DNA of 38,504 bases from NCBI GenBank assembly GCA_017478725.1, contig JAFVDD010000019.1, positions 1 to 38,504 on the forward strand, read 5' to 3'. Under the pieces are notes generated by a model that did no database searches, was not told the origin of the DNA, and saw nothing but the letters and a program-made list of their open reading frames with translations. Of the stretch, positions 1-38,504 are shown piece after piece; position 1 is the first letter of the stretch, and each line of letters opens with the position of its first letter. This stretch comes from Paludibacteraceae bacterium (GTDB taxonomy: Bacteria; Bacteroidota; Bacteroidia; Bacteroidales; Paludibacteraceae). The position numbers and the translations under genes are program-made.

Positions 1-1
1 A

Positions 2-571
2 CGCCACCGTCAGGGGCTCCACGAACTATACACCTACCACTTCCCCAAGACCTGGTCAGCCGCCTGTGTTACCAACCGCCAACTCATCAAAACTGCCCAA
101 CAAATAGCTCATTCCATCGAACGTGACCACTCCCTTCAAGCACTGGAGTGGCGCGTACGCTTCCTGCAACAACTATACACCCTTCCCGTTTGGTACAAAG
201 ACATGCAAGACGTGCCCGTCGCCCAGCGCCGTTACCCGCATTTCTACTCCTACGTCTTCACTACCGTCTATTATTCCCTCCGTGCCGCAACCCGGACGGA
301 AGCCGTCACCGCCCCGGACGTTACCTTCGAACCGATTACCTCTACAAAATACGAAAAAAACGCACCTGCGCTTGCGTATGTGCAAAAAAATGAGTACCTT
401 TGCACCCGATTTGCACATAGCAATCACTTACTAATCCATTTACTGAAATATGAAAAAGATTCTTTTTTCGCTTGCAGCGATCATGCTTATGACTACAGCT
501 TGCACTACCAAACAACAGACTACAGGTATCGACCTCGCCAATCTGGACACCACGGCGGTTCCTCAGAATGA
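2..571 (+). CDS. 3' part of an unidentified gene (5' end outside window; 3' end uncertain)
   Basis: Reading frame 2 is open from the window edge to the TGA at 569-571, and the other two forward frames stop early. Up to about base 340 the translation looks like real protein: many aromatic, Arg and Gln residues, with segments such as HFPKTWSAACVTNRQ and YPHFYSYVFTTVYYSLR. After about 345 the composition changes, the frame runs through the promoter of the next gene, and it overlaps that gene by 122 bases, which is unlikely for a genuine C-terminus. Either the true stop has been lost by frameshift (an A-run lies at 350-356) or the gene is decaying. I do not recognise the family. No function is offered. 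Confidence 0.4.
   Translation, partial: RHRQGLHELYTYHFPKTWSAACVTNRQLIKTAQQIAHSIERDHSLQALEWRVRFLQQLYTLPVWYKDMQDVPVAQRRYPHFYSYVFTTVYYSLRAATRTEAVTAPDVTFEPITSTKYEKNAPALAYVQKNEYLCTRFAHSNHLLIHLLKYEKDSFFACSDHAYDYSLHYQTTDYRYRPRQSGHHGGSSE
371..402 (+). promoter_or_regulatory. Bacteroidota-type promoter for the M13 peptidase gene
   Basis: CTTG at 371-374, a 20-base spacer and TACCTTTG at 395-402 match the Bacteroidota sigma consensus TTTG-N19/21-TAnnTTTG. The start would fall near 409, about 40 bases before the ATG. A perfect 10-bp inverted repeat (TATGTGCAAA at 377-386, TTTGCACATA at 410-419) flanks the -7 element. Confidence 0.7.
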
Positions 572-2468
572 TTTCTACCAGTACGCCTGCGGCGGTTGGA
601 TGGCGGCCAACCCGCTGACACCCGAGTACAGCCGATTCGGCTCGTTCGACAAACTCGGACTCAACAACCTCGAGCAGGTCAACGGTCTCATTCAGGAACT
701 GGCTTCCAAAAAGCACAAACAGGGCTCCGTAGAACAGAAGATCGGCGACCTCTACAACCTCGCGATGGACACCGCCCGCCGCAATCAGGAAGGCATCGCC
801 GCAGTACAGGAAACACTCGATGAAATCGAAGGAATCAGCACACGCGAACAACTCTCCGAAGTGCTTGGCAAAGCCATGGATTACCAGCTTTGGGCAATGT
901 ACGTGGACGCTGACGCGATGAACAGCTCGATGAATATCCTCAACGAGTATCAGGCCGGGTTCGCACTGGGTGAGAAAGAGTATTACCTCGACACCGACGA
1001 GCAGACTACCGCCATACGCAAAGCCTACGTAGCCTACGTAGAAAAACTCTTCGGACTCTTCGGTTTTGACAATGCCGCCGGGCGTGCCAACACCGTGCTC
1101 CGTCTGGAGACACGCCTCGCCAAAGCCGCTTACAGCAACGTCGAGCTCCGTGACCCGCAGCGCAACTACAACAAGATGTCTGTGGCGGACCTCCAGAAAC
1201 TGGTGCCGCAGATCAACTGGAACACCTATTTCGCAGCAGTCGGCATCACCCTTGACAGCCTTTCCGTCGGCCAGATTCCTCACCTGCAGGAAGCCGGCAA
1301 GATGCTGGCGGACGAACCCCTCGAAGACCTCAAGACTCTCTTTGCATGGCAGGTCATCGACGGTGCAGCCGGGTGCCTGACCGACGAAATCTATCAGGCC
1401 AGCTTTGATTTCTACGGACGTGTGCTCTCCGGACGCGAAGAACCCAGCCCGCTGTGGAAACGCGCCGTAGGTATCGTCAACGGTACACTTGGAGAGGCTG
1501 TAGGACAAATGTACGTCAAGAAATACTTCCCCGAGGAAAACAAAGAACGCATGCTCGCGCTCGTCAAGAACCTACAAAAAGCACTCGGTATCCGCATCGA
1601 AAACCTTGCATGGATGTCTGATGAAACCAAAGCCAAAGCGCTGGAGAAACTCAACGCCATCACTATCAAGATCGGTTATCCCGACGAGTGGCGCGATTAT
1701 AGCAAACTCGACATCAACGCTGCCGACACCTATTACGCCAACATCCGTCGGGCCGCCAAGTTCGAACAGGAGTACAGCCTCAGCTATCTCGGCAAACCCG
1801 TGGACAAAAAGAAATGGTACATGACCCCGCAAACCGTCAATGCCTATTACAACCCCTCCTCCAACGAGATTTGTTTCCCTGCCGGTATTCTCCAATACCC
1901 GTTCTTCGACATGTCTGCCGACGATGCGTTCAACTACGGCGCCATCGGCGTGGTGATCGGTCATGAGATGACTCACGGCTTCGACGACCAGGGATGCCAG
2001 TTCGACAAAGAAGGCAACATGGTCAACTGGTGGACCGCCGAGGACAAAGCCGCCTTCGACGCGCGAACCAAAGTGATGGAGGAAGCCTTCAACCGCATTG
2101 AGGTGGCTCCGGGCGTACATGCCAACGGTGCTTTCACACTCGGCGAGAACATCGCAGACCACGGAGGTCTTCAGGTTTCCTATCTGGCTTTCACTCTCAA
2201 TGAGGCTGCCAAACCCGAAGCTGAGCGTCTCCAGACACGCGACGGCTTCACACCCGCACAGCGTTTCTTCCTCGCCTATGCCAACGTATGGGCAGGCAAC
2301 ATTCGACCCGAGGAAATACTCAACCGCACCAAGTCCGACCCTCACTCGCTCGGCCGCTGGCGTGTCAACGGCGCACTGCCGCAGATCAACGCCTGGTACG
2401 AGGCATGGAACGTAACCGAGGAATCACCTCTATACGTAGCTCCGGAGGACCGCGTAAGCATCTGGTAA
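450..2468 (+). CDS. pepO: M13 family zinc metallopeptidase (PepO/neprilysin-like), lipoprotein
   Basis: A 672-aa peptidase of the M13 family, which cleaves oligopeptides. The N-terminus is a lipoprotein signal (basic start, hydrophobic stretch, TTAC with the lipidated Cys at residue 18), so the enzyme should be anchored in the envelope facing the periplasm or the cell surface. The zinc site is clear: HEMTH at residues 505-509, with the third ligand Glu in ENIADHGG starting at residue 566. The substrate-binding NAYYNP segment and the C-terminal RVSIW ending also fit the family; the usual Cys near the end of eukaryotic members is absent. Length is normal. The gene stands alone, with its own promoter at 371-402 and a strong terminator directly downstream. 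Substrate is unknown. The symbol is used in the family sense only. Confidence 0.93.
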   Translation: MKKILFSLAAIMLMTTACTTKQQTTGIDLANLDTTAVPQNDFYQYACGGWMAANPLTPEYSRFGSFDKLGLNNLEQVNGLIQELASKKHKQGSVEQKIGDLYNLAMDTARRNQEGIAAVQETLDEIEGISTREQLSEVLGKAMDYQLWAMYVDADAMNSSMNILNEYQAGFALGEKEYYLDTDEQTTAIRKAYVAYVEKLFGLFGFDNAAGRANTVLRLETRLAKAAYSNVELRDPQRNYNKMSVADLQKLVPQINWNTYFAAVGITLDSLSVGQIPHLQEAGKMLADEPLEDLKTLFAWQVIDGAAGCLTDEIYQASFDFYGRVLSGREEPSPLWKRAVGIVNGTLGEAVGQMYVKKYFPEENKERMLALVKNLQKALGIRIENLAWMSDETKAKALEKLNAITIKIGYPDEWRDYSKLDINAADTYYANIRRAAKFEQEYSLSYLGKPVDKKKWYMTPQTVNAYYNPSSNEICFPAGILQYPFFDMSADDAFNYGAIGVVIGHEMTHGFDDQGCQFDKEGNMVNWWTAEDKAAFDARTKVMEEAFNRIEVAPGVHANGAFTLGENIADHGGLQVSYLAFTLNEAAKPEAERLQTRDGFTPAQRFFLAYANVWAGNIRPEEILNRTKSDPHSLGRWRVNGALPQINAWYEAWNVTEESPLYVAPEDRVSIW

Positions 2469-2470
2469 GA

Positions 2471-2509
2471 AAAAGAAGCGGAATGCCCAATCAGCATTCC
2501 GCTTCTTTT
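2471..2509. terminator. Intrinsic terminator between convergent M13 peptidase gene and metG
   Basis: A perfect 16-bp stem (2471-2486 with 2494-2509) and 7-base loop sit 3 bases after the M13 stop codon. The right arm ends in TTTT and the left arm starts with AAAA, so it could stop transcription from both sides. Confidence 0.9.
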
Positions 2510-2588
2510 GTTCTAATTCGCATATTATTAGATTCTCCTCGGAACATGATCCCGTGATGGTCCTGTTCTAATCCGCAGATTATCCGGA

Positions 2589-4664
2589 TTATCCCACACG
2601 GCTTCCTGCTTTCACAAGTGCACTGACGGTCGTGACTACCAGTTTGCCGTCGGCATCTACTGCCGAGAGAATCATTCCCTGGCTCTCGATACCCATCATC
2701 TTACGCGGCGGGAAATTGGCAATATACAACACTTGTTTGCCTACCAGTACAGACGGATCGGGATAACTCTGCGCTATGCCGCTGAGAATAGTCCGTCCGC
2801 CCATGCCGTCGTCCAGCTTGAACTGCAGCAGACGGTCGGATTTCTTCACATTGCTGCACTCCAAAACCGTAGCTACGCGGATATCTGTCTTGTCGAACTC
2901 ATCAATCGTGGTAGCCGCTTTCACAGGCTCCGGACGCCAGTTCTTCAGCGCCTCCGCCTTGGCTGCCTCCTCGTTCTCCTTTTTAATACGCGCGAGGCGG
3001 TCCAACTGACCTTGGATAACCGCGTCCTCAATCTTCTCAAACAGCAGCGATACCTCGCCGAGAGCCTGACCTTCTTTCAGCAGGTCGATACGGCCTAAAT
3101 CGTCCCAGCCTATCGCGCCGTCCAGTTGCAGCATCGTCTTCAGCTTCTCTGATGAGAACGGCAGGAACGGCTCAAAAGCCACTGCCAGGTTGGCGGCAAT
3201 CTGCAGTGCCAGGTGAAGCACTGTGGCTGTTCTCTCCATATCGGTCTTGGCCAGTTTCCACGGCTCGGTGTCAGCGAGGTATTTGTTGCCGATACGTGCC
3301 AGGTTCATCGCCTCTTTCTGCGCATCGCGGAAACGGAAATTGTCCAGCAGCTGCTCCAGCGTAGCCTTCACGTTCTTGAACTCCTCTATGGTCTGACGGT
3401 CATACTCGGTCAGCTCGCCGCATGCCGGCACTTTGCCCTCGAAATACTTGCCGGTCAGCACCAGCGCACGGTTGACAAAGTTGCCATAGATAGCCACCAG
3501 CTCATTGTTGTTGCGTGCCTGGAAATCCGCCCAGGTGAAATCATTGTCCTTCGTCTCCGGCGCATTGGCGGTCAGCACATAGCGCAGCACATCCTGCTTG
3601 CCGGGGAAATCCTCCAGATACTCGTTCAGCCAGACTGCCCAGTTGCGCGAAGTGGAGATCTTGTCGCCCTCCAGGTTCAGAAACTCGTTGCTCGGCACGT
3701 TGTCCGGCAGGTTGTAGCCCTGCGCCTTGAGCATGGCGGGGAACACAATACAATGGAACACTATATTGTCTTTGCCTATGAAATGAATCATTCGCGTATC
3801 CTCTTGCTTCCACCATTTCTCCCAATTGCCGTATTTCTCCGGCTGTGCGTCGCAGAGTTCCTTGGTGTTGCTGATATAGCCGATCGGAGCGTCAAACCAC
3901 ACATACAGCACCTTACCCTCAGCACCCTCTACGGGCACTGGGATACCCCATTCCAGGTCACGGGTCACCGCTCTGGGTTTCAACCCGCCGTCCAGCCAAC
4001 TCTTGCACTGGCCATAGACATTAGGACGCCATTCTTTGTGGTGGTTCAGTATCCAATCCTCCAGCCATGCCTGATACTGATCCAGAGGCAGATACCAGTG
4101 CTTGGTGGCTTTCTTGGTAAGCGGATTACCCGTCTCGGCGTTATAGGGGTTGATCAGCTCGTCCGGCGAGAGCGTGGCGCCGCATTTCTCGCACTGGTCG
4201 CCGTAGGCACCCAGCGAGTGGCAGCGCGGACACTCGCCGCGGATATTCCTGTCGGTCAGAAAATGCCCCGTCTCTTCGTCATAGAACTGCTCGCTGGTCT
4301 CTTCGGTAAACTGACCCGCGTCATACATCTTGCGGAAATAGTCCGCCGCAAACCGGTGGTGAATCGGCGAGGTCGTACGCGAATAGATATCATAACTGAT
4401 ACCGAACTCCTCAAACGATCGCTTGATCAACTCATGGTAACGGTCAACCACCTGCTGGGTGGTGATACCTTCTTTGCGTGCGCGGATAGTAACCGGCACG
4501 CCGTGCTCGTCGCTGCCGCCTACAAACAATACTTCCTTGCCTTTCAGGCGCAGATAGCGCGCATAAATGTCCGCGGGTACATACACTCCAGCCAAGTGAC
4601 CGATATGCACAGGACCATTGGCATAAGGCAGTGCCGCGGTGATTAAAGTACGATTAAATGCCAT
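2589..4664 (-). CDS. metG: Methionine--tRNA ligase with C-terminal tRNA-binding domain
   Basis: A cytoplasmic 691-aa class I aminoacyl-tRNA synthetase that charges tRNA-Met. It has HIGH at residues 20-23, a zinc knuckle with Cys145, Cys148, Cys158 and Cys161, and KISTS at 335-339 as the KMSKS loop. The last 110 or so residues form an EMAP/Arc1p-type OB-fold domain ([17 protein letters not shown]), typical of the long dimeric bacterial MetG. Length is as expected. The ATG at 4662-4664 opens directly into the catalytic domain, so the start is secure. A promoter at 4779-4810 would give a leader of about 110 bases containing a small hairpin. Confidence 0.98.
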
Positions 4665-4699
4665 ATTTTGTAGATTTTTTATGCAGAATTATAAAAAAA

Positions 4700-4731
4700 T
4701 TTGCATGTTTCAAATATTTTTTGTAATTTCG
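4700..4731 (+). promoter_or_regulatory. Promoter for the outer-membrane protein gene at 4818
   Basis: TTTG at 4700-4703, 20 bases, then TAATTTCG at 4724-4731 (one base off TAnnTTTG). Transcription would start near 4738, inside the metG leader on the other strand. Confidence 0.55.
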
Positions 4732-4778
4732 CACCGAATTATGGCATGTTGAGCCATGCTCGGTTTGGAAATCGGGTG

Positions 4779-4810
4779 CAAAGATAGTGATTTTTTCTGA
4801 AAAAGACAAA
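4779..4810 (-). promoter_or_regulatory. Promoter for metG
   Basis: Read on the minus strand: TTTG (4810-4807), 20 bases, TATCTTTG (4786-4779). This is a full match to the Bacteroidota consensus and spacing. The predicted start is near 4773. Confidence 0.7.
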
Positions 4811-4817
4811 TATTTTG

Positions 4818-5861
4818 GTGAAAAAACTTTCTTCGTATATCATTCTTTTGGTTGCAGTGCTCATTTCAGGTACGGCAAAGGCCGATATCAAGCACTATAT
4901 AGGTGCGCAGATCAACGGCGGCGAATGGTCGCTGTGGGATAATGCCGGACCTACTGGCAACGATGTGTCGTACGGCGCAGCCGGAGCTCTGGGTTTTAAC
5001 TACGAGATGCAGGTTGGTCCTACCTACGGCCAGACACGCTTCCTGCTCAATGTGGGCTTGAGCGCCCAGGCAGGTATGACTGTTTTTATTTCCAAACGCA
5101 ACTTCACATGCACGCTGCCGGGCCAAAAAGACAGCCAAAACGATGACTTCACATATGTGTACGAGTTATCCAACCGCAGAGACCGGTACAACAAACTGGT
5201 GGCACAAGTGCCCATTTTGGTCGGTGTGCAGCACAAGCGGTTCTATATGCTGGCAGGTGTCAAGCTCGGCTACAACGCACTGGGTACCTACAAAACCCAG
5301 GGGCAACTGACCACCTATGGTCGATACGATCAGTTCATTGACCCTATCACCAAATTCCCCGTTACACAGTTCTACGACGAGCCGCAGCTGGTGAGCAAAG
5401 ACGGCAAATCCACTATCAACCCGATTAGCGTGGACGCAACGATTGAAATGGGCGGACGCATCGGATTCCTGACCAACGACAAGGGCTATGATGTTCCGAA
5501 ACGCATTATTGAATACCGCATGGCTGTATTTGCTGATTATGGCGTGTTCGGCTATGCCAAATGGTACAGCAACGATGCGGCTTTCATGGTTCCCAAAGGC
5601 ACTACCTACAGCGAAACGACTGACATGAGGGACTTCGTAGCAATCCATGATGTTTTGTCTTCCAGAGACTATATTCCGTCCAACGTGAAGCACAACGTAA
5701 AGGAGGGTGACTTTATTGGCCACAATATTATGATCGGCCTCAAATTCACCGTCCTCTTCCTCATGCCCGACAAAGGCAAGTGCGTATTGTGTAATGATAA
5801 CTACAACGGCTCATCCCGCCGGTCAAGCGGTGGCCGCAGAGGCGTGAAGTACGAGGAATAA
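4818..5861 (+). CDS. Secreted outer-membrane beta-barrel-like protein, unknown function
   Basis: A 347-aa protein starting with a signal peptide (KKLSSYIILLVAVLISGTAKA, cleavage likely after residue 22). The body is rich in alternating polar and hydrophobic stretches with Gly and aromatic residues (GAAGALGFNYEMQVG, RFLLNVGLSAQAG, IMIGLKFTVLFL), as in small outer-membrane barrels. I do not recognise the family. The end is odd: after the last strand comes a Cys pair (CVLC) followed by a Ser/Arg/Gly-rich tail. I chose the GTG at 4818 because it begins the signal peptide; a TTG at 4815 is the alternative. The last 39 bases overlap the 3' end of cdaA on the opposite strand. Confidence 0.75.
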   Translation: MKKLSSYIILLVAVLISGTAKADIKHYIGAQINGGEWSLWDNAGPTGNDVSYGAAGALGFNYEMQVGPTYGQTRFLLNVGLSAQAGMTVFISKRNFTCTLPGQKDSQNDDFTYVYELSNRRDRYNKLVAQVPILVGVQHKRFYMLAGVKLGYNALGTYKTQGQLTTYGRYDQFIDPITKFPVTQFYDEPQLVSKDGKSTINPISVDATIEMGGRIGFLTNDKGYDVPKRIIEYRMAVFADYGVFGYAKWYSNDAAFMVPKGTTYSETTDMRDFVAIHDVLSSRDYIPSNVKHNVKEGDFIGHNIMIGLKFTVLFLMPDKGKCVLCNDNYNGSSRRSSGGRRGVKYEE

Positions 5862-6590
5862 ATCATCCTCTTTCACCTCGCGGATTTCACCACCACGGGC
5901 TACAGAAATATGCCCGGTCTCTTCGGACACAACGATACACGTTGCGTCCGTTTTTTCTGCCAGACCGAGTGCCGAACGGTGGCGCAGACCGTAATGCAAA
6001 GGGATGGTTTGATTGTGACTCACCGGCAAAATACAAGCCGCTGCCTCCAGTTTGCCGTTGCGGATAATCAGTGCGCCGTCATGCAACGGAGTGTTTTTGA
6101 AGAATATATTCTCTATCAACCGCGCCGAGACAGCTGCATTCAGCCGCTCGCCCGTGTCCGAGTATTCCTTCAGGTCGCTCTCACCGGCTATCACGATCAG
6201 CGCACCGGTCTTGGTGTTCGCCATATGGCGGCAGGCATTGATAATCTCCAGCACCTGCTGACGCGAAACGGTGTCGTCCTCCGCGCTCCGACGCAGAAAC
6301 CTGAACGAAGAAAAACGCGCACCTATACGGTTGAAGAACGAGCGGATCTCTTCCTGGAATATGACAATCAGCGCGATAGCTCCTACAGAGATAATCCGGT
6401 CAAACAAAGCACCCGTCAGGTCCAGCTGGAATACAAAACTGACCAGAAACCACACCACGATAAACGCCAATATACCCCAAAACAGATTGGCGGCACCCGA
6501 GCGGCGCAGCAGACGGTAGGTCTCGTACAAGATAGCTGCTACCAGCAAGATATCTATCACATCCTTGAACCCGAAATCAAAAACAAACAT
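5823..6590 (-). CDS. cdaA: Diadenylate cyclase CdaA (c-di-AMP synthase)
   Basis: A 255-aa membrane enzyme that joins two ATP into cyclic di-AMP, a second messenger tied to potassium, osmotic and envelope homeostasis. Three hydrophobic helices lie in residues 10-80 and the DAC catalytic domain follows, with both signature motifs present: DGA at 171-173 (in LHDGALII) and RHR at 203-205 (in GLRHRSALG). Length is typical for CdaA/DacA. It lies 13 bases behind folP on the same strand and is probably co-transcribed with it, a pairing I recall as common in Bacteroidota. Its 3' end overlaps the convergent barrel gene by 39 bases. Confidence 0.96.
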   Translation of the reverse strand: MFVFDFGFKDVIDILLVAAILYETYRLLRRSGAANLFWGILAFIVVWFLVSFVFQLDLTGALFDRIISVGAIALIVIFQEEIRSFFNRIGARFSSFRFLRRSAEDDTVSRQQVLEIINACRHMANTKTGALIVIAGESDLKEYSDTGERLNAAVSARLIENIFFKNTPLHDGALIIRNGKLEAAACILPVSHNQTIPLHYGLRHRSALGLAEKTDATCIVVSEETGHISVARGGEIREVKEDDLFLVLHASAATA

Positions 6591-6603
6591 ACCTGTTTAC
6601 GAT

Positions 6604-7323
6604 TTATTCATTTATTTTCTCATAAAGCATTACCGTCTGGCGCGCCTCTTTGACGTCGTGCACCCGTAGAATGGTAGCGCCGTGCTGCAGGGCATAGAAA
6701 TGCACCACCTGAGTCGCTGACAGGCAACCCTCCGGAGTTGTGCCCAGCAGTTTGTACAGCATTGATTTGCGGCTTACGCCTATCAATACAGGACACCCGT
6801 ATTCTTTCAGTCTGTCCATCTCGCGCAGACAGCGGTAGTCATTCTCCACCCCTCCCGTAAAACCCAAACCGGGATCCAGGATCAGCTGCATACCCGCCAG
6901 CCTGTCTATTGTCTTCAGCCGGCTGTAATCACCGCGCAGTGTCCATATATACGGCACCCGGAAATCACGCACCACATCGTACATCTCCTCGCTTCCGCCG
7001 GAGATATCATTGATAATCATCGGCCCGAACTCTTCCAGCGCCCTGCGGGCTATTTCCGGACGAAAAGTATCCAGCGACAGGCGCGCTTGGGGCATTTCTT
7101 TACGTAGCGCATCCAGAGCAGGCGCCACGCGGCGCCACTCTTCCTCCGCACCGGCGGGCTGACTGTCCGGACGCGTGGAACAACCACCTACATCCAGTAT
7201 ATCGGCTCCCTCCGATCCGGCACGGCGTGCTGCTGCCAGCAACTGTGCAACCCCGCTGAGCCGGGACGGAGCAAAAAAGCTGTCCGGCGTAACATTTAAT
7301 ATCGCCATTACCTGCGCTTGCAT
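6604..7323 (-). CDS. folP: Dihydropteroate synthase
   Basis: A 239-aa folate enzyme that condenses 6-hydroxymethyl-dihydropterin diphosphate with p-aminobenzoate. It shows the pterin-site motif ILNVTPDSF near the N-terminus, GGCSTRPDS as the second signature, NDISGG in the middle and RVHDVKEARQTV at the C-terminus. It is 30-40 residues shorter than most family members because little precedes ILNVTPDSF; I see no in-frame upstream start that would lengthen it. A TAATTTTG element at 7328-7335 on the minus strand lies so close to the ATG that a message starting there would be almost leaderless, but there is no good -33 partner. It is followed by cdaA. Confidence 0.95.
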   Translation of the reverse strand: MQAQVMAILNVTPDSFFAPSRLSGVAQLLAAARRAGSEGADILDVGGCSTRPDSQPAGAEEEWRRVAPALDALRKEMPQARLSLDTFRPEIARRALEEFGPMIINDISGGSEEMYDVVRDFRVPYIWTLRGDYSRLKTIDRLAGMQLILDPGLGFTGGVENDYRCLREMDRLKEYGCPVLIGVSRKSMLYKLLGTTPEGCLSATQVVHFYALQHGATILRVHDVKEARQTVMLYEKINE

Positions 7324-7426
7324 TGTGCAAAATTACTAAAAAAATAGGACAATCTCGGTATCAAAAGGCAAAAAAATGAGTTTTTTAGGGGAAAAATACA
7401 TTTTTTTTTCATTTTTGCTTGAAAAT

Positions 7427-7459
7427 ATTGGGGAGTTTGCAAAAAAAGTTGTATCTTTG
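7427..7459 (+). promoter_or_regulatory. Promoter for the GldJ-type lipoprotein gene
   Basis: ATTG at 7427-7430, 21 bases, TATCTTTG at 7452-7459. It predicts a leader of about 87 bases containing a direct repeat of ACGTAAAATTA (7503-7513 and 7528-7538). Confidence 0.6.
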
Positions 7460-7552
7460 CAGGCTGATTAGTGTGCACGTATGTACACGCGCAGCTGCAT
7501 ACACGTAAAATTATATTGTTTTAACCACGTAAAATTACTACACACAAACTAT

Positions 7553-9154
7553 ATGAAGAGCGTATTTAAGTATCTTTTGTTGGTTTCGGTCGTCGTACTG
7601 GCCGCTTGCAACAACCAACGCGAACTGAACACCAAGGTTAGTAACACTACCGGATGGAATTATTTCGAGCGTAAGATGAATTACGAGTTCCAGGCCAACG
7701 CCGGAGTAGGCAATGTCAACCCTACCGGCATGGTTTCCATCCAGGGCGGTACATTCACCGTAGGTGAGAAAGACGAGTTTATGACCGCGCCTCGCAACAA
7801 CGAGACACGTAGCCTGACTGTTACCTCCTTCTATATGGACAAATACGAGGTTTCCAACATCAACTGGAACGAGTATCTCCATTGGCTGGAAGTAGTGTTC
7901 GGCCCTGTAGCACCCGAACTGGTGGACAAAGCACGCCCCGATCACACCGTTTGGCGTGAAGACATGGCTTACAACGAGCCGTACGAGGAGAACTATTTCG
8001 AGCACCCCGCTTTCTCGTTCTACCCGGTTGTAGGTGTTACATGGGAGCAAGCTATGGCTTATTGCCAATGGCGTACCGACCGTGTCAACGAGCTGGCGCT
8101 GATCAATAGCGGCGAGCTGGCTATGCCCGCCTTTGGCGACCTGCAACCTATTGACGACGAAGCCGCCAAGGACGAGTGGGAGCAGCAGACCGGCTACACG
8201 ATGTACTCGTATGAGGAAACCAGTCCCGAGGATCCGGAGCAGACAATCACAATGTACCGCCCCGGCTATGAGTGGATTCGCGACAAGTTTGTATTCAATA
8301 CCGAGAAATATCTGATGGATGAAAATTACGTGCCTGAGTTTGGCCGCAAACCCCGTCGCGACAGCTATGGCAACGACCGCAAGGTAAACCGTGGCGACGG
8401 TGTGCTGGTAGCCAGCTACCGCCTGCCGACAGAGGCTGAGTGGGAGTTTGCTGCGTATGCTCCGGTAGCAGGCCCCGACGGTCTGACCGTTGAGGGTAAG
8501 ATCTATCCGTGGTCGGGTTATCATCCGCGTGATATGAGCAAGAAGAATGCCGGCTCCATGCAGGCCAACTTCGTTCGCGGACGTGGTGATATGATGGGTG
8601 TCAGCGGCGCGCTCAACGACGGTTATGTGATTACCAACCCCGTGGATGAGTTCGCCCCGAACGATTTCGGCTTGTACAACATGGCAGGCAACGTCAACGA
8701 GTGGGTGCTCGACGTCTTCCGCGAGACTACTTTCCAGGATGCTAACGAGTACAACGCTTTCCGTGGAAACATCTACGCCAAAGCGCTCAAGAGTGCAGAT
8801 GGCAAATATGAGTTGGATTCCGTGGGCTGCATCCGCCTCACTTGGGAGCCCGAGGATGATAAACGTGACGTACTGGACGGTGATTTCGCCAGCCTTATCG
8901 TAACCGATTATCCTTTGGATACAATCGGTCTGGAGCATCCCGAGACTGCCAAGATCGACCCCACGGATATTCTGGCTCCGCGCGTTACCAAGAAATCGCG
9001 TGTTTACAAAGGCGGCTCATGGGCTGACCGTATCTACTGGCTCAATCCTTCCACACGTCGTTACCTCGACCAGGACAAGAGCTCGTCCAAGATCGGCTTC
9101 CGCTGCGCTATGTCCACACTGGGTGACCAGCTGCCGAGCAACATCAAGAAATAA
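7553..9154 (+). CDS. gldJ: GldJ-type lipoprotein with formylglycine-generating-enzyme-like (FGE/sulfatase-modifying) fold
   Basis: A lipoprotein of 533 aa from the chosen start. I use the ATG at 7553 because it begins a textbook signal (KSVFKYLLLVSVVVLAAC, lipid Cys19); an upstream in-frame ATG at 7481 only adds an unlikely hydrophilic leader. The order NTTGWNYF, then GMVSIQGGTFTVGE, SFYMDKYEVSNINWNEYL, YRLPTEAEWEFAA, MAGNVNEWVLD and KGGSWADR is the FGE-like fold seen in GldJ and GldK/PorK. The early TGWNYF block and overall length fit GldJ best. In Bacteroidota these proteins belong to the gliding/type IX secretion machinery on the periplasmic side of the outer membrane. No gldKLMN genes are adjacent; gcvH follows after 32 bases. 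PorK is the main alternative name. Confidence 0.82.
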   Translation: MKSVFKYLLLVSVVVLAACNNQRELNTKVSNTTGWNYFERKMNYEFQANAGVGNVNPTGMVSIQGGTFTVGEKDEFMTAPRNNETRSLTVTSFYMDKYEVSNINWNEYLHWLEVVFGPVAPELVDKARPDHTVWREDMAYNEPYEENYFEHPAFSFYPVVGVTWEQAMAYCQWRTDRVNELALINSGELAMPAFGDLQPIDDEAAKDEWEQQTGYTMYSYEETSPEDPEQTITMYRPGYEWIRDKFVFNTEKYLMDENYVPEFGRKPRRDSYGNDRKVNRGDGVLVASYRLPTEAEWEFAAYAPVAGPDGLTVEGKIYPWSGYHPRDMSKKNAGSMQANFVRGRGDMMGVSGALNDGYVITNPVDEFAPNDFGLYNMAGNVNEWVLDVFRETTFQDANEYNAFRGNIYAKALKSADGKYELDSVGCIRLTWEPEDDKRDVLDGDFASLIVTDYPLDTIGLEHPETAKIDPTDILAPRVTKKSRVYKGGSWADRIYWLNPSTRRYLDQDKSSSKIGFRCAMSTLGDQLPSNIKK

Positions 9155-9186
9155 TCTACCAGAAAACAACCATTTAATACTGATAT

Positions 9187-9561
9187 ATGAATTTTCCTGA
9201 AAATCTTCGCTATACCAGCGAGCATGAGTGGATTCGCGTTGAAGGCGAAACAGCCTATGTGGGAATCACCGATTATGCCCAATCCGAGTTGGGAGAGATA
9301 GTATTTATAGACGTTCCTACCATAGGCGAGACTGTAGCCCAAGGAGAGGTCTTCGGATCGGTAGAGGCAGTCAAGACTGTGAGTGATCTGAACATGCCTG
9401 TTACGGGCGAGGTGCTCGAACTCAATGAAGCATTGGACGCCAACCCCGAACTGGTCAACAACGACCCCTACGGAGAGGGCTGGATGATCAAGATTACCGT
9501 CAAGGACGCTGCCGAGCTGGACAAACTGATGGACGCTGCCGCTTATCAGGCATCCCTCTGA
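9187..9561 (+). CDS. gcvH: Glycine cleavage system H protein
   Basis: A 124-aa lipoyl carrier protein that shuttles the aminomethyl group between the P, T and L proteins of glycine cleavage. The lipoyl-lysine is Lys63 in [12 protein letters not shown], preceded by the usual HEWIRVEG and [15 protein letters not shown] blocks. Length is standard. It lies 32 bases downstream of the GldJ-type gene and ahead of a strong hairpin, so the two probably share a transcript. No other gcv gene is in the window. Confidence 0.97.
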
Positions 9562-9603
9562 CAGGCTGCGTGAATGTATTCACAACAACGTTCGCACAAC
9601 ATA

Positions 9604-9631
9604 AAACGCACTCGATTACTCGAGTGCGTTT
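9604..9631. terminator. Hairpin terminator between gcvH and the DUF4270 gene
   Basis: A perfect 11-bp stem (9604-9614 with 9621-9631) with a 6-base loop lies between the convergent gcvH and DUF4270 genes. The T-tract is short in both directions (TTTGTGTTTT on the plus strand). Confidence 0.7.
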
Positions 9632-9673
9632 GTGTTTTCCCTGACTGGTTACCTGTCGCCTTTATCCGGTTCC

Positions 9674-11089
9674 CTAAAATCCGCTGTACACCATCTTGAG
9701 CATTAGTCCGCTGGATGGCGATTGGATAATGGTGGCTGACATCGTTTGCTCCTCCTTGACACGGGTGATGGTAGTACTGCTGGCGGACGCTCTGTTCACG
9801 GTCACTGGCACCAGCAGCATTCGCAACTCTGGGTCTATCTCGCCTCCGTTGTTGTCATGCAGACGGATTTGCTGGGTAAGCAGCGTCGAGAGGTCGAAAT
9901 TATAGCAATAGATATACTCACCCGCCGAATCCGTCTCTTGGGTCAGGGTGGCCAGCAGTGCGCAGGTATCGGACGGCATCTCCAGCTGGCTGAAGAAACG
10001 ATCCTTGCTGCTCTCTTTGACCAGCAGCATATTTTGCGCCGGACTCAGCCAGCTCTCACGCGATTTATCGATGGTCGAGACTACTGCATTCTTGACATTA
10101 TATACCTCTACCTTCAGCTGCGCCATGTTCACATAGGGCCGCTTGCCGCCCTCCAGACGCGTCTCAATGGAGTCTATGATGGATTGCAGAGGCATTACTA
10201 CGCGCGTGTACACGCCCGCGGGCGCTACAATATAATTATGTGTCAGCGAGTCATCACGCATCTCGTCCACCCATTCCTGCTTGTCCACATAGGTGATTTG
10301 ATTGATCGTACGCACTTCCGAGTTGGCGTAGAACGCTTTCATGTCGCTCACCGTAGTATCCTTGCCGGCCTTGGGGTAACTGAAATGATAGAACACGCCC
10401 AGTGCCATGTCGGAGATATTCAGTATCGTGGACGATCCGAACGAACTCTCGATCATCAATCCGCGGAACTGCTGATTGAATTTCTCCTGGCTCTCAAACG
10501 TACGTATATTGGCAAATTCCTGCGTGAAATCGTCATTCAGACGCATGCGCAGCATAGGAATATAATTGCCGTTGCTGTCCTGTATGGAATCCAATTTCTC
10601 CGAGGCGGCTACTATGCGGTGGTTGGTCAATATACTCTTCTCGCGCGAGCAGTAAGTGTCAATATTGATATTGGTATAGTAACTGCTCATATAATTGAGT
10701 GTCGCCTTGTCCATCAGATAGGCATTGACAGCCATCGGCGAACTGCCGTCACCCGTCCAGCTGGCGTAGTACATAAACAGACACACGGAGTCTATCACCG
10801 CATTCTCCGGATAGTGGTAGCCCTCCGGACATGCCAACTGGGTCAGTATGCGTGCCTGCACCAATCCGAAATCGGTCTCCATCTCGCCCAGCAGGAATGA
10901 ATCCGCCTGCGACACGATCGAATCAAAAGGCTCAACCGCCGTATTCACGTCAAATGTGTCTGCCAGCACTATGATGCGGTCCTCTTCGTTCAATACGGCG
11001 CTTCCAGCACGGTCAGAATCTCCCTTGCATGAACTGATGCCCACACACAACCACATCAAAGAAATTATGATGAAAAATCTGCTCCTCAC
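9674..11089 (-). CDS. DUF4270 family lipoprotein
   Basis: A 471-aa envelope protein. The N-terminus is a lipoprotein signal ending GISSC (lipid Cys21). The pattern after it (FDVNTAVEPFDSIVSQADSF, LLGEMETDFGLVQARILTQ, then SVCLFMYYASWTGD) is what I know as DUF4270, a family of unknown function seen in Bacteroidota. The rest is beta-rich with no catalytic motif I can see. It lies 9 bases downstream of the starch-synthase-like gene and is probably co-transcribed; I recall the order panC, starch synthase, DUF4270 as conserved in Bacteroides. Role unknown. Confidence 0.8.
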   Translation of the reverse strand: MRSRFFIIISLMWLCVGISSCKGDSDRAGSAVLNEEDRIIVLADTFDVNTAVEPFDSIVSQADSFLLGEMETDFGLVQARILTQLACPEGYHYPENAVIDSVCLFMYYASWTGDGSSPMAVNAYLMDKATLNYMSSYYTNINIDTYCSREKSILTNHRIVAASEKLDSIQDSNGNYIPMLRMRLNDDFTQEFANIRTFESQEKFNQQFRGLMIESSFGSSTILNISDMALGVFYHFSYPKAGKDTTVSDMKAFYANSEVRTINQITYVDKQEWVDEMRDDSLTHNYIVAPAGVYTRVVMPLQSIIDSIETRLEGGKRPYVNMAQLKVEVYNVKNAVVSTIDKSRESWLSPAQNMLLVKESSKDRFFSQLEMPSDTCALLATLTQETDSAGEYIYCYNFDLSTLLTQQIRLHDNNGGEIDPELRMLLVPVTVNRASASSTTITRVKEEQTMSATIIQSPSSGLMLKMVYSGF

Positions 11090-11098
11090 GTTGGTTCC

Positions 11099-11932
11099 TT
11101 ACTCCTCTCCCAGCAATTTCTGATAGAACTCCCACTGCCTGCGGCCTACCTCGTTCATATCCGCATTCGGCTCATACGGCAGAATCGGCTTGCCTTTGGT
11201 TTCCGCATAATTCATCAACCGCTGGTTGACTTGCGGCGTGGTATATACAATCGCATCGGCGTTGTCAATGGCCAGACGCATCAATTCCTCGTACCCTACA
11301 GGGAAACCCGCTACCGACCTCACATCCGTATTGGTCACGCCCTCCACACGCAACTTGTCCGAGTACTTGGTGCCAAACGGTGTTTTATACTCCTGGTCGT
11401 CCAACGCCAGCACTACCTTCGAGTTGGCAAAGAAAGGCTCATCGGCAAACGCTTTTTTCACATACAGCGGCGCCAGGGCGGACATCCAACCCGAGCAGAC
11501 AATGATATTCGGCGTCCAGCGCTGCTTTTTCACCGTCTCCAATACTCCCAGCGCGAAAAATATCGTGCGGTCGTCATTGTCCTTGTATTCCACACCCTTG
11601 TCGTCTGCCACTCCTTTGCGGCGGTGGAACAGATCATCGTTGTCGATGAAATAGATCTGGATGCGCGCCGACTGAATCGAAGCCACCTTGATCAGCAGCG
11701 GATGGTCGCTTTCCTCAATGATCAGATTCATGCCGGACAAGCGGATCACTTCATGCAACTGATTGCGCCGCTCGTTGATTTCGCCGAATTTGGGCATGAA
11801 CGTACGCGTCTCATAATTATGAGCCTGAAAATATTCAGGCATCTTGCGATTGAGCATACGAATCGGCGTTTCTTCGGCCAAATAGGGGTAAATCTCTTGC
11901 GAGATAAACAATATACGATTTGGCTCTTTCAT
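11099..11932 (-). CDS. Short starch/glycogen synthase-like protein (GT5 N-terminal domain only)
   Basis: A 277-aa protein corresponding to the N-terminal half of GT5 glycogen/starch synthase. It begins with ILFISQEIYPYL followed by the long stretch up to NIIVCSGWMSALAPLYVK, which matches the family's catalytic N-domain. The C-terminal nucleotide-sugar domain of a full-length synthase (about 480 aa) is missing, and the usual N-terminal KTGGL motif is replaced by EETPIRM. Both make normal glycogen synthase activity doubtful. I recall such short forms next to panC in other Bacteroidales, so this is probably a real subfamily and not a fresh truncation. The substrate is unknown. Confidence 0.8.
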   Translation of the reverse strand: MKEPNRILFISQEIYPYLAEETPIRMLNRKMPEYFQAHNYETRTFMPKFGEINERRNQLHEVIRLSGMNLIIEESDHPLLIKVASIQSARIQIYFIDNDDLFHRRKGVADDKGVEYKDNDDRTIFFALGVLETVKKQRWTPNIIVCSGWMSALAPLYVKKAFADEPFFANSKVVLALDDQEYKTPFGTKYSDKLRVEGVTNTDVRSVAGFPVGYEELMRLAIDNADAIVYTTPQVNQRLMNYAETKGKPILPYEPNADMNEVGRRQWEFYQKLLGEE

Positions 11933-11991
11933 AGGCGCATGGTGTTTGAGTGATGAACTACTAATAACCCTTAAGGTACAATTTTACATTG

Positions 11992-11999
11992 CAAAGGTA
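11992..11999 (-). promoter_or_regulatory. -7 element for the starch-synthase-like gene
   Basis: TACCTTTG on the minus strand, about 60 bases before the ATG. The expected -33 position shows only a T-rich sequence, so the call rests on the -7 motif. Confidence 0.5.
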
Positions 12000-12062
12000 C
12001 GAAAAAATTTTGATATTACGAAAAAAAATGACGAAAAATTTTATTTTTCGAGTATTTTTGAC

Positions 12063-12070
12063 TATCTTTG
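12063..12070 (+). promoter_or_regulatory. -7 element for panC
   Basis: TATCTTTG with a T-rich -33 region 20 bases upstream (TTTT at 12039-12042); predicts a leader of about 55 bases. It is arranged back-to-back with the promoter of the divergent gene. Confidence 0.55.
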
Positions 12071-12132
12071 CACGCTTTTTCGAACACTGTGCTTCGATTT
12101 TGCTAATCTTGTATCTTTAAACGAATCATTAT

Positions 12133-12993
12133 ATGCAAATTCTTACAACCAAAAAAGAGCTTCAGGAAACTGTCCGTTCCTGCAAAATGTCCGGCAAAAC
12201 AATCGGACTGGTTCCTACCATGGGAGCGCTCCACGAAGGACACGCTTCACTCGTACGCAGATGCGTCAGCGAAAACGATGTTTGTGTCGTCTCTGTCTTT
12301 GTCAACCCTACCCAGTTCAACAACAAAGAGGATCTCGCCAAATACCCGCGTAATATAGAGCGAGACGCCGCTTTGCTGGAGTCTATCGGCGCACATTTTG
12401 TTTTTGCGCCTACGCCGGAAGAGATGTATTCCGCCGAGGAAATGAACAATACATTCTCCTTTGATTTCAATGGTCTGGACAAGGTGATGGAGGGAAAAAT
12501 GCGGCCGGGACACTTCAACGGAGTCGTACAAGTGGTCAGCCGCCTTTTCTATCTCGTGCAACCCGACAGGGCTTATTTCGGCGAAAAGGATTTCCAGCAG
12601 CTGGCTATTATCCATTTTATGGTGGAGCGCAGCGAACTGGCGGGCACGTTCGGAAACCTCAAAATCATCGGATGCCCTATTGTTCGCGAGCAATCCGGCC
12701 TGGCACTCTCCAGCCGCAACGAACGACTCTCCGAATCCGAAAAACAAACCGCACTCGGTATCTCACGCACGCTCTTTGCGTCGCAGGAATGGGCGAAAGA
12801 GCCGGAAGCAACGGTTGCCGCCGTACAGCAACGGGTGATTGACACCATCAATGCCATACCCGGACTGGAAGTGGAATACTATGAGATTGTTGATCAGTCC
12901 TCGCTCCTGCCCACCGATACATTCAACCACGCCATCGGATGCGTCACCGTCTATTGCGGCCCCGTACGCCTCATCGACAACATCAAATATTAA
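12133..12993 (+). CDS. panC: Pantothenate synthetase
   Basis: A 286-aa cytoplasmic enzyme that ligates pantoate and beta-alanine, using ATP, in the pantothenate/CoA pathway. The nucleotide-binding PTMGALHEGH stretch has the HxGH motif at residues 34-37, followed by VVSVFVNPTQFN; FGEKDFQQL and LALSSRNERL (the KMSKS-like region) are also present. Length is normal. panD is not in this window. The stop codon TAA at 12991-12993 lies inside the first unit of an 11-bp tandem array. pdxB follows after 115 bases. Confidence 0.98.
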   Translation: MQILTTKKELQETVRSCKMSGKTIGLVPTMGALHEGHASLVRRCVSENDVCVVSVFVNPTQFNNKEDLAKYPRNIERDAALLESIGAHFVFAPTPEEMYSAEEMNNTFSFDFNGLDKVMEGKMRPGHFNGVVQVVSRLFYLVQPDRAYFGEKDFQQLAIIHFMVERSELAGTFGNLKIIGCPIVREQSGLALSSRNERLSESEKQTALGISRTLFASQEWAKEPEATVAAVQQRVIDTINAIPGLEVEYYEIVDQSSLLPTDTFNHAIGCVTVYCGPVRLIDNIKY

Positions 12994-13026
12994 TCAAATA
13001 TTAATCAAAGATTAATCAATATTGAT
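12984..13026. repeat. 11-bp tandem array, AT-rich (unit CAAATATTAAT)
   Basis: Units at 12984-12994 and 12995-13005 (identical), 13006-13016 (one change) and a degenerate fourth at 13017-13026. The first unit contains the panC stop codon. Confidence 0.85.
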
Positions 13027-13035
13027 CGGTCCAAT

Positions 13036-13068
13036 GCCGACGGTCAGCCGACAGTCAGCCGACGGTCA
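13036..13068. repeat. 11-bp tandem array, GC-rich (unit GCCGACGGTCA)
   Basis: Three units at 13036-13046, 13047-13057 (one change) and 13058-13068. It has the same period as the AT-rich array 10 bases upstream but an unrelated sequence. Confidence 0.85.
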
Positions 13069-13108
13069 AGTATGACGTCACTTACCCGTCACCTCAATAT
13101 ACTAATTC

Positions 13109-14059
13109 GTGAGAATCGTTTTTGACCAATATATTCCTTTCTTGGCGGAGGCCGTTCAATCTCACTGGCCCCAAGTGCAGATTTATCCGATGAAACCGGA
13201 GGAAATCAATGCTTCTGCAGTGTGTGAGGCGGATGTGCTTGTTGTGCGTACGCGCACACGGGTGGATGAACAACTGCTCTCCGGCTCACGCGTCCGGCTG
13301 GTTTGTACCGCTACTATCGGTTATGACCATATAGATACCGCCTGGTGTCAATCCCATGGAATACAATGGATGTCCTGCCCGGGATGCAACGCCCAAGCCG
13401 TTTGCGACTATATAGAAGAAGCCCTCTCCGAAGCAACGGATTTGTCTGTCTGCCCATCCTCCGGTTCTCCTACTATCGGTGTTGTGGGAGTAGGCCATGT
13501 GGGAAGCAAAGTGGCAGCGATGGTGGAGCGCAAAGGAATGAGAGTGCTGCTGAACGACCCGCCCAAGCACATCGGTGTTTCCCTCCATGACATCGCCGGC
13601 AATTGTGACATCATCACTTTCCACGTACCGTTGGATGCCACCACTCACCATCTCTGCAACGCGGATTTCTTACGCAGCTGCCGTCCCGGCGCACTGATTA
13701 TCAATGCCGCACGCGGAGGAGTAGTGGACGAACAGGCGTTGCTGGAGAGCGGACACCCGTATATCCTGGATACATGGGAGAACGAACCGCATCTGAACCA
13801 CGATGTGCTGCAGCATGCCCTACTCGCCTCCATGCACATCGCCGGTTACTCGATGGAAGGCAAACGAAACGCCACACAGATGTGCCTGGACGCTGTAGCA
13901 GCATATTTCCACCTGCCTCCGGTCACCCGGATCAGCGGAACCTCCGGACAATCCGCACAGGGAGACACTGCTCCCGGATGGCTCGCACGTATATCCGCAC
14001 AACTGAAAGAGCAACCCGGACAATTCGAGTTGCTCCGCAAAAATTATATTCTCCGGTAA
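13109..14059 (+). CDS. pdxB: Erythronate-4-phosphate dehydrogenase
   Basis: A 316-aa D-2-hydroxyacid dehydrogenase of the PdxB type, acting in the DXP-dependent pyridoxal phosphate pathway. It opens with IVFDQYIPF and has CTATIGYDHID with WMSCPGCNAQAVCDYI (PdxB-type), the NAD-binding GVVGVGHVGSKVA, the catalytic INAARGGVVDE and LDTWENEP segments, and HIAGYSMEGK. It uses GTG at 13109 as start. It is about 60 residues shorter than the E. coli enzyme, mostly in the C-terminal dimerisation region, which seems usual for Bacteroidales versions. It ends 28 bases from the convergent GYF_2 gene. Confidence 0.93.
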   Translation: MRIVFDQYIPFLAEAVQSHWPQVQIYPMKPEEINASAVCEADVLVVRTRTRVDEQLLSGSRVRLVCTATIGYDHIDTAWCQSHGIQWMSCPGCNAQAVCDYIEEALSEATDLSVCPSSGSPTIGVVGVGHVGSKVAAMVERKGMRVLLNDPPKHIGVSLHDIAGNCDIITFHVPLDATTHHLCNADFLRSCRPGALIINAARGGVVDEQALLESGHPYILDTWENEPHLNHDVLQHALLASMHIAGYSMEGKRNATQMCLDAVAAYFHLPPVTRISGTSGQSAQGDTAPGWLARISAQLKEQPGQFELLRKNYILR

Positions 14060-14087
14060 CTGACAGCGGATAGGCGGTTGAAGAGGA

Positions 14088-14552
14088 TCACGAATGATTT
14101 TGGCATGATTGCAGCAGTTGTTTGAGGGCTGCAGAAGAAGTGATATCCGGCTGAGCCGCCAGTAGTTCATCCACCGCTTGCGCAGTAGCCGCTCCCTTGA
14201 AGCCCAACTGGGCCATCGCTGCTACCAGCTCATGCCGCAGAGGATGTTCCGCTTTGGCGGGCTTAGGCACAACGGGTGTTTTCTTCTTACGTTCGGAGGG
14301 AGCATTGAGAATAAGCAGTTTGTTGATGTGCGGCACTGTGTGCGCATATACCCATCCGGCAAAACCGGCTTCCCATACATACGTATCCGGCAGAAGCAGA
14401 CCTTTCTTCACCAGTTGCTGCAATTCCGTTTTAGTGAACGGTCCTGCTTGTTGTCCGTTGATTACTACATACGTCTGCACCTTTGTGGAGGAGGGGGTGG
14501 TACTGGGCCTGGAAGCCTTGGCAAGAGCAGAAAATAATGATTTGTATCCCAT
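14088..14552 (-). CDS. GYF_2-domain protein with RuvA-C/UBA-like tail
   Basis: 154 aa from the chosen start. A GYF_2 domain (TYVVINGQQAGPFTKTELQQ to FAGWVYAH) fills roughly residues 27-75; such domains bind peptides or membrane partners. A basic, Pro-rich linker follows (SERKKKTPVVPKPAK), then about 50 residues that resemble the small three-helix RuvA C-terminal/UBA fold (LVAAMAQLGFKGAATAQAV). That likeness is my inference. I place the start at the ATG at 14552, not the one at 14642, because the promoter (-7 at 14573-14580) lies between them. Function unknown. Confidence 0.78.
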   Translation of the reverse strand: MGYKSLFSALAKASRPSTTPSSTKVQTYVVINGQQAGPFTKTELQQLVKKGLLLPDTYVWEAGFAGWVYAHTVPHINKLLILNAPSERKKKTPVVPKPAKAEHPLRHELVAAMAQLGFKGAATAQAVDELLAAQPDITSSAALKQLLQSCQNHS

Positions 14553-14572
14553 GAGTAGCGGTTTTTTCAGGA

Positions 14573-14604
14573 CAAAGGTACAAAAATATTTGCACATATA
14601 CAAA
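14573..14604 (-). promoter_or_regulatory. Promoter for the GYF_2 gene
   Basis: TTTG (14604-14601), 20 bases, TACCTTTG (14580-14573): a full match. It includes the extended element TTTGTATATGTG shared with three other promoters here. It decides the start of the gene at 14552. Confidence 0.75.
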
Positions 14605-14620
14605 AAAAGCAGTAATTTTG
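14589..14620 (+). promoter_or_regulatory. Promoter for the BtuB-like receptor gene
   Basis: TTTG (14589-14592), 20 bases, TAATTTTG (14613-14620). It overlaps the divergent GYF_2 promoter, with the two -33 boxes 8 bases apart. The predicted start is about 15 bases before the ATG, leaving no room for a riboswitch. Confidence 0.7.
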
Positions 14621-14641
14621 TACGTTTTTTTCTAAGAAACA

Positions 14642-16816
14642 ATGTTCAAACTTATTCAACAACCGCGTGGAATCCGTTTCCGTCGGTTCTGCCACAAGGC
14701 ATACGCCGCCTTCTGTTCGCTTCATCGGGAAGTGACCATTGGCCGTATAGCCGGATACATGACCGACCTGGAGATGCTCAAACAGGGCAAAAGCATCGCC
14801 GTCTCGGCATTGCTGCTCTGCTCCGGCATCGCCGCTGCCGAAACGGACGAGGGTGCACCACCCGATTCCGCTGCCTTGACCGCTCAGCAACTTAGTCTTC
14901 AGGAGGTGCTGGTGGTGGCTCAGAAAGCTGAAGTTCATTCGGAAGCCTACCGACTTATCACGCAAGTGTCGCATGCCGAGATAGAGGCGTTGTCGATACA
15001 GACTGTGGCGGATATTTTGCAATATCTGCCGGGTATTGATGTGCGTACACGCGGCGCCAACGGCGCGCAGGCGGACATCAGCATGCGCGGCGGCACGTTC
15101 GACCAGGTGCTCGTCATGCTCAACGGGGTCAGCCTCAGCGACTTCCACACAGGGCACTATGCGCTGAATATCCCGATTTCAACGGAACTAATCGAGCGTA
15201 TCGAGGTGTTGCAAGGCACATCCGCCAGCCTCCATGGCGCTTTCTCCGGAGCTGTCAATATAGTTACAAAGTCGAAAGTAGAAAGTCCGACGTCAAAAGA
15301 CGTGACGCTCAAACTGACCGCCGGCATGAACGGATTGGTTAATCCGGAGGTCGCTGCAAGTATTCAACCTTCTAAACAGCGAAGCGATAAACTTCTAAAC
15401 GGTGAGCAACAGCTTACCTTCAATCTCTCCGCTGAATACAGCCGTGCGGACGGCTATTACGCGCCATCGCCTACCGAGAAAGAAGCAACCGCCTGCAGAA
15501 ACTCGGATTTCAAACTCGCCAACCTCTATTTCCAGACCCGCTGGCGCGGGTTGGATGTGCAGGCTGGCGCCCAATGGAAAGATGCAGGACTGGGAATGGG
15601 TTATGGTTTCGGCAGCCAGGATCAGTTTGATGCCACGCGCACCGCTTTCGCTTCCGCCGGATACGAGCATCGTTGGGGTGCCTGGCGGTTGGATGCGCAG
15701 GCTGCCTATCGAGCCAACTACGACCGATATGAGTGGCACCGCGGACAACGGCTATACGGCAATTTCCATTTCGCCCAAACAGCTTCCGCTGCCATAGCCG
15801 CCCATTACGCCTCACGCATAGGCACTACCTCGTTCGGCGTGAGCGCGCGCAACGAGAACATGCACTCCACCAACCTCGGGGACACTATCCATCCCGACGG
15901 ACAAGTGCCCAACGTAGCGGATTTTCCGCTAAGCGAAGTGCGTGTGCTGGATCTTGTTCGCGGAGGTAACCGTTTTCACGCCAACTACTATGCCGAGCAG
16001 ACGTTCTATTATGCAGGTCTGTCCGCCTCCATCGGTATCAACGGCACCTATAACACGCAGTTTGGCCATCATGTAGGCGGTGGAGCGAATATCGGCTATG
16101 CCTTCCAAAAGGGCGGCACGGTGTATGTCAATGCCAACCGCTCACTGCGTATGCCTACTTTCACCGACCTCTATTATAATGCCGGCAACCAGCTTGGCAA
16201 CAGCAATCTCCGCCCCGAAGAAGCATGGCTGCTCTCCGTGGGGTATAAAGGCGAATGGCGAATGGCGGATGGCGAAAAGTCTGCCGGCACGCTGAGCGTA
16301 GCCGCTGACTGGTACTACCGCTGGGGAAGAAATATCATCGACTGGGTCTATGTGGCGGAAGATGCCAAACGCCCTTACCACGCCATGAACCAGCAGCAGG
16401 TCAATGCTACGGGAGTGGAAGTAAGTGTGGCGTACAGGCTGAATGAATGGCTGCGGTGTCTCTCGGTGGATTACGCCTACACCTATCTGGATCTCAATCT
16501 CAAGGAGAGCGGTTCGCGCTATCTGGATTACCTGAGCCATAAACTTGCCATCCATCTGGAGCATGGTATCTACAAAGGCTTTGGCGCCTCATGGACCGTA
16601 CGCTGGCAGAAACGCGAGGGACAGTATAACAACGCCGAGGGAGCAGTTCACGATTACACACCCGTCTGGCTGTTGGATGGCTCAGTCTATTGGCAAAACC
16701 GGTTCCTGCGCGTCAGCGCCGATTGCACCAACATGACCAACACCCGTTATTACGACTACGGCGGAATCCTCCAGCCCGGTGCCTGGGCAAAGGTTACCAT
16801 CAAAGCGATGTTGTAA
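14642..16816 (+). CDS. TonB-dependent outer-membrane receptor, BtuB-like
   Basis: A 724-aa TonB-dependent transporter. After an unusually long, Arg-rich N-terminal leader (residues 1-49) comes the hydrophobic signal core (about 50-66), a TonB-box-like LQEVLVVAQ (87-95), a plug domain (ADILQYLPGIDVRTRG, QADISMRGGTFDQVLVMLNG, RIEVLQGTSASLHGAFSGAV) and a 22-strand-type barrel ending in an aromatic/hydrophobic C-terminus. The plug most resembles BtuB-type (cobalamin) receptors, but there is no cobalamin riboswitch upstream and no vitamin gene nearby, so the ligand is open. Two heptamer arrays lie inside: one just after the plug (15268-15302), one in a probable surface loop (16250-16277). Confidence 0.88.
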   Translation: MFKLIQQPRGIRFRRFCHKAYAAFCSLHREVTIGRIAGYMTDLEMLKQGKSIAVSALLLCSGIAAAETDEGAPPDSAALTAQQLSLQEVLVVAQKAEVHSEAYRLITQVSHAEIEALSIQTVADILQYLPGIDVRTRGANGAQADISMRGGTFDQVLVMLNGVSLSDFHTGHYALNIPISTELIERIEVLQGTSASLHGAFSGAVNIVTKSKVESPTSKDVTLKLTAGMNGLVNPEVAASIQPSKQRSDKLLNGEQQLTFNLSAEYSRADGYYAPSPTEKEATACRNSDFKLANLYFQTRWRGLDVQAGAQWKDAGLGMGYGFGSQDQFDATRTAFASAGYEHRWGAWRLDAQAAYRANYDRYEWHRGQRLYGNFHFAQTASAAIAAHYASRIGTTSFGVSARNENMHSTNLGDTIHPDGQVPNVADFPLSEVRVLDLVRGGNRFHANYYAEQTFYYAGLSASIGINGTYNTQFGHHVGGGANIGYAFQKGGTVYVNANRSLRMPTFTDLYYNAGNQLGNSNLRPEEAWLLSVGYKGEWRMADGEKSAGTLSVAADWYYRWGRNIIDWVYVAEDAKRPYHAMNQQQVNATGVEVSVAYRLNEWLRCLSVDYAYTYLDLNLKESGSRYLDYLSHKLAIHLEHGIYKGFGASWTVRWQKREGQYNNAEGAVHDYTPVWLLDGSVYWQNRFLRVSADCTNMTNTRYYDYGGILQPGAWAKVTIKAML
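15268..15302. repeat. 7-bp tandem array in the BtuB-like gene
   Basis: Five 7-base units: AAAGTCG, AAAGTAG, AAAGTCC, GACGTCA, AAAGACG. It encodes SKVESPTSKD, directly after the plug domain. Confidence 0.7.
16250..16277. repeat. 7-bp tandem array in the BtuB-like gene
   Basis: Four 7-base units: GGCGAAT, GGCGAAT, GGCGGAT, GGCGAAA. It encodes GEWRMADGEK, likely in a surface loop between strands. Confidence 0.85.
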
Positions 16817-16855
16817 TAATGACATTTTGTGTGTTTCCGCAATCGATAATAAAAA

Positions 16856-16882
16856 CAAGCGCCATCCGTCGGGTGGCGCTTG
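16856..16882 (-). terminator. Intrinsic terminator of the LRR protein gene
   Basis: A 9-bp stem (16856-16864 with 16874-16882) with a partly paired 9-base loop. On the minus strand it is followed by TTTTTATTAT, so it serves the LRR gene, and it may also stop the convergent receptor message. Confidence 0.8.
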
Positions 16883-16905
16883 CTGGATAGATGTTGTACA
16901 AGGGA

Positions 16906-19503
16906 TTATTGCAGTTTCTGACCGGTTACAGTATAGGTTTGCTCACCTCGTAGAATGTAGATTTGACCGTCGCGGAGAACCTTTGTACATTGTACTTGGT
17001 CACTTGGTACATTCTCGATTTCTGTCGAAGTTTCATTCCTTGCCACGATATTCAGTCTGCCCCAAACAGGATGAGCCTTGTAGGCTGTTACGCTGGATTC
17101 GGGTACATAAACAGGAGCAGTCGTAGAAACCTCAAAGAAAGTCTTGTCCTCTACTATAGGCGGAACTACAGCGCCCACCTCCATCTTGTTCAACTTAGAG
17201 CAGAAAGCGAAGGTGTTGTCGCCAATTGAACGAACTGAGGCGGGGATATGAGCCGTCTGCATGTAAGCGCAACCATAAAAAGCCGCGCTGCCTATCTCCT
17301 CTACTCCATCGGGAAGCGTTATGTCCGTCAGTTCATGACAGTTGTAGAACGCCCAGTTGCCGATACGTGTTATCGCATTGCCGGCAAACTCTACGGTAGT
17401 CAAGCTACGACAATTGTCAAATGCACGGTCATCTATCTCGGTAACATACGCAGGAATAGTGATTGCTTTGAGATAATAAGCGTCTGCTGCTATTGCATAG
17501 CCCACAGTGTTCAGCGATGCAGGCAGACGCAGTTCTGTCAGCTTGCGATAGATACTGAATTGTTCCTCTCGGAGCGAAGACACATTCGCTTTCTCCAAAT
17601 CAAGAACACTCAGCGTGCCGGAGGACAACTCAATCTGTGCGAAGCCCGTTGGGGTTAATGTGCCTCCGTTGACTACAACGGTCCCGAGTTTAGTGCTGAA
17701 CCATTGTGAGTATCTCGCTACATAGGTATTGAATGTGCTGGCAGGCGCCTCCACATACCGGAGATTCTGACATTCATATAATGTATAGGCGTCCACTATA
17801 GCATTGCCATTCAAGATACGCAAAGTGTCTAGTTTTGTGCAGCCCAAGAATGCTTCTTGTCCAATCGAATTAACACTCTCAGGGATGGTAAGTTGTGTCA
17901 ATCCCGTGCAATCTTCAAATGCGGCTATCCCAATACTTGTGACACTGTTGGGAATACTGATTTCGGTAATACCTGCTAATCCTAAACATAACGCATAAGG
18001 AATAGCCTCTACTTTTTGACCGAAGGAAAATGAAGTAATGGCATCTAAACCATTAAATATCGAGTATTTATTTCCTTCATTATCGGACGAGATGGTGGCA
18101 TTCTTAGCATTCCATACAACAGAGCTTAATCCTGTGCAACCTTGAAAAGTGGCGCCAGATCCCAAGTCTGTTACTCCTTCCGGTATGATAATGGACGTTA
18201 AAGATGTGCAATTCATAAAAGCTGCCGTTCCGATTTTGGTTACTCCTGCGGGAATAGTTACGCTCGCGAGTGCAGCGCAATCACTGAAAGCAAATTCACC
18301 TATTTCCGTGAGGGTTGTTGGGAGAGTTAGTGAAACAAGGTTTGTGCTTGCTCCGAATGCATCGTATCCTATGGCGGTAATCCCCTCACTAATCATTAGT
18401 GTTTTCATCTCTTTAGCAACCAGACTAAAGGTATAGTTCTCTGTCAATTCGCCGCTACCGATGACAGCTAACATTCCGCTGCTTGGCTGATATACCCACG
18501 AGAGGGCATTGTCTTTGCCGCAAGTACCGCTTAAATCCATAGCAAATTCCGCAGTAAAAGACGTATCTTTCGTCATTTCTATTGCACGCGGGTTAGTGGC
18601 AACACCATCTGACCATTGTACAAAATGGTAACCGGTAGCAGGAGTCGCGGTAAGAGTTACTATCGGTTCATCACAGATGGTTACATCTGCAATATTGCTG
18701 GTAACAGCGCCGTTTTCCGCAGTGGTGGAAAGGGTGTAGGGCAGGGGGTTGTATTTCACTCTGCTATCATTAGGCAGCATCTCTTGGAAACGTGTCAACT
18801 CACCGCAGGGTACATAAATAGAGAGATTAGAACAGCCTCTAAATGCATCGCTTCCGATGGCCGTGATAGTATTTGGCAGTTCAATAGATGTCAGGCTTGT
18901 GCAAGAAGCAAAGAGAGAACTTGCAATAACAGTTAAACTATTGGGAATCGTTACAGAGGTTAAATGAACGCAATTAAAAAAAGCATATCCTCCAATGCTG
19001 GTGACACTATTGGGAATCGTCACAGAAGTCAAATTACTGCAACCAGAAAAAGAACTCCCTCCAATGCTTGTGATGCCATTACCTATCACTACACTTACCA
19101 GGTTGGAACAGTCATAAAATGTATAACCTCCCATGTCAGTGACACTATTGGGAATCGTAATACTGTTCAAAAAGCTACCCGCGAAAGCAAATTCTCCAAT
19201 GCTTGTGACGCTATTAGGGATAATAACAGTTAGTAAGTTTTTACATTCGTGGAACGTATTGCTATTAATGCGAGTTACAGTATATGTTTCGTCATTATAC
19301 TCCACTGTTTCCGGAATGACAGCTTCTGTAATATTCCATCCGGCATTGTATATTCCACTTTCATGCGATTTGTACGTCACAGCGGCTGTTTTGTCATAGT
19401 CGTTTAGAACATAATACAACTCGCCGATTTGAACTGTCTCGGCATTAACAATACCGATTCCGGTCATCAAAGCAAAGAAAAAAGCAAGTAGTTTGTGTTT
19501 CAT
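16906..19503 (-). CDS. BspA-like leucine-rich-repeat surface protein with probable T9SS-type C-terminal tail
   Basis: 865 aa. A signal peptide (cleavage after residue 21) is followed by LRR_5/BspA repeats of about 23 residues (SVTIPNSVTSIGGYAF type) at about 80-228, a bacterial-repeat (Flg_new/InlB-B-like) domain at about 256-322 (TLTATPATGYHFVQWSDG), more LRR blocks at about 365-560 and 650-800, and a final 30 residues ending VLRDGQIYILRGEQTYTVTG. That ending resembles the last strands of Bacteroidota sorting domains, so export through T9SS and surface anchoring are likely. BspA-like proteins bind host or matrix proteins or other bacteria. The gene is less GC-rich than its neighbours and its repeats can recombine. 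An 800-base structured region precedes it. Confidence 0.88.
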   Translation of the reverse strand: MKHKLLAFFFALMTGIGIVNAETVQIGELYYVLNDYDKTAAVTYKSHESGIYNAGWNITEAVIPETVEYNDETYTVTRINSNTFHECKNLLTVIIPNSVTSIGEFAFAGSFLNSITIPNSVTDMGGYTFYDCSNLVSVVIGNGITSIGGSSFSGCSNLTSVTIPNSVTSIGGYAFFNCVHLTSVTIPNSLTVIASSLFASCTSLTSIELPNTITAIGSDAFRGCSNLSIYVPCGELTRFQEMLPNDSRVKYNPLPYTLSTTAENGAVTSNIADVTICDEPIVTLTATPATGYHFVQWSDGVATNPRAIEMTKDTSFTAEFAMDLSGTCGKDNALSWVYQPSSGMLAVIGSGELTENYTFSLVAKEMKTLMISEGITAIGYDAFGASTNLVSLTLPTTLTEIGEFAFSDCAALASVTIPAGVTKIGTAAFMNCTSLTSIIIPEGVTDLGSGATFQGCTGLSSVVWNAKNATISSDNEGNKYSIFNGLDAITSFSFGQKVEAIPYALCLGLAGITEISIPNSVTSIGIAAFEDCTGLTQLTIPESVNSIGQEAFLGCTKLDTLRILNGNAIVDAYTLYECQNLRYVEAPASTFNTYVARYSQWFSTKLGTVVVNGGTLTPTGFAQIELSSGTLSVLDLEKANVSSLREEQFSIYRKLTELRLPASLNTVGYAIAADAYYLKAITIPAYVTEIDDRAFDNCRSLTTVEFAGNAITRIGNWAFYNCHELTDITLPDGVEEIGSAAFYGCAYMQTAHIPASVRSIGDNTFAFCSKLNKMEVGAVVPPIVEDKTFFEVSTTAPVYVPESSVTAYKAHPVWGRLNIVARNETSTEIENVPSDQVQCTKVLRDGQIYILRGEQTYTVTGQKLQ
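16982..17009. repeat. Degenerate 7-bp tandem array near the 3' end of the LRR gene
   Basis: Units TTTGTAC, ATTGTAC, TTGGTCA, CTTGGTA. It encodes the linker VPSDQVQCTKV just before the C-terminal tail. Confidence 0.5.
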
Positions 19504-19609
19504 ACGTGTTTCCCTAAATTCGTGTCGGGCGCAACTTTTAGATGGTTAATATTGTTGTTGATGTTATAGACAGATGGATTTCCTGATTACTGGTTGCCGG
19601 ATTGCCGGG

Positions 19610-19648
19610 TTAGTAATACACAAAATTAAAAGCGTGAATGTTATCCAC
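19610..19648 (-). CDS. Possible 12-codon leader ORF (uORF3)
   Basis: A GTG at 19648 lies 7 bases after AGGAG (19660-19656), a clean Shine-Dalgarno site of a kind not usual in Bacteroidota. It encodes VDNIHAFNFVYY (first residue Met if translated), rich in aromatic residues, and spans the terminator-like hairpin. It could be an attenuation peptide; equally it may be chance. Confidence 0.25.
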   Translation of the reverse strand: MDNIHAFNFVYY

Positions 19649-19652
19649 GCTT
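19630..19652 (-). terminator. Terminator-like hairpin inside the LRR gene leader
   Basis: A 7-bp stem (19630-19636 with 19646-19652) with a 9-base loop, followed on the minus strand by TTTTAATTTTG. Its 3'-strand-side arm can pair instead with 19838-19843, so formation of the hairpin and of the outer long-range helix are mutually exclusive. Confidence 0.55.
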
Positions 19653-19764
19653 ATTCTCCTTTGTATGGTTCTGGTAAACCTTGTATGCAAGAATAAACAA
19701 TAACGTCCACGCCCGATATGTTTAACCCTCCCGCCCTGTGAAGGGCGCGAACGGATATTAACAT
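19651..19764 (-). CDS. Possible 37-aa leader ORF (uORF2)
   Basis: ATG at 19764 to TAA at 19653-19651, beginning MLISVRALHRAGG and ending GLPEPYKGE. Its stop is 2 bases before the uORF3 start codon. It lies within the paired arms of the structured region, so it may be an artefact of that RNA. No similarity is recognised. Confidence 0.25.
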   Translation of the reverse strand: MLISVRALHRAGGLNISGVDVIVYSCIQGLPEPYKGE

Positions 19765-19842
19765 ACCCACGAGGACGCTTATTGCACTATCTTGTTTCGG
19801 GCATACAAAAATTTACCAGATTTTACAAAGCCAAAACAAGCG

Positions 19843-19944
19843 TCAATAAACGCCTTTTATGTCATGCAATGTCTCACTTTGTGAGAGTCGGCAGAGTGCT
19901 ACTTGTGGTAGTTTACCCGCCCTCTTGCCCACGGCGTGAATCAT
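19843..19944 (-). CDS. Possible 33-aa ORF directly after the promoter (uORF1)
   Basis: ATG at 19944 only 8 bases after the -7 element, so a message would be nearly leaderless; TGA at 19845-19843. It begins MIHAVGKRAGKLP and ends HDIKGVY. Its frame continues the open frame of the gene fragment upstream (19985-20184), so it may be a relic of that gene's 3' end. Confidence 0.3.
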   Translation of the reverse strand: MIHAVGKRAGKLPQVALCRLSQSETLHDIKGVY

Positions 19945-19952
19945 TACGGCTG

Positions 19953-19984
19953 CAAAGGTACTACTTTTTTTTGATATGGGCAAA
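19953..19984 (-). promoter_or_regulatory. Promoter upstream of the LRR gene leader
   Basis: TTTG (19984-19981), 20 bases, TACCTTTG (19960-19953): a full consensus match. The predicted start near 19946 is about 440 bases before the LRR start codon. Confidence 0.75.
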
Positions 19985-20184
19985 AAAAATCTGCACTTTT
20001 TTACAATGCAGATTAGTTTGTCCTGTTTCAGCAGTTGAAGCAGCTCAATGACACCTTTTATGTCACCGCTTTTTACGCTCAGGTACTTAGCCGCAAAGAG
20101 TTGCTCATTCTCATTCAGTGTAGAATAGCGTGCGACATCTTCGTAGGCACTTCGTAGGCGCGTTGAGAGCGCATCGGAAGCATC
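19985..20184 (-). pseudogene. Fragment of an unidentified protein gene
   Basis: One minus-strand frame from 20184 reads like protein for about 55 codons (SDALSTRLRSAYEDVARY, then LNENEQLFAAKYLS, DIKGVIELLQLLKQ). A TAG lies immediately before it (20187-20185), there is no start codon in the open part, and there is no stop where the protein-like stretch ends, although TAA is available one frame away. A terminator hairpin follows at 19989-20016. I take it as the remains of a small gene that has lost its start and its frame near the 3' end. The family is unknown. Confidence 0.5.
19989..20016 (-). terminator. Intrinsic terminator after the gene fragment
   Basis: AATCTGCA/TGCAGATT, an 8-bp perfect stem with a T-run following on the minus strand. 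It overlaps the -33 side of the next promoter, so the structured region is insulated from upstream transcription. Confidence 0.65.
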
Positions 20185-20248
20185 CTAGACTTTATACTTT
20201 TCAAACACCTTTAAGCAACTGTATTTCAGTGCTTTACAACACATACAA

Positions 20249-20279
20249 AAACTGCCGAAAATCATGTTTTCGGCAGTTT
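20249..20279 (-). terminator. Intrinsic terminator of the acetyl-CoA hydrolase/transferase gene
   Basis: A perfect 13-bp stem (20249-20261 with 20267-20279) with a 5-base loop and TTTTTG following on the minus strand, 20 bases after the stop codon. Confidence 0.85.
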
Positions 20280-20299
20280 CATTTACTGTTTTTTTCTTA

Positions 20300-21799
20300 T
20301 TACCGCAAGTAGTTCTCCCACTTGGTATTGCGCATGTCGCCGGACTTGAGGAACTCCTCATGCATAGCGAACGCGAGCGAGAGGTTGTGCTGCGTCTGGC
20401 CGTGCTTGGCGTACTTGAGGTAATCGCGCAGCATCTCGCGGTATTCCGGCGCGACACAGTTGTTGATCACTTCCTCGGCACGCTGACGCGGGCTCTTGCC
20501 ACGCAGATCGGCTACGCCCTGCTCGGTCACAATAACCTTGACGGAGTGCTCGGAATGGTCGAGGTGGGTCACCATCGGAACGATCGATGAAATCGCACCA
20601 TTCTTGGCCGTCGAAGCGGTCGTAAAGATACTAAGGTACGCATTGCGCGCGAAATCGCCGCTGCCGCCGATACCGTTCATCATCTTGGTGCCCGTGACGT
20701 GCGTGGAGTTGATGTTGCCATAGATATCGGCCTCGAGGGCGGTATTGATGGCAATGAGTCCGAGTCGGCGGATGATTTCCGGGTTGTTGGAGGTCTCCTG
20801 CGGACGGAGCAGCATCTTGTCGTGGTAGAAATCGAGGTTAGCGAGCACCTCTGCCATCTTGCTCTCCACAAGCCGCAGCGAGCAACCGCTGGCGAACTTG
20901 CAGTGACCCTCTTTGATGAGGTCCACCACGGAATCCTGCACTACCTCCGAGTACATCTCAAACGGCGGGATATGCGGGTTCTTGCCCAGTTCGCCGAGAA
21001 CGGCGTTGGCTACGTTGCCCACACCCGACTGGATGGGAAGGAAAGTGCTTGGGATACGTCCGGCTTTCATCTCCGCCTCCAGGAAGAGGGCTACATTCTC
21101 GCCAATCTTGGCGGTAGTAGCATCTACTGGTGTGAAGGGTGCAATTTCGTTCGGACGGTTGGTCTTCACAACGGCAGCAATCTTAGCGGGATCGACCTTC
21201 AGATGGTCGGAGCCGCAGCGGTCGGAGGGTTTATAGATAGGTATCTCCTTGCGGTACGGCGGGTCGAGAGGCTCATAGAGGTCGTGCATACCGCGCATGG
21301 TAGCAGGGAACATCTCGTTGAGCTCGACGATAATCTTATCCGCCATGCGGCAGATAGTGGGCATGATACCTACTCCGGCAGCCGGCACGATGATACCGTC
21401 CTCACCTACATACGAAGCCTCGATGATGGCGAACTTAGGTTTGGGCAGAAAGCCGTAACGGAGGTCTTGCGCCATGTGGCTCAAGTGCATGTCGAAATAG
21501 TGCGTTCCCTCGGCGTTGATCTCCTCGCGCATCGACTTGTTCGACTGATAGGGCGTACGGAACTCCACGGCGTGTGCACGTGCCAAGGCACCATCGCAGC
21601 TGTCTCCCATAGAGGCGCCTGTCTCCAGTCCTACGCGGAAAGGTTTGCCCTCGGCGTGCAGACGCTCGGCGCGCTGCGCGAGTGCGAAAGGAACGGCCTT
21701 GGGCACACCGGTGGCGGTAAAACCACCCATGCCCAAGACGTCACCATGTTGGATCAATTCGGCCGCTTCTTCAGCGGACATAAATGGAAGCATATGCAA
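20300..21799 (-). CDS. Acetyl-CoA hydrolase / succinyl-CoA:acetate CoA-transferase family protein
   Basis: A 499-aa cytoplasmic class I CoA-transferase of the Cat1/AarC family. Members move CoA between acetate, succinate or propionate, or hydrolyse acetyl-CoA. In fermenting Bacteroidales the likely role is acetate or propionate formation (inference). Visible marks are GGFTATGVPKAVP near the N-terminus, FEMYSEVVQDS with Glu285 as the probable catalytic residue, INTALEADIYGNINSTHV, and the GIGGSGDFARNAY loop at about 376-388. Length fits. It lies 135 bases downstream of the aldolase gene with no consensus promoter between, and ends in a strong terminator, so the two may share a transcript. Confidence 0.92.
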   Translation of the reverse strand: MHMLPFMSAEEAAELIQHGDVLGMGGFTATGVPKAVPFALAQRAERLHAEGKPFRVGLETGASMGDSCDGALARAHAVEFRTPYQSNKSMREEINAEGTHYFDMHLSHMAQDLRYGFLPKPKFAIIEASYVGEDGIIVPAAGVGIMPTICRMADKIIVELNEMFPATMRGMHDLYEPLDPPYRKEIPIYKPSDRCGSDHLKVDPAKIAAVVKTNRPNEIAPFTPVDATTAKIGENVALFLEAEMKAGRIPSTFLPIQSGVGNVANAVLGELGKNPHIPPFEMYSEVVQDSVVDLIKEGHCKFASGCSLRLVESKMAEVLANLDFYHDKMLLRPQETSNNPEIIRRLGLIAINTALEADIYGNINSTHVTGTKMMNGIGGSGDFARNAYLSIFTTASTAKNGAISSIVPMVTHLDHSEHSVKVIVTEQGVADLRGKSPRQRAEEVINNCVAPEYREMLRDYLKYAKHGQTQHNLSLAFAMHEEFLKSGDMRNTKWENYLR

Positions 21800-21824
21800 T
21801 TAACAATTATCAATTTACAATTAT
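21797..21824. repeat. 7-bp tandem array (unit CAATTAT), left arm of an inverted pair
   Basis: Four units: CAATTAA, CAATTAT, CAATTTA, CAATTAT, just upstream of the CoA-transferase start codon. It is nearly complementary to the array at 21907-21934. Confidence 0.8.
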
Positions 21825-21906
21825 CAAAGCGTCTTATTGGGTTAGGTACAAACTTATAAGTCTGTACGGGTCTTAAAACTTTAGTACCAAACCCTCTACA
21901 AGCCCT

Positions 21907-21934
21907 TTGTAAATTGTAAATTGTGAATTATAAA
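21907..21934. repeat. 7-bp tandem array (unit TTGTAAA), right arm of an inverted pair
   Basis: Four units: TTGTAAA, TTGTAAA, TTGTGAA, TTATAAA, with a fifth running over the aldolase stop codon. Inverted relative to 21797-21824. Confidence 0.8.
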
Positions 21935-22936
21935 TTATTCAGCCTTACCGTCGGAACCGAGGACGTTGATGATTTTGTGCTTATAGAGCTCTGTCATGAG
22001 GTCGCGAGCAGGACCGCAGTACTTACGCGGGTCGAACTCTGCCGGCTTCTCTGCAAACACTTTGCGGACGGCTGCGGTGAACGCCAGACGGCTGTCCGAG
22101 TCGATGTTAATCTTGCAGACAGCACTCTTGGAAGCCTTGCGAAGTTGCTCCTCAGGAATACCCACTGCGTCAGGCAGTTTGCCGCCGTACTGGTTGATCA
22201 TGTCCACATACTCCTGCGGAACGGAAGACGAACCGTGAAGAACGATGGGGAAGCCTGGGAGTTGCTCCATCACAGCGTCCAATACATCGAATGCCAACGG
22301 TGGCGGAACCAGACGTCCTGTCTTCGGGTCACGGGTGCACTGCTCCGGCGTGAATTTGTATGCGCCGTGGCTGGTACCAATAGAGATAGCCAAGCTGTCG
22401 CAGCCAGTGCGGGTAGCGAAATCAACTACTTCTTCCGGTTTGGTGTAGTGGCTAACTTCAGATGCCACTTCGTCCTCAACACCTGCGAGCACGCCCAGTT
22501 CGGCCTCAACAGTTACATCAAACTGATGTGCGTAGTCAACGACTTTCTTGGTCAGGGCGATGTTCTCTTCATAAGGCAGTGCGCTGGCGTCAATCATTAC
22601 AGACGAGAAACCGAAGTCCACGCAGCTCTTGCAGAGCTCGAAACTGTCACCGTGATCGAGGTGCAGACAGATCTGCGGATGCTCCCAACCCAGCTCTTTA
22701 GCGTACTCAACAGCACCTTGTGCCATGTAACGCAGCAGCGTTTGGTTAGCATAGTTACGTGCACCTTTGGAAACCTGGAGGATAACCGGCGATTTGGTCT
22801 CAGCCGAAGCTTTGATGATAGCCTGGAGTTGCTCCATGTTGTTGAAGTTGAAAGCGGGGATAGCATAGCCGCCCTTGATTGCCTTGGCAAACATCTCACG
22901 GGTGTTAACAAGGCCGAGTTCTTTGAAACTTACCAT
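21935..22936 (-). CDS. fba: Class II fructose-bisphosphate aldolase
   Basis: A 333-aa zinc aldolase that splits fructose 1,6-bisphosphate to DHAP and glyceraldehyde 3-phosphate in glycolysis. It has HLDHGDSFE with the conserved His/Asp pair (residues 92-95), AELGVLAGVEDE, the phosphate- and zinc-site segments GTSHGAYKF and LHGSSSVP, and the KINIDSDSRLAF stretch. Length is normal. The start ATG (22936-22934) has a consensus promoter at 23022-23053 and a leader of about 80 bases. The stop codon lies within a heptamer array. Confidence 0.97.
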   Translation of the reverse strand: MVSFKELGLVNTREMFAKAIKGGYAIPAFNFNNMEQLQAIIKASAETKSPVILQVSKGARNYANQTLLRYMAQGAVEYAKELGWEHPQICLHLDHGDSFELCKSCVDFGFSSVMIDASALPYEENIALTKKVVDYAHQFDVTVEAELGVLAGVEDEVASEVSHYTKPEEVVDFATRTGCDSLAISIGTSHGAYKFTPEQCTRDPKTGRLVPPPLAFDVLDAVMEQLPGFPIVLHGSSSVPQEYVDMINQYGGKLPDAVGIPEEQLRKASKSAVCKINIDSDSRLAFTAAVRKVFAEKPAEFDPRKYCGPARDLMTELYKHKIINVLGSDGKAE

Positions 22937-23007
22937 AAGAAATAAATTGTTAGATTGTTATTTATGTTTGAAAATGTTAGATTTTGCCGGTTGGTTTGGT
23001 CGCAAAA

Positions 23008-23028
23008 ACCTTTGCAGAGTGCAAAGGT
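23008..23028. promoter_or_regulatory. Operator-like palindrome over the aldolase -7 element
   Basis: ACCTTTGCA, 3 bases, TGCAAAGGT: a perfect 9-bp inverted repeat covering most of the -7 box and the expected start site. Confidence 0.45.
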
Positions 23029-23053
23029 ACAACAAAAAATCGACATATGCAAA
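23022..23053 (-). promoter_or_regulatory. Promoter for the aldolase gene
   Basis: TTTG (23053-23050), 20 bases, TACCTTTG (23029-23022), with the extended element TTTGCATATGTC. Confidence 0.8.
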
Positions 23054-23091
23054 TAAAAGTTGCATCTGCACCCAAATCTTGATATTTTTTA

Positions 23092-23123
23092 TAAAAAAAA
23101 GCGGCGACATCTCTGCCGCCGCT
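23092..23123 (-). terminator. Intrinsic terminator of the OPT transporter gene
   Basis: AGCGGCG (23100-23106) pairs with CGCCGCT (23117-23123) around a 10-base loop; on the minus strand eight or more T follow. Confidence 0.85.
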
Positions 23124-23149
23124 GATGCTATAGCCGCTAATCTTTCACT

Positions 23150-25120
23150 TTATTTTTTATTCGCTGCGCAGATGAAATAGGCGATGAGGACGAGGTATGC
23201 GACGAGGCCGAGGAGAGCGGCATAGCCGGACGAAGCCCATGCGGCGAGGAACCAGTCGGCACCGCAGAACTTAACGATAGCAGAAACAACACCCATCAAC
23301 GCACCGCCGGCGATGAAACCGGAAGCAATCAGTGTACCTTTGTCCTGGCGTGCTTGGGCAGCCTCAGCGGCTTCGCCTTTGCGTTGGCGGCTGACGAGCC
23401 ATGAGATAGCACCGCCGACCAGCAGCGGGGTATTGAGTTGCAAGGGGATGAACATACCCAATGCGAACGGCAGAACGGGAACGCCGAGCAGCGCAAGAAT
23501 GAGTGCCAGTACAGCACCGGCGAGATAGAGCATCCACGGTGCGCCCTGGCCGGACATGAGGGGTTCGATGACTGCCGCCATAGCATTGGCCTGCGGCGCT
23601 ACCAAAGCATTCTCGCCCACAAAACCATACGTTTTATTAAGCACAATCATCACACCGCCTACGGTAGCCGCCGAGACGAGTGTGCCGAGGAATTTCCATG
23701 TCTGCTGTTTATAGGGCGACGAGCCTATCCAGTAACCTATCTTGAGATCGGTGATAAAGCCTCCTGCCATACTCAGCGCCGTGCAGACCACGCCGCCTAT
23801 GACCATGGCACCTACCATTCCGCTGGCACCTTTCATGCCTACCGCCACAAACACCACCGAGGCGATGATGAGCGTCATTAGCGTCATGCCCGAGACGGGG
23901 TTAGAACCGACGATAGCAATCGCGTTAGCGGCTACTGTGGTGAAAAGGAAAGCAATGACTACCACTACCAAGAACGCCACCAACGCCTGCCAGAAATTAT
24001 GCAGCACTCCCACCCAGAAGAAGACGAGCGTGCAGACCAGCGCGACAGCGATAGCCAGCAACAGCACTTTCATACTCAGGTCGCGGTCGGTGCGTTCTAT
24101 TTTGCTGGAATCTCCGGATTTACCGGACTTACCGGATAGTTCCTTGCCGGCAAGGCCGACCGCGGATTTGATGACGCCCCATGAGCGGACGATGCCTATG
24201 AGTCCCGCCATAGCGATAGCGCCGATACCTATATTACGGCCATAGGCAGTAAAGAGGACTTGCGGGTCGGCTGTTTCCATACCCGGCATGGCACCTATCA
24301 TCGGCAGCAACACCCACCACACAAAGAACGAACCTGCGCAGATGATAGCCGCATATTTGAGACCGATGATATAACCCAGACCCAGTACAGCCGCCGAAGT
24401 ATTGATAGAGAAAACGAGTTTGGTTTTCGCCGCCAAGGCTTCGCCCCAACCCATCATACGGGTAGATAACTGCTCGGTCCAAAGGCCAAAAGTAGATACC
24501 ACAAAATCATACAAACCACCGATAGCCGCAGCCCACAGGAGCGGTTTGGCGGAGGAAGATTGAGCTGCTTCTTCAGTGGGCTGAGAGCTGACAGCCGATG
24601 GCTCACTACTAATCAGCACTTGGGTGGTGGCGGTAGCTTCGGGGAAAGGATATTCGCCGTGTTTCTCCTTGACAAAATAACGGCGGAAGGGTATCAAAAA
24701 TAATATTCCCAAGCAGCCGCCGAGGAGCGAAGAAAGGAAAATCTGGGTGAAAGTAACCGTCATCTCCGGATATTTCGCCTGCAGGATATAAAGCGCAGGC
24801 AGGGTGAAAATAGCGCCTGCCACAATCACGCCCGAACTGGCGCCTATCGACTGGATCATGACATTCTCGCCGAGTGCGTTCTTGCGTTTGAGGATAGATG
24901 AGAGCGAAACGGCGATGATAGCGATAGGAATAGCGGCTTCGAACACCTGGCCTACTTTGAGACCCAGATAAGCCGCAGCGGCGGAGAAGATAACAGCCAT
25001 CAGCACACCTATCGAAACGCTATAGGGCGTTACTTCCGGGTACTCTTTGTCAGGACGAAGGATGGGTTGGTATTTCTCGCCTTGTTTGAGAGGCCGAGAG
25101 GCATTTTCGGGCAGATTCAT
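23150..25120 (-). CDS. OPT family oligopeptide transporter
   Basis: A 656-aa inner-membrane protein with about 14-16 hydrophobic segments and OPT-family features: SVSIGVLMAVIFSAAAAYL in the first helix, ALGENVMIQSIGASSGVIVAGA, EYPFPEATATTQVL and KIGYWIGSSPYKQQ. The family moves small peptides or metal chelates with protons. Two loops carry short repeat-derived inserts: SSEPSAVSSQPTEEAAQ (from a heptamer array at 24582-24616) and GKSGKSGDSS (from 9-bp repeats near 24110-24140). A terminator follows. It lies 33 bases downstream of the FucI-like gene, with a heptamer array between. The substrate cannot be told from sequence. Confidence 0.93.
   Translation of the reverse strand: MNLPENASRPLKQGEKYQPILRPDKEYPEVTPYSVSIGVLMAVIFSAAAAYLGLKVGQVFEAAIPIAIIAVSLSSILKRKNALGENVMIQSIGASSGVIVAGAIFTLPALYILQAKYPEMTVTFTQIFLSSLLGGCLGILFLIPFRRYFVKEKHGEYPFPEATATTQVLISSEPSAVSSQPTEEAAQSSSAKPLLWAAAIGGLYDFVVSTFGLWTEQLSTRMMGWGEALAAKTKLVFSINTSAAVLGLGYIIGLKYAAIICAGSFFVWWVLLPMIGAMPGMETADPQVLFTAYGRNIGIGAIAMAGLIGIVRSWGVIKSAVGLAGKELSGKSGKSGDSSKIERTDRDLSMKVLLLAIAVALVCTLVFFWVGVLHNFWQALVAFLVVVVIAFLFTTVAANAIAIVGSNPVSGMTLMTLIIASVVFVAVGMKGASGMVGAMVIGGVVCTALSMAGGFITDLKIGYWIGSSPYKQQTWKFLGTLVSAATVGGVMIVLNKTYGFVGENALVAPQANAMAAVIEPLMSGQGAPWMLYLAGAVLALILALLGVPVLPFALGMFIPLQLNTPLLVGGAISWLVSRQRKGEAAEAAQARQDKGTLIASGFIAGGALMGVVSAIVKFCGADWFLAAWASSGYAALLGLVAYLVLIAYFICAANKK
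24582..24616. repeat. 7-bp tandem array in the OPT gene
   Basis: Units TGAGAGC, TGACAGC, CGATGGC, TCACTAC, TAATCAG. It encodes EPSAVSSQ in a cytoplasmic or periplasmic loop. Confidence 0.6.
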
Positions 25121-25126
25121 GAGAGT

Positions 25127-25168
25127 GAATAATTAAAAATGAATAATGAATATTTATGAATTACGAAT
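25127..25168. repeat. 7-bp tandem array between the OPT and FucI-like genes
   Basis: Six units: GAATAAT, TAAAAAT, GAATAAT, GAATATT, TATGAAT, TACGAAT. It runs over the stop codon of the upstream gene. Confidence 0.7.
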
Positions 25169-26272
25169 TGTTGCAGCATGGTGACCGCGGATGAGAACGT
25201 GGTGGTTGGCAATAGGATTGGTGAGGAAATAACGGCTCACTTCAGGTGTTGCTTTTATCCAAACCTGCGTGCGGCAGAGATTGGGTTCGTACTGGCAACG
25301 TTCCAATGTAACATCCTCGGCTAAGAGGCGCGAAAGATCGCCGCTCAGTTTGACGAGCGTATAATCTCCCAGCGGCAGATCGCCATGGATAGCCACGCCT
25401 ATACCTGACTCGAAATGGGTAGTATATTCGTGCTTCTCGGTCATGCGGAGCGGGAGCGTACAATGGGCGAAAAGCATTTGTCCGTCCGGCTGAATACGCG
25501 CCGGATTGACTTGGAAGCAAGGCTCGTTGGTCAGCCGTTGGCAAAGCATCATCGTCAGGAGCGTCGGAATATCTCCCTCGCAGGCAGCAGGAATACCTTC
25601 GTCATTAAGTTTGGACAGAGCTATACAGCCGGTATTTTTGACCGTAGTGAGCAGATCGAAGCAACGAAGCGTAACGCCCTGAAGATTAAATTCGGCGATT
25701 AGTTCTTTCAGACGATTGTATATAGCCTCGGCGCCTTTCATGTCCGGATCTACTATGCCTAATGAGGTGACACGCTCGATGGGGATATCAATGAGCAGGA
25801 TATTCATTTTCTCCAGCACTTGCCGGTAATCGGTTTTGGAGGCAATAAGCCAATCGGACGGTTGACCGATTACGCCGAGACGAAGAGGCTGGGGATTTAC
25901 ACCCGATTTACCTCCGATATTCATCCGATATTCATCCGATTTGCCCCCGATAAAACCCCGATAATCATCTGAGTCATCCGGAAGAGCCGTATCTTCGGCT
26001 GAAGTCATCACTTTGCCGATACCGTTATGCTGGCGGATATAACTGAGTATTTCCAGAGATGCAGCGAGTGAGTTGCTATGCCCGCTTACCATGAGATAAA
26101 CGGGCTGTTTAAGATCAATCAAACCTTCCTCTACCAGCTGGACGAACTGACTTTCGGTTCCGCCGGTAAGAACAGCCACCACTTGGTGGGATTGGATGAA
26201 TGACTCAGGCAGTTGGAACGGGATTTCCAAGGCCTCTTGGTGCATACTGGATGAGAGAATGTGGAGAATCAT
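25154..26272 (-). CDS. L-fucose/L-arabinose isomerase-like protein, function unknown
   Basis: 372 aa. The pattern VVAVLTGGTESQFVQLVEE, VYLMVSGHSNSLAASLEIL, LRLGVIGQPSDWLI and, at the C-terminus, NPIANHHVLIRGHH resembles the fucose/arabinose isomerase fold family. It is much shorter than FucI (about 590 aa), and I cannot confirm the metal ligands, so catalysis on a sugar is only possible. A low-complexity segment (YRGFIGGKSDEYRMNIGGKS) is encoded by the 11-bp array at 25903-25968. The gene lies between GtrA and OPT genes on the same strand with gaps of 12 and 33 bases. Confidence 0.65.
   Translation of the reverse strand: MILHILSSSMHQEALEIPFQLPESFIQSHQVVAVLTGGTESQFVQLVEEGLIDLKQPVYLMVSGHSNSLAASLEILSYIRQHNGIGKVMTSAEDTALPDDSDDYRGFIGGKSDEYRMNIGGKSGVNPQPLRLGVIGQPSDWLIASKTDYRQVLEKMNILLIDIPIERVTSLGIVDPDMKGAEAIYNRLKELIAEFNLQGVTLRCFDLLTTVKNTGCIALSKLNDEGIPAACEGDIPTLLTMMLCQRLTNEPCFQVNPARIQPDGQMLFAHCTLPLRMTEKHEYTTHFESGIGVAIHGDLPLGDYTLVKLSGDLSRLLAEDVTLERCQYEPNLCRTQVWIKATPEVSRYFLTNPIANHHVLIRGHHAATIRNS
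25903..25968. repeat. 11-bp tandem array (six units, CCGATATTCAT) inside the FucI-like gene
   Basis: Six consecutive 11-base units, each starting CCGAT (starts at 25903, 25914, 25925, 25936, 25947, 25958). Three units make 33 bases, giving an 11-residue protein repeat (YRxxIGGKS). Confidence 0.88.
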
Positions 26273-26284
26273 AGTATTGGGTAT

Positions 26285-26797
26285 TTAGTCGTTAGTCGTT
26301 TTAAACGAATAGTATTTCTGGCCGAAATAGGAGACAGCAACGGTGATAAGGGTGATAAACATCTTGCTGGGCGTCGGATACCAGCCTAAAGTTTCCACAC
26401 ACAGTTTGAGGCCAAAATAGTTGATTGCCAGATTAACAGCCACGACTGTTATATATCGAATCAGCTGGCGTGCACCATGCAGGTTTGAACTGGTGAAAGT
26501 GACGTATTTTTGCAGCCAGAAACCTGTGAGGAGTGTTATCGGAAACACAATACACAGCGTGGCAATATGGGGAGTGAGGCAAAAGCCTACCCCTTTCCCC
26601 TCCCTAAAGGGAAGGGTAATATATACCAAATCATGACCGATGACGAAATTATAGACAAGGAAATAGAGCACCCAGTCAAGCACCATGTTTCCTCCTCCGC
26701 AGGCTGCATAACGGAACAGCTGCGGTGAGAAGATCTTGCGAAACGGAGGATAGAAAAAATCAATTATTTTTGTTATTATTTGTGCCAATTTACGCAT
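26285..26797 (-). CDS. GtrA family membrane protein
   Basis: A 170-aa protein with four hydrophobic helices. The family pattern is clear: FRYAACGGGNMVLDWVLYFLV at the start, then TLCIVFPITLLTGFWLQKYVTF, and FGLKLC with SYFGQKYYSF at the end. GtrA proteins are thought to help flip undecaprenyl-linked sugars or other polyisoprenyl glycans. The loop after helix 2 contains an extra segment, LPFREGKGVGFCLTPH, encoded by a purine/pyrimidine-skewed stretch (about 26575-26620), which looks like an inserted repeat. The stop codon lies in a short TTAGTCG repeat (26285-26298). Promoter at 26860-26891. Confidence 0.9.
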   Translation of the reverse strand: MRKLAQIITKIIDFFYPPFRKIFSPQLFRYAACGGGNMVLDWVLYFLVYNFVIGHDLVYITLPFREGKGVGFCLTPHIATLCIVFPITLLTGFWLQKYVTFTSSNLHGARQLIRYITVVAVNLAINYFGLKLCVETLGWYPTPSKMFITLITVAVSYFGQKYYSFKTTND

Positions 26798-26811
26798 TTT
26801 TTCTTATTTTA

Positions 26812-26843
26812 TTTGGTAAATTCAAAAAAAAGTCTTAACTTTG
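26812..26843 (+). promoter_or_regulatory. Promoter for rsmA
   Basis: TTTG (26812-26815), 20 bases, TAACTTTG (26836-26843). The predicted start near 26850 faces the GtrA promoter's start near 26853. Confidence 0.7.
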
Positions 26844-26859
26844 CAGCCAAATTTGCGTG

Positions 26860-26891
26860 CAAAGGTACAAAATATTTGCGACATACGCAAA
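26860..26891 (-). promoter_or_regulatory. Promoter for the GtrA gene
   Basis: TTTG (26891-26888), 20 bases, TACCTTTG (26867-26860), with the extended element TTTGCGTATGTC. An 8-bp inverted repeat (ATTTGCGT 26851-26858, ACGCAAAT 26885-26892) brackets it. Confidence 0.75.
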
Positions 26892-26938
26892 TTTATTAAC
26901 TAAATTTACCAATTCTATGGACGATTATCACCCTGCTA

Positions 26939-27739
26939 ATGCAACAAGTACATGCCAAAAAATTTTTGGGGCAGCACTTCTTGACGGACTTGACAGTCGC
27001 CCGGAAGATTGCTGAAACCCTTACCTCCGGCCGAACCATTGAGATCGGGCCGGGAATGGGCGTTCTTACCCAGTTTCTCCTACAGAACAAAGATATCCGA
27101 CTCACGGCGATAGAGATTGACCGTGAGAGTGTGGCGTATCTGAGAGAGTGGTATCCGGAACTGGATCTTATCGAAGGAGATTTTCTGAAACTGGATTTGA
27201 ATACGATTATTCCCGAAGGCGAATTCAACGTCATCGGCAATTATCCGTATAATATCAGCAGCCAGATTTTTTTCAAAGTACTGGAATACAAAGACCGCAT
27301 ACCTGTTTGCTCGGGTATGATCCAGAAAGAGGTAGCCGAACGCATTGCTTCCAAGCCGGGCAAGAAAGCGTACGGTATTCTCTCCGTTCTCTTGCAAGCC
27401 TATTATGATATAGAATATTTATTTACGGTCGATGAATATGTATTCAATCCGCCGCCTAAAGTCAAGTCGGCTGTTATCCGCATGACGCGAAACAAACGAC
27501 GACGGTTAGATTGCGACGAAGCACTCTTCAAAACAGTAGTAAAGACAGCTTTTAACCAGCGGCGAAAACAGATGCGCAATTCATTAAAAAGCCTTCAGCC
27601 ATCAGAAGTCAGTTTTGAGCCTTCAGAACGATTAGAATACTTTTTAACCCGAAGACCGGAACAATTAAGCGTAGAAGAATTTATTGAACTAACCAATTTA
27701 ATTGAACAAAGCCATGTCGGAAATCAAAATATTCTATAA
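26939..27739 (+). CDS. rsmA: 16S rRNA (adenine1518-N6/adenine1519-N6)-dimethyltransferase
   Basis: A 266-aa SAM-dependent enzyme (KsgA) that dimethylates two adenines near the 3' end of 16S rRNA in small-subunit maturation. It has KKFLGQHFL at residues 7-15, SAM motif I IEIGPGMGVLT at 34-44, the acidic IEID of motif II, GDFLKLD, and the catalytic NYPY at 101-104. Length is normal. Near the C-terminus a heptamer array (27591-27625) encodes LQPSEVSFEPS, a linker-like stretch. The gene overlaps the start of the corA-like gene by 26 bases. Confidence 0.97.
   Translation: MQQVHAKKFLGQHFLTDLTVARKIAETLTSGRTIEIGPGMGVLTQFLLQNKDIRLTAIEIDRESVAYLREWYPELDLIEGDFLKLDLNTIIPEGEFNVIGNYPYNISSQIFFKVLEYKDRIPVCSGMIQKEVAERIASKPGKKAYGILSVLLQAYYDIEYLFTVDEYVFNPPPKVKSAVIRMTRNKRRRLDCDEALFKTVVKTAFNQRRKQMRNSLKSLQPSEVSFEPSERLEYFLTRRPEQLSVEEFIELTNLIEQSHVGNQNIL
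27591..27625. repeat. 7-bp tandem array in rsmA
   Basis: Units GCCTTCA, GCCATCA, GAAGTCA, GTTTTGA, GCCTTCA. It encodes LQPSEVSFEPS. Confidence 0.65.
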
Positions 27740-28664
27740 AGACAAGGAGAAAATCAAGGTAGCCCGCTCTATCTCCGCTCTCAAAGAACTGGACAAGAAA
27801 GATATTATCTGGATTGATCTTTTGGATGTGAGCGACAAGACGGAGGATACATTGGAAGGATTCCTGAAAATAGAGATTCAGGAAGACGAGGAGATGGAAG
27901 AGATCGAGCTCTCCAGCCGTTATATCCAGACAGATGATTCTATCGTAGCCAACAGTAACTTTCTCAAATCCGATTTTGAGATGGAGCCTGTCAACTTCAT
28001 TGTTAAAAACTCCATCCTTGTTTCCATCCGAGATGTGGAACTGGAGAGTTTCAACGAGACGGTGAAGAAGATGTTTGTCAATACCCGTAATTTCCCGAGC
28101 GGCTATCATGTGCTGGTAGCTTTGCTGGAGACTCGTGTGGAGAAAGACGCTGACCTTATAGAGGACACCACGGATATGATTACCGAACTGTCGCAACAGA
28201 TCAATGCGAACAGCGAGCACGTGGATGAAGATTTGCTGGTACAAATCAAGGATATGCAAGAAAAAGTGACTATTATCCGTCAAAACCTCATGGATAAACA
28301 ACGCGTAATCAGCAACCTTATCAAATGCGATTTCTTCCCTGAAGAACTGAGTGCTCGTTTGACGATGATTATAAAAGATATCAACTCTCTGTTCGATTAT
28401 GTCAAGTTCGGTTTTGACCGTCTTGACTACCTGCAGGATACATTCCTTGGTTTGGTAAACATCGAGCAGAACAAGATTATCAAGATTTTTACCGTTATTA
28501 ATATCATTTTCCTGCCTCCTACACTCATCGGCAGCCTCTATGGTATGAACTTTGATTTTATGCCGGAGTTGCATTGGCAATTCGGTTATCTATGGGCTAT
28601 CGGATTAATGCTGCTGTCAGTGGTACTTATTCTTCTGATTTTCAAACTGAAAAAATGGTTATAA
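27714..28664 (+). CDS. corA: CorA family divalent-cation (Mg2+) transporter
   Basis: 316 aa. A long acidic cytoplasmic domain with extended helices (EDEEMEEIELSSRY, then a coiled stretch around residues 130-230) leads to two C-terminal membrane helices, with the family signature YGMNF between them at the pore mouth. CorA forms a pentameric channel for Mg2+ or related ions. I use the ATG at 27714; an upstream TTG at 27702 is the only alternative. The 26-base overlap with rsmA suggests translational coupling. Ion choice cannot be fixed from sequence. Confidence 0.92.
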   Translation: MSEIKIFYKDKEKIKVARSISALKELDKKDIIWIDLLDVSDKTEDTLEGFLKIEIQEDEEMEEIELSSRYIQTDDSIVANSNFLKSDFEMEPVNFIVKNSILVSIRDVELESFNETVKKMFVNTRNFPSGYHVLVALLETRVEKDADLIEDTTDMITELSQQINANSEHVDEDLLVQIKDMQEKVTIIRQNLMDKQRVISNLIKCDFFPEELSARLTMIIKDINSLFDYVKFGFDRLDYLQDTFLGLVNIEQNKIIKIFTVINIIFLPPTLIGSLYGMNFDFMPELHWQFGYLWAIGLMLLSVVLILLIFKLKKWL

Positions 28665-28858
28665 ACATATTGTTGACAACTTGTGTGCTACACAGTTTAA
28701 AACATGTTCCACATTGCATTTGTCAAATTTATTAACCTTACAACTAAAAATATTAAATGCCGTAATCCGTTGAAATCGAACAAACTTGCGGGTTTATCAA
28801 CAGTTTCAACATACTAATATATCCAAAAGATTTTTAAATTTAATAAGATATTTTTTAT

Positions 28859-29815
28859 ATGAGTTTAGAGGAGCAGGATAAGATTTTAGATTTAAGATTT
28901 AAAATTTTAGAATTGAAGAAGCAGAAGAATGCTGTCATCTTTGCGCATTATTACACCCGTCCTGAGATACAAGACATAGCCGATTTTATCGGTGACAGTT
29001 TGGCATTAGCCCAACAGGCAACGCGCGTGCAGGCGGATATATTAGTAATGTGCGGTGTGCACTTTATGGGTGAGACCATGAAGATTCTTTGCCCTGACAA
29101 AAAAGTGCTCATTCCGGATATGAATGCCGGTTGTTCACTGGCAGACAGTTGCAGGGCTGAAGATCTGGCGGCATTCAAAGCGCAACATCCGGATCATATG
29201 GTAGTGAGTTACGTGAATACATCCGCTGATGTCAAAGCGCTGACGGATGTAGTGGTAACCAGTTCCAACGCCAAGAAGATAGTGGATCAACTGCCTAAAG
29301 ACGCCAAGATTATTTTCGGTCCGGATTATAACCTCGGCTCTTATATAAATTCCGTTACCGGAAGGGATATGCTGCTTTGGAACGGCGCTTGCCATGTACA
29401 CAGCCGTTTTTCGCTGGAGGCGTTGCTGCAACTCAAAAAAGAGAATCCGGGCGTAGAGGTATTGGCTCATCCTGAATGCAAGGCGCCTATTTTGGCTCAT
29501 AGCGACGTGATTGGTTCTACCAAGGCATTGCTTGAGCATACTATTCAATCGTCCGCCAAACGCTTTATAATAGCTACTGAGAGTGGAATTCTGCATGAGA
29601 TGCAGAAGGCTTGTCCGGACAAAGAGTTTATACCCGTTCCGCCCGAAGTGACGGAAGGTATAGGATGCAGCTGCAACGAGTGCGAGTATATGCGCATGAA
29701 TACCTTGGAGAAAGTGTATGCGTGTCTGCGTGACGAGCAGCCGGAGATTAAGGTAAAGAAAGAGACAGCCGAAAAAGCCGTCTCCTCTATCCAACGTATG
29801 TTGCAGATGAGTTAA
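28859..29815 (+). CDS. nadA: Quinolinate synthase
   Basis: A 318-aa iron-sulphur enzyme that condenses iminoaspartate with DHAP in de novo NAD synthesis. It has HYYTRPEIQDIADFIGDS, the first cluster Cys at 65 (MCGVHFMGE), the second at 178 (GACHVH) and the third within CSCNECEYM (270-278), plus HPEC at 204-207. Length is standard. The N-terminal helix (KILDLRFKILELKK) is encoded by a heptamer array at 28881-28915. No consensus promoter is visible in the 194 bases before it. nadB and nadC are not in this window. It converges on the DUF4491 gene with a 3-base gap and no terminator. Confidence 0.97.
   Translation: MSLEEQDKILDLRFKILELKKQKNAVIFAHYYTRPEIQDIADFIGDSLALAQQATRVQADILVMCGVHFMGETMKILCPDKKVLIPDMNAGCSLADSCRAEDLAAFKAQHPDHMVVSYVNTSADVKALTDVVVTSSNAKKIVDQLPKDAKIIFGPDYNLGSYINSVTGRDMLLWNGACHVHSRFSLEALLQLKKENPGVEVLAHPECKAPILAHSDVIGSTKALLEHTIQSSAKRFIIATESGILHEMQKACPDKEFIPVPPEVTEGIGCSCNECEYMRMNTLEKVYACLRDEQPEIKVKKETAEKAVSSIQRMLQMS
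28881..28915. repeat. 7-bp tandem array at the start of nadA
   Basis: Units AGATTTT, AGATTTA, AGATTTA, AAATTTT, AGAATTG. Three units give a seven-residue repeat (KILDLRF, KILELKK). Confidence 0.75.
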
Positions 29816-29818
29816 AAC

Positions 29819-30190
29819 TCATTTACCCATTTTTTCTTTCAGATGCTTATGGCTGGGACCTTCCTTAAGGATGTCTCCCAGTTCTTGGCGTCTGCGCTCG
29901 TAGTACTCATGCCGTTTCGGGTTCTCGGGAAACCACCCGCGCAGCACACGCATCTCCTGCTGCATCACTTCGTGAATACCCCAGAAGCACGAGAAAGCAA
30001 AGGCGGCTATAATAGTCGAAAGTATATAATTATCCACCAACAGCGAAACAACGGTGCATATAACTCCCGGAATAAAAAATCCCCACCAGCCTTTGCGGCC
30101 GAAATAATACTCCAGTTTGATGGTAATAGGATGGCAGATGCCAATACTTAGAAAGACAGCTGCTCCGATAATAATTCCTGTGAAATTCAT
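29819..30190 (-). CDS. DUF4491 family membrane protein
   Basis: A 123-aa protein with three hydrophobic helices (NFTGIIIGAAVFLSIGICH, WGFFIPGVICTVVSLLVDN, and the TIIAAFAFSCFWGIHEV segment) and a charged C-terminal tail (MRVLRGWFPENPKRHEYYERR). The WGIHEVxxQ...RGWFPxNPKR pattern is what I know as DUF4491, of unknown function. It is the last gene of an apparent operon with a TonB receptor and a calycin-like lipoprotein, 18 bases downstream of the latter. Confidence 0.75.
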   Translation of the reverse strand: MNFTGIIIGAAVFLSIGICHPITIKLEYYFGRKGWWGFFIPGVICTVVSLLVDNYILSTIIAAFAFSCFWGIHEVMQQEMRVLRGWFPENPKRHEYYERRRQELGDILKEGPSHKHLKEKMGK

Positions 30191-30208
30191 ATAGCAAATA
30201 GTATTAGT

Positions 30209-30661
30209 TTATTTCTTATCAGTGCGTTTGCCGTGATAGACGCTTGGCGTAGTGCCATAGTAGTTGCTCAGTATAATAGAATCGGCTGTTATTTTTCCCT
30301 CCAGATTACGGATGATATATTTCTCATACGGTTTGCCTCCGGCAGTAGGTACTATACTGTCACCATAGAAACGGATTTCGTTTCCACTGATGGCGTACCC
30401 TACTCCGCTAACCAGCATATCTATGGTAACCGGCATAGCTGCGGCGAACTTGACGTCAAACATATACAGATCCATGGTAGCATCGTTTTTCTCTACCAGT
30501 TTGACACGCAGATTGTCTTTGGTAAATCCCGAACTGGTGATAGTGAGCAAGCCGTACGCCTCATAATCCTGTTCGTTTTCCTTAACAGGTTCTTCCGGCG
30601 TAATGATATGGCACGACGCCAGTACAAAAGTACAAAATAAAAATAAAAGATTTTTTCTCAT
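30209..30661 (-). CDS. Small lipoprotein, possibly calycin-like beta-barrel
   Basis: 150 aa with a lipoprotein signal ending LASC (lipid Cys17) and a short acidic linker. The body is beta-rich (LTITSSGF, NLRVKLVEKN, DLYMFDVKFAAAMPVTIDM, YIIRNLEGKI, DSIILSNYYG). I associate this layout with calycin/lipocalin-like Bacteroides lipoproteins, but the assignment is weak. It lies 14 bases after the TonB receptor gene, so it may help capture that receptor's ligand. Confidence 0.6.
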   Translation of the reverse strand: MRKNLLFLFCTFVLASCHIITPEEPVKENEQDYEAYGLLTITSSGFTKDNLRVKLVEKNDATMDLYMFDVKFAAAMPVTIDMLVSGVGYAISGNEIRFYGDSIVPTAGGKPYEKYIIRNLEGKITADSIILSNYYGTTPSVYHGKRTDKK

Positions 30662-30675
30662 AACTATAATAGATT

Positions 30676-32958
30676 TTATATTTCAAACTTGAATGTGGCA
30701 CCCAGTTCACGTGGTTTGCCTTTCTGCAGAAAATCATTACCCATCGAGCGGAAATAGAATACATTGTATTCCGTGCCGGTGAGGTTCTTAGCCCAAAGTT
30801 GGAGTTGTACGTATTTCCATTCCAACGATATATTAGCACCTAAAAGGGCATAAATACTCTGGATGCAATCGTTTTGTTCGTTCCAATAAACAGGTCCGTT
30901 CATATTCACCCGTGCAGTGAAAGAAACTGCTTGCAGCCATTTTTTACTGACTCTGTATTGTGCGGTCACCAATCCATGCAGCGTGTGTTGCGGCGCATAG
31001 GGGATAAAATGGCCGGAGTAATCACCCATTCCGTCGTTGAAATCGATAAAACGTGCATCTGTAAATCCGTACGATGCATCTGCTATGCCATGCCAATTTC
31101 CATGGTTCCACCGGTAGTGCAGTGCTGTTTCCGCTCCCCATACTCGTGAGCGGGCGGCATTGGCCATCATACGGCCTGTGGTTTTGCCATTCGGAAAAAC
31201 AGTAACCTGCTGGTCAATACATTGTATATGAAACGTATTGACATCTATTTTTAATCCTTCAACCGGCATAAAATGCGCACCTATTTCAAATATCCAGTCT
31301 TTCTCAGGCCGGTATTGTGTGATAGCCACATCCGAGAAATGCGGATCCGCCATATCCAGGTGCATACCCATATCTGCCGCCATATCCGTCATCACTTGGT
31401 TTTGTGTGATAGTGCTGAATATCTGCGGGTTGTATCCTCCGGCTTTATATCCTTTAGCTGCATACGCATATGCAGTTACCCAATCATGTTGATAACTGAT
31501 TGCAAGGCGAGGCAGAACTTGAAAATAATGCGCCTGCTTGGTGCCTTGAATACGGGTACTGACAGGTGCCGGCTCATTCATAATCATAGTGAACCGATAG
31601 TTGAGATCGGCAGTACTCAGATAATCCATCTGCGTGTACTCATAGTCCAGCCGTATTCCGGCATGTATATGCCATTTATTGAGCTGCAAATGGCTCTGAT
31701 GGTAAACAGCCGCTCCGGCGTTATACAGTCCGAAATCACTCAGGATAGGCAAAGTTTGATTGCTTATCTCAATCGAGTCCTCAGGAAAAACCGTCTGAAT
31801 ACCGCGGTTGGCGTTGCCTAAGATCAGTTCCTCTATACCTTCCCGCATAAACGTCACAGGTGCACTCATTTGGTTGGTTTTTACAAATCCGCTGAGCCCC
31901 ACTGACCATTCATATTGAAAATCTGAATACTGAATGCTGATGGCTGACAGCTTGTTACCAAGCATTGCATCGATGGTAGCATTATGTTGCTGTTGCTTCT
32001 GATTCAGCGTAAAGATATCTTTGGTGGTATAGTCCTGATCCATCAGCATATTGTCGCGCAGCATCTGATACGAAGCTGCCAATGAGAGGTGGTATCCGTT
32101 GTTTTGATAGACAGCCCGGATACTTGGCAGCACTACCAACCGCTCATAACCTGCCGGCGCATTATAGGCTATTATTCCTGTTTCAGCCGCGGCATAAGGA
32201 AAAGCCCCTTGTTTGACCCAATCGGCATTCACTGTTCCGGTCACACGCCATGCGTCACCGGGTTTGCCGTCCAGAATAATCCTTCCGCCCGCCTGTTGTC
32301 CGCCGTCAATGATTGTGCCGGTATGAGCGTTGGTGTAAAAACCGTCCGTTCTCCTGTAGCGCGCAGCGATACCCCATCCGAACGTATTTCTGCGTTCTGA
32401 CAACTGATCATAGTAAGAGACTTGTGCATTCACCTGGTTAGCCGTGGCATAACTCACTTCTCCGCGAATGAGTTGCGTGGTCAGATCCAATGGTTGGATA
32501 GTACGTATCTCCATCACTCCGCCCGGCGAGTTACGGCCATACAGAGATCCCTGAGGTCCGGTCAGCAGTTCAATGCGTTTGATATCCTGCATGGTATGGT
32601 CGTACATGTTCTTATCCAGCAGTGGAATACCGTCCACCACCATACCCATCACCGGTTCGTTGATACGGCTGCCCATACCGCGGATATAAATAGTACTGGT
32701 CATTGCACTGCCGTAATCGGGCATATACACATTGGGCACCAAAGCGCTGATATCTTTCGGCGTAAGGGCTTGCGTTTCTTCTATCAACCGGCTGTCTATC
32801 ACGCTGACAGCTGAAGGCTGATAACCGGCTGCCGAGCCATGGCGGCTCACCGACACCTCTATATCCGGCAAAGAAACAGAATCGACTACAGCAACGGTCT
32901 CTACGCCATACATAGAGACTGTAATCAGACCAATTATGAATAGTACCTTCGTACGCAT
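30676..32958 (-). CDS. TonB-dependent outer-membrane receptor
   Basis: 760 aa from the chosen start. After a signal peptide (RTKVLFIIGLITVSMYG) comes a TonB-box-like LPDIEVSVSRHG, a plug domain (DISALVPNVYMPDYGSAM, IYIRGMGSRINEPVMGMVVDG, GPQGSLYGRNSPGGVM) and a 22-strand-type barrel ending LGATFKFEI. The plug resembles siderophore-type receptors more than SusC proteins: no carboxypeptidase-like N-domain and no SusD partner. I place the start at the ATG at 32958 because the ATG at 32979 lies inside the -7 element (32977-32984). It heads a three-gene unit with a small lipoprotein and a DUF4491 protein. The ligand is unknown. Confidence 0.88.
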   Translation of the reverse strand: MRTKVLFIIGLITVSMYGVETVAVVDSVSLPDIEVSVSRHGSAAGYQPSAVSVIDSRLIEETQALTPKDISALVPNVYMPDYGSAMTSTIYIRGMGSRINEPVMGMVVDGIPLLDKNMYDHTMQDIKRIELLTGPQGSLYGRNSPGGVMEIRTIQPLDLTTQLIRGEVSYATANQVNAQVSYYDQLSERRNTFGWGIAARYRRTDGFYTNAHTGTIIDGGQQAGGRIILDGKPGDAWRVTGTVNADWVKQGAFPYAAAETGIIAYNAPAGYERLVVLPSIRAVYQNNGYHLSLAASYQMLRDNMLMDQDYTTKDIFTLNQKQQQHNATIDAMLGNKLSAISIQYSDFQYEWSVGLSGFVKTNQMSAPVTFMREGIEELILGNANRGIQTVFPEDSIEISNQTLPILSDFGLYNAGAAVYHQSHLQLNKWHIHAGIRLDYEYTQMDYLSTADLNYRFTMIMNEPAPVSTRIQGTKQAHYFQVLPRLAISYQHDWVTAYAYAAKGYKAGGYNPQIFSTITQNQVMTDMAADMGMHLDMADPHFSDVAITQYRPEKDWIFEIGAHFMPVEGLKIDVNTFHIQCIDQQVTVFPNGKTTGRMMANAARSRVWGAETALHYRWNHGNWHGIADASYGFTDARFIDFNDGMGDYSGHFIPYAPQHTLHGLVTAQYRVSKKWLQAVSFTARVNMNGPVYWNEQNDCIQSIYALLGANISLEWKYVQLQLWAKNLTGTEYNVFYFRSMGNDFLQKGKPRELGATFKFEI
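31923..31950. repeat. 7-bp tandem array in the TonB receptor gene
   Basis: Units CTGAATA, CTGAATG, CTGATGG, CTGACAG. On the coding strand it gives LSAISIQYSDF, in a barrel segment. Confidence 0.75.
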
Positions 32959-32976
32959 AAATATCAAAAAAGCGTG

Positions 32977-32984
32977 CAAAGGTA
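32977..32984 (-). promoter_or_regulatory. -7 element for the TonB receptor operon
   Basis: TACCTTTG on the minus strand, 18 bases before the ATG at 32958. No TTTG at the -33 position. It excludes the in-frame ATG at 32979 as start. Confidence 0.55.
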
Positions 32985-33017
32985 CTATTTATTTTTTAAA
33001 TAATGCTTAAGAGAAAC

Positions 33018-34982
33018 TTAAAATTCTATTCTTTTTAGTACAGGCTCTACTGAGAGTTCGCCGTCAACAGCCTCTTTCATCCATTGCTGGGGTGTAAGAC
33101 GGCCCAATCGGTACCAGCGTTCATAGGCTTCTGCCCATGCTCTACCCTCTTTGTCGGCCAAGGCTTGCTCCAACTGGAACTGTACAATATGTCCGATGGG
33201 ATAGTTAGGCAGATACATCGGGCTGTTGACCATATGCGAGTAAATAGCCAACAGCACGCAGTCTTTCTCACCCAAGACGGGTTCATAGTATTTGTTCCAC
33301 ACCTCTGCGGCAATCCGTAGCACGGCTTCCCGCAATTCGGCGGCGGTGGCTTTCGGATGAGCGTAGAGCCATTGCCACATCTGCATATCCACCAGACTCA
33401 CACCCATGATCTCATACATACCCCAGAACTGATCCAGCACCGCCTCACGATCCATTGCCTGTTTGCCGTACCCCAGCAACTGCAAATCACGTGCCTGGAA
33501 GAGGAAAGCGCTGGTTTCCGTGAAACCTGTGTTAGGGATGCCATGCAGCATGTAGTAATCTATCCGGTACAGGCTGATCACTTCCTCTACATTATGTCCC
33601 ATCTCATGCACGGCTATGTTGTAGCCTTTGTAGTCCATGCCTTCAGGCGCAATACGTGTACGCAGCCGCGTAGGCTCGTTGCGTCCTACGCACGGCCATG
33701 CATGACCCGAGCCGCGGGCGGGTTCCACTACTATATGCCGGGCAATATCCTCTGCGTCCTCTTTGGCAAATCCCAAAGCGGTGAGCATAGCGGGAATCTT
33801 TTTCTCATAGGCAAGCGGAGAAGGAAAACGTTTGCGTGTCTCAGCCGACAGTGCTTCTTCGTCCATGCCGCTGCGGGCTTTGAATCCGTCATACCAGATA
33901 TCGTATGGACGCAATTCACGCCCGAGGCGTTTCCTGATTTCTTTTGCCACAGTTGCCACCTGCTCCGAACCAAGAAACTCTCTGAACAGGCTGTCCACTT
34001 CTGCTGCCGTCATCTCGATATCCCCTTCAAAATTGCGGATGATGCCCGTCGGCATATTCGGGCAATATTGGTCCACCTTCTGCATGGCATGAAACACATC
34101 CAATATCTTCTGATAGCGTGTATCCGGTTCACGGGTGGAAGAGCCGTTTTGTACGGTATTGCTGTATGGCTGCCAGACAGGCGTAGCATTGTTGATCACC
34201 GCCTGCGGAATATCCTGACGCACGATGCGTTGCATCACTTGATAGATCATCTCCTGCTTCTCCTGATCAGCATAATCGACCTTTAATTCATCCCTGAGGT
34301 TCCAATGACTCAGCAGTTTCATGCCGTCCGGGAACAGTTGTCTTCCGTCCTCCGTCCGCAGGCGGTCCATACAGATGTTGTAATCAGCGATATAGTTCTC
34401 TGCATTAGCCATCGCTTCAGTCAGGTTGGCTTGCACCTTGGCCGGCACGCGGCTGGTGAACACATCTCCTAACCGCGCCTCAGCCCATTCGCGACGTGTC
34501 CAGTAGCTGCCCAACGCGTTCTTTTCCTCCAACGTATAGAACGGGAAATTCAGGATAGTGATGAACGCTATTTTATTGGCAAACAGGTCATCCATCAGAT
34601 GTGCACGGGCGTCGTATCCTGACATGATCCAATCTATGTCAGTAGGTTCGCCGGCATTGGTCAGTTGTGTAGGTTTGAGAAGTTCTACGGTCAGCATATC
34701 CGCACTCTCGTTCAGCCGTTCCATCATGCGGCTGAGGCTTTCAAACAATGCGGTGCGTTCAGCCTCCGTACGGGCATAATGAGCTTCGGCAAACGCGCGG
34801 AAATCCTCAGCACTGCCGTCTTCTTCCGTCCACAGCGCTGCGGCTTGTTTCACGCCACGCTCCATCCTCTCATCCGCAAACTCCATTCCTTCGTATAGCG
34901 TACATGTGTTCTTTGTACATTCACTGCATCCTGTCATAATCATTCCCACGGCGCAAGCCGTCAAAAAATAAATAGGTCTCAT
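33018..34982 (-). CDS. Zinc metallopeptidase lipoprotein (gluzincin, M2/M3-like)
   Basis: 654 aa. A lipoprotein signal ends MTGC (lipid Cys19). The zinc motif is HEMGH at residues 459-463, and a Glu 26 residues on (E489 in GFTETSAF) fits the third ligand of gluzincins. The mostly helical body and the spacing recall ACE-like (M2) or oligopeptidase (M3) enzymes, but I cannot fix the family. It probably trims peptides in the periplasm or at the surface. Its ATG overlaps the stop of the winged-helix gene by 4 bases (ATGA), implying coupled translation, and it is the last gene of the long minus-strand cluster. Confidence 0.8.
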   Translation of the reverse strand: MRPIYFLTACAVGMIMTGCSECTKNTCTLYEGMEFADERMERGVKQAAALWTEEDGSAEDFRAFAEAHYARTEAERTALFESLSRMMERLNESADMLTVELLKPTQLTNAGEPTDIDWIMSGYDARAHLMDDLFANKIAFITILNFPFYTLEEKNALGSYWTRREWAEARLGDVFTSRVPAKVQANLTEAMANAENYIADYNICMDRLRTEDGRQLFPDGMKLLSHWNLRDELKVDYADQEKQEMIYQVMQRIVRQDIPQAVINNATPVWQPYSNTVQNGSSTREPDTRYQKILDVFHAMQKVDQYCPNMPTGIIRNFEGDIEMTAAEVDSLFREFLGSEQVATVAKEIRKRLGRELRPYDIWYDGFKARSGMDEEALSAETRKRFPSPLAYEKKIPAMLTALGFAKEDAEDIARHIVVEPARGSGHAWPCVGRNEPTRLRTRIAPEGMDYKGYNIAVHEMGHNVEEVISLYRIDYYMLHGIPNTGFTETSAFLFQARDLQLLGYGKQAMDREAVLDQFWGMYEIMGVSLVDMQMWQWLYAHPKATAAELREAVLRIAAEVWNKYYEPVLGEKDCVLLAIYSHMVNSPMYLPNYPIGHIVQFQLEQALADKEGRAWAEAYERWYRLGRLTPQQWMKEAVDGELSVEPVLKRIEF

Positions 34983-35575
34983 TGTATAGGTATTTTCAAT
35001 TCATTTATCGTGCTGTTGATATCCAATGCCAGAACAAAATACTGCATCGTCAGTTTGCTGCTCAATTTGAGGTGTCCCGGTTGCGCAGCCGGCAGCAGCA
35101 TTGCCAATACGGCATCCAGCATCCGTCTTAATGCTTCCGGTTCAATCGTCAGTTCGTTTACAAACGGACTAAGATGCATACTTGCCACCAATCCTTTGCT
35201 CTGTAGTTCCACTTCATGGCTATGCAGCCAGTCGTTTGCAAATGCTTGCAAATCAATGGTGTAGTGTTCTACTTTCTGCTCCATCCGAAACACTAATCCT
35301 GCTCTTCTGATCGTTTCTATCGGTTGGTTTTTCTGAAAACCCAACTTACGCCGGATAGCATTCAAATGCACATCAATGGTACCCTGATCGTATTGGAACC
35401 GGTTGCCCCATACATGGTCGATCAACTCATCTCTGCTGCAGATTCTGTTTGGCCGTGAAACCAGATAATCCAGTAAACCGAACTCCAAACCTGTGAGTCG
35501 GACCGTTTGTCCGTCCACACATACCGTCTTTTCTTCGCGGTCAATAGAGATATGTTCTGTAATGGAAATAGTCAT
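34979..35575 (-). CDS. OmpR-type winged-helix protein with a degenerate histidine-kinase-ATPase-like C-terminus, no receiver domain
   Basis: 198 aa. Residues 1-98 are an OmpR/PhoB DNA-binding domain (VRLTGLEFGLLDYLVSRPNR, SRDELIDHVWGN, IDVHLNAIRRKLG, RRAGLVFRME). There is no receiver domain before it. Residues 105-198 follow the outline of the first half of a HATPase_c domain (IDLQAFANDWL... then EPEALRRMLDAVLAMLLPAA), but the N-box Asn is missing and the chain ends before the G-boxes, so it cannot bind ATP in the usual way. It may dimerise or bind another ligand. The start overlaps the EEP-family stop by one base (TAATG) and its stop overlaps the peptidase start. The second-domain assignment is my inference. 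Confidence 0.75.
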   Translation of the reverse strand: MTISITEHISIDREEKTVCVDGQTVRLTGLEFGLLDYLVSRPNRICSRDELIDHVWGNRFQYDQGTIDVHLNAIRRKLGFQKNQPIETIRRAGLVFRMEQKVEHYTIDLQAFANDWLHSHEVELQSKGLVASMHLSPFVNELTIEPEALRRMLDAVLAMLLPAAQPGHLKLSSKLTMQYFVLALDINSTINELKIPIQ

Positions 35576-36600
35576 TATTCATTCATCATTAGTACAATAG
35601 GCAGATGGTCGGAATAGCCGTCTTTCTGATACTGGAAACCAATATATGTGCGTTTGGGTTTCAATCCAAGGTATTTCTCATCGGGCTCTTGAATCCATTC
35701 GGCGTCATAAATATTCGCGGTACAGATACTGTCAATTGCCTGCGACACATAGAACTGGTCCAGACAACTCCATCTGCCCTGATACTTATGTGTTCCCTTG
35801 CTGCCACTATTCGTCCTTTTGCCATTCGCCATTATGACCAACATCTTGTTTTTCAAACCGGTCAGGTCTTCTTTAGGCTCGCTGTTCATGTCGCCCATCA
35901 CGATAATCTTAGCCTCCGGCTCAATGGTATAAACGCTATCTACCGCTCTTTGCAGCACCTGTTTTACAGCCGTTCTTTTCCATTCGCTCTCTGCTGCTCC
36001 GCCACGTTGGCTCGGCAGGTGGCAAACAAACAGATGCACTGTATCCCGCTTATCTATCCTTGCGCAGACATATAGGATATCCCTTGTAACCCATTCACCC
36101 TCTTTGCAGCAACGGGTCGGGCTGAGTTTTTTCGTCCGGATGGTATCTACCCTTGCTTTTTTATACACCAGTGCCACATCTATCCCTCGCGGATCAGGGC
36201 TTTCATAATGTACAAAATCATACTCGCCTCGTCGCAGCGTATAGCACAACCGCCTCAAGCATGCCGCGTTCTCTACCTCCTGCAACCCCGCTATATCTAC
36301 ACCCTCCCATTCGCCTATATTCGTCAGCACACGGGCTATGTTCTCCACTTTTCTGTAGTATCGCGTGAAGGACCATTTTCTCTCTCCTTCCGGCGTCCAT
36401 TCCCAATCGTCTTTTTCCATCCAAACGGTGTCCGCCATTATGCTGTCATGCTTTGGGTAAAAGAGGTTCTCTACATTATAGCTGACAATCCGCAGAGGTT
36501 CTGCTGATATACTATTTATACCCGTAAAACCCAAAATCAGGATACCAATTATTCTACAGCAATCGAACAATCTCCTCCAGATATTTTTTATCGGTTTCAT
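35575..36600 (-). CDS. Secreted endonuclease/exonuclease/phosphatase (EEP) family protein
   Basis: 341 aa. A basic start and hydrophobic segment (residues 17-33) form a signal peptide or anchor. The EEP fold follows with its catalytic blocks: RIVSYNVENLF at about 37-47 (Asn42), GLQEVEN (metal-binding Glu), GDMNSEP (Asp/Asn pair) and SDHLPIV (catalytic Asp-His) at the end. Members are DNases or phosphodiesterases; an exported form could degrade extracellular DNA or act on lipid or sugar phosphates. The start overlaps the upstream reductase gene by 47 bases; a later start would cut the signal peptide, so I keep it. Confidence 0.88.
   Translation of the reverse strand: MKPIKNIWRRLFDCCRIIGILILGFTGINSISAEPLRIVSYNVENLFYPKHDSIMADTVWMEKDDWEWTPEGERKWSFTRYYRKVENIARVLTNIGEWEGVDIAGLQEVENAACLRRLCYTLRRGEYDFVHYESPDPRGIDVALVYKKARVDTIRTKKLSPTRCCKEGEWVTRDILYVCARIDKRDTVHLFVCHLPSQRGGAAESEWKRTAVKQVLQRAVDSVYTIEPEAKIIVMGDMNSEPKEDLTGLKNKMLVIMANGKRTNSGSKGTHKYQGRWSCLDQFYVSQAIDSICTANIYDAEWIQEPDEKYLGLKPKRTYIGFQYQKDGYSDHLPIVLMMNE
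35809..35836. repeat. Degenerate 7-bp tandem array in the EEP gene
   Basis: Units ATTCGTC, CTTTTGC, CATTCGC, CATTATG. It encodes IMANGKRTNSG, probably a loop. Confidence 0.5.
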
Positions 36601-37021
36601 CGAATGTATTGAACTCTTTGCTGTCTATATCCAGAACGCCTGTCACCTCTGATTTTCCGCCTTTAGCCTTTCTGATCGGCACAACAATCTCGCTGTTCGA
36701 TTCAGCGGAGCACGCGATGTGACCTTTGAACTCATGCACATTCCCTACAATCACCGTTTCGCCTCTCTCCCATGCCGTTCCGCACACGCCCTTGCCCAAC
36801 GGAATACGCGTGCAGGCTATCGGACCCTGAAACGGACCGAGAACCAGTTCATGACTGCTGACTGCTGACGGTTTGACCAAATAAAATCCTGTCCACCAGA
36901 ACCCGAACGCCTCATGCAATACTGCCGCCACATTCGCCATGTTGGCTATCTCATCACTCTCTCCGTTGACTATTGCAGCTACCTGAGCCACCAATTCTTG
37001 GTATTTCTCTTCTTTGTTCAT
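36554..37021 (-). CDS. msrC: Free methionine-(R)-sulfoxide reductase (GAF domain)
   Basis: A 155-aa cytoplasmic GAF-domain enzyme that reduces free methionine-R-sulfoxide. The three redox cysteines are at residues 70, 80 and 104 (ACTRIPLGKGVCGTAW; HIACSAESNSEIVVP), with the same spacing (10 and 24) as the characterised E. coli enzyme. FWWTGFYLV and GVLDIDS complete the pattern. A short heptamer array (36852-36872) encodes PSAVSSH. It precedes the EEP gene with an overlap and follows DoxX by 8 bases, so it is part of the same transcript. Confidence 0.93.
   Translation of the reverse strand: MNKEEKYQELVAQVAAIVNGESDEIANMANVAAVLHEAFGFWWTGFYLVKPSAVSSHELVLGPFQGPIACTRIPLGKGVCGTAWERGETVIVGNVHEFKGHIACSAESNSEIVVPIRKAKGGKSEVTGVLDIDSKEFNTFDETDKKYLEEIVRLL
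36852..36872. repeat. 7-bp tandem array in msrC
   Basis: Three units: TGACTGC, TGACTGC, TGACGGT. Encodes PSAVSSH in a loop. Confidence 0.6.
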
Positions 37022-37029
37022 ATGTTATT

Positions 37030-37485
37030 TCATTGCTTCGAGCATTTGCCTTTGCACCATTGCCACCATTTCTTCAACTCCTGCCAGCCGTTAGCGGACC
37101 AAAGGGCGAGGAAGATGAGCACGGGCTGGAAGAACAGACGGATGAGACGTGCCTGATCGGTGTCCAGACCGAAAGCGTTGATACCCTCTACATACTGGTT
37201 AATATTGCCGGGGAAGATTGCCACGTAGAACAGCGCCAACAGCGCACCTACCACACCGCGCCAGTGTTTCCATTGGGTCAGCATGCCCAGACCAAGCGTT
37301 ATCTCCACCACGCCTGAAGCCAACACGATAAAATCGGTGAAAGCCGGTGTGAATTGCAACCATACGGGCACTTGTGCCACAAACTCTTCACGCGCAATCG
37401 TTAGGTGCGTGATACCTGCGTAGGTCATAAACAGACCCAGCAGCACTTGAAAAACAATCTTCAGGTATTTTTGTACTTCTTCCAT
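37030..37485 (-). CDS. DoxX-family membrane protein
   Basis: 151 aa from the chosen start, with four hydrophobic helices (IVFQVLLGLFMTYAGITHL; FIVLASGVVEITLGLGML; GALLALFYVAIFP; RLFFQPVLIFLALW) and the GNINQYVEG loop typical of DoxX-like proteins. DoxX relatives are linked to quinone redox chemistry or oxidative stress; the next gene being a Met-sulfoxide reductase agrees with that. I start at the ATG at 37485; an upstream in-frame ATG at 37518 would overlap the DUF4234-like gene and adds only a hydrophilic stretch. Confidence 0.83.
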   Translation of the reverse strand: MEEVQKYLKIVFQVLLGLFMTYAGITHLTIAREEFVAQVPVWLQFTPAFTDFIVLASGVVEITLGLGMLTQWKHWRGVVGALLALFYVAIFPGNINQYVEGINAFGLDTDQARLIRLFFQPVLIFLALWSANGWQELKKWWQWCKGKCSKQ

Positions 37486-37502
37486 ATTGATGTTAATTAA
37501 AT

Positions 37503-37913
37503 TTAATCGATTGTACACACGTTTTTATTCAGTCTCCGCTCTATCTTATTGACCGTGTCAAAAAAGCGATGGGTTGCAATGGCCGGACCGAAAAGCAGCA
37601 CGCCAAACGTATTCCACCCGAACATGTGCCACCACGAGGTGTACGGCCCTTCGATGCCCAGTTCAATCGCTTTTTCCTTGAGTTCCTCCGCGATGCGTGC
37701 CATCCAAACAAGCGTGTAGATAAAGGCTGTGGGGATACCCCATAAATATGCTACCCAGTATGGTTGCACCTTGTGCCCGAGTATCTGTTCCAATTCGTCC
37801 TGAAGCCCACCTAATGGCATGTACAACAAGAAGAACAGACCCGCCGTGCAAAAGTCGATGCAGCCAAGCAGAAATCCCGGTCTTTTCGTATGTGGGTATA
37901 TCTTTTGAGCCAT
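37503..37913 (-). CDS. DUF4234-like membrane protein
   Basis: 136 aa with three probable helices (FLLGCIDFCTAGLFFLLYMP; YWVAYLWGIPTAFIYTLVW; WWHMFGWNTFGVLLFGPAI) and an amphipathic linker (MARIAEELKEKAIELG). The layout matches DUF4234-type proteins of unknown function. The start codon lies one base after the stop of the 37-aa ORF upstream (TGATATG). Confidence 0.65.
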   Translation of the reverse strand: MAQKIYPHTKRPGFLLGCIDFCTAGLFFLLYMPLGGLQDELEQILGHKVQPYWVAYLWGIPTAFIYTLVWMARIAEELKEKAIELGIEGPYTSWWHMFGWNTFGVLLFGPAIATHRFFDTVNKIERRLNKNVCTID

Positions 37914-37914
37914 A

Positions 37915-38028
37915 TCAGTGTCCTCTTACAAACTGGCACTCGGGTACATCGGCGATGAAGCAGGAATCATCTTGCAGCCCCTCATCCATTGCCTGCTGCT
38001 GTTGTGCTATGTAGTCTTCGTATGTCAT
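37915..38028 (-). CDS. 37-aa acidic small protein (unannotated-size ORF)
   Basis: ATG at 38028 to TGA at 37917-37915. The product begins MTYEDYIAQQQQAMDEG and ends VPECQFVRGH: acidic, Gln-rich, two Cys, no membrane segment. It sits exactly between the RhuM-type gene (16-base gap) and the DUF4234-like gene (1-base gap), leaving no spare sequence, as expected for a translated member of the operon. No family recognised. Confidence 0.6.
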   Translation of the reverse strand: MTYEDYIAQQQQAMDEGLQDDSCFIADVPECQFVRGH

Positions 38029-38044
38029 TTACATTAGTCAAAAA

Positions 38045-38504
38045 TTACTCTTTCTGTTCTTCTGTAGGCAGATCAGGTAATGCAAAGAGATCAAAGTCCG
38101 ATTGATACAGGCGGTCTTGGATGACGCGGTATTTCTCAAACTCGGACTCTGCTTTTATCTGTGCCAATTCGGCTGAAATCTTGCCGTTGTCTTGCAAAAT
38201 ATCTCTATCCCACAATTTGAGGAATCCGTTTAGTCTTTCTTCCCAATCTGCCATTGTCATCGGTATATGCCGGATTGCCTGCATTTCTGCAAAATCCAAA
38301 TATGCAGAGACTATACGCGCCAATTGCTGCAGCTCGTCTTCCGTAAGATAGTTCTTCGCCACAACCACATCGTAGCGATGTATCTTCCCGTTAGGGGCTC
38401 CTTCCCAAGAAGTCAGTCCCATATGCTCTTTTTCGGCATCGGCGCGTTCGTAAATCAGTTCAGCTGCTGTATGCTGATGAATGGAGTAATGCATTTTGTT
38501 CTGC
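38045..38504 (-). CDS. C-terminal part of a RhuM-family protein (5' end outside window)
   Basis: The frame is open to the window edge (QNKMHYSIHQHTAAELI and on), so the N-terminus lies outside. The segments HTAAELIYERADAEKEHMG, VVVAKNYLTEDELQQL, AYLDFAEMQAI, PMTMADWEERL and EKYRVIQDRLYQSDFD are what I recall from the C-terminal half of RhuM ('virulence protein') family members. These have a Fic-like or DNA-binding N-domain and often sit beside type I restriction genes or in islands. The exact biochemical role is not established. It starts the run of closely spaced minus-strand genes. Confidence 0.85.
   Translation of the reverse strand, partial: QNKMHYSIHQHTAAELIYERADAEKEHMGLTSWEGAPNGKIHRYDVVVAKNYLTEDELQQLARIVSAYLDFAEMQAIRHIPMTMADWEERLNGFLKLWDRDILQDNGKISAELAQIKAESEFEKYRVIQDRLYQSDFDLFALPDLPTEEQKE

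Follow-up and report, generated by a model that had tools for sequence, protein, structure and literature searches.

A family of structured RNAs upstream of surface and accessory genes in Bacteroidota, probably acting as transcription attenuators

What is the structured RNA that lies between a promoter and a BspA-like gene in this Paludibacteraceae genome, and could it control that gene? The window (the whole stretch of DNA analysed, 38,504 nt) was first described in a first-pass annotation that read the sequence alone, and the individual elements it named were found at the places it gave on the minus strand. The promoter is as it had described, with TACCTTTG at 19960-19953 behind the TTTTTTTTG run, and the 9-bp pairing (TCTGGTAAA, 19820-19812, with TTTACCAGA, 19678-19670), the 8-bp pairing of 19801-19808 with 19681-19688 and the terminator-like hairpin GCGTG...CACGC-TTTTAATTTT are likewise present. 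A stretch of 351 nt folded at -137.2 kcal/mol; 100 dinucleotide shuffles averaged -90.75 (sd 5.27), and none was as low (z-score -8.81). The locus is arranged as follows.

19953 to 19989, minus strand: promoter, with TTTTTTTTG as the -33 region and TACCTTTG as the -7 type box; the start site would lie near 19946
19864 to 19946, minus strand: 5' stretch of the presumed transcript, mostly unconserved by copy comparison
About 19622 to 19863, minus strand: conserved element, one member of a structured-RNA family
16906 to 19503, minus strand: downstream gene (ORF), encoding a BspA-type leucine-rich-repeat protein of 865 aa (PF13306, E 1.4e-147)

The first 85 nt or so after the presumed start site are thus mostly unconserved among copies. 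A terminator-like hairpin at about 20245-20276 closes the upstream acetyl-CoA hydrolase/transferase gene (20300-21799; Pfam), so the transcript of the window RNA should begin at its own promoter. The U-tract of the window copy is interrupted (TTTTAATTTT) and its local terminator arm is 5 bp long; TAATTTTG within this tract fits the promoter motif, so the BspA-type gene may also have a promoter of its own.

The suggestion that the RNA belongs to no recognised class was borne out by Rfam 15, which at gathering score gave no matches in the window and, across 40 further loci (35 distinct places), none at the RNA, with one rteR and two tRNA matches elsewhere in those loci. When the threshold was lowered for 19400-20300, eight sub-threshold matches appeared, all to unrelated families. 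The family therefore has no Rfam 15 counterpart in the window and the 40 further loci.

Copies of the RNA are nevertheless numerous. BLAST of the own genome found two further copies, one at 74% identity and one in pieces, and BLAST of relatives gave matches in 79 of 200 genomes (own genome counted), all of the same genus. Covariance models reached further. R1, built from 30 copies, recovered 12 own-genome copies at E 1.9e-10 or better; at E 0.001 it matched 218 of the 300 genomes and 25 of the 33 genera in a family sample, which is an upper view with an untrusted weak end. R1 scores about 30-52 bits on the antisense of its own loci, so that matches in this range were not trusted alone, and 40 genomes had been chosen beforehand for their R1 matches in the family sample, so that their 40/40 is no evidence of spread. 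R2, built from 34 diverse copies, found at least 20 own-genome copies at E 2.5e-7 or better, all 41 genomes of a genus sample (1 to 27 copies each), 79 of 247 genomes and 61 of 173 genera in an order sample, and 11 of 247 genomes in a phylum sample. With R3, built from 25 short forms, matches were obtained in 59 of 247 genomes (38 of 136 genera) of a class sample and in 40 of 296 genomes (24 of 140 genera) of a phylum sample. R3 also finds long forms outside its training set (69.7 bits for the window copy), indicating that long and short forms are one family, while the 256 of 296 phylum genomes with no R3 match indicate that it is not a model that matches any hairpin. Among the matching stretches listed (80 of 117), most came from rumen and gut MAGs labelled Paludibacteraceae or Bacteroidales, and a few were labelled Bacteroides, Phocaeicola, Muribaculaceae or Lentimicrobiaceae.

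A phage or plasmid origin was considered for the window copy and set aside, as this copy had no match in phage or plasmid collections. The short form L115 had no match in phages, nor did one exact pattern of the RNA match viral contigs; another short form matched four plasmid records (Bacteroides, Phocaeicola and Parabacteroides). Two copies look as if modules had been swapped between them: L012 and L020 have the same lower-stem sequence on both arms with differing apical domains. The 5' half of the L034 RNA seems to have been replaced, the sequence ahead of its apical domain differing from that of other copies.

Compensatory changes had been named as a check on the RNA, and its helices do covary in alignments made with no structural guidance. 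The main alignment (A4) comprised 41 diverse copies, was made with MAFFT free of structure and was then scanned for covarying helices; P4 and P3 (columns 59-77 with 300-317) were the strongest, followed by P6, P1 and PB. For the resulting structure of 66 pairs, crossing helices included, 91.2% of the cells were paired, compared with 78.1% in shuffles and 38-49% when slid, and changes on both sides occurred at 46 pairs (34.3 in shuffles) and in 423 cells (141 in shuffles). None of 500 shuffles was as high on any measure. Eleven helices each lay above 500 block permutations of their 3' strand, with a large excess for P3, P4 and PB and one of a few per cent for P1, P2, P5, P7, P8 and PX; since shuffling leaves shared ancestry in, these latter six are weaker evidence than the former three. 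In the short-form set (A7; 25 sequences, ten from the own genome and family and 15 from outside the family), P3, P4, P5 and P7 each exceeded 1000 permutations. The helices of the window copy, all on the minus strand, are these.

19858 to 19863: GACATA box, the 5' edge of the conserved element, occurring with the T-tract in 40 of 49 copies
19845 to 19854: segment 1, the 5' strand of P1 (GGCGTTTATT); P1 is 94.9% paired
19831 to 19840: 5' strand of P2 (CTTGTTTTGG), partner 19791-19800; 82.3% paired, 6 of 10 pairs changed on both sides
19825 to 19830: 5' strand of P4, partner 19659-19664; 95.1% paired, 6 of 6 pairs changed on both sides
19814 to 19820: 5' strand of P3 (TCTGGTA), partner 19670-19676, in loop-loop or long-hairpin pairing; 97.9% paired against 76.4% in block permutations
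19801 to 19804: 5' strand of PB, partner 19685-19688; 85.0% paired against 43.6% permuted
19791 to 19800: 3' strand of P2 (CCGAAACAAG), from covariation in the MAFFT alignment
19773 to 19783: segment 2 (AATAAGCGTC and neighbour), at once the 3' strand of P1 and the 5' strand of P7, from covariation
19761 to 19766: 5' strand of P8, the apical hairpin, partner 19716-19721; 93.1% paired
19702 to 19712: segment 3, in which the 5' strand of P5 (GCGTGGA, 19706-19712) overlaps the 3' strand of P7 (GGACGTT, 19702-19708), from covariation
19689 to 19700: 5' strand of P6, partner 19647-19658; 87.1% paired, 9 of 12 pairs changed on both sides
19670 to 19676: 3' strand of P3 (TACCAGA), from covariation in the MAFFT alignment
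19659 to 19664: 3' strand of P4, from covariation in the MAFFT alignment
19647 to 19658: 3' strand of P6, whose end doubles as the 5' arm of the local terminator hairpin, from sequence and covariation
19622 to 19637: segment 4 (TCACGC) and T-rich tract, the 3' arm of the terminator; P5 is 97.2% paired

The loop of hairpin P2 contains the 5' strands of P3 and P4, and that of hairpin P6 contains their partners, which makes P3 and P4 a loop-loop interaction in that fold; within an alternative long hairpin they form an ordinary stem. RNAalifold returned this single long hairpin, which was at first taken as the structure; the wider alignment made it one of two folds. The nested arms of the first-pass annotation fared in the same way: the long hairpin they describe is conserved, but it is just one of two conserved folds. 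The GACATA end can also pair with the stretch after the T-tract: 23 of 40 copies reach 5 or 6 paired bases out of 6, as do 16% of control registers, and part of this pairing is G-U, which favours RNA.

A transcriptional switch had been proposed on the grounds that the outermost ACGCTT/AAGCGT helix (19838-19843 with 19647-19652) competes with the terminator. That pairing is present, although it is not the alternation that covaries; what stands of the proposal is that the terminator has a covarying partner helix with which it cannot coexist, the conserved competitors being the pairings of segments 2:3 and 3:4. Segment 3 (GCGTGG) pairs either with segment 4 (CCACGC before the U-tract), forming the terminator helix P5, or with segment 2, forming the antiterminator helix P7. 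The two helices have segment 3 in common and so exclude each other, and both covary, with P5 97.2% and P7 84.3% paired in A4 and both-side changes in 5 of 7 pairs of each. Among the 25 short forms, which include other families and classes, the values were 96.0% and 95.5%, and in alignment A5 three P7 pairs were standard in all 34 sequences. Segments 2, 3 and 4 each contain one of the A4 columns 127/261/345, where the 41 sequences read CGC (19), UGC (9), UAU (7), CG-gap (5) or GGC (1); in seven of them all three columns shift in step (UAU versus CGC). Segment 2 pairs with segment 1 as well (P1, 94.9%), so that the pairings follow the 1:2, 2:3, 3:4 scheme of classical attenuators. CG[CT] followed by a T-tract was observed in 107 of 120 copies, and the parts of an intrinsic-terminator attenuator are in place, namely a GC-rich stem with U-tract between promoter and gene and a conserved helix that excludes the terminator stem.

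The two-state picture is complicated by part of the family, in which the local terminator hairpin could form independently of segment 3. The local terminator helix is merely 69.8% paired, and together with P7 it lay above shuffles on four of five measures, with no excess of further pair types (110 of 500 shuffles as high). The nested minimum-energy fold holds P7 in 36 of the 41 sequences and P5 in two, and the nested energy model, in which the loop-loop energy is excluded, favours the 2:3 fold by a median of 8.1 kcal/mol and the fold with 1:2 and 3:4 in 4 of 41 sequences. Energy alone would consequently label most copies as 'on'.

The position of the copies relative to genes was surveyed in three locus sets. 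The nearest downstream ORF was co-directional in 72 of 74 copies of the first set, 42 of 44 of the second and 28 of 29 of the third, while upstream ORFs were co-directional or opposed in ratios of 46 to 25, 27 to 18 and 8 to 21, respectively. The first set retained 77 of 109 matches (30 antisense matches, L025, which duplicates the L070 place, and the second L085 match were dropped), three of them with no scorable downstream ORF; most of its copies belong to a single genus and cannot be counted as independent events. The third comprised 29 of 30 loci (L308, from the own genome, was dropped), nine of which repeat the second set. With at least 20 own-genome copies and this orientation, the proposal of a cis-acting leader that recurs before surface-protein genes gained support.

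Promoter placement was counted over 120 copies, 115 of them with a co-directional downstream ORF (L245 and L280 were omitted; in L280 the nearest following gene is on the opposite strand and was scored as opposed in the second set). Of the 115 copies, 78 have the motif TAnnTTTG upstream of the RNA (8.7 expected) and 13 have it between terminator and ATG (8.0 expected); the gap from terminator to ATG has a median of 71 nt and is 60 nt or less in 48 of 115. Across the 73 of 77 copies with enough sequence (four with less than 400 nt upstream were excluded), those with a promoter motif nearby had 21 co-directional and 22 opposed upstream genes and two with none, and those with no motif nearby had co-directional upstream genes by 25 to 3. 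By eye, many upstream genes of the promoterless copies resemble toxin-antitoxin or other accessory genes, and in L018, L028, L061, L063, L067 and L079 repeated short palindromes with GTAAAA-type tails lie between the accessory gene and the RNA.

Covariation, the strand common to 2:3 and 3:4, gene orientation and promoter placement together lead us to regard the RNA as probably a cis-acting transcription attenuator of surface and accessory genes, belonging to a family found across Bacteroidota. Transcription would start at the promoter upstream of the RNA or, for other copies, arrive from a co-directional upstream gene. In the nascent RNA, pairings 1:2 (P1), 2:3 (P7) and 3:4 (P5) would compete, 3:4 with the U-tract acting as an intrinsic terminator. 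Formation of 1:2 would leave segment 3 free for segment 4, and transcription would stop before the gene; in this off state the hairpins P2 (between segments 1 and 2) and P6 (between 3 and 4) would be joined through their loops by P3, P4 and PB. Were segment 2 to pair with segment 3 instead, the long hairpin would form, the terminator would not, and the gene would be transcribed. We infer that cells do terminate transcription here and in a regulated way, with a protein or small ligand on the paired-loop domain picking the fold.

Other readings account for parts of these data. A promoter, a terminator-like end and the strong fold of the window RNA would equally suit an independent trans-acting sRNA merely located before the gene, and the gap to the gene exceeds 100 nt in a good part of the copies; yet the next gene is co-directional in 72/74 and 42/44 cases, there is little trace of a promoter between terminator and gene, promoterless copies come after co-directional genes by 25 to 3, and the alternative helices around the terminator covary, so that we consider this quite unlikely. 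The first-pass option of a separate RNA of about 325 nt accordingly loses ground to its cis alternative, the downstream genes being nearly always co-directional and mostly lacking a promoter motif of their own. Processive-antitermination leaders such as EAR, put and those of capsule loci are a further precedent, accessory surface genes being a setting in which such factors occur. A large leader with conserved tertiary-type pairing before such genes might modify RNA polymerase, or recruit a NusG-type factor, and so carry transcription past terminators; however, a conserved built-in terminator with an exclusive partner helix suffices for simple attenuation, and we hold this reading to be unlikely.

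A short ORF that ends in segment 1 could also, when translated, block 1:2 and permit 2:3. In the window an ATG frame (from 19941) terminates in segment 1, similar frames are seen by eye in some copies, and ATG frames ending near segment 1 occur in 21 of 47 copies against 14.8 shuffled (14 of 300 shuffles as high). The excess vanishes when any start codon is allowed (30/47 against 29.2 expected), though, 12 of 47 copies lack any ATG from the promoter box to segment 1, and the stretch before segment 1 can be just 33 nt. A leader peptide is therefore not general across the family, for which this explanation is very improbable, and may serve a subset. A miniature inverted-repeat mobile element, finally, would be palindromic, dispersed and present in many copies as this RNA is, and its ends (GACATA ... 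TATGTC), pairable in many copies, and its arms would account for the pairing. The first-pass annotation had itself raised this as one of the cases that would refute its reading. It fits poorly with the fixed position and orientation before genes (72/74, 42/44 and 28/29 co-directional), with the covariation of internal helices, crossing ones among them, and with the G-U pairs in part of the end pairing, which favour RNA; we find it hardly credible.

If the family is indeed an attenuator, the genes it serves are of several kinds. The expected link to BspA-like genes held for the window, whose gene matches PF13306, but the family is not confined to them: the BspA LRR model was matched by 18 of 94 scanned downstream proteins. 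The scan took in 94 of the 113 downstream proteins of the second locus set, with 25 of 48 families listed. A crude signal-peptide rule was passed by 45 of 72 downstream proteins. Other products include a DNA methylase scored as type III, a helicase with a PLD-like domain, an Hsp70-like protein, a protein kinase and a DUF1016 nuclease. In one distant group (L300, L302, L306, L309, L310, L313, L315, L316, L319, L321 and L326), a TonB receptor plug domain was found in all ten downstream genes scanned, ten of the eleven; here a small divergent gene adjoins the RNA, several of these reading by eye like helix-turn-helix regulators, and the served gene is co-directional. The downstream genes are too diverse to point to a ligand.

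On a Bacteroides ovatus plasmid, a copy precedes a dihydrofolate-reductase-family gene. In L290, L295 (NZ_CP081918.1) and L296 (NZ_OY725747.1), the short form has a DNA primase/helicase region on one side, RteC being close by, and a gene of this family on the other; the rteR sRNA match falls elsewhere in L290. By eye, similar small genes come after the copies of L087, L092 and L104, with products that start with EELQSRREFFK, a lysine-rich stretch, and in two cases are rich in cysteine, and a gene with a radical-SAM-like CxxxCxxC motif comes after that of L086.

Bacteroidota rank among the major inhabitants of animal guts, and the way in which they select from large surface-protein repertoires is an unsolved problem. 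If the reading is right, a common control layer would stand before BspA-like, lipoprotein, SusC-like and some defence genes, one missed by annotation because Rfam 15 did not recognise the RNA here. Were the signal a metabolite, the family would represent a widely distributed class of orphan riboswitches. The strand common to two covarying helices offers a direct handle for single- and double-mutant tests.

Several structured RNAs of the same phylum have been described for Rfam, including 6S-flavo, Bacteroidales-1, Bacteroides-1, Bacteroid-trp, Flavo-1 and Pedo-repair, as listed in PMC2864571. All of these were below gathering score in the window and at the RNA in the 40 loci. Passages of PMC8040213 describe palindromic Bacteroidetes candidates with terminators, one of which may be a fragment of the present RNA. 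In the texts of PMC11109978, PMC8632094 and PMC2965389, none of the taxon or gene words sought occurs.

Compared with known systems, the family is similar to EAR/epsC and capsule-locus antitermination leaders in being a large leader RNA ahead of accessory surface loci. It differs in that those leaders are not known to carry a conserved terminator of their own, and the Rfam search, epsC among its families, gave no match in the window or, across the 40 further loci, at the RNA. With transcription-terminating riboswitches it shares a leader position and a crossing-helix fold fused to a terminator and its exclusive partner helix; it differs in that its downstream genes share no evident pathway. 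Attenuators of the trp-operon type have four segments ahead of the gene, pairing as 1:2, 2:3 (antiterminator) and 3:4 (terminator). Unlike these, the family has no general leader peptide, places two paired-loop hairpins between its segments and serves surface and accessory genes, while it resembles them in the four-segment 1:2, 2:3 and 3:4 alternatives that precede a gene.
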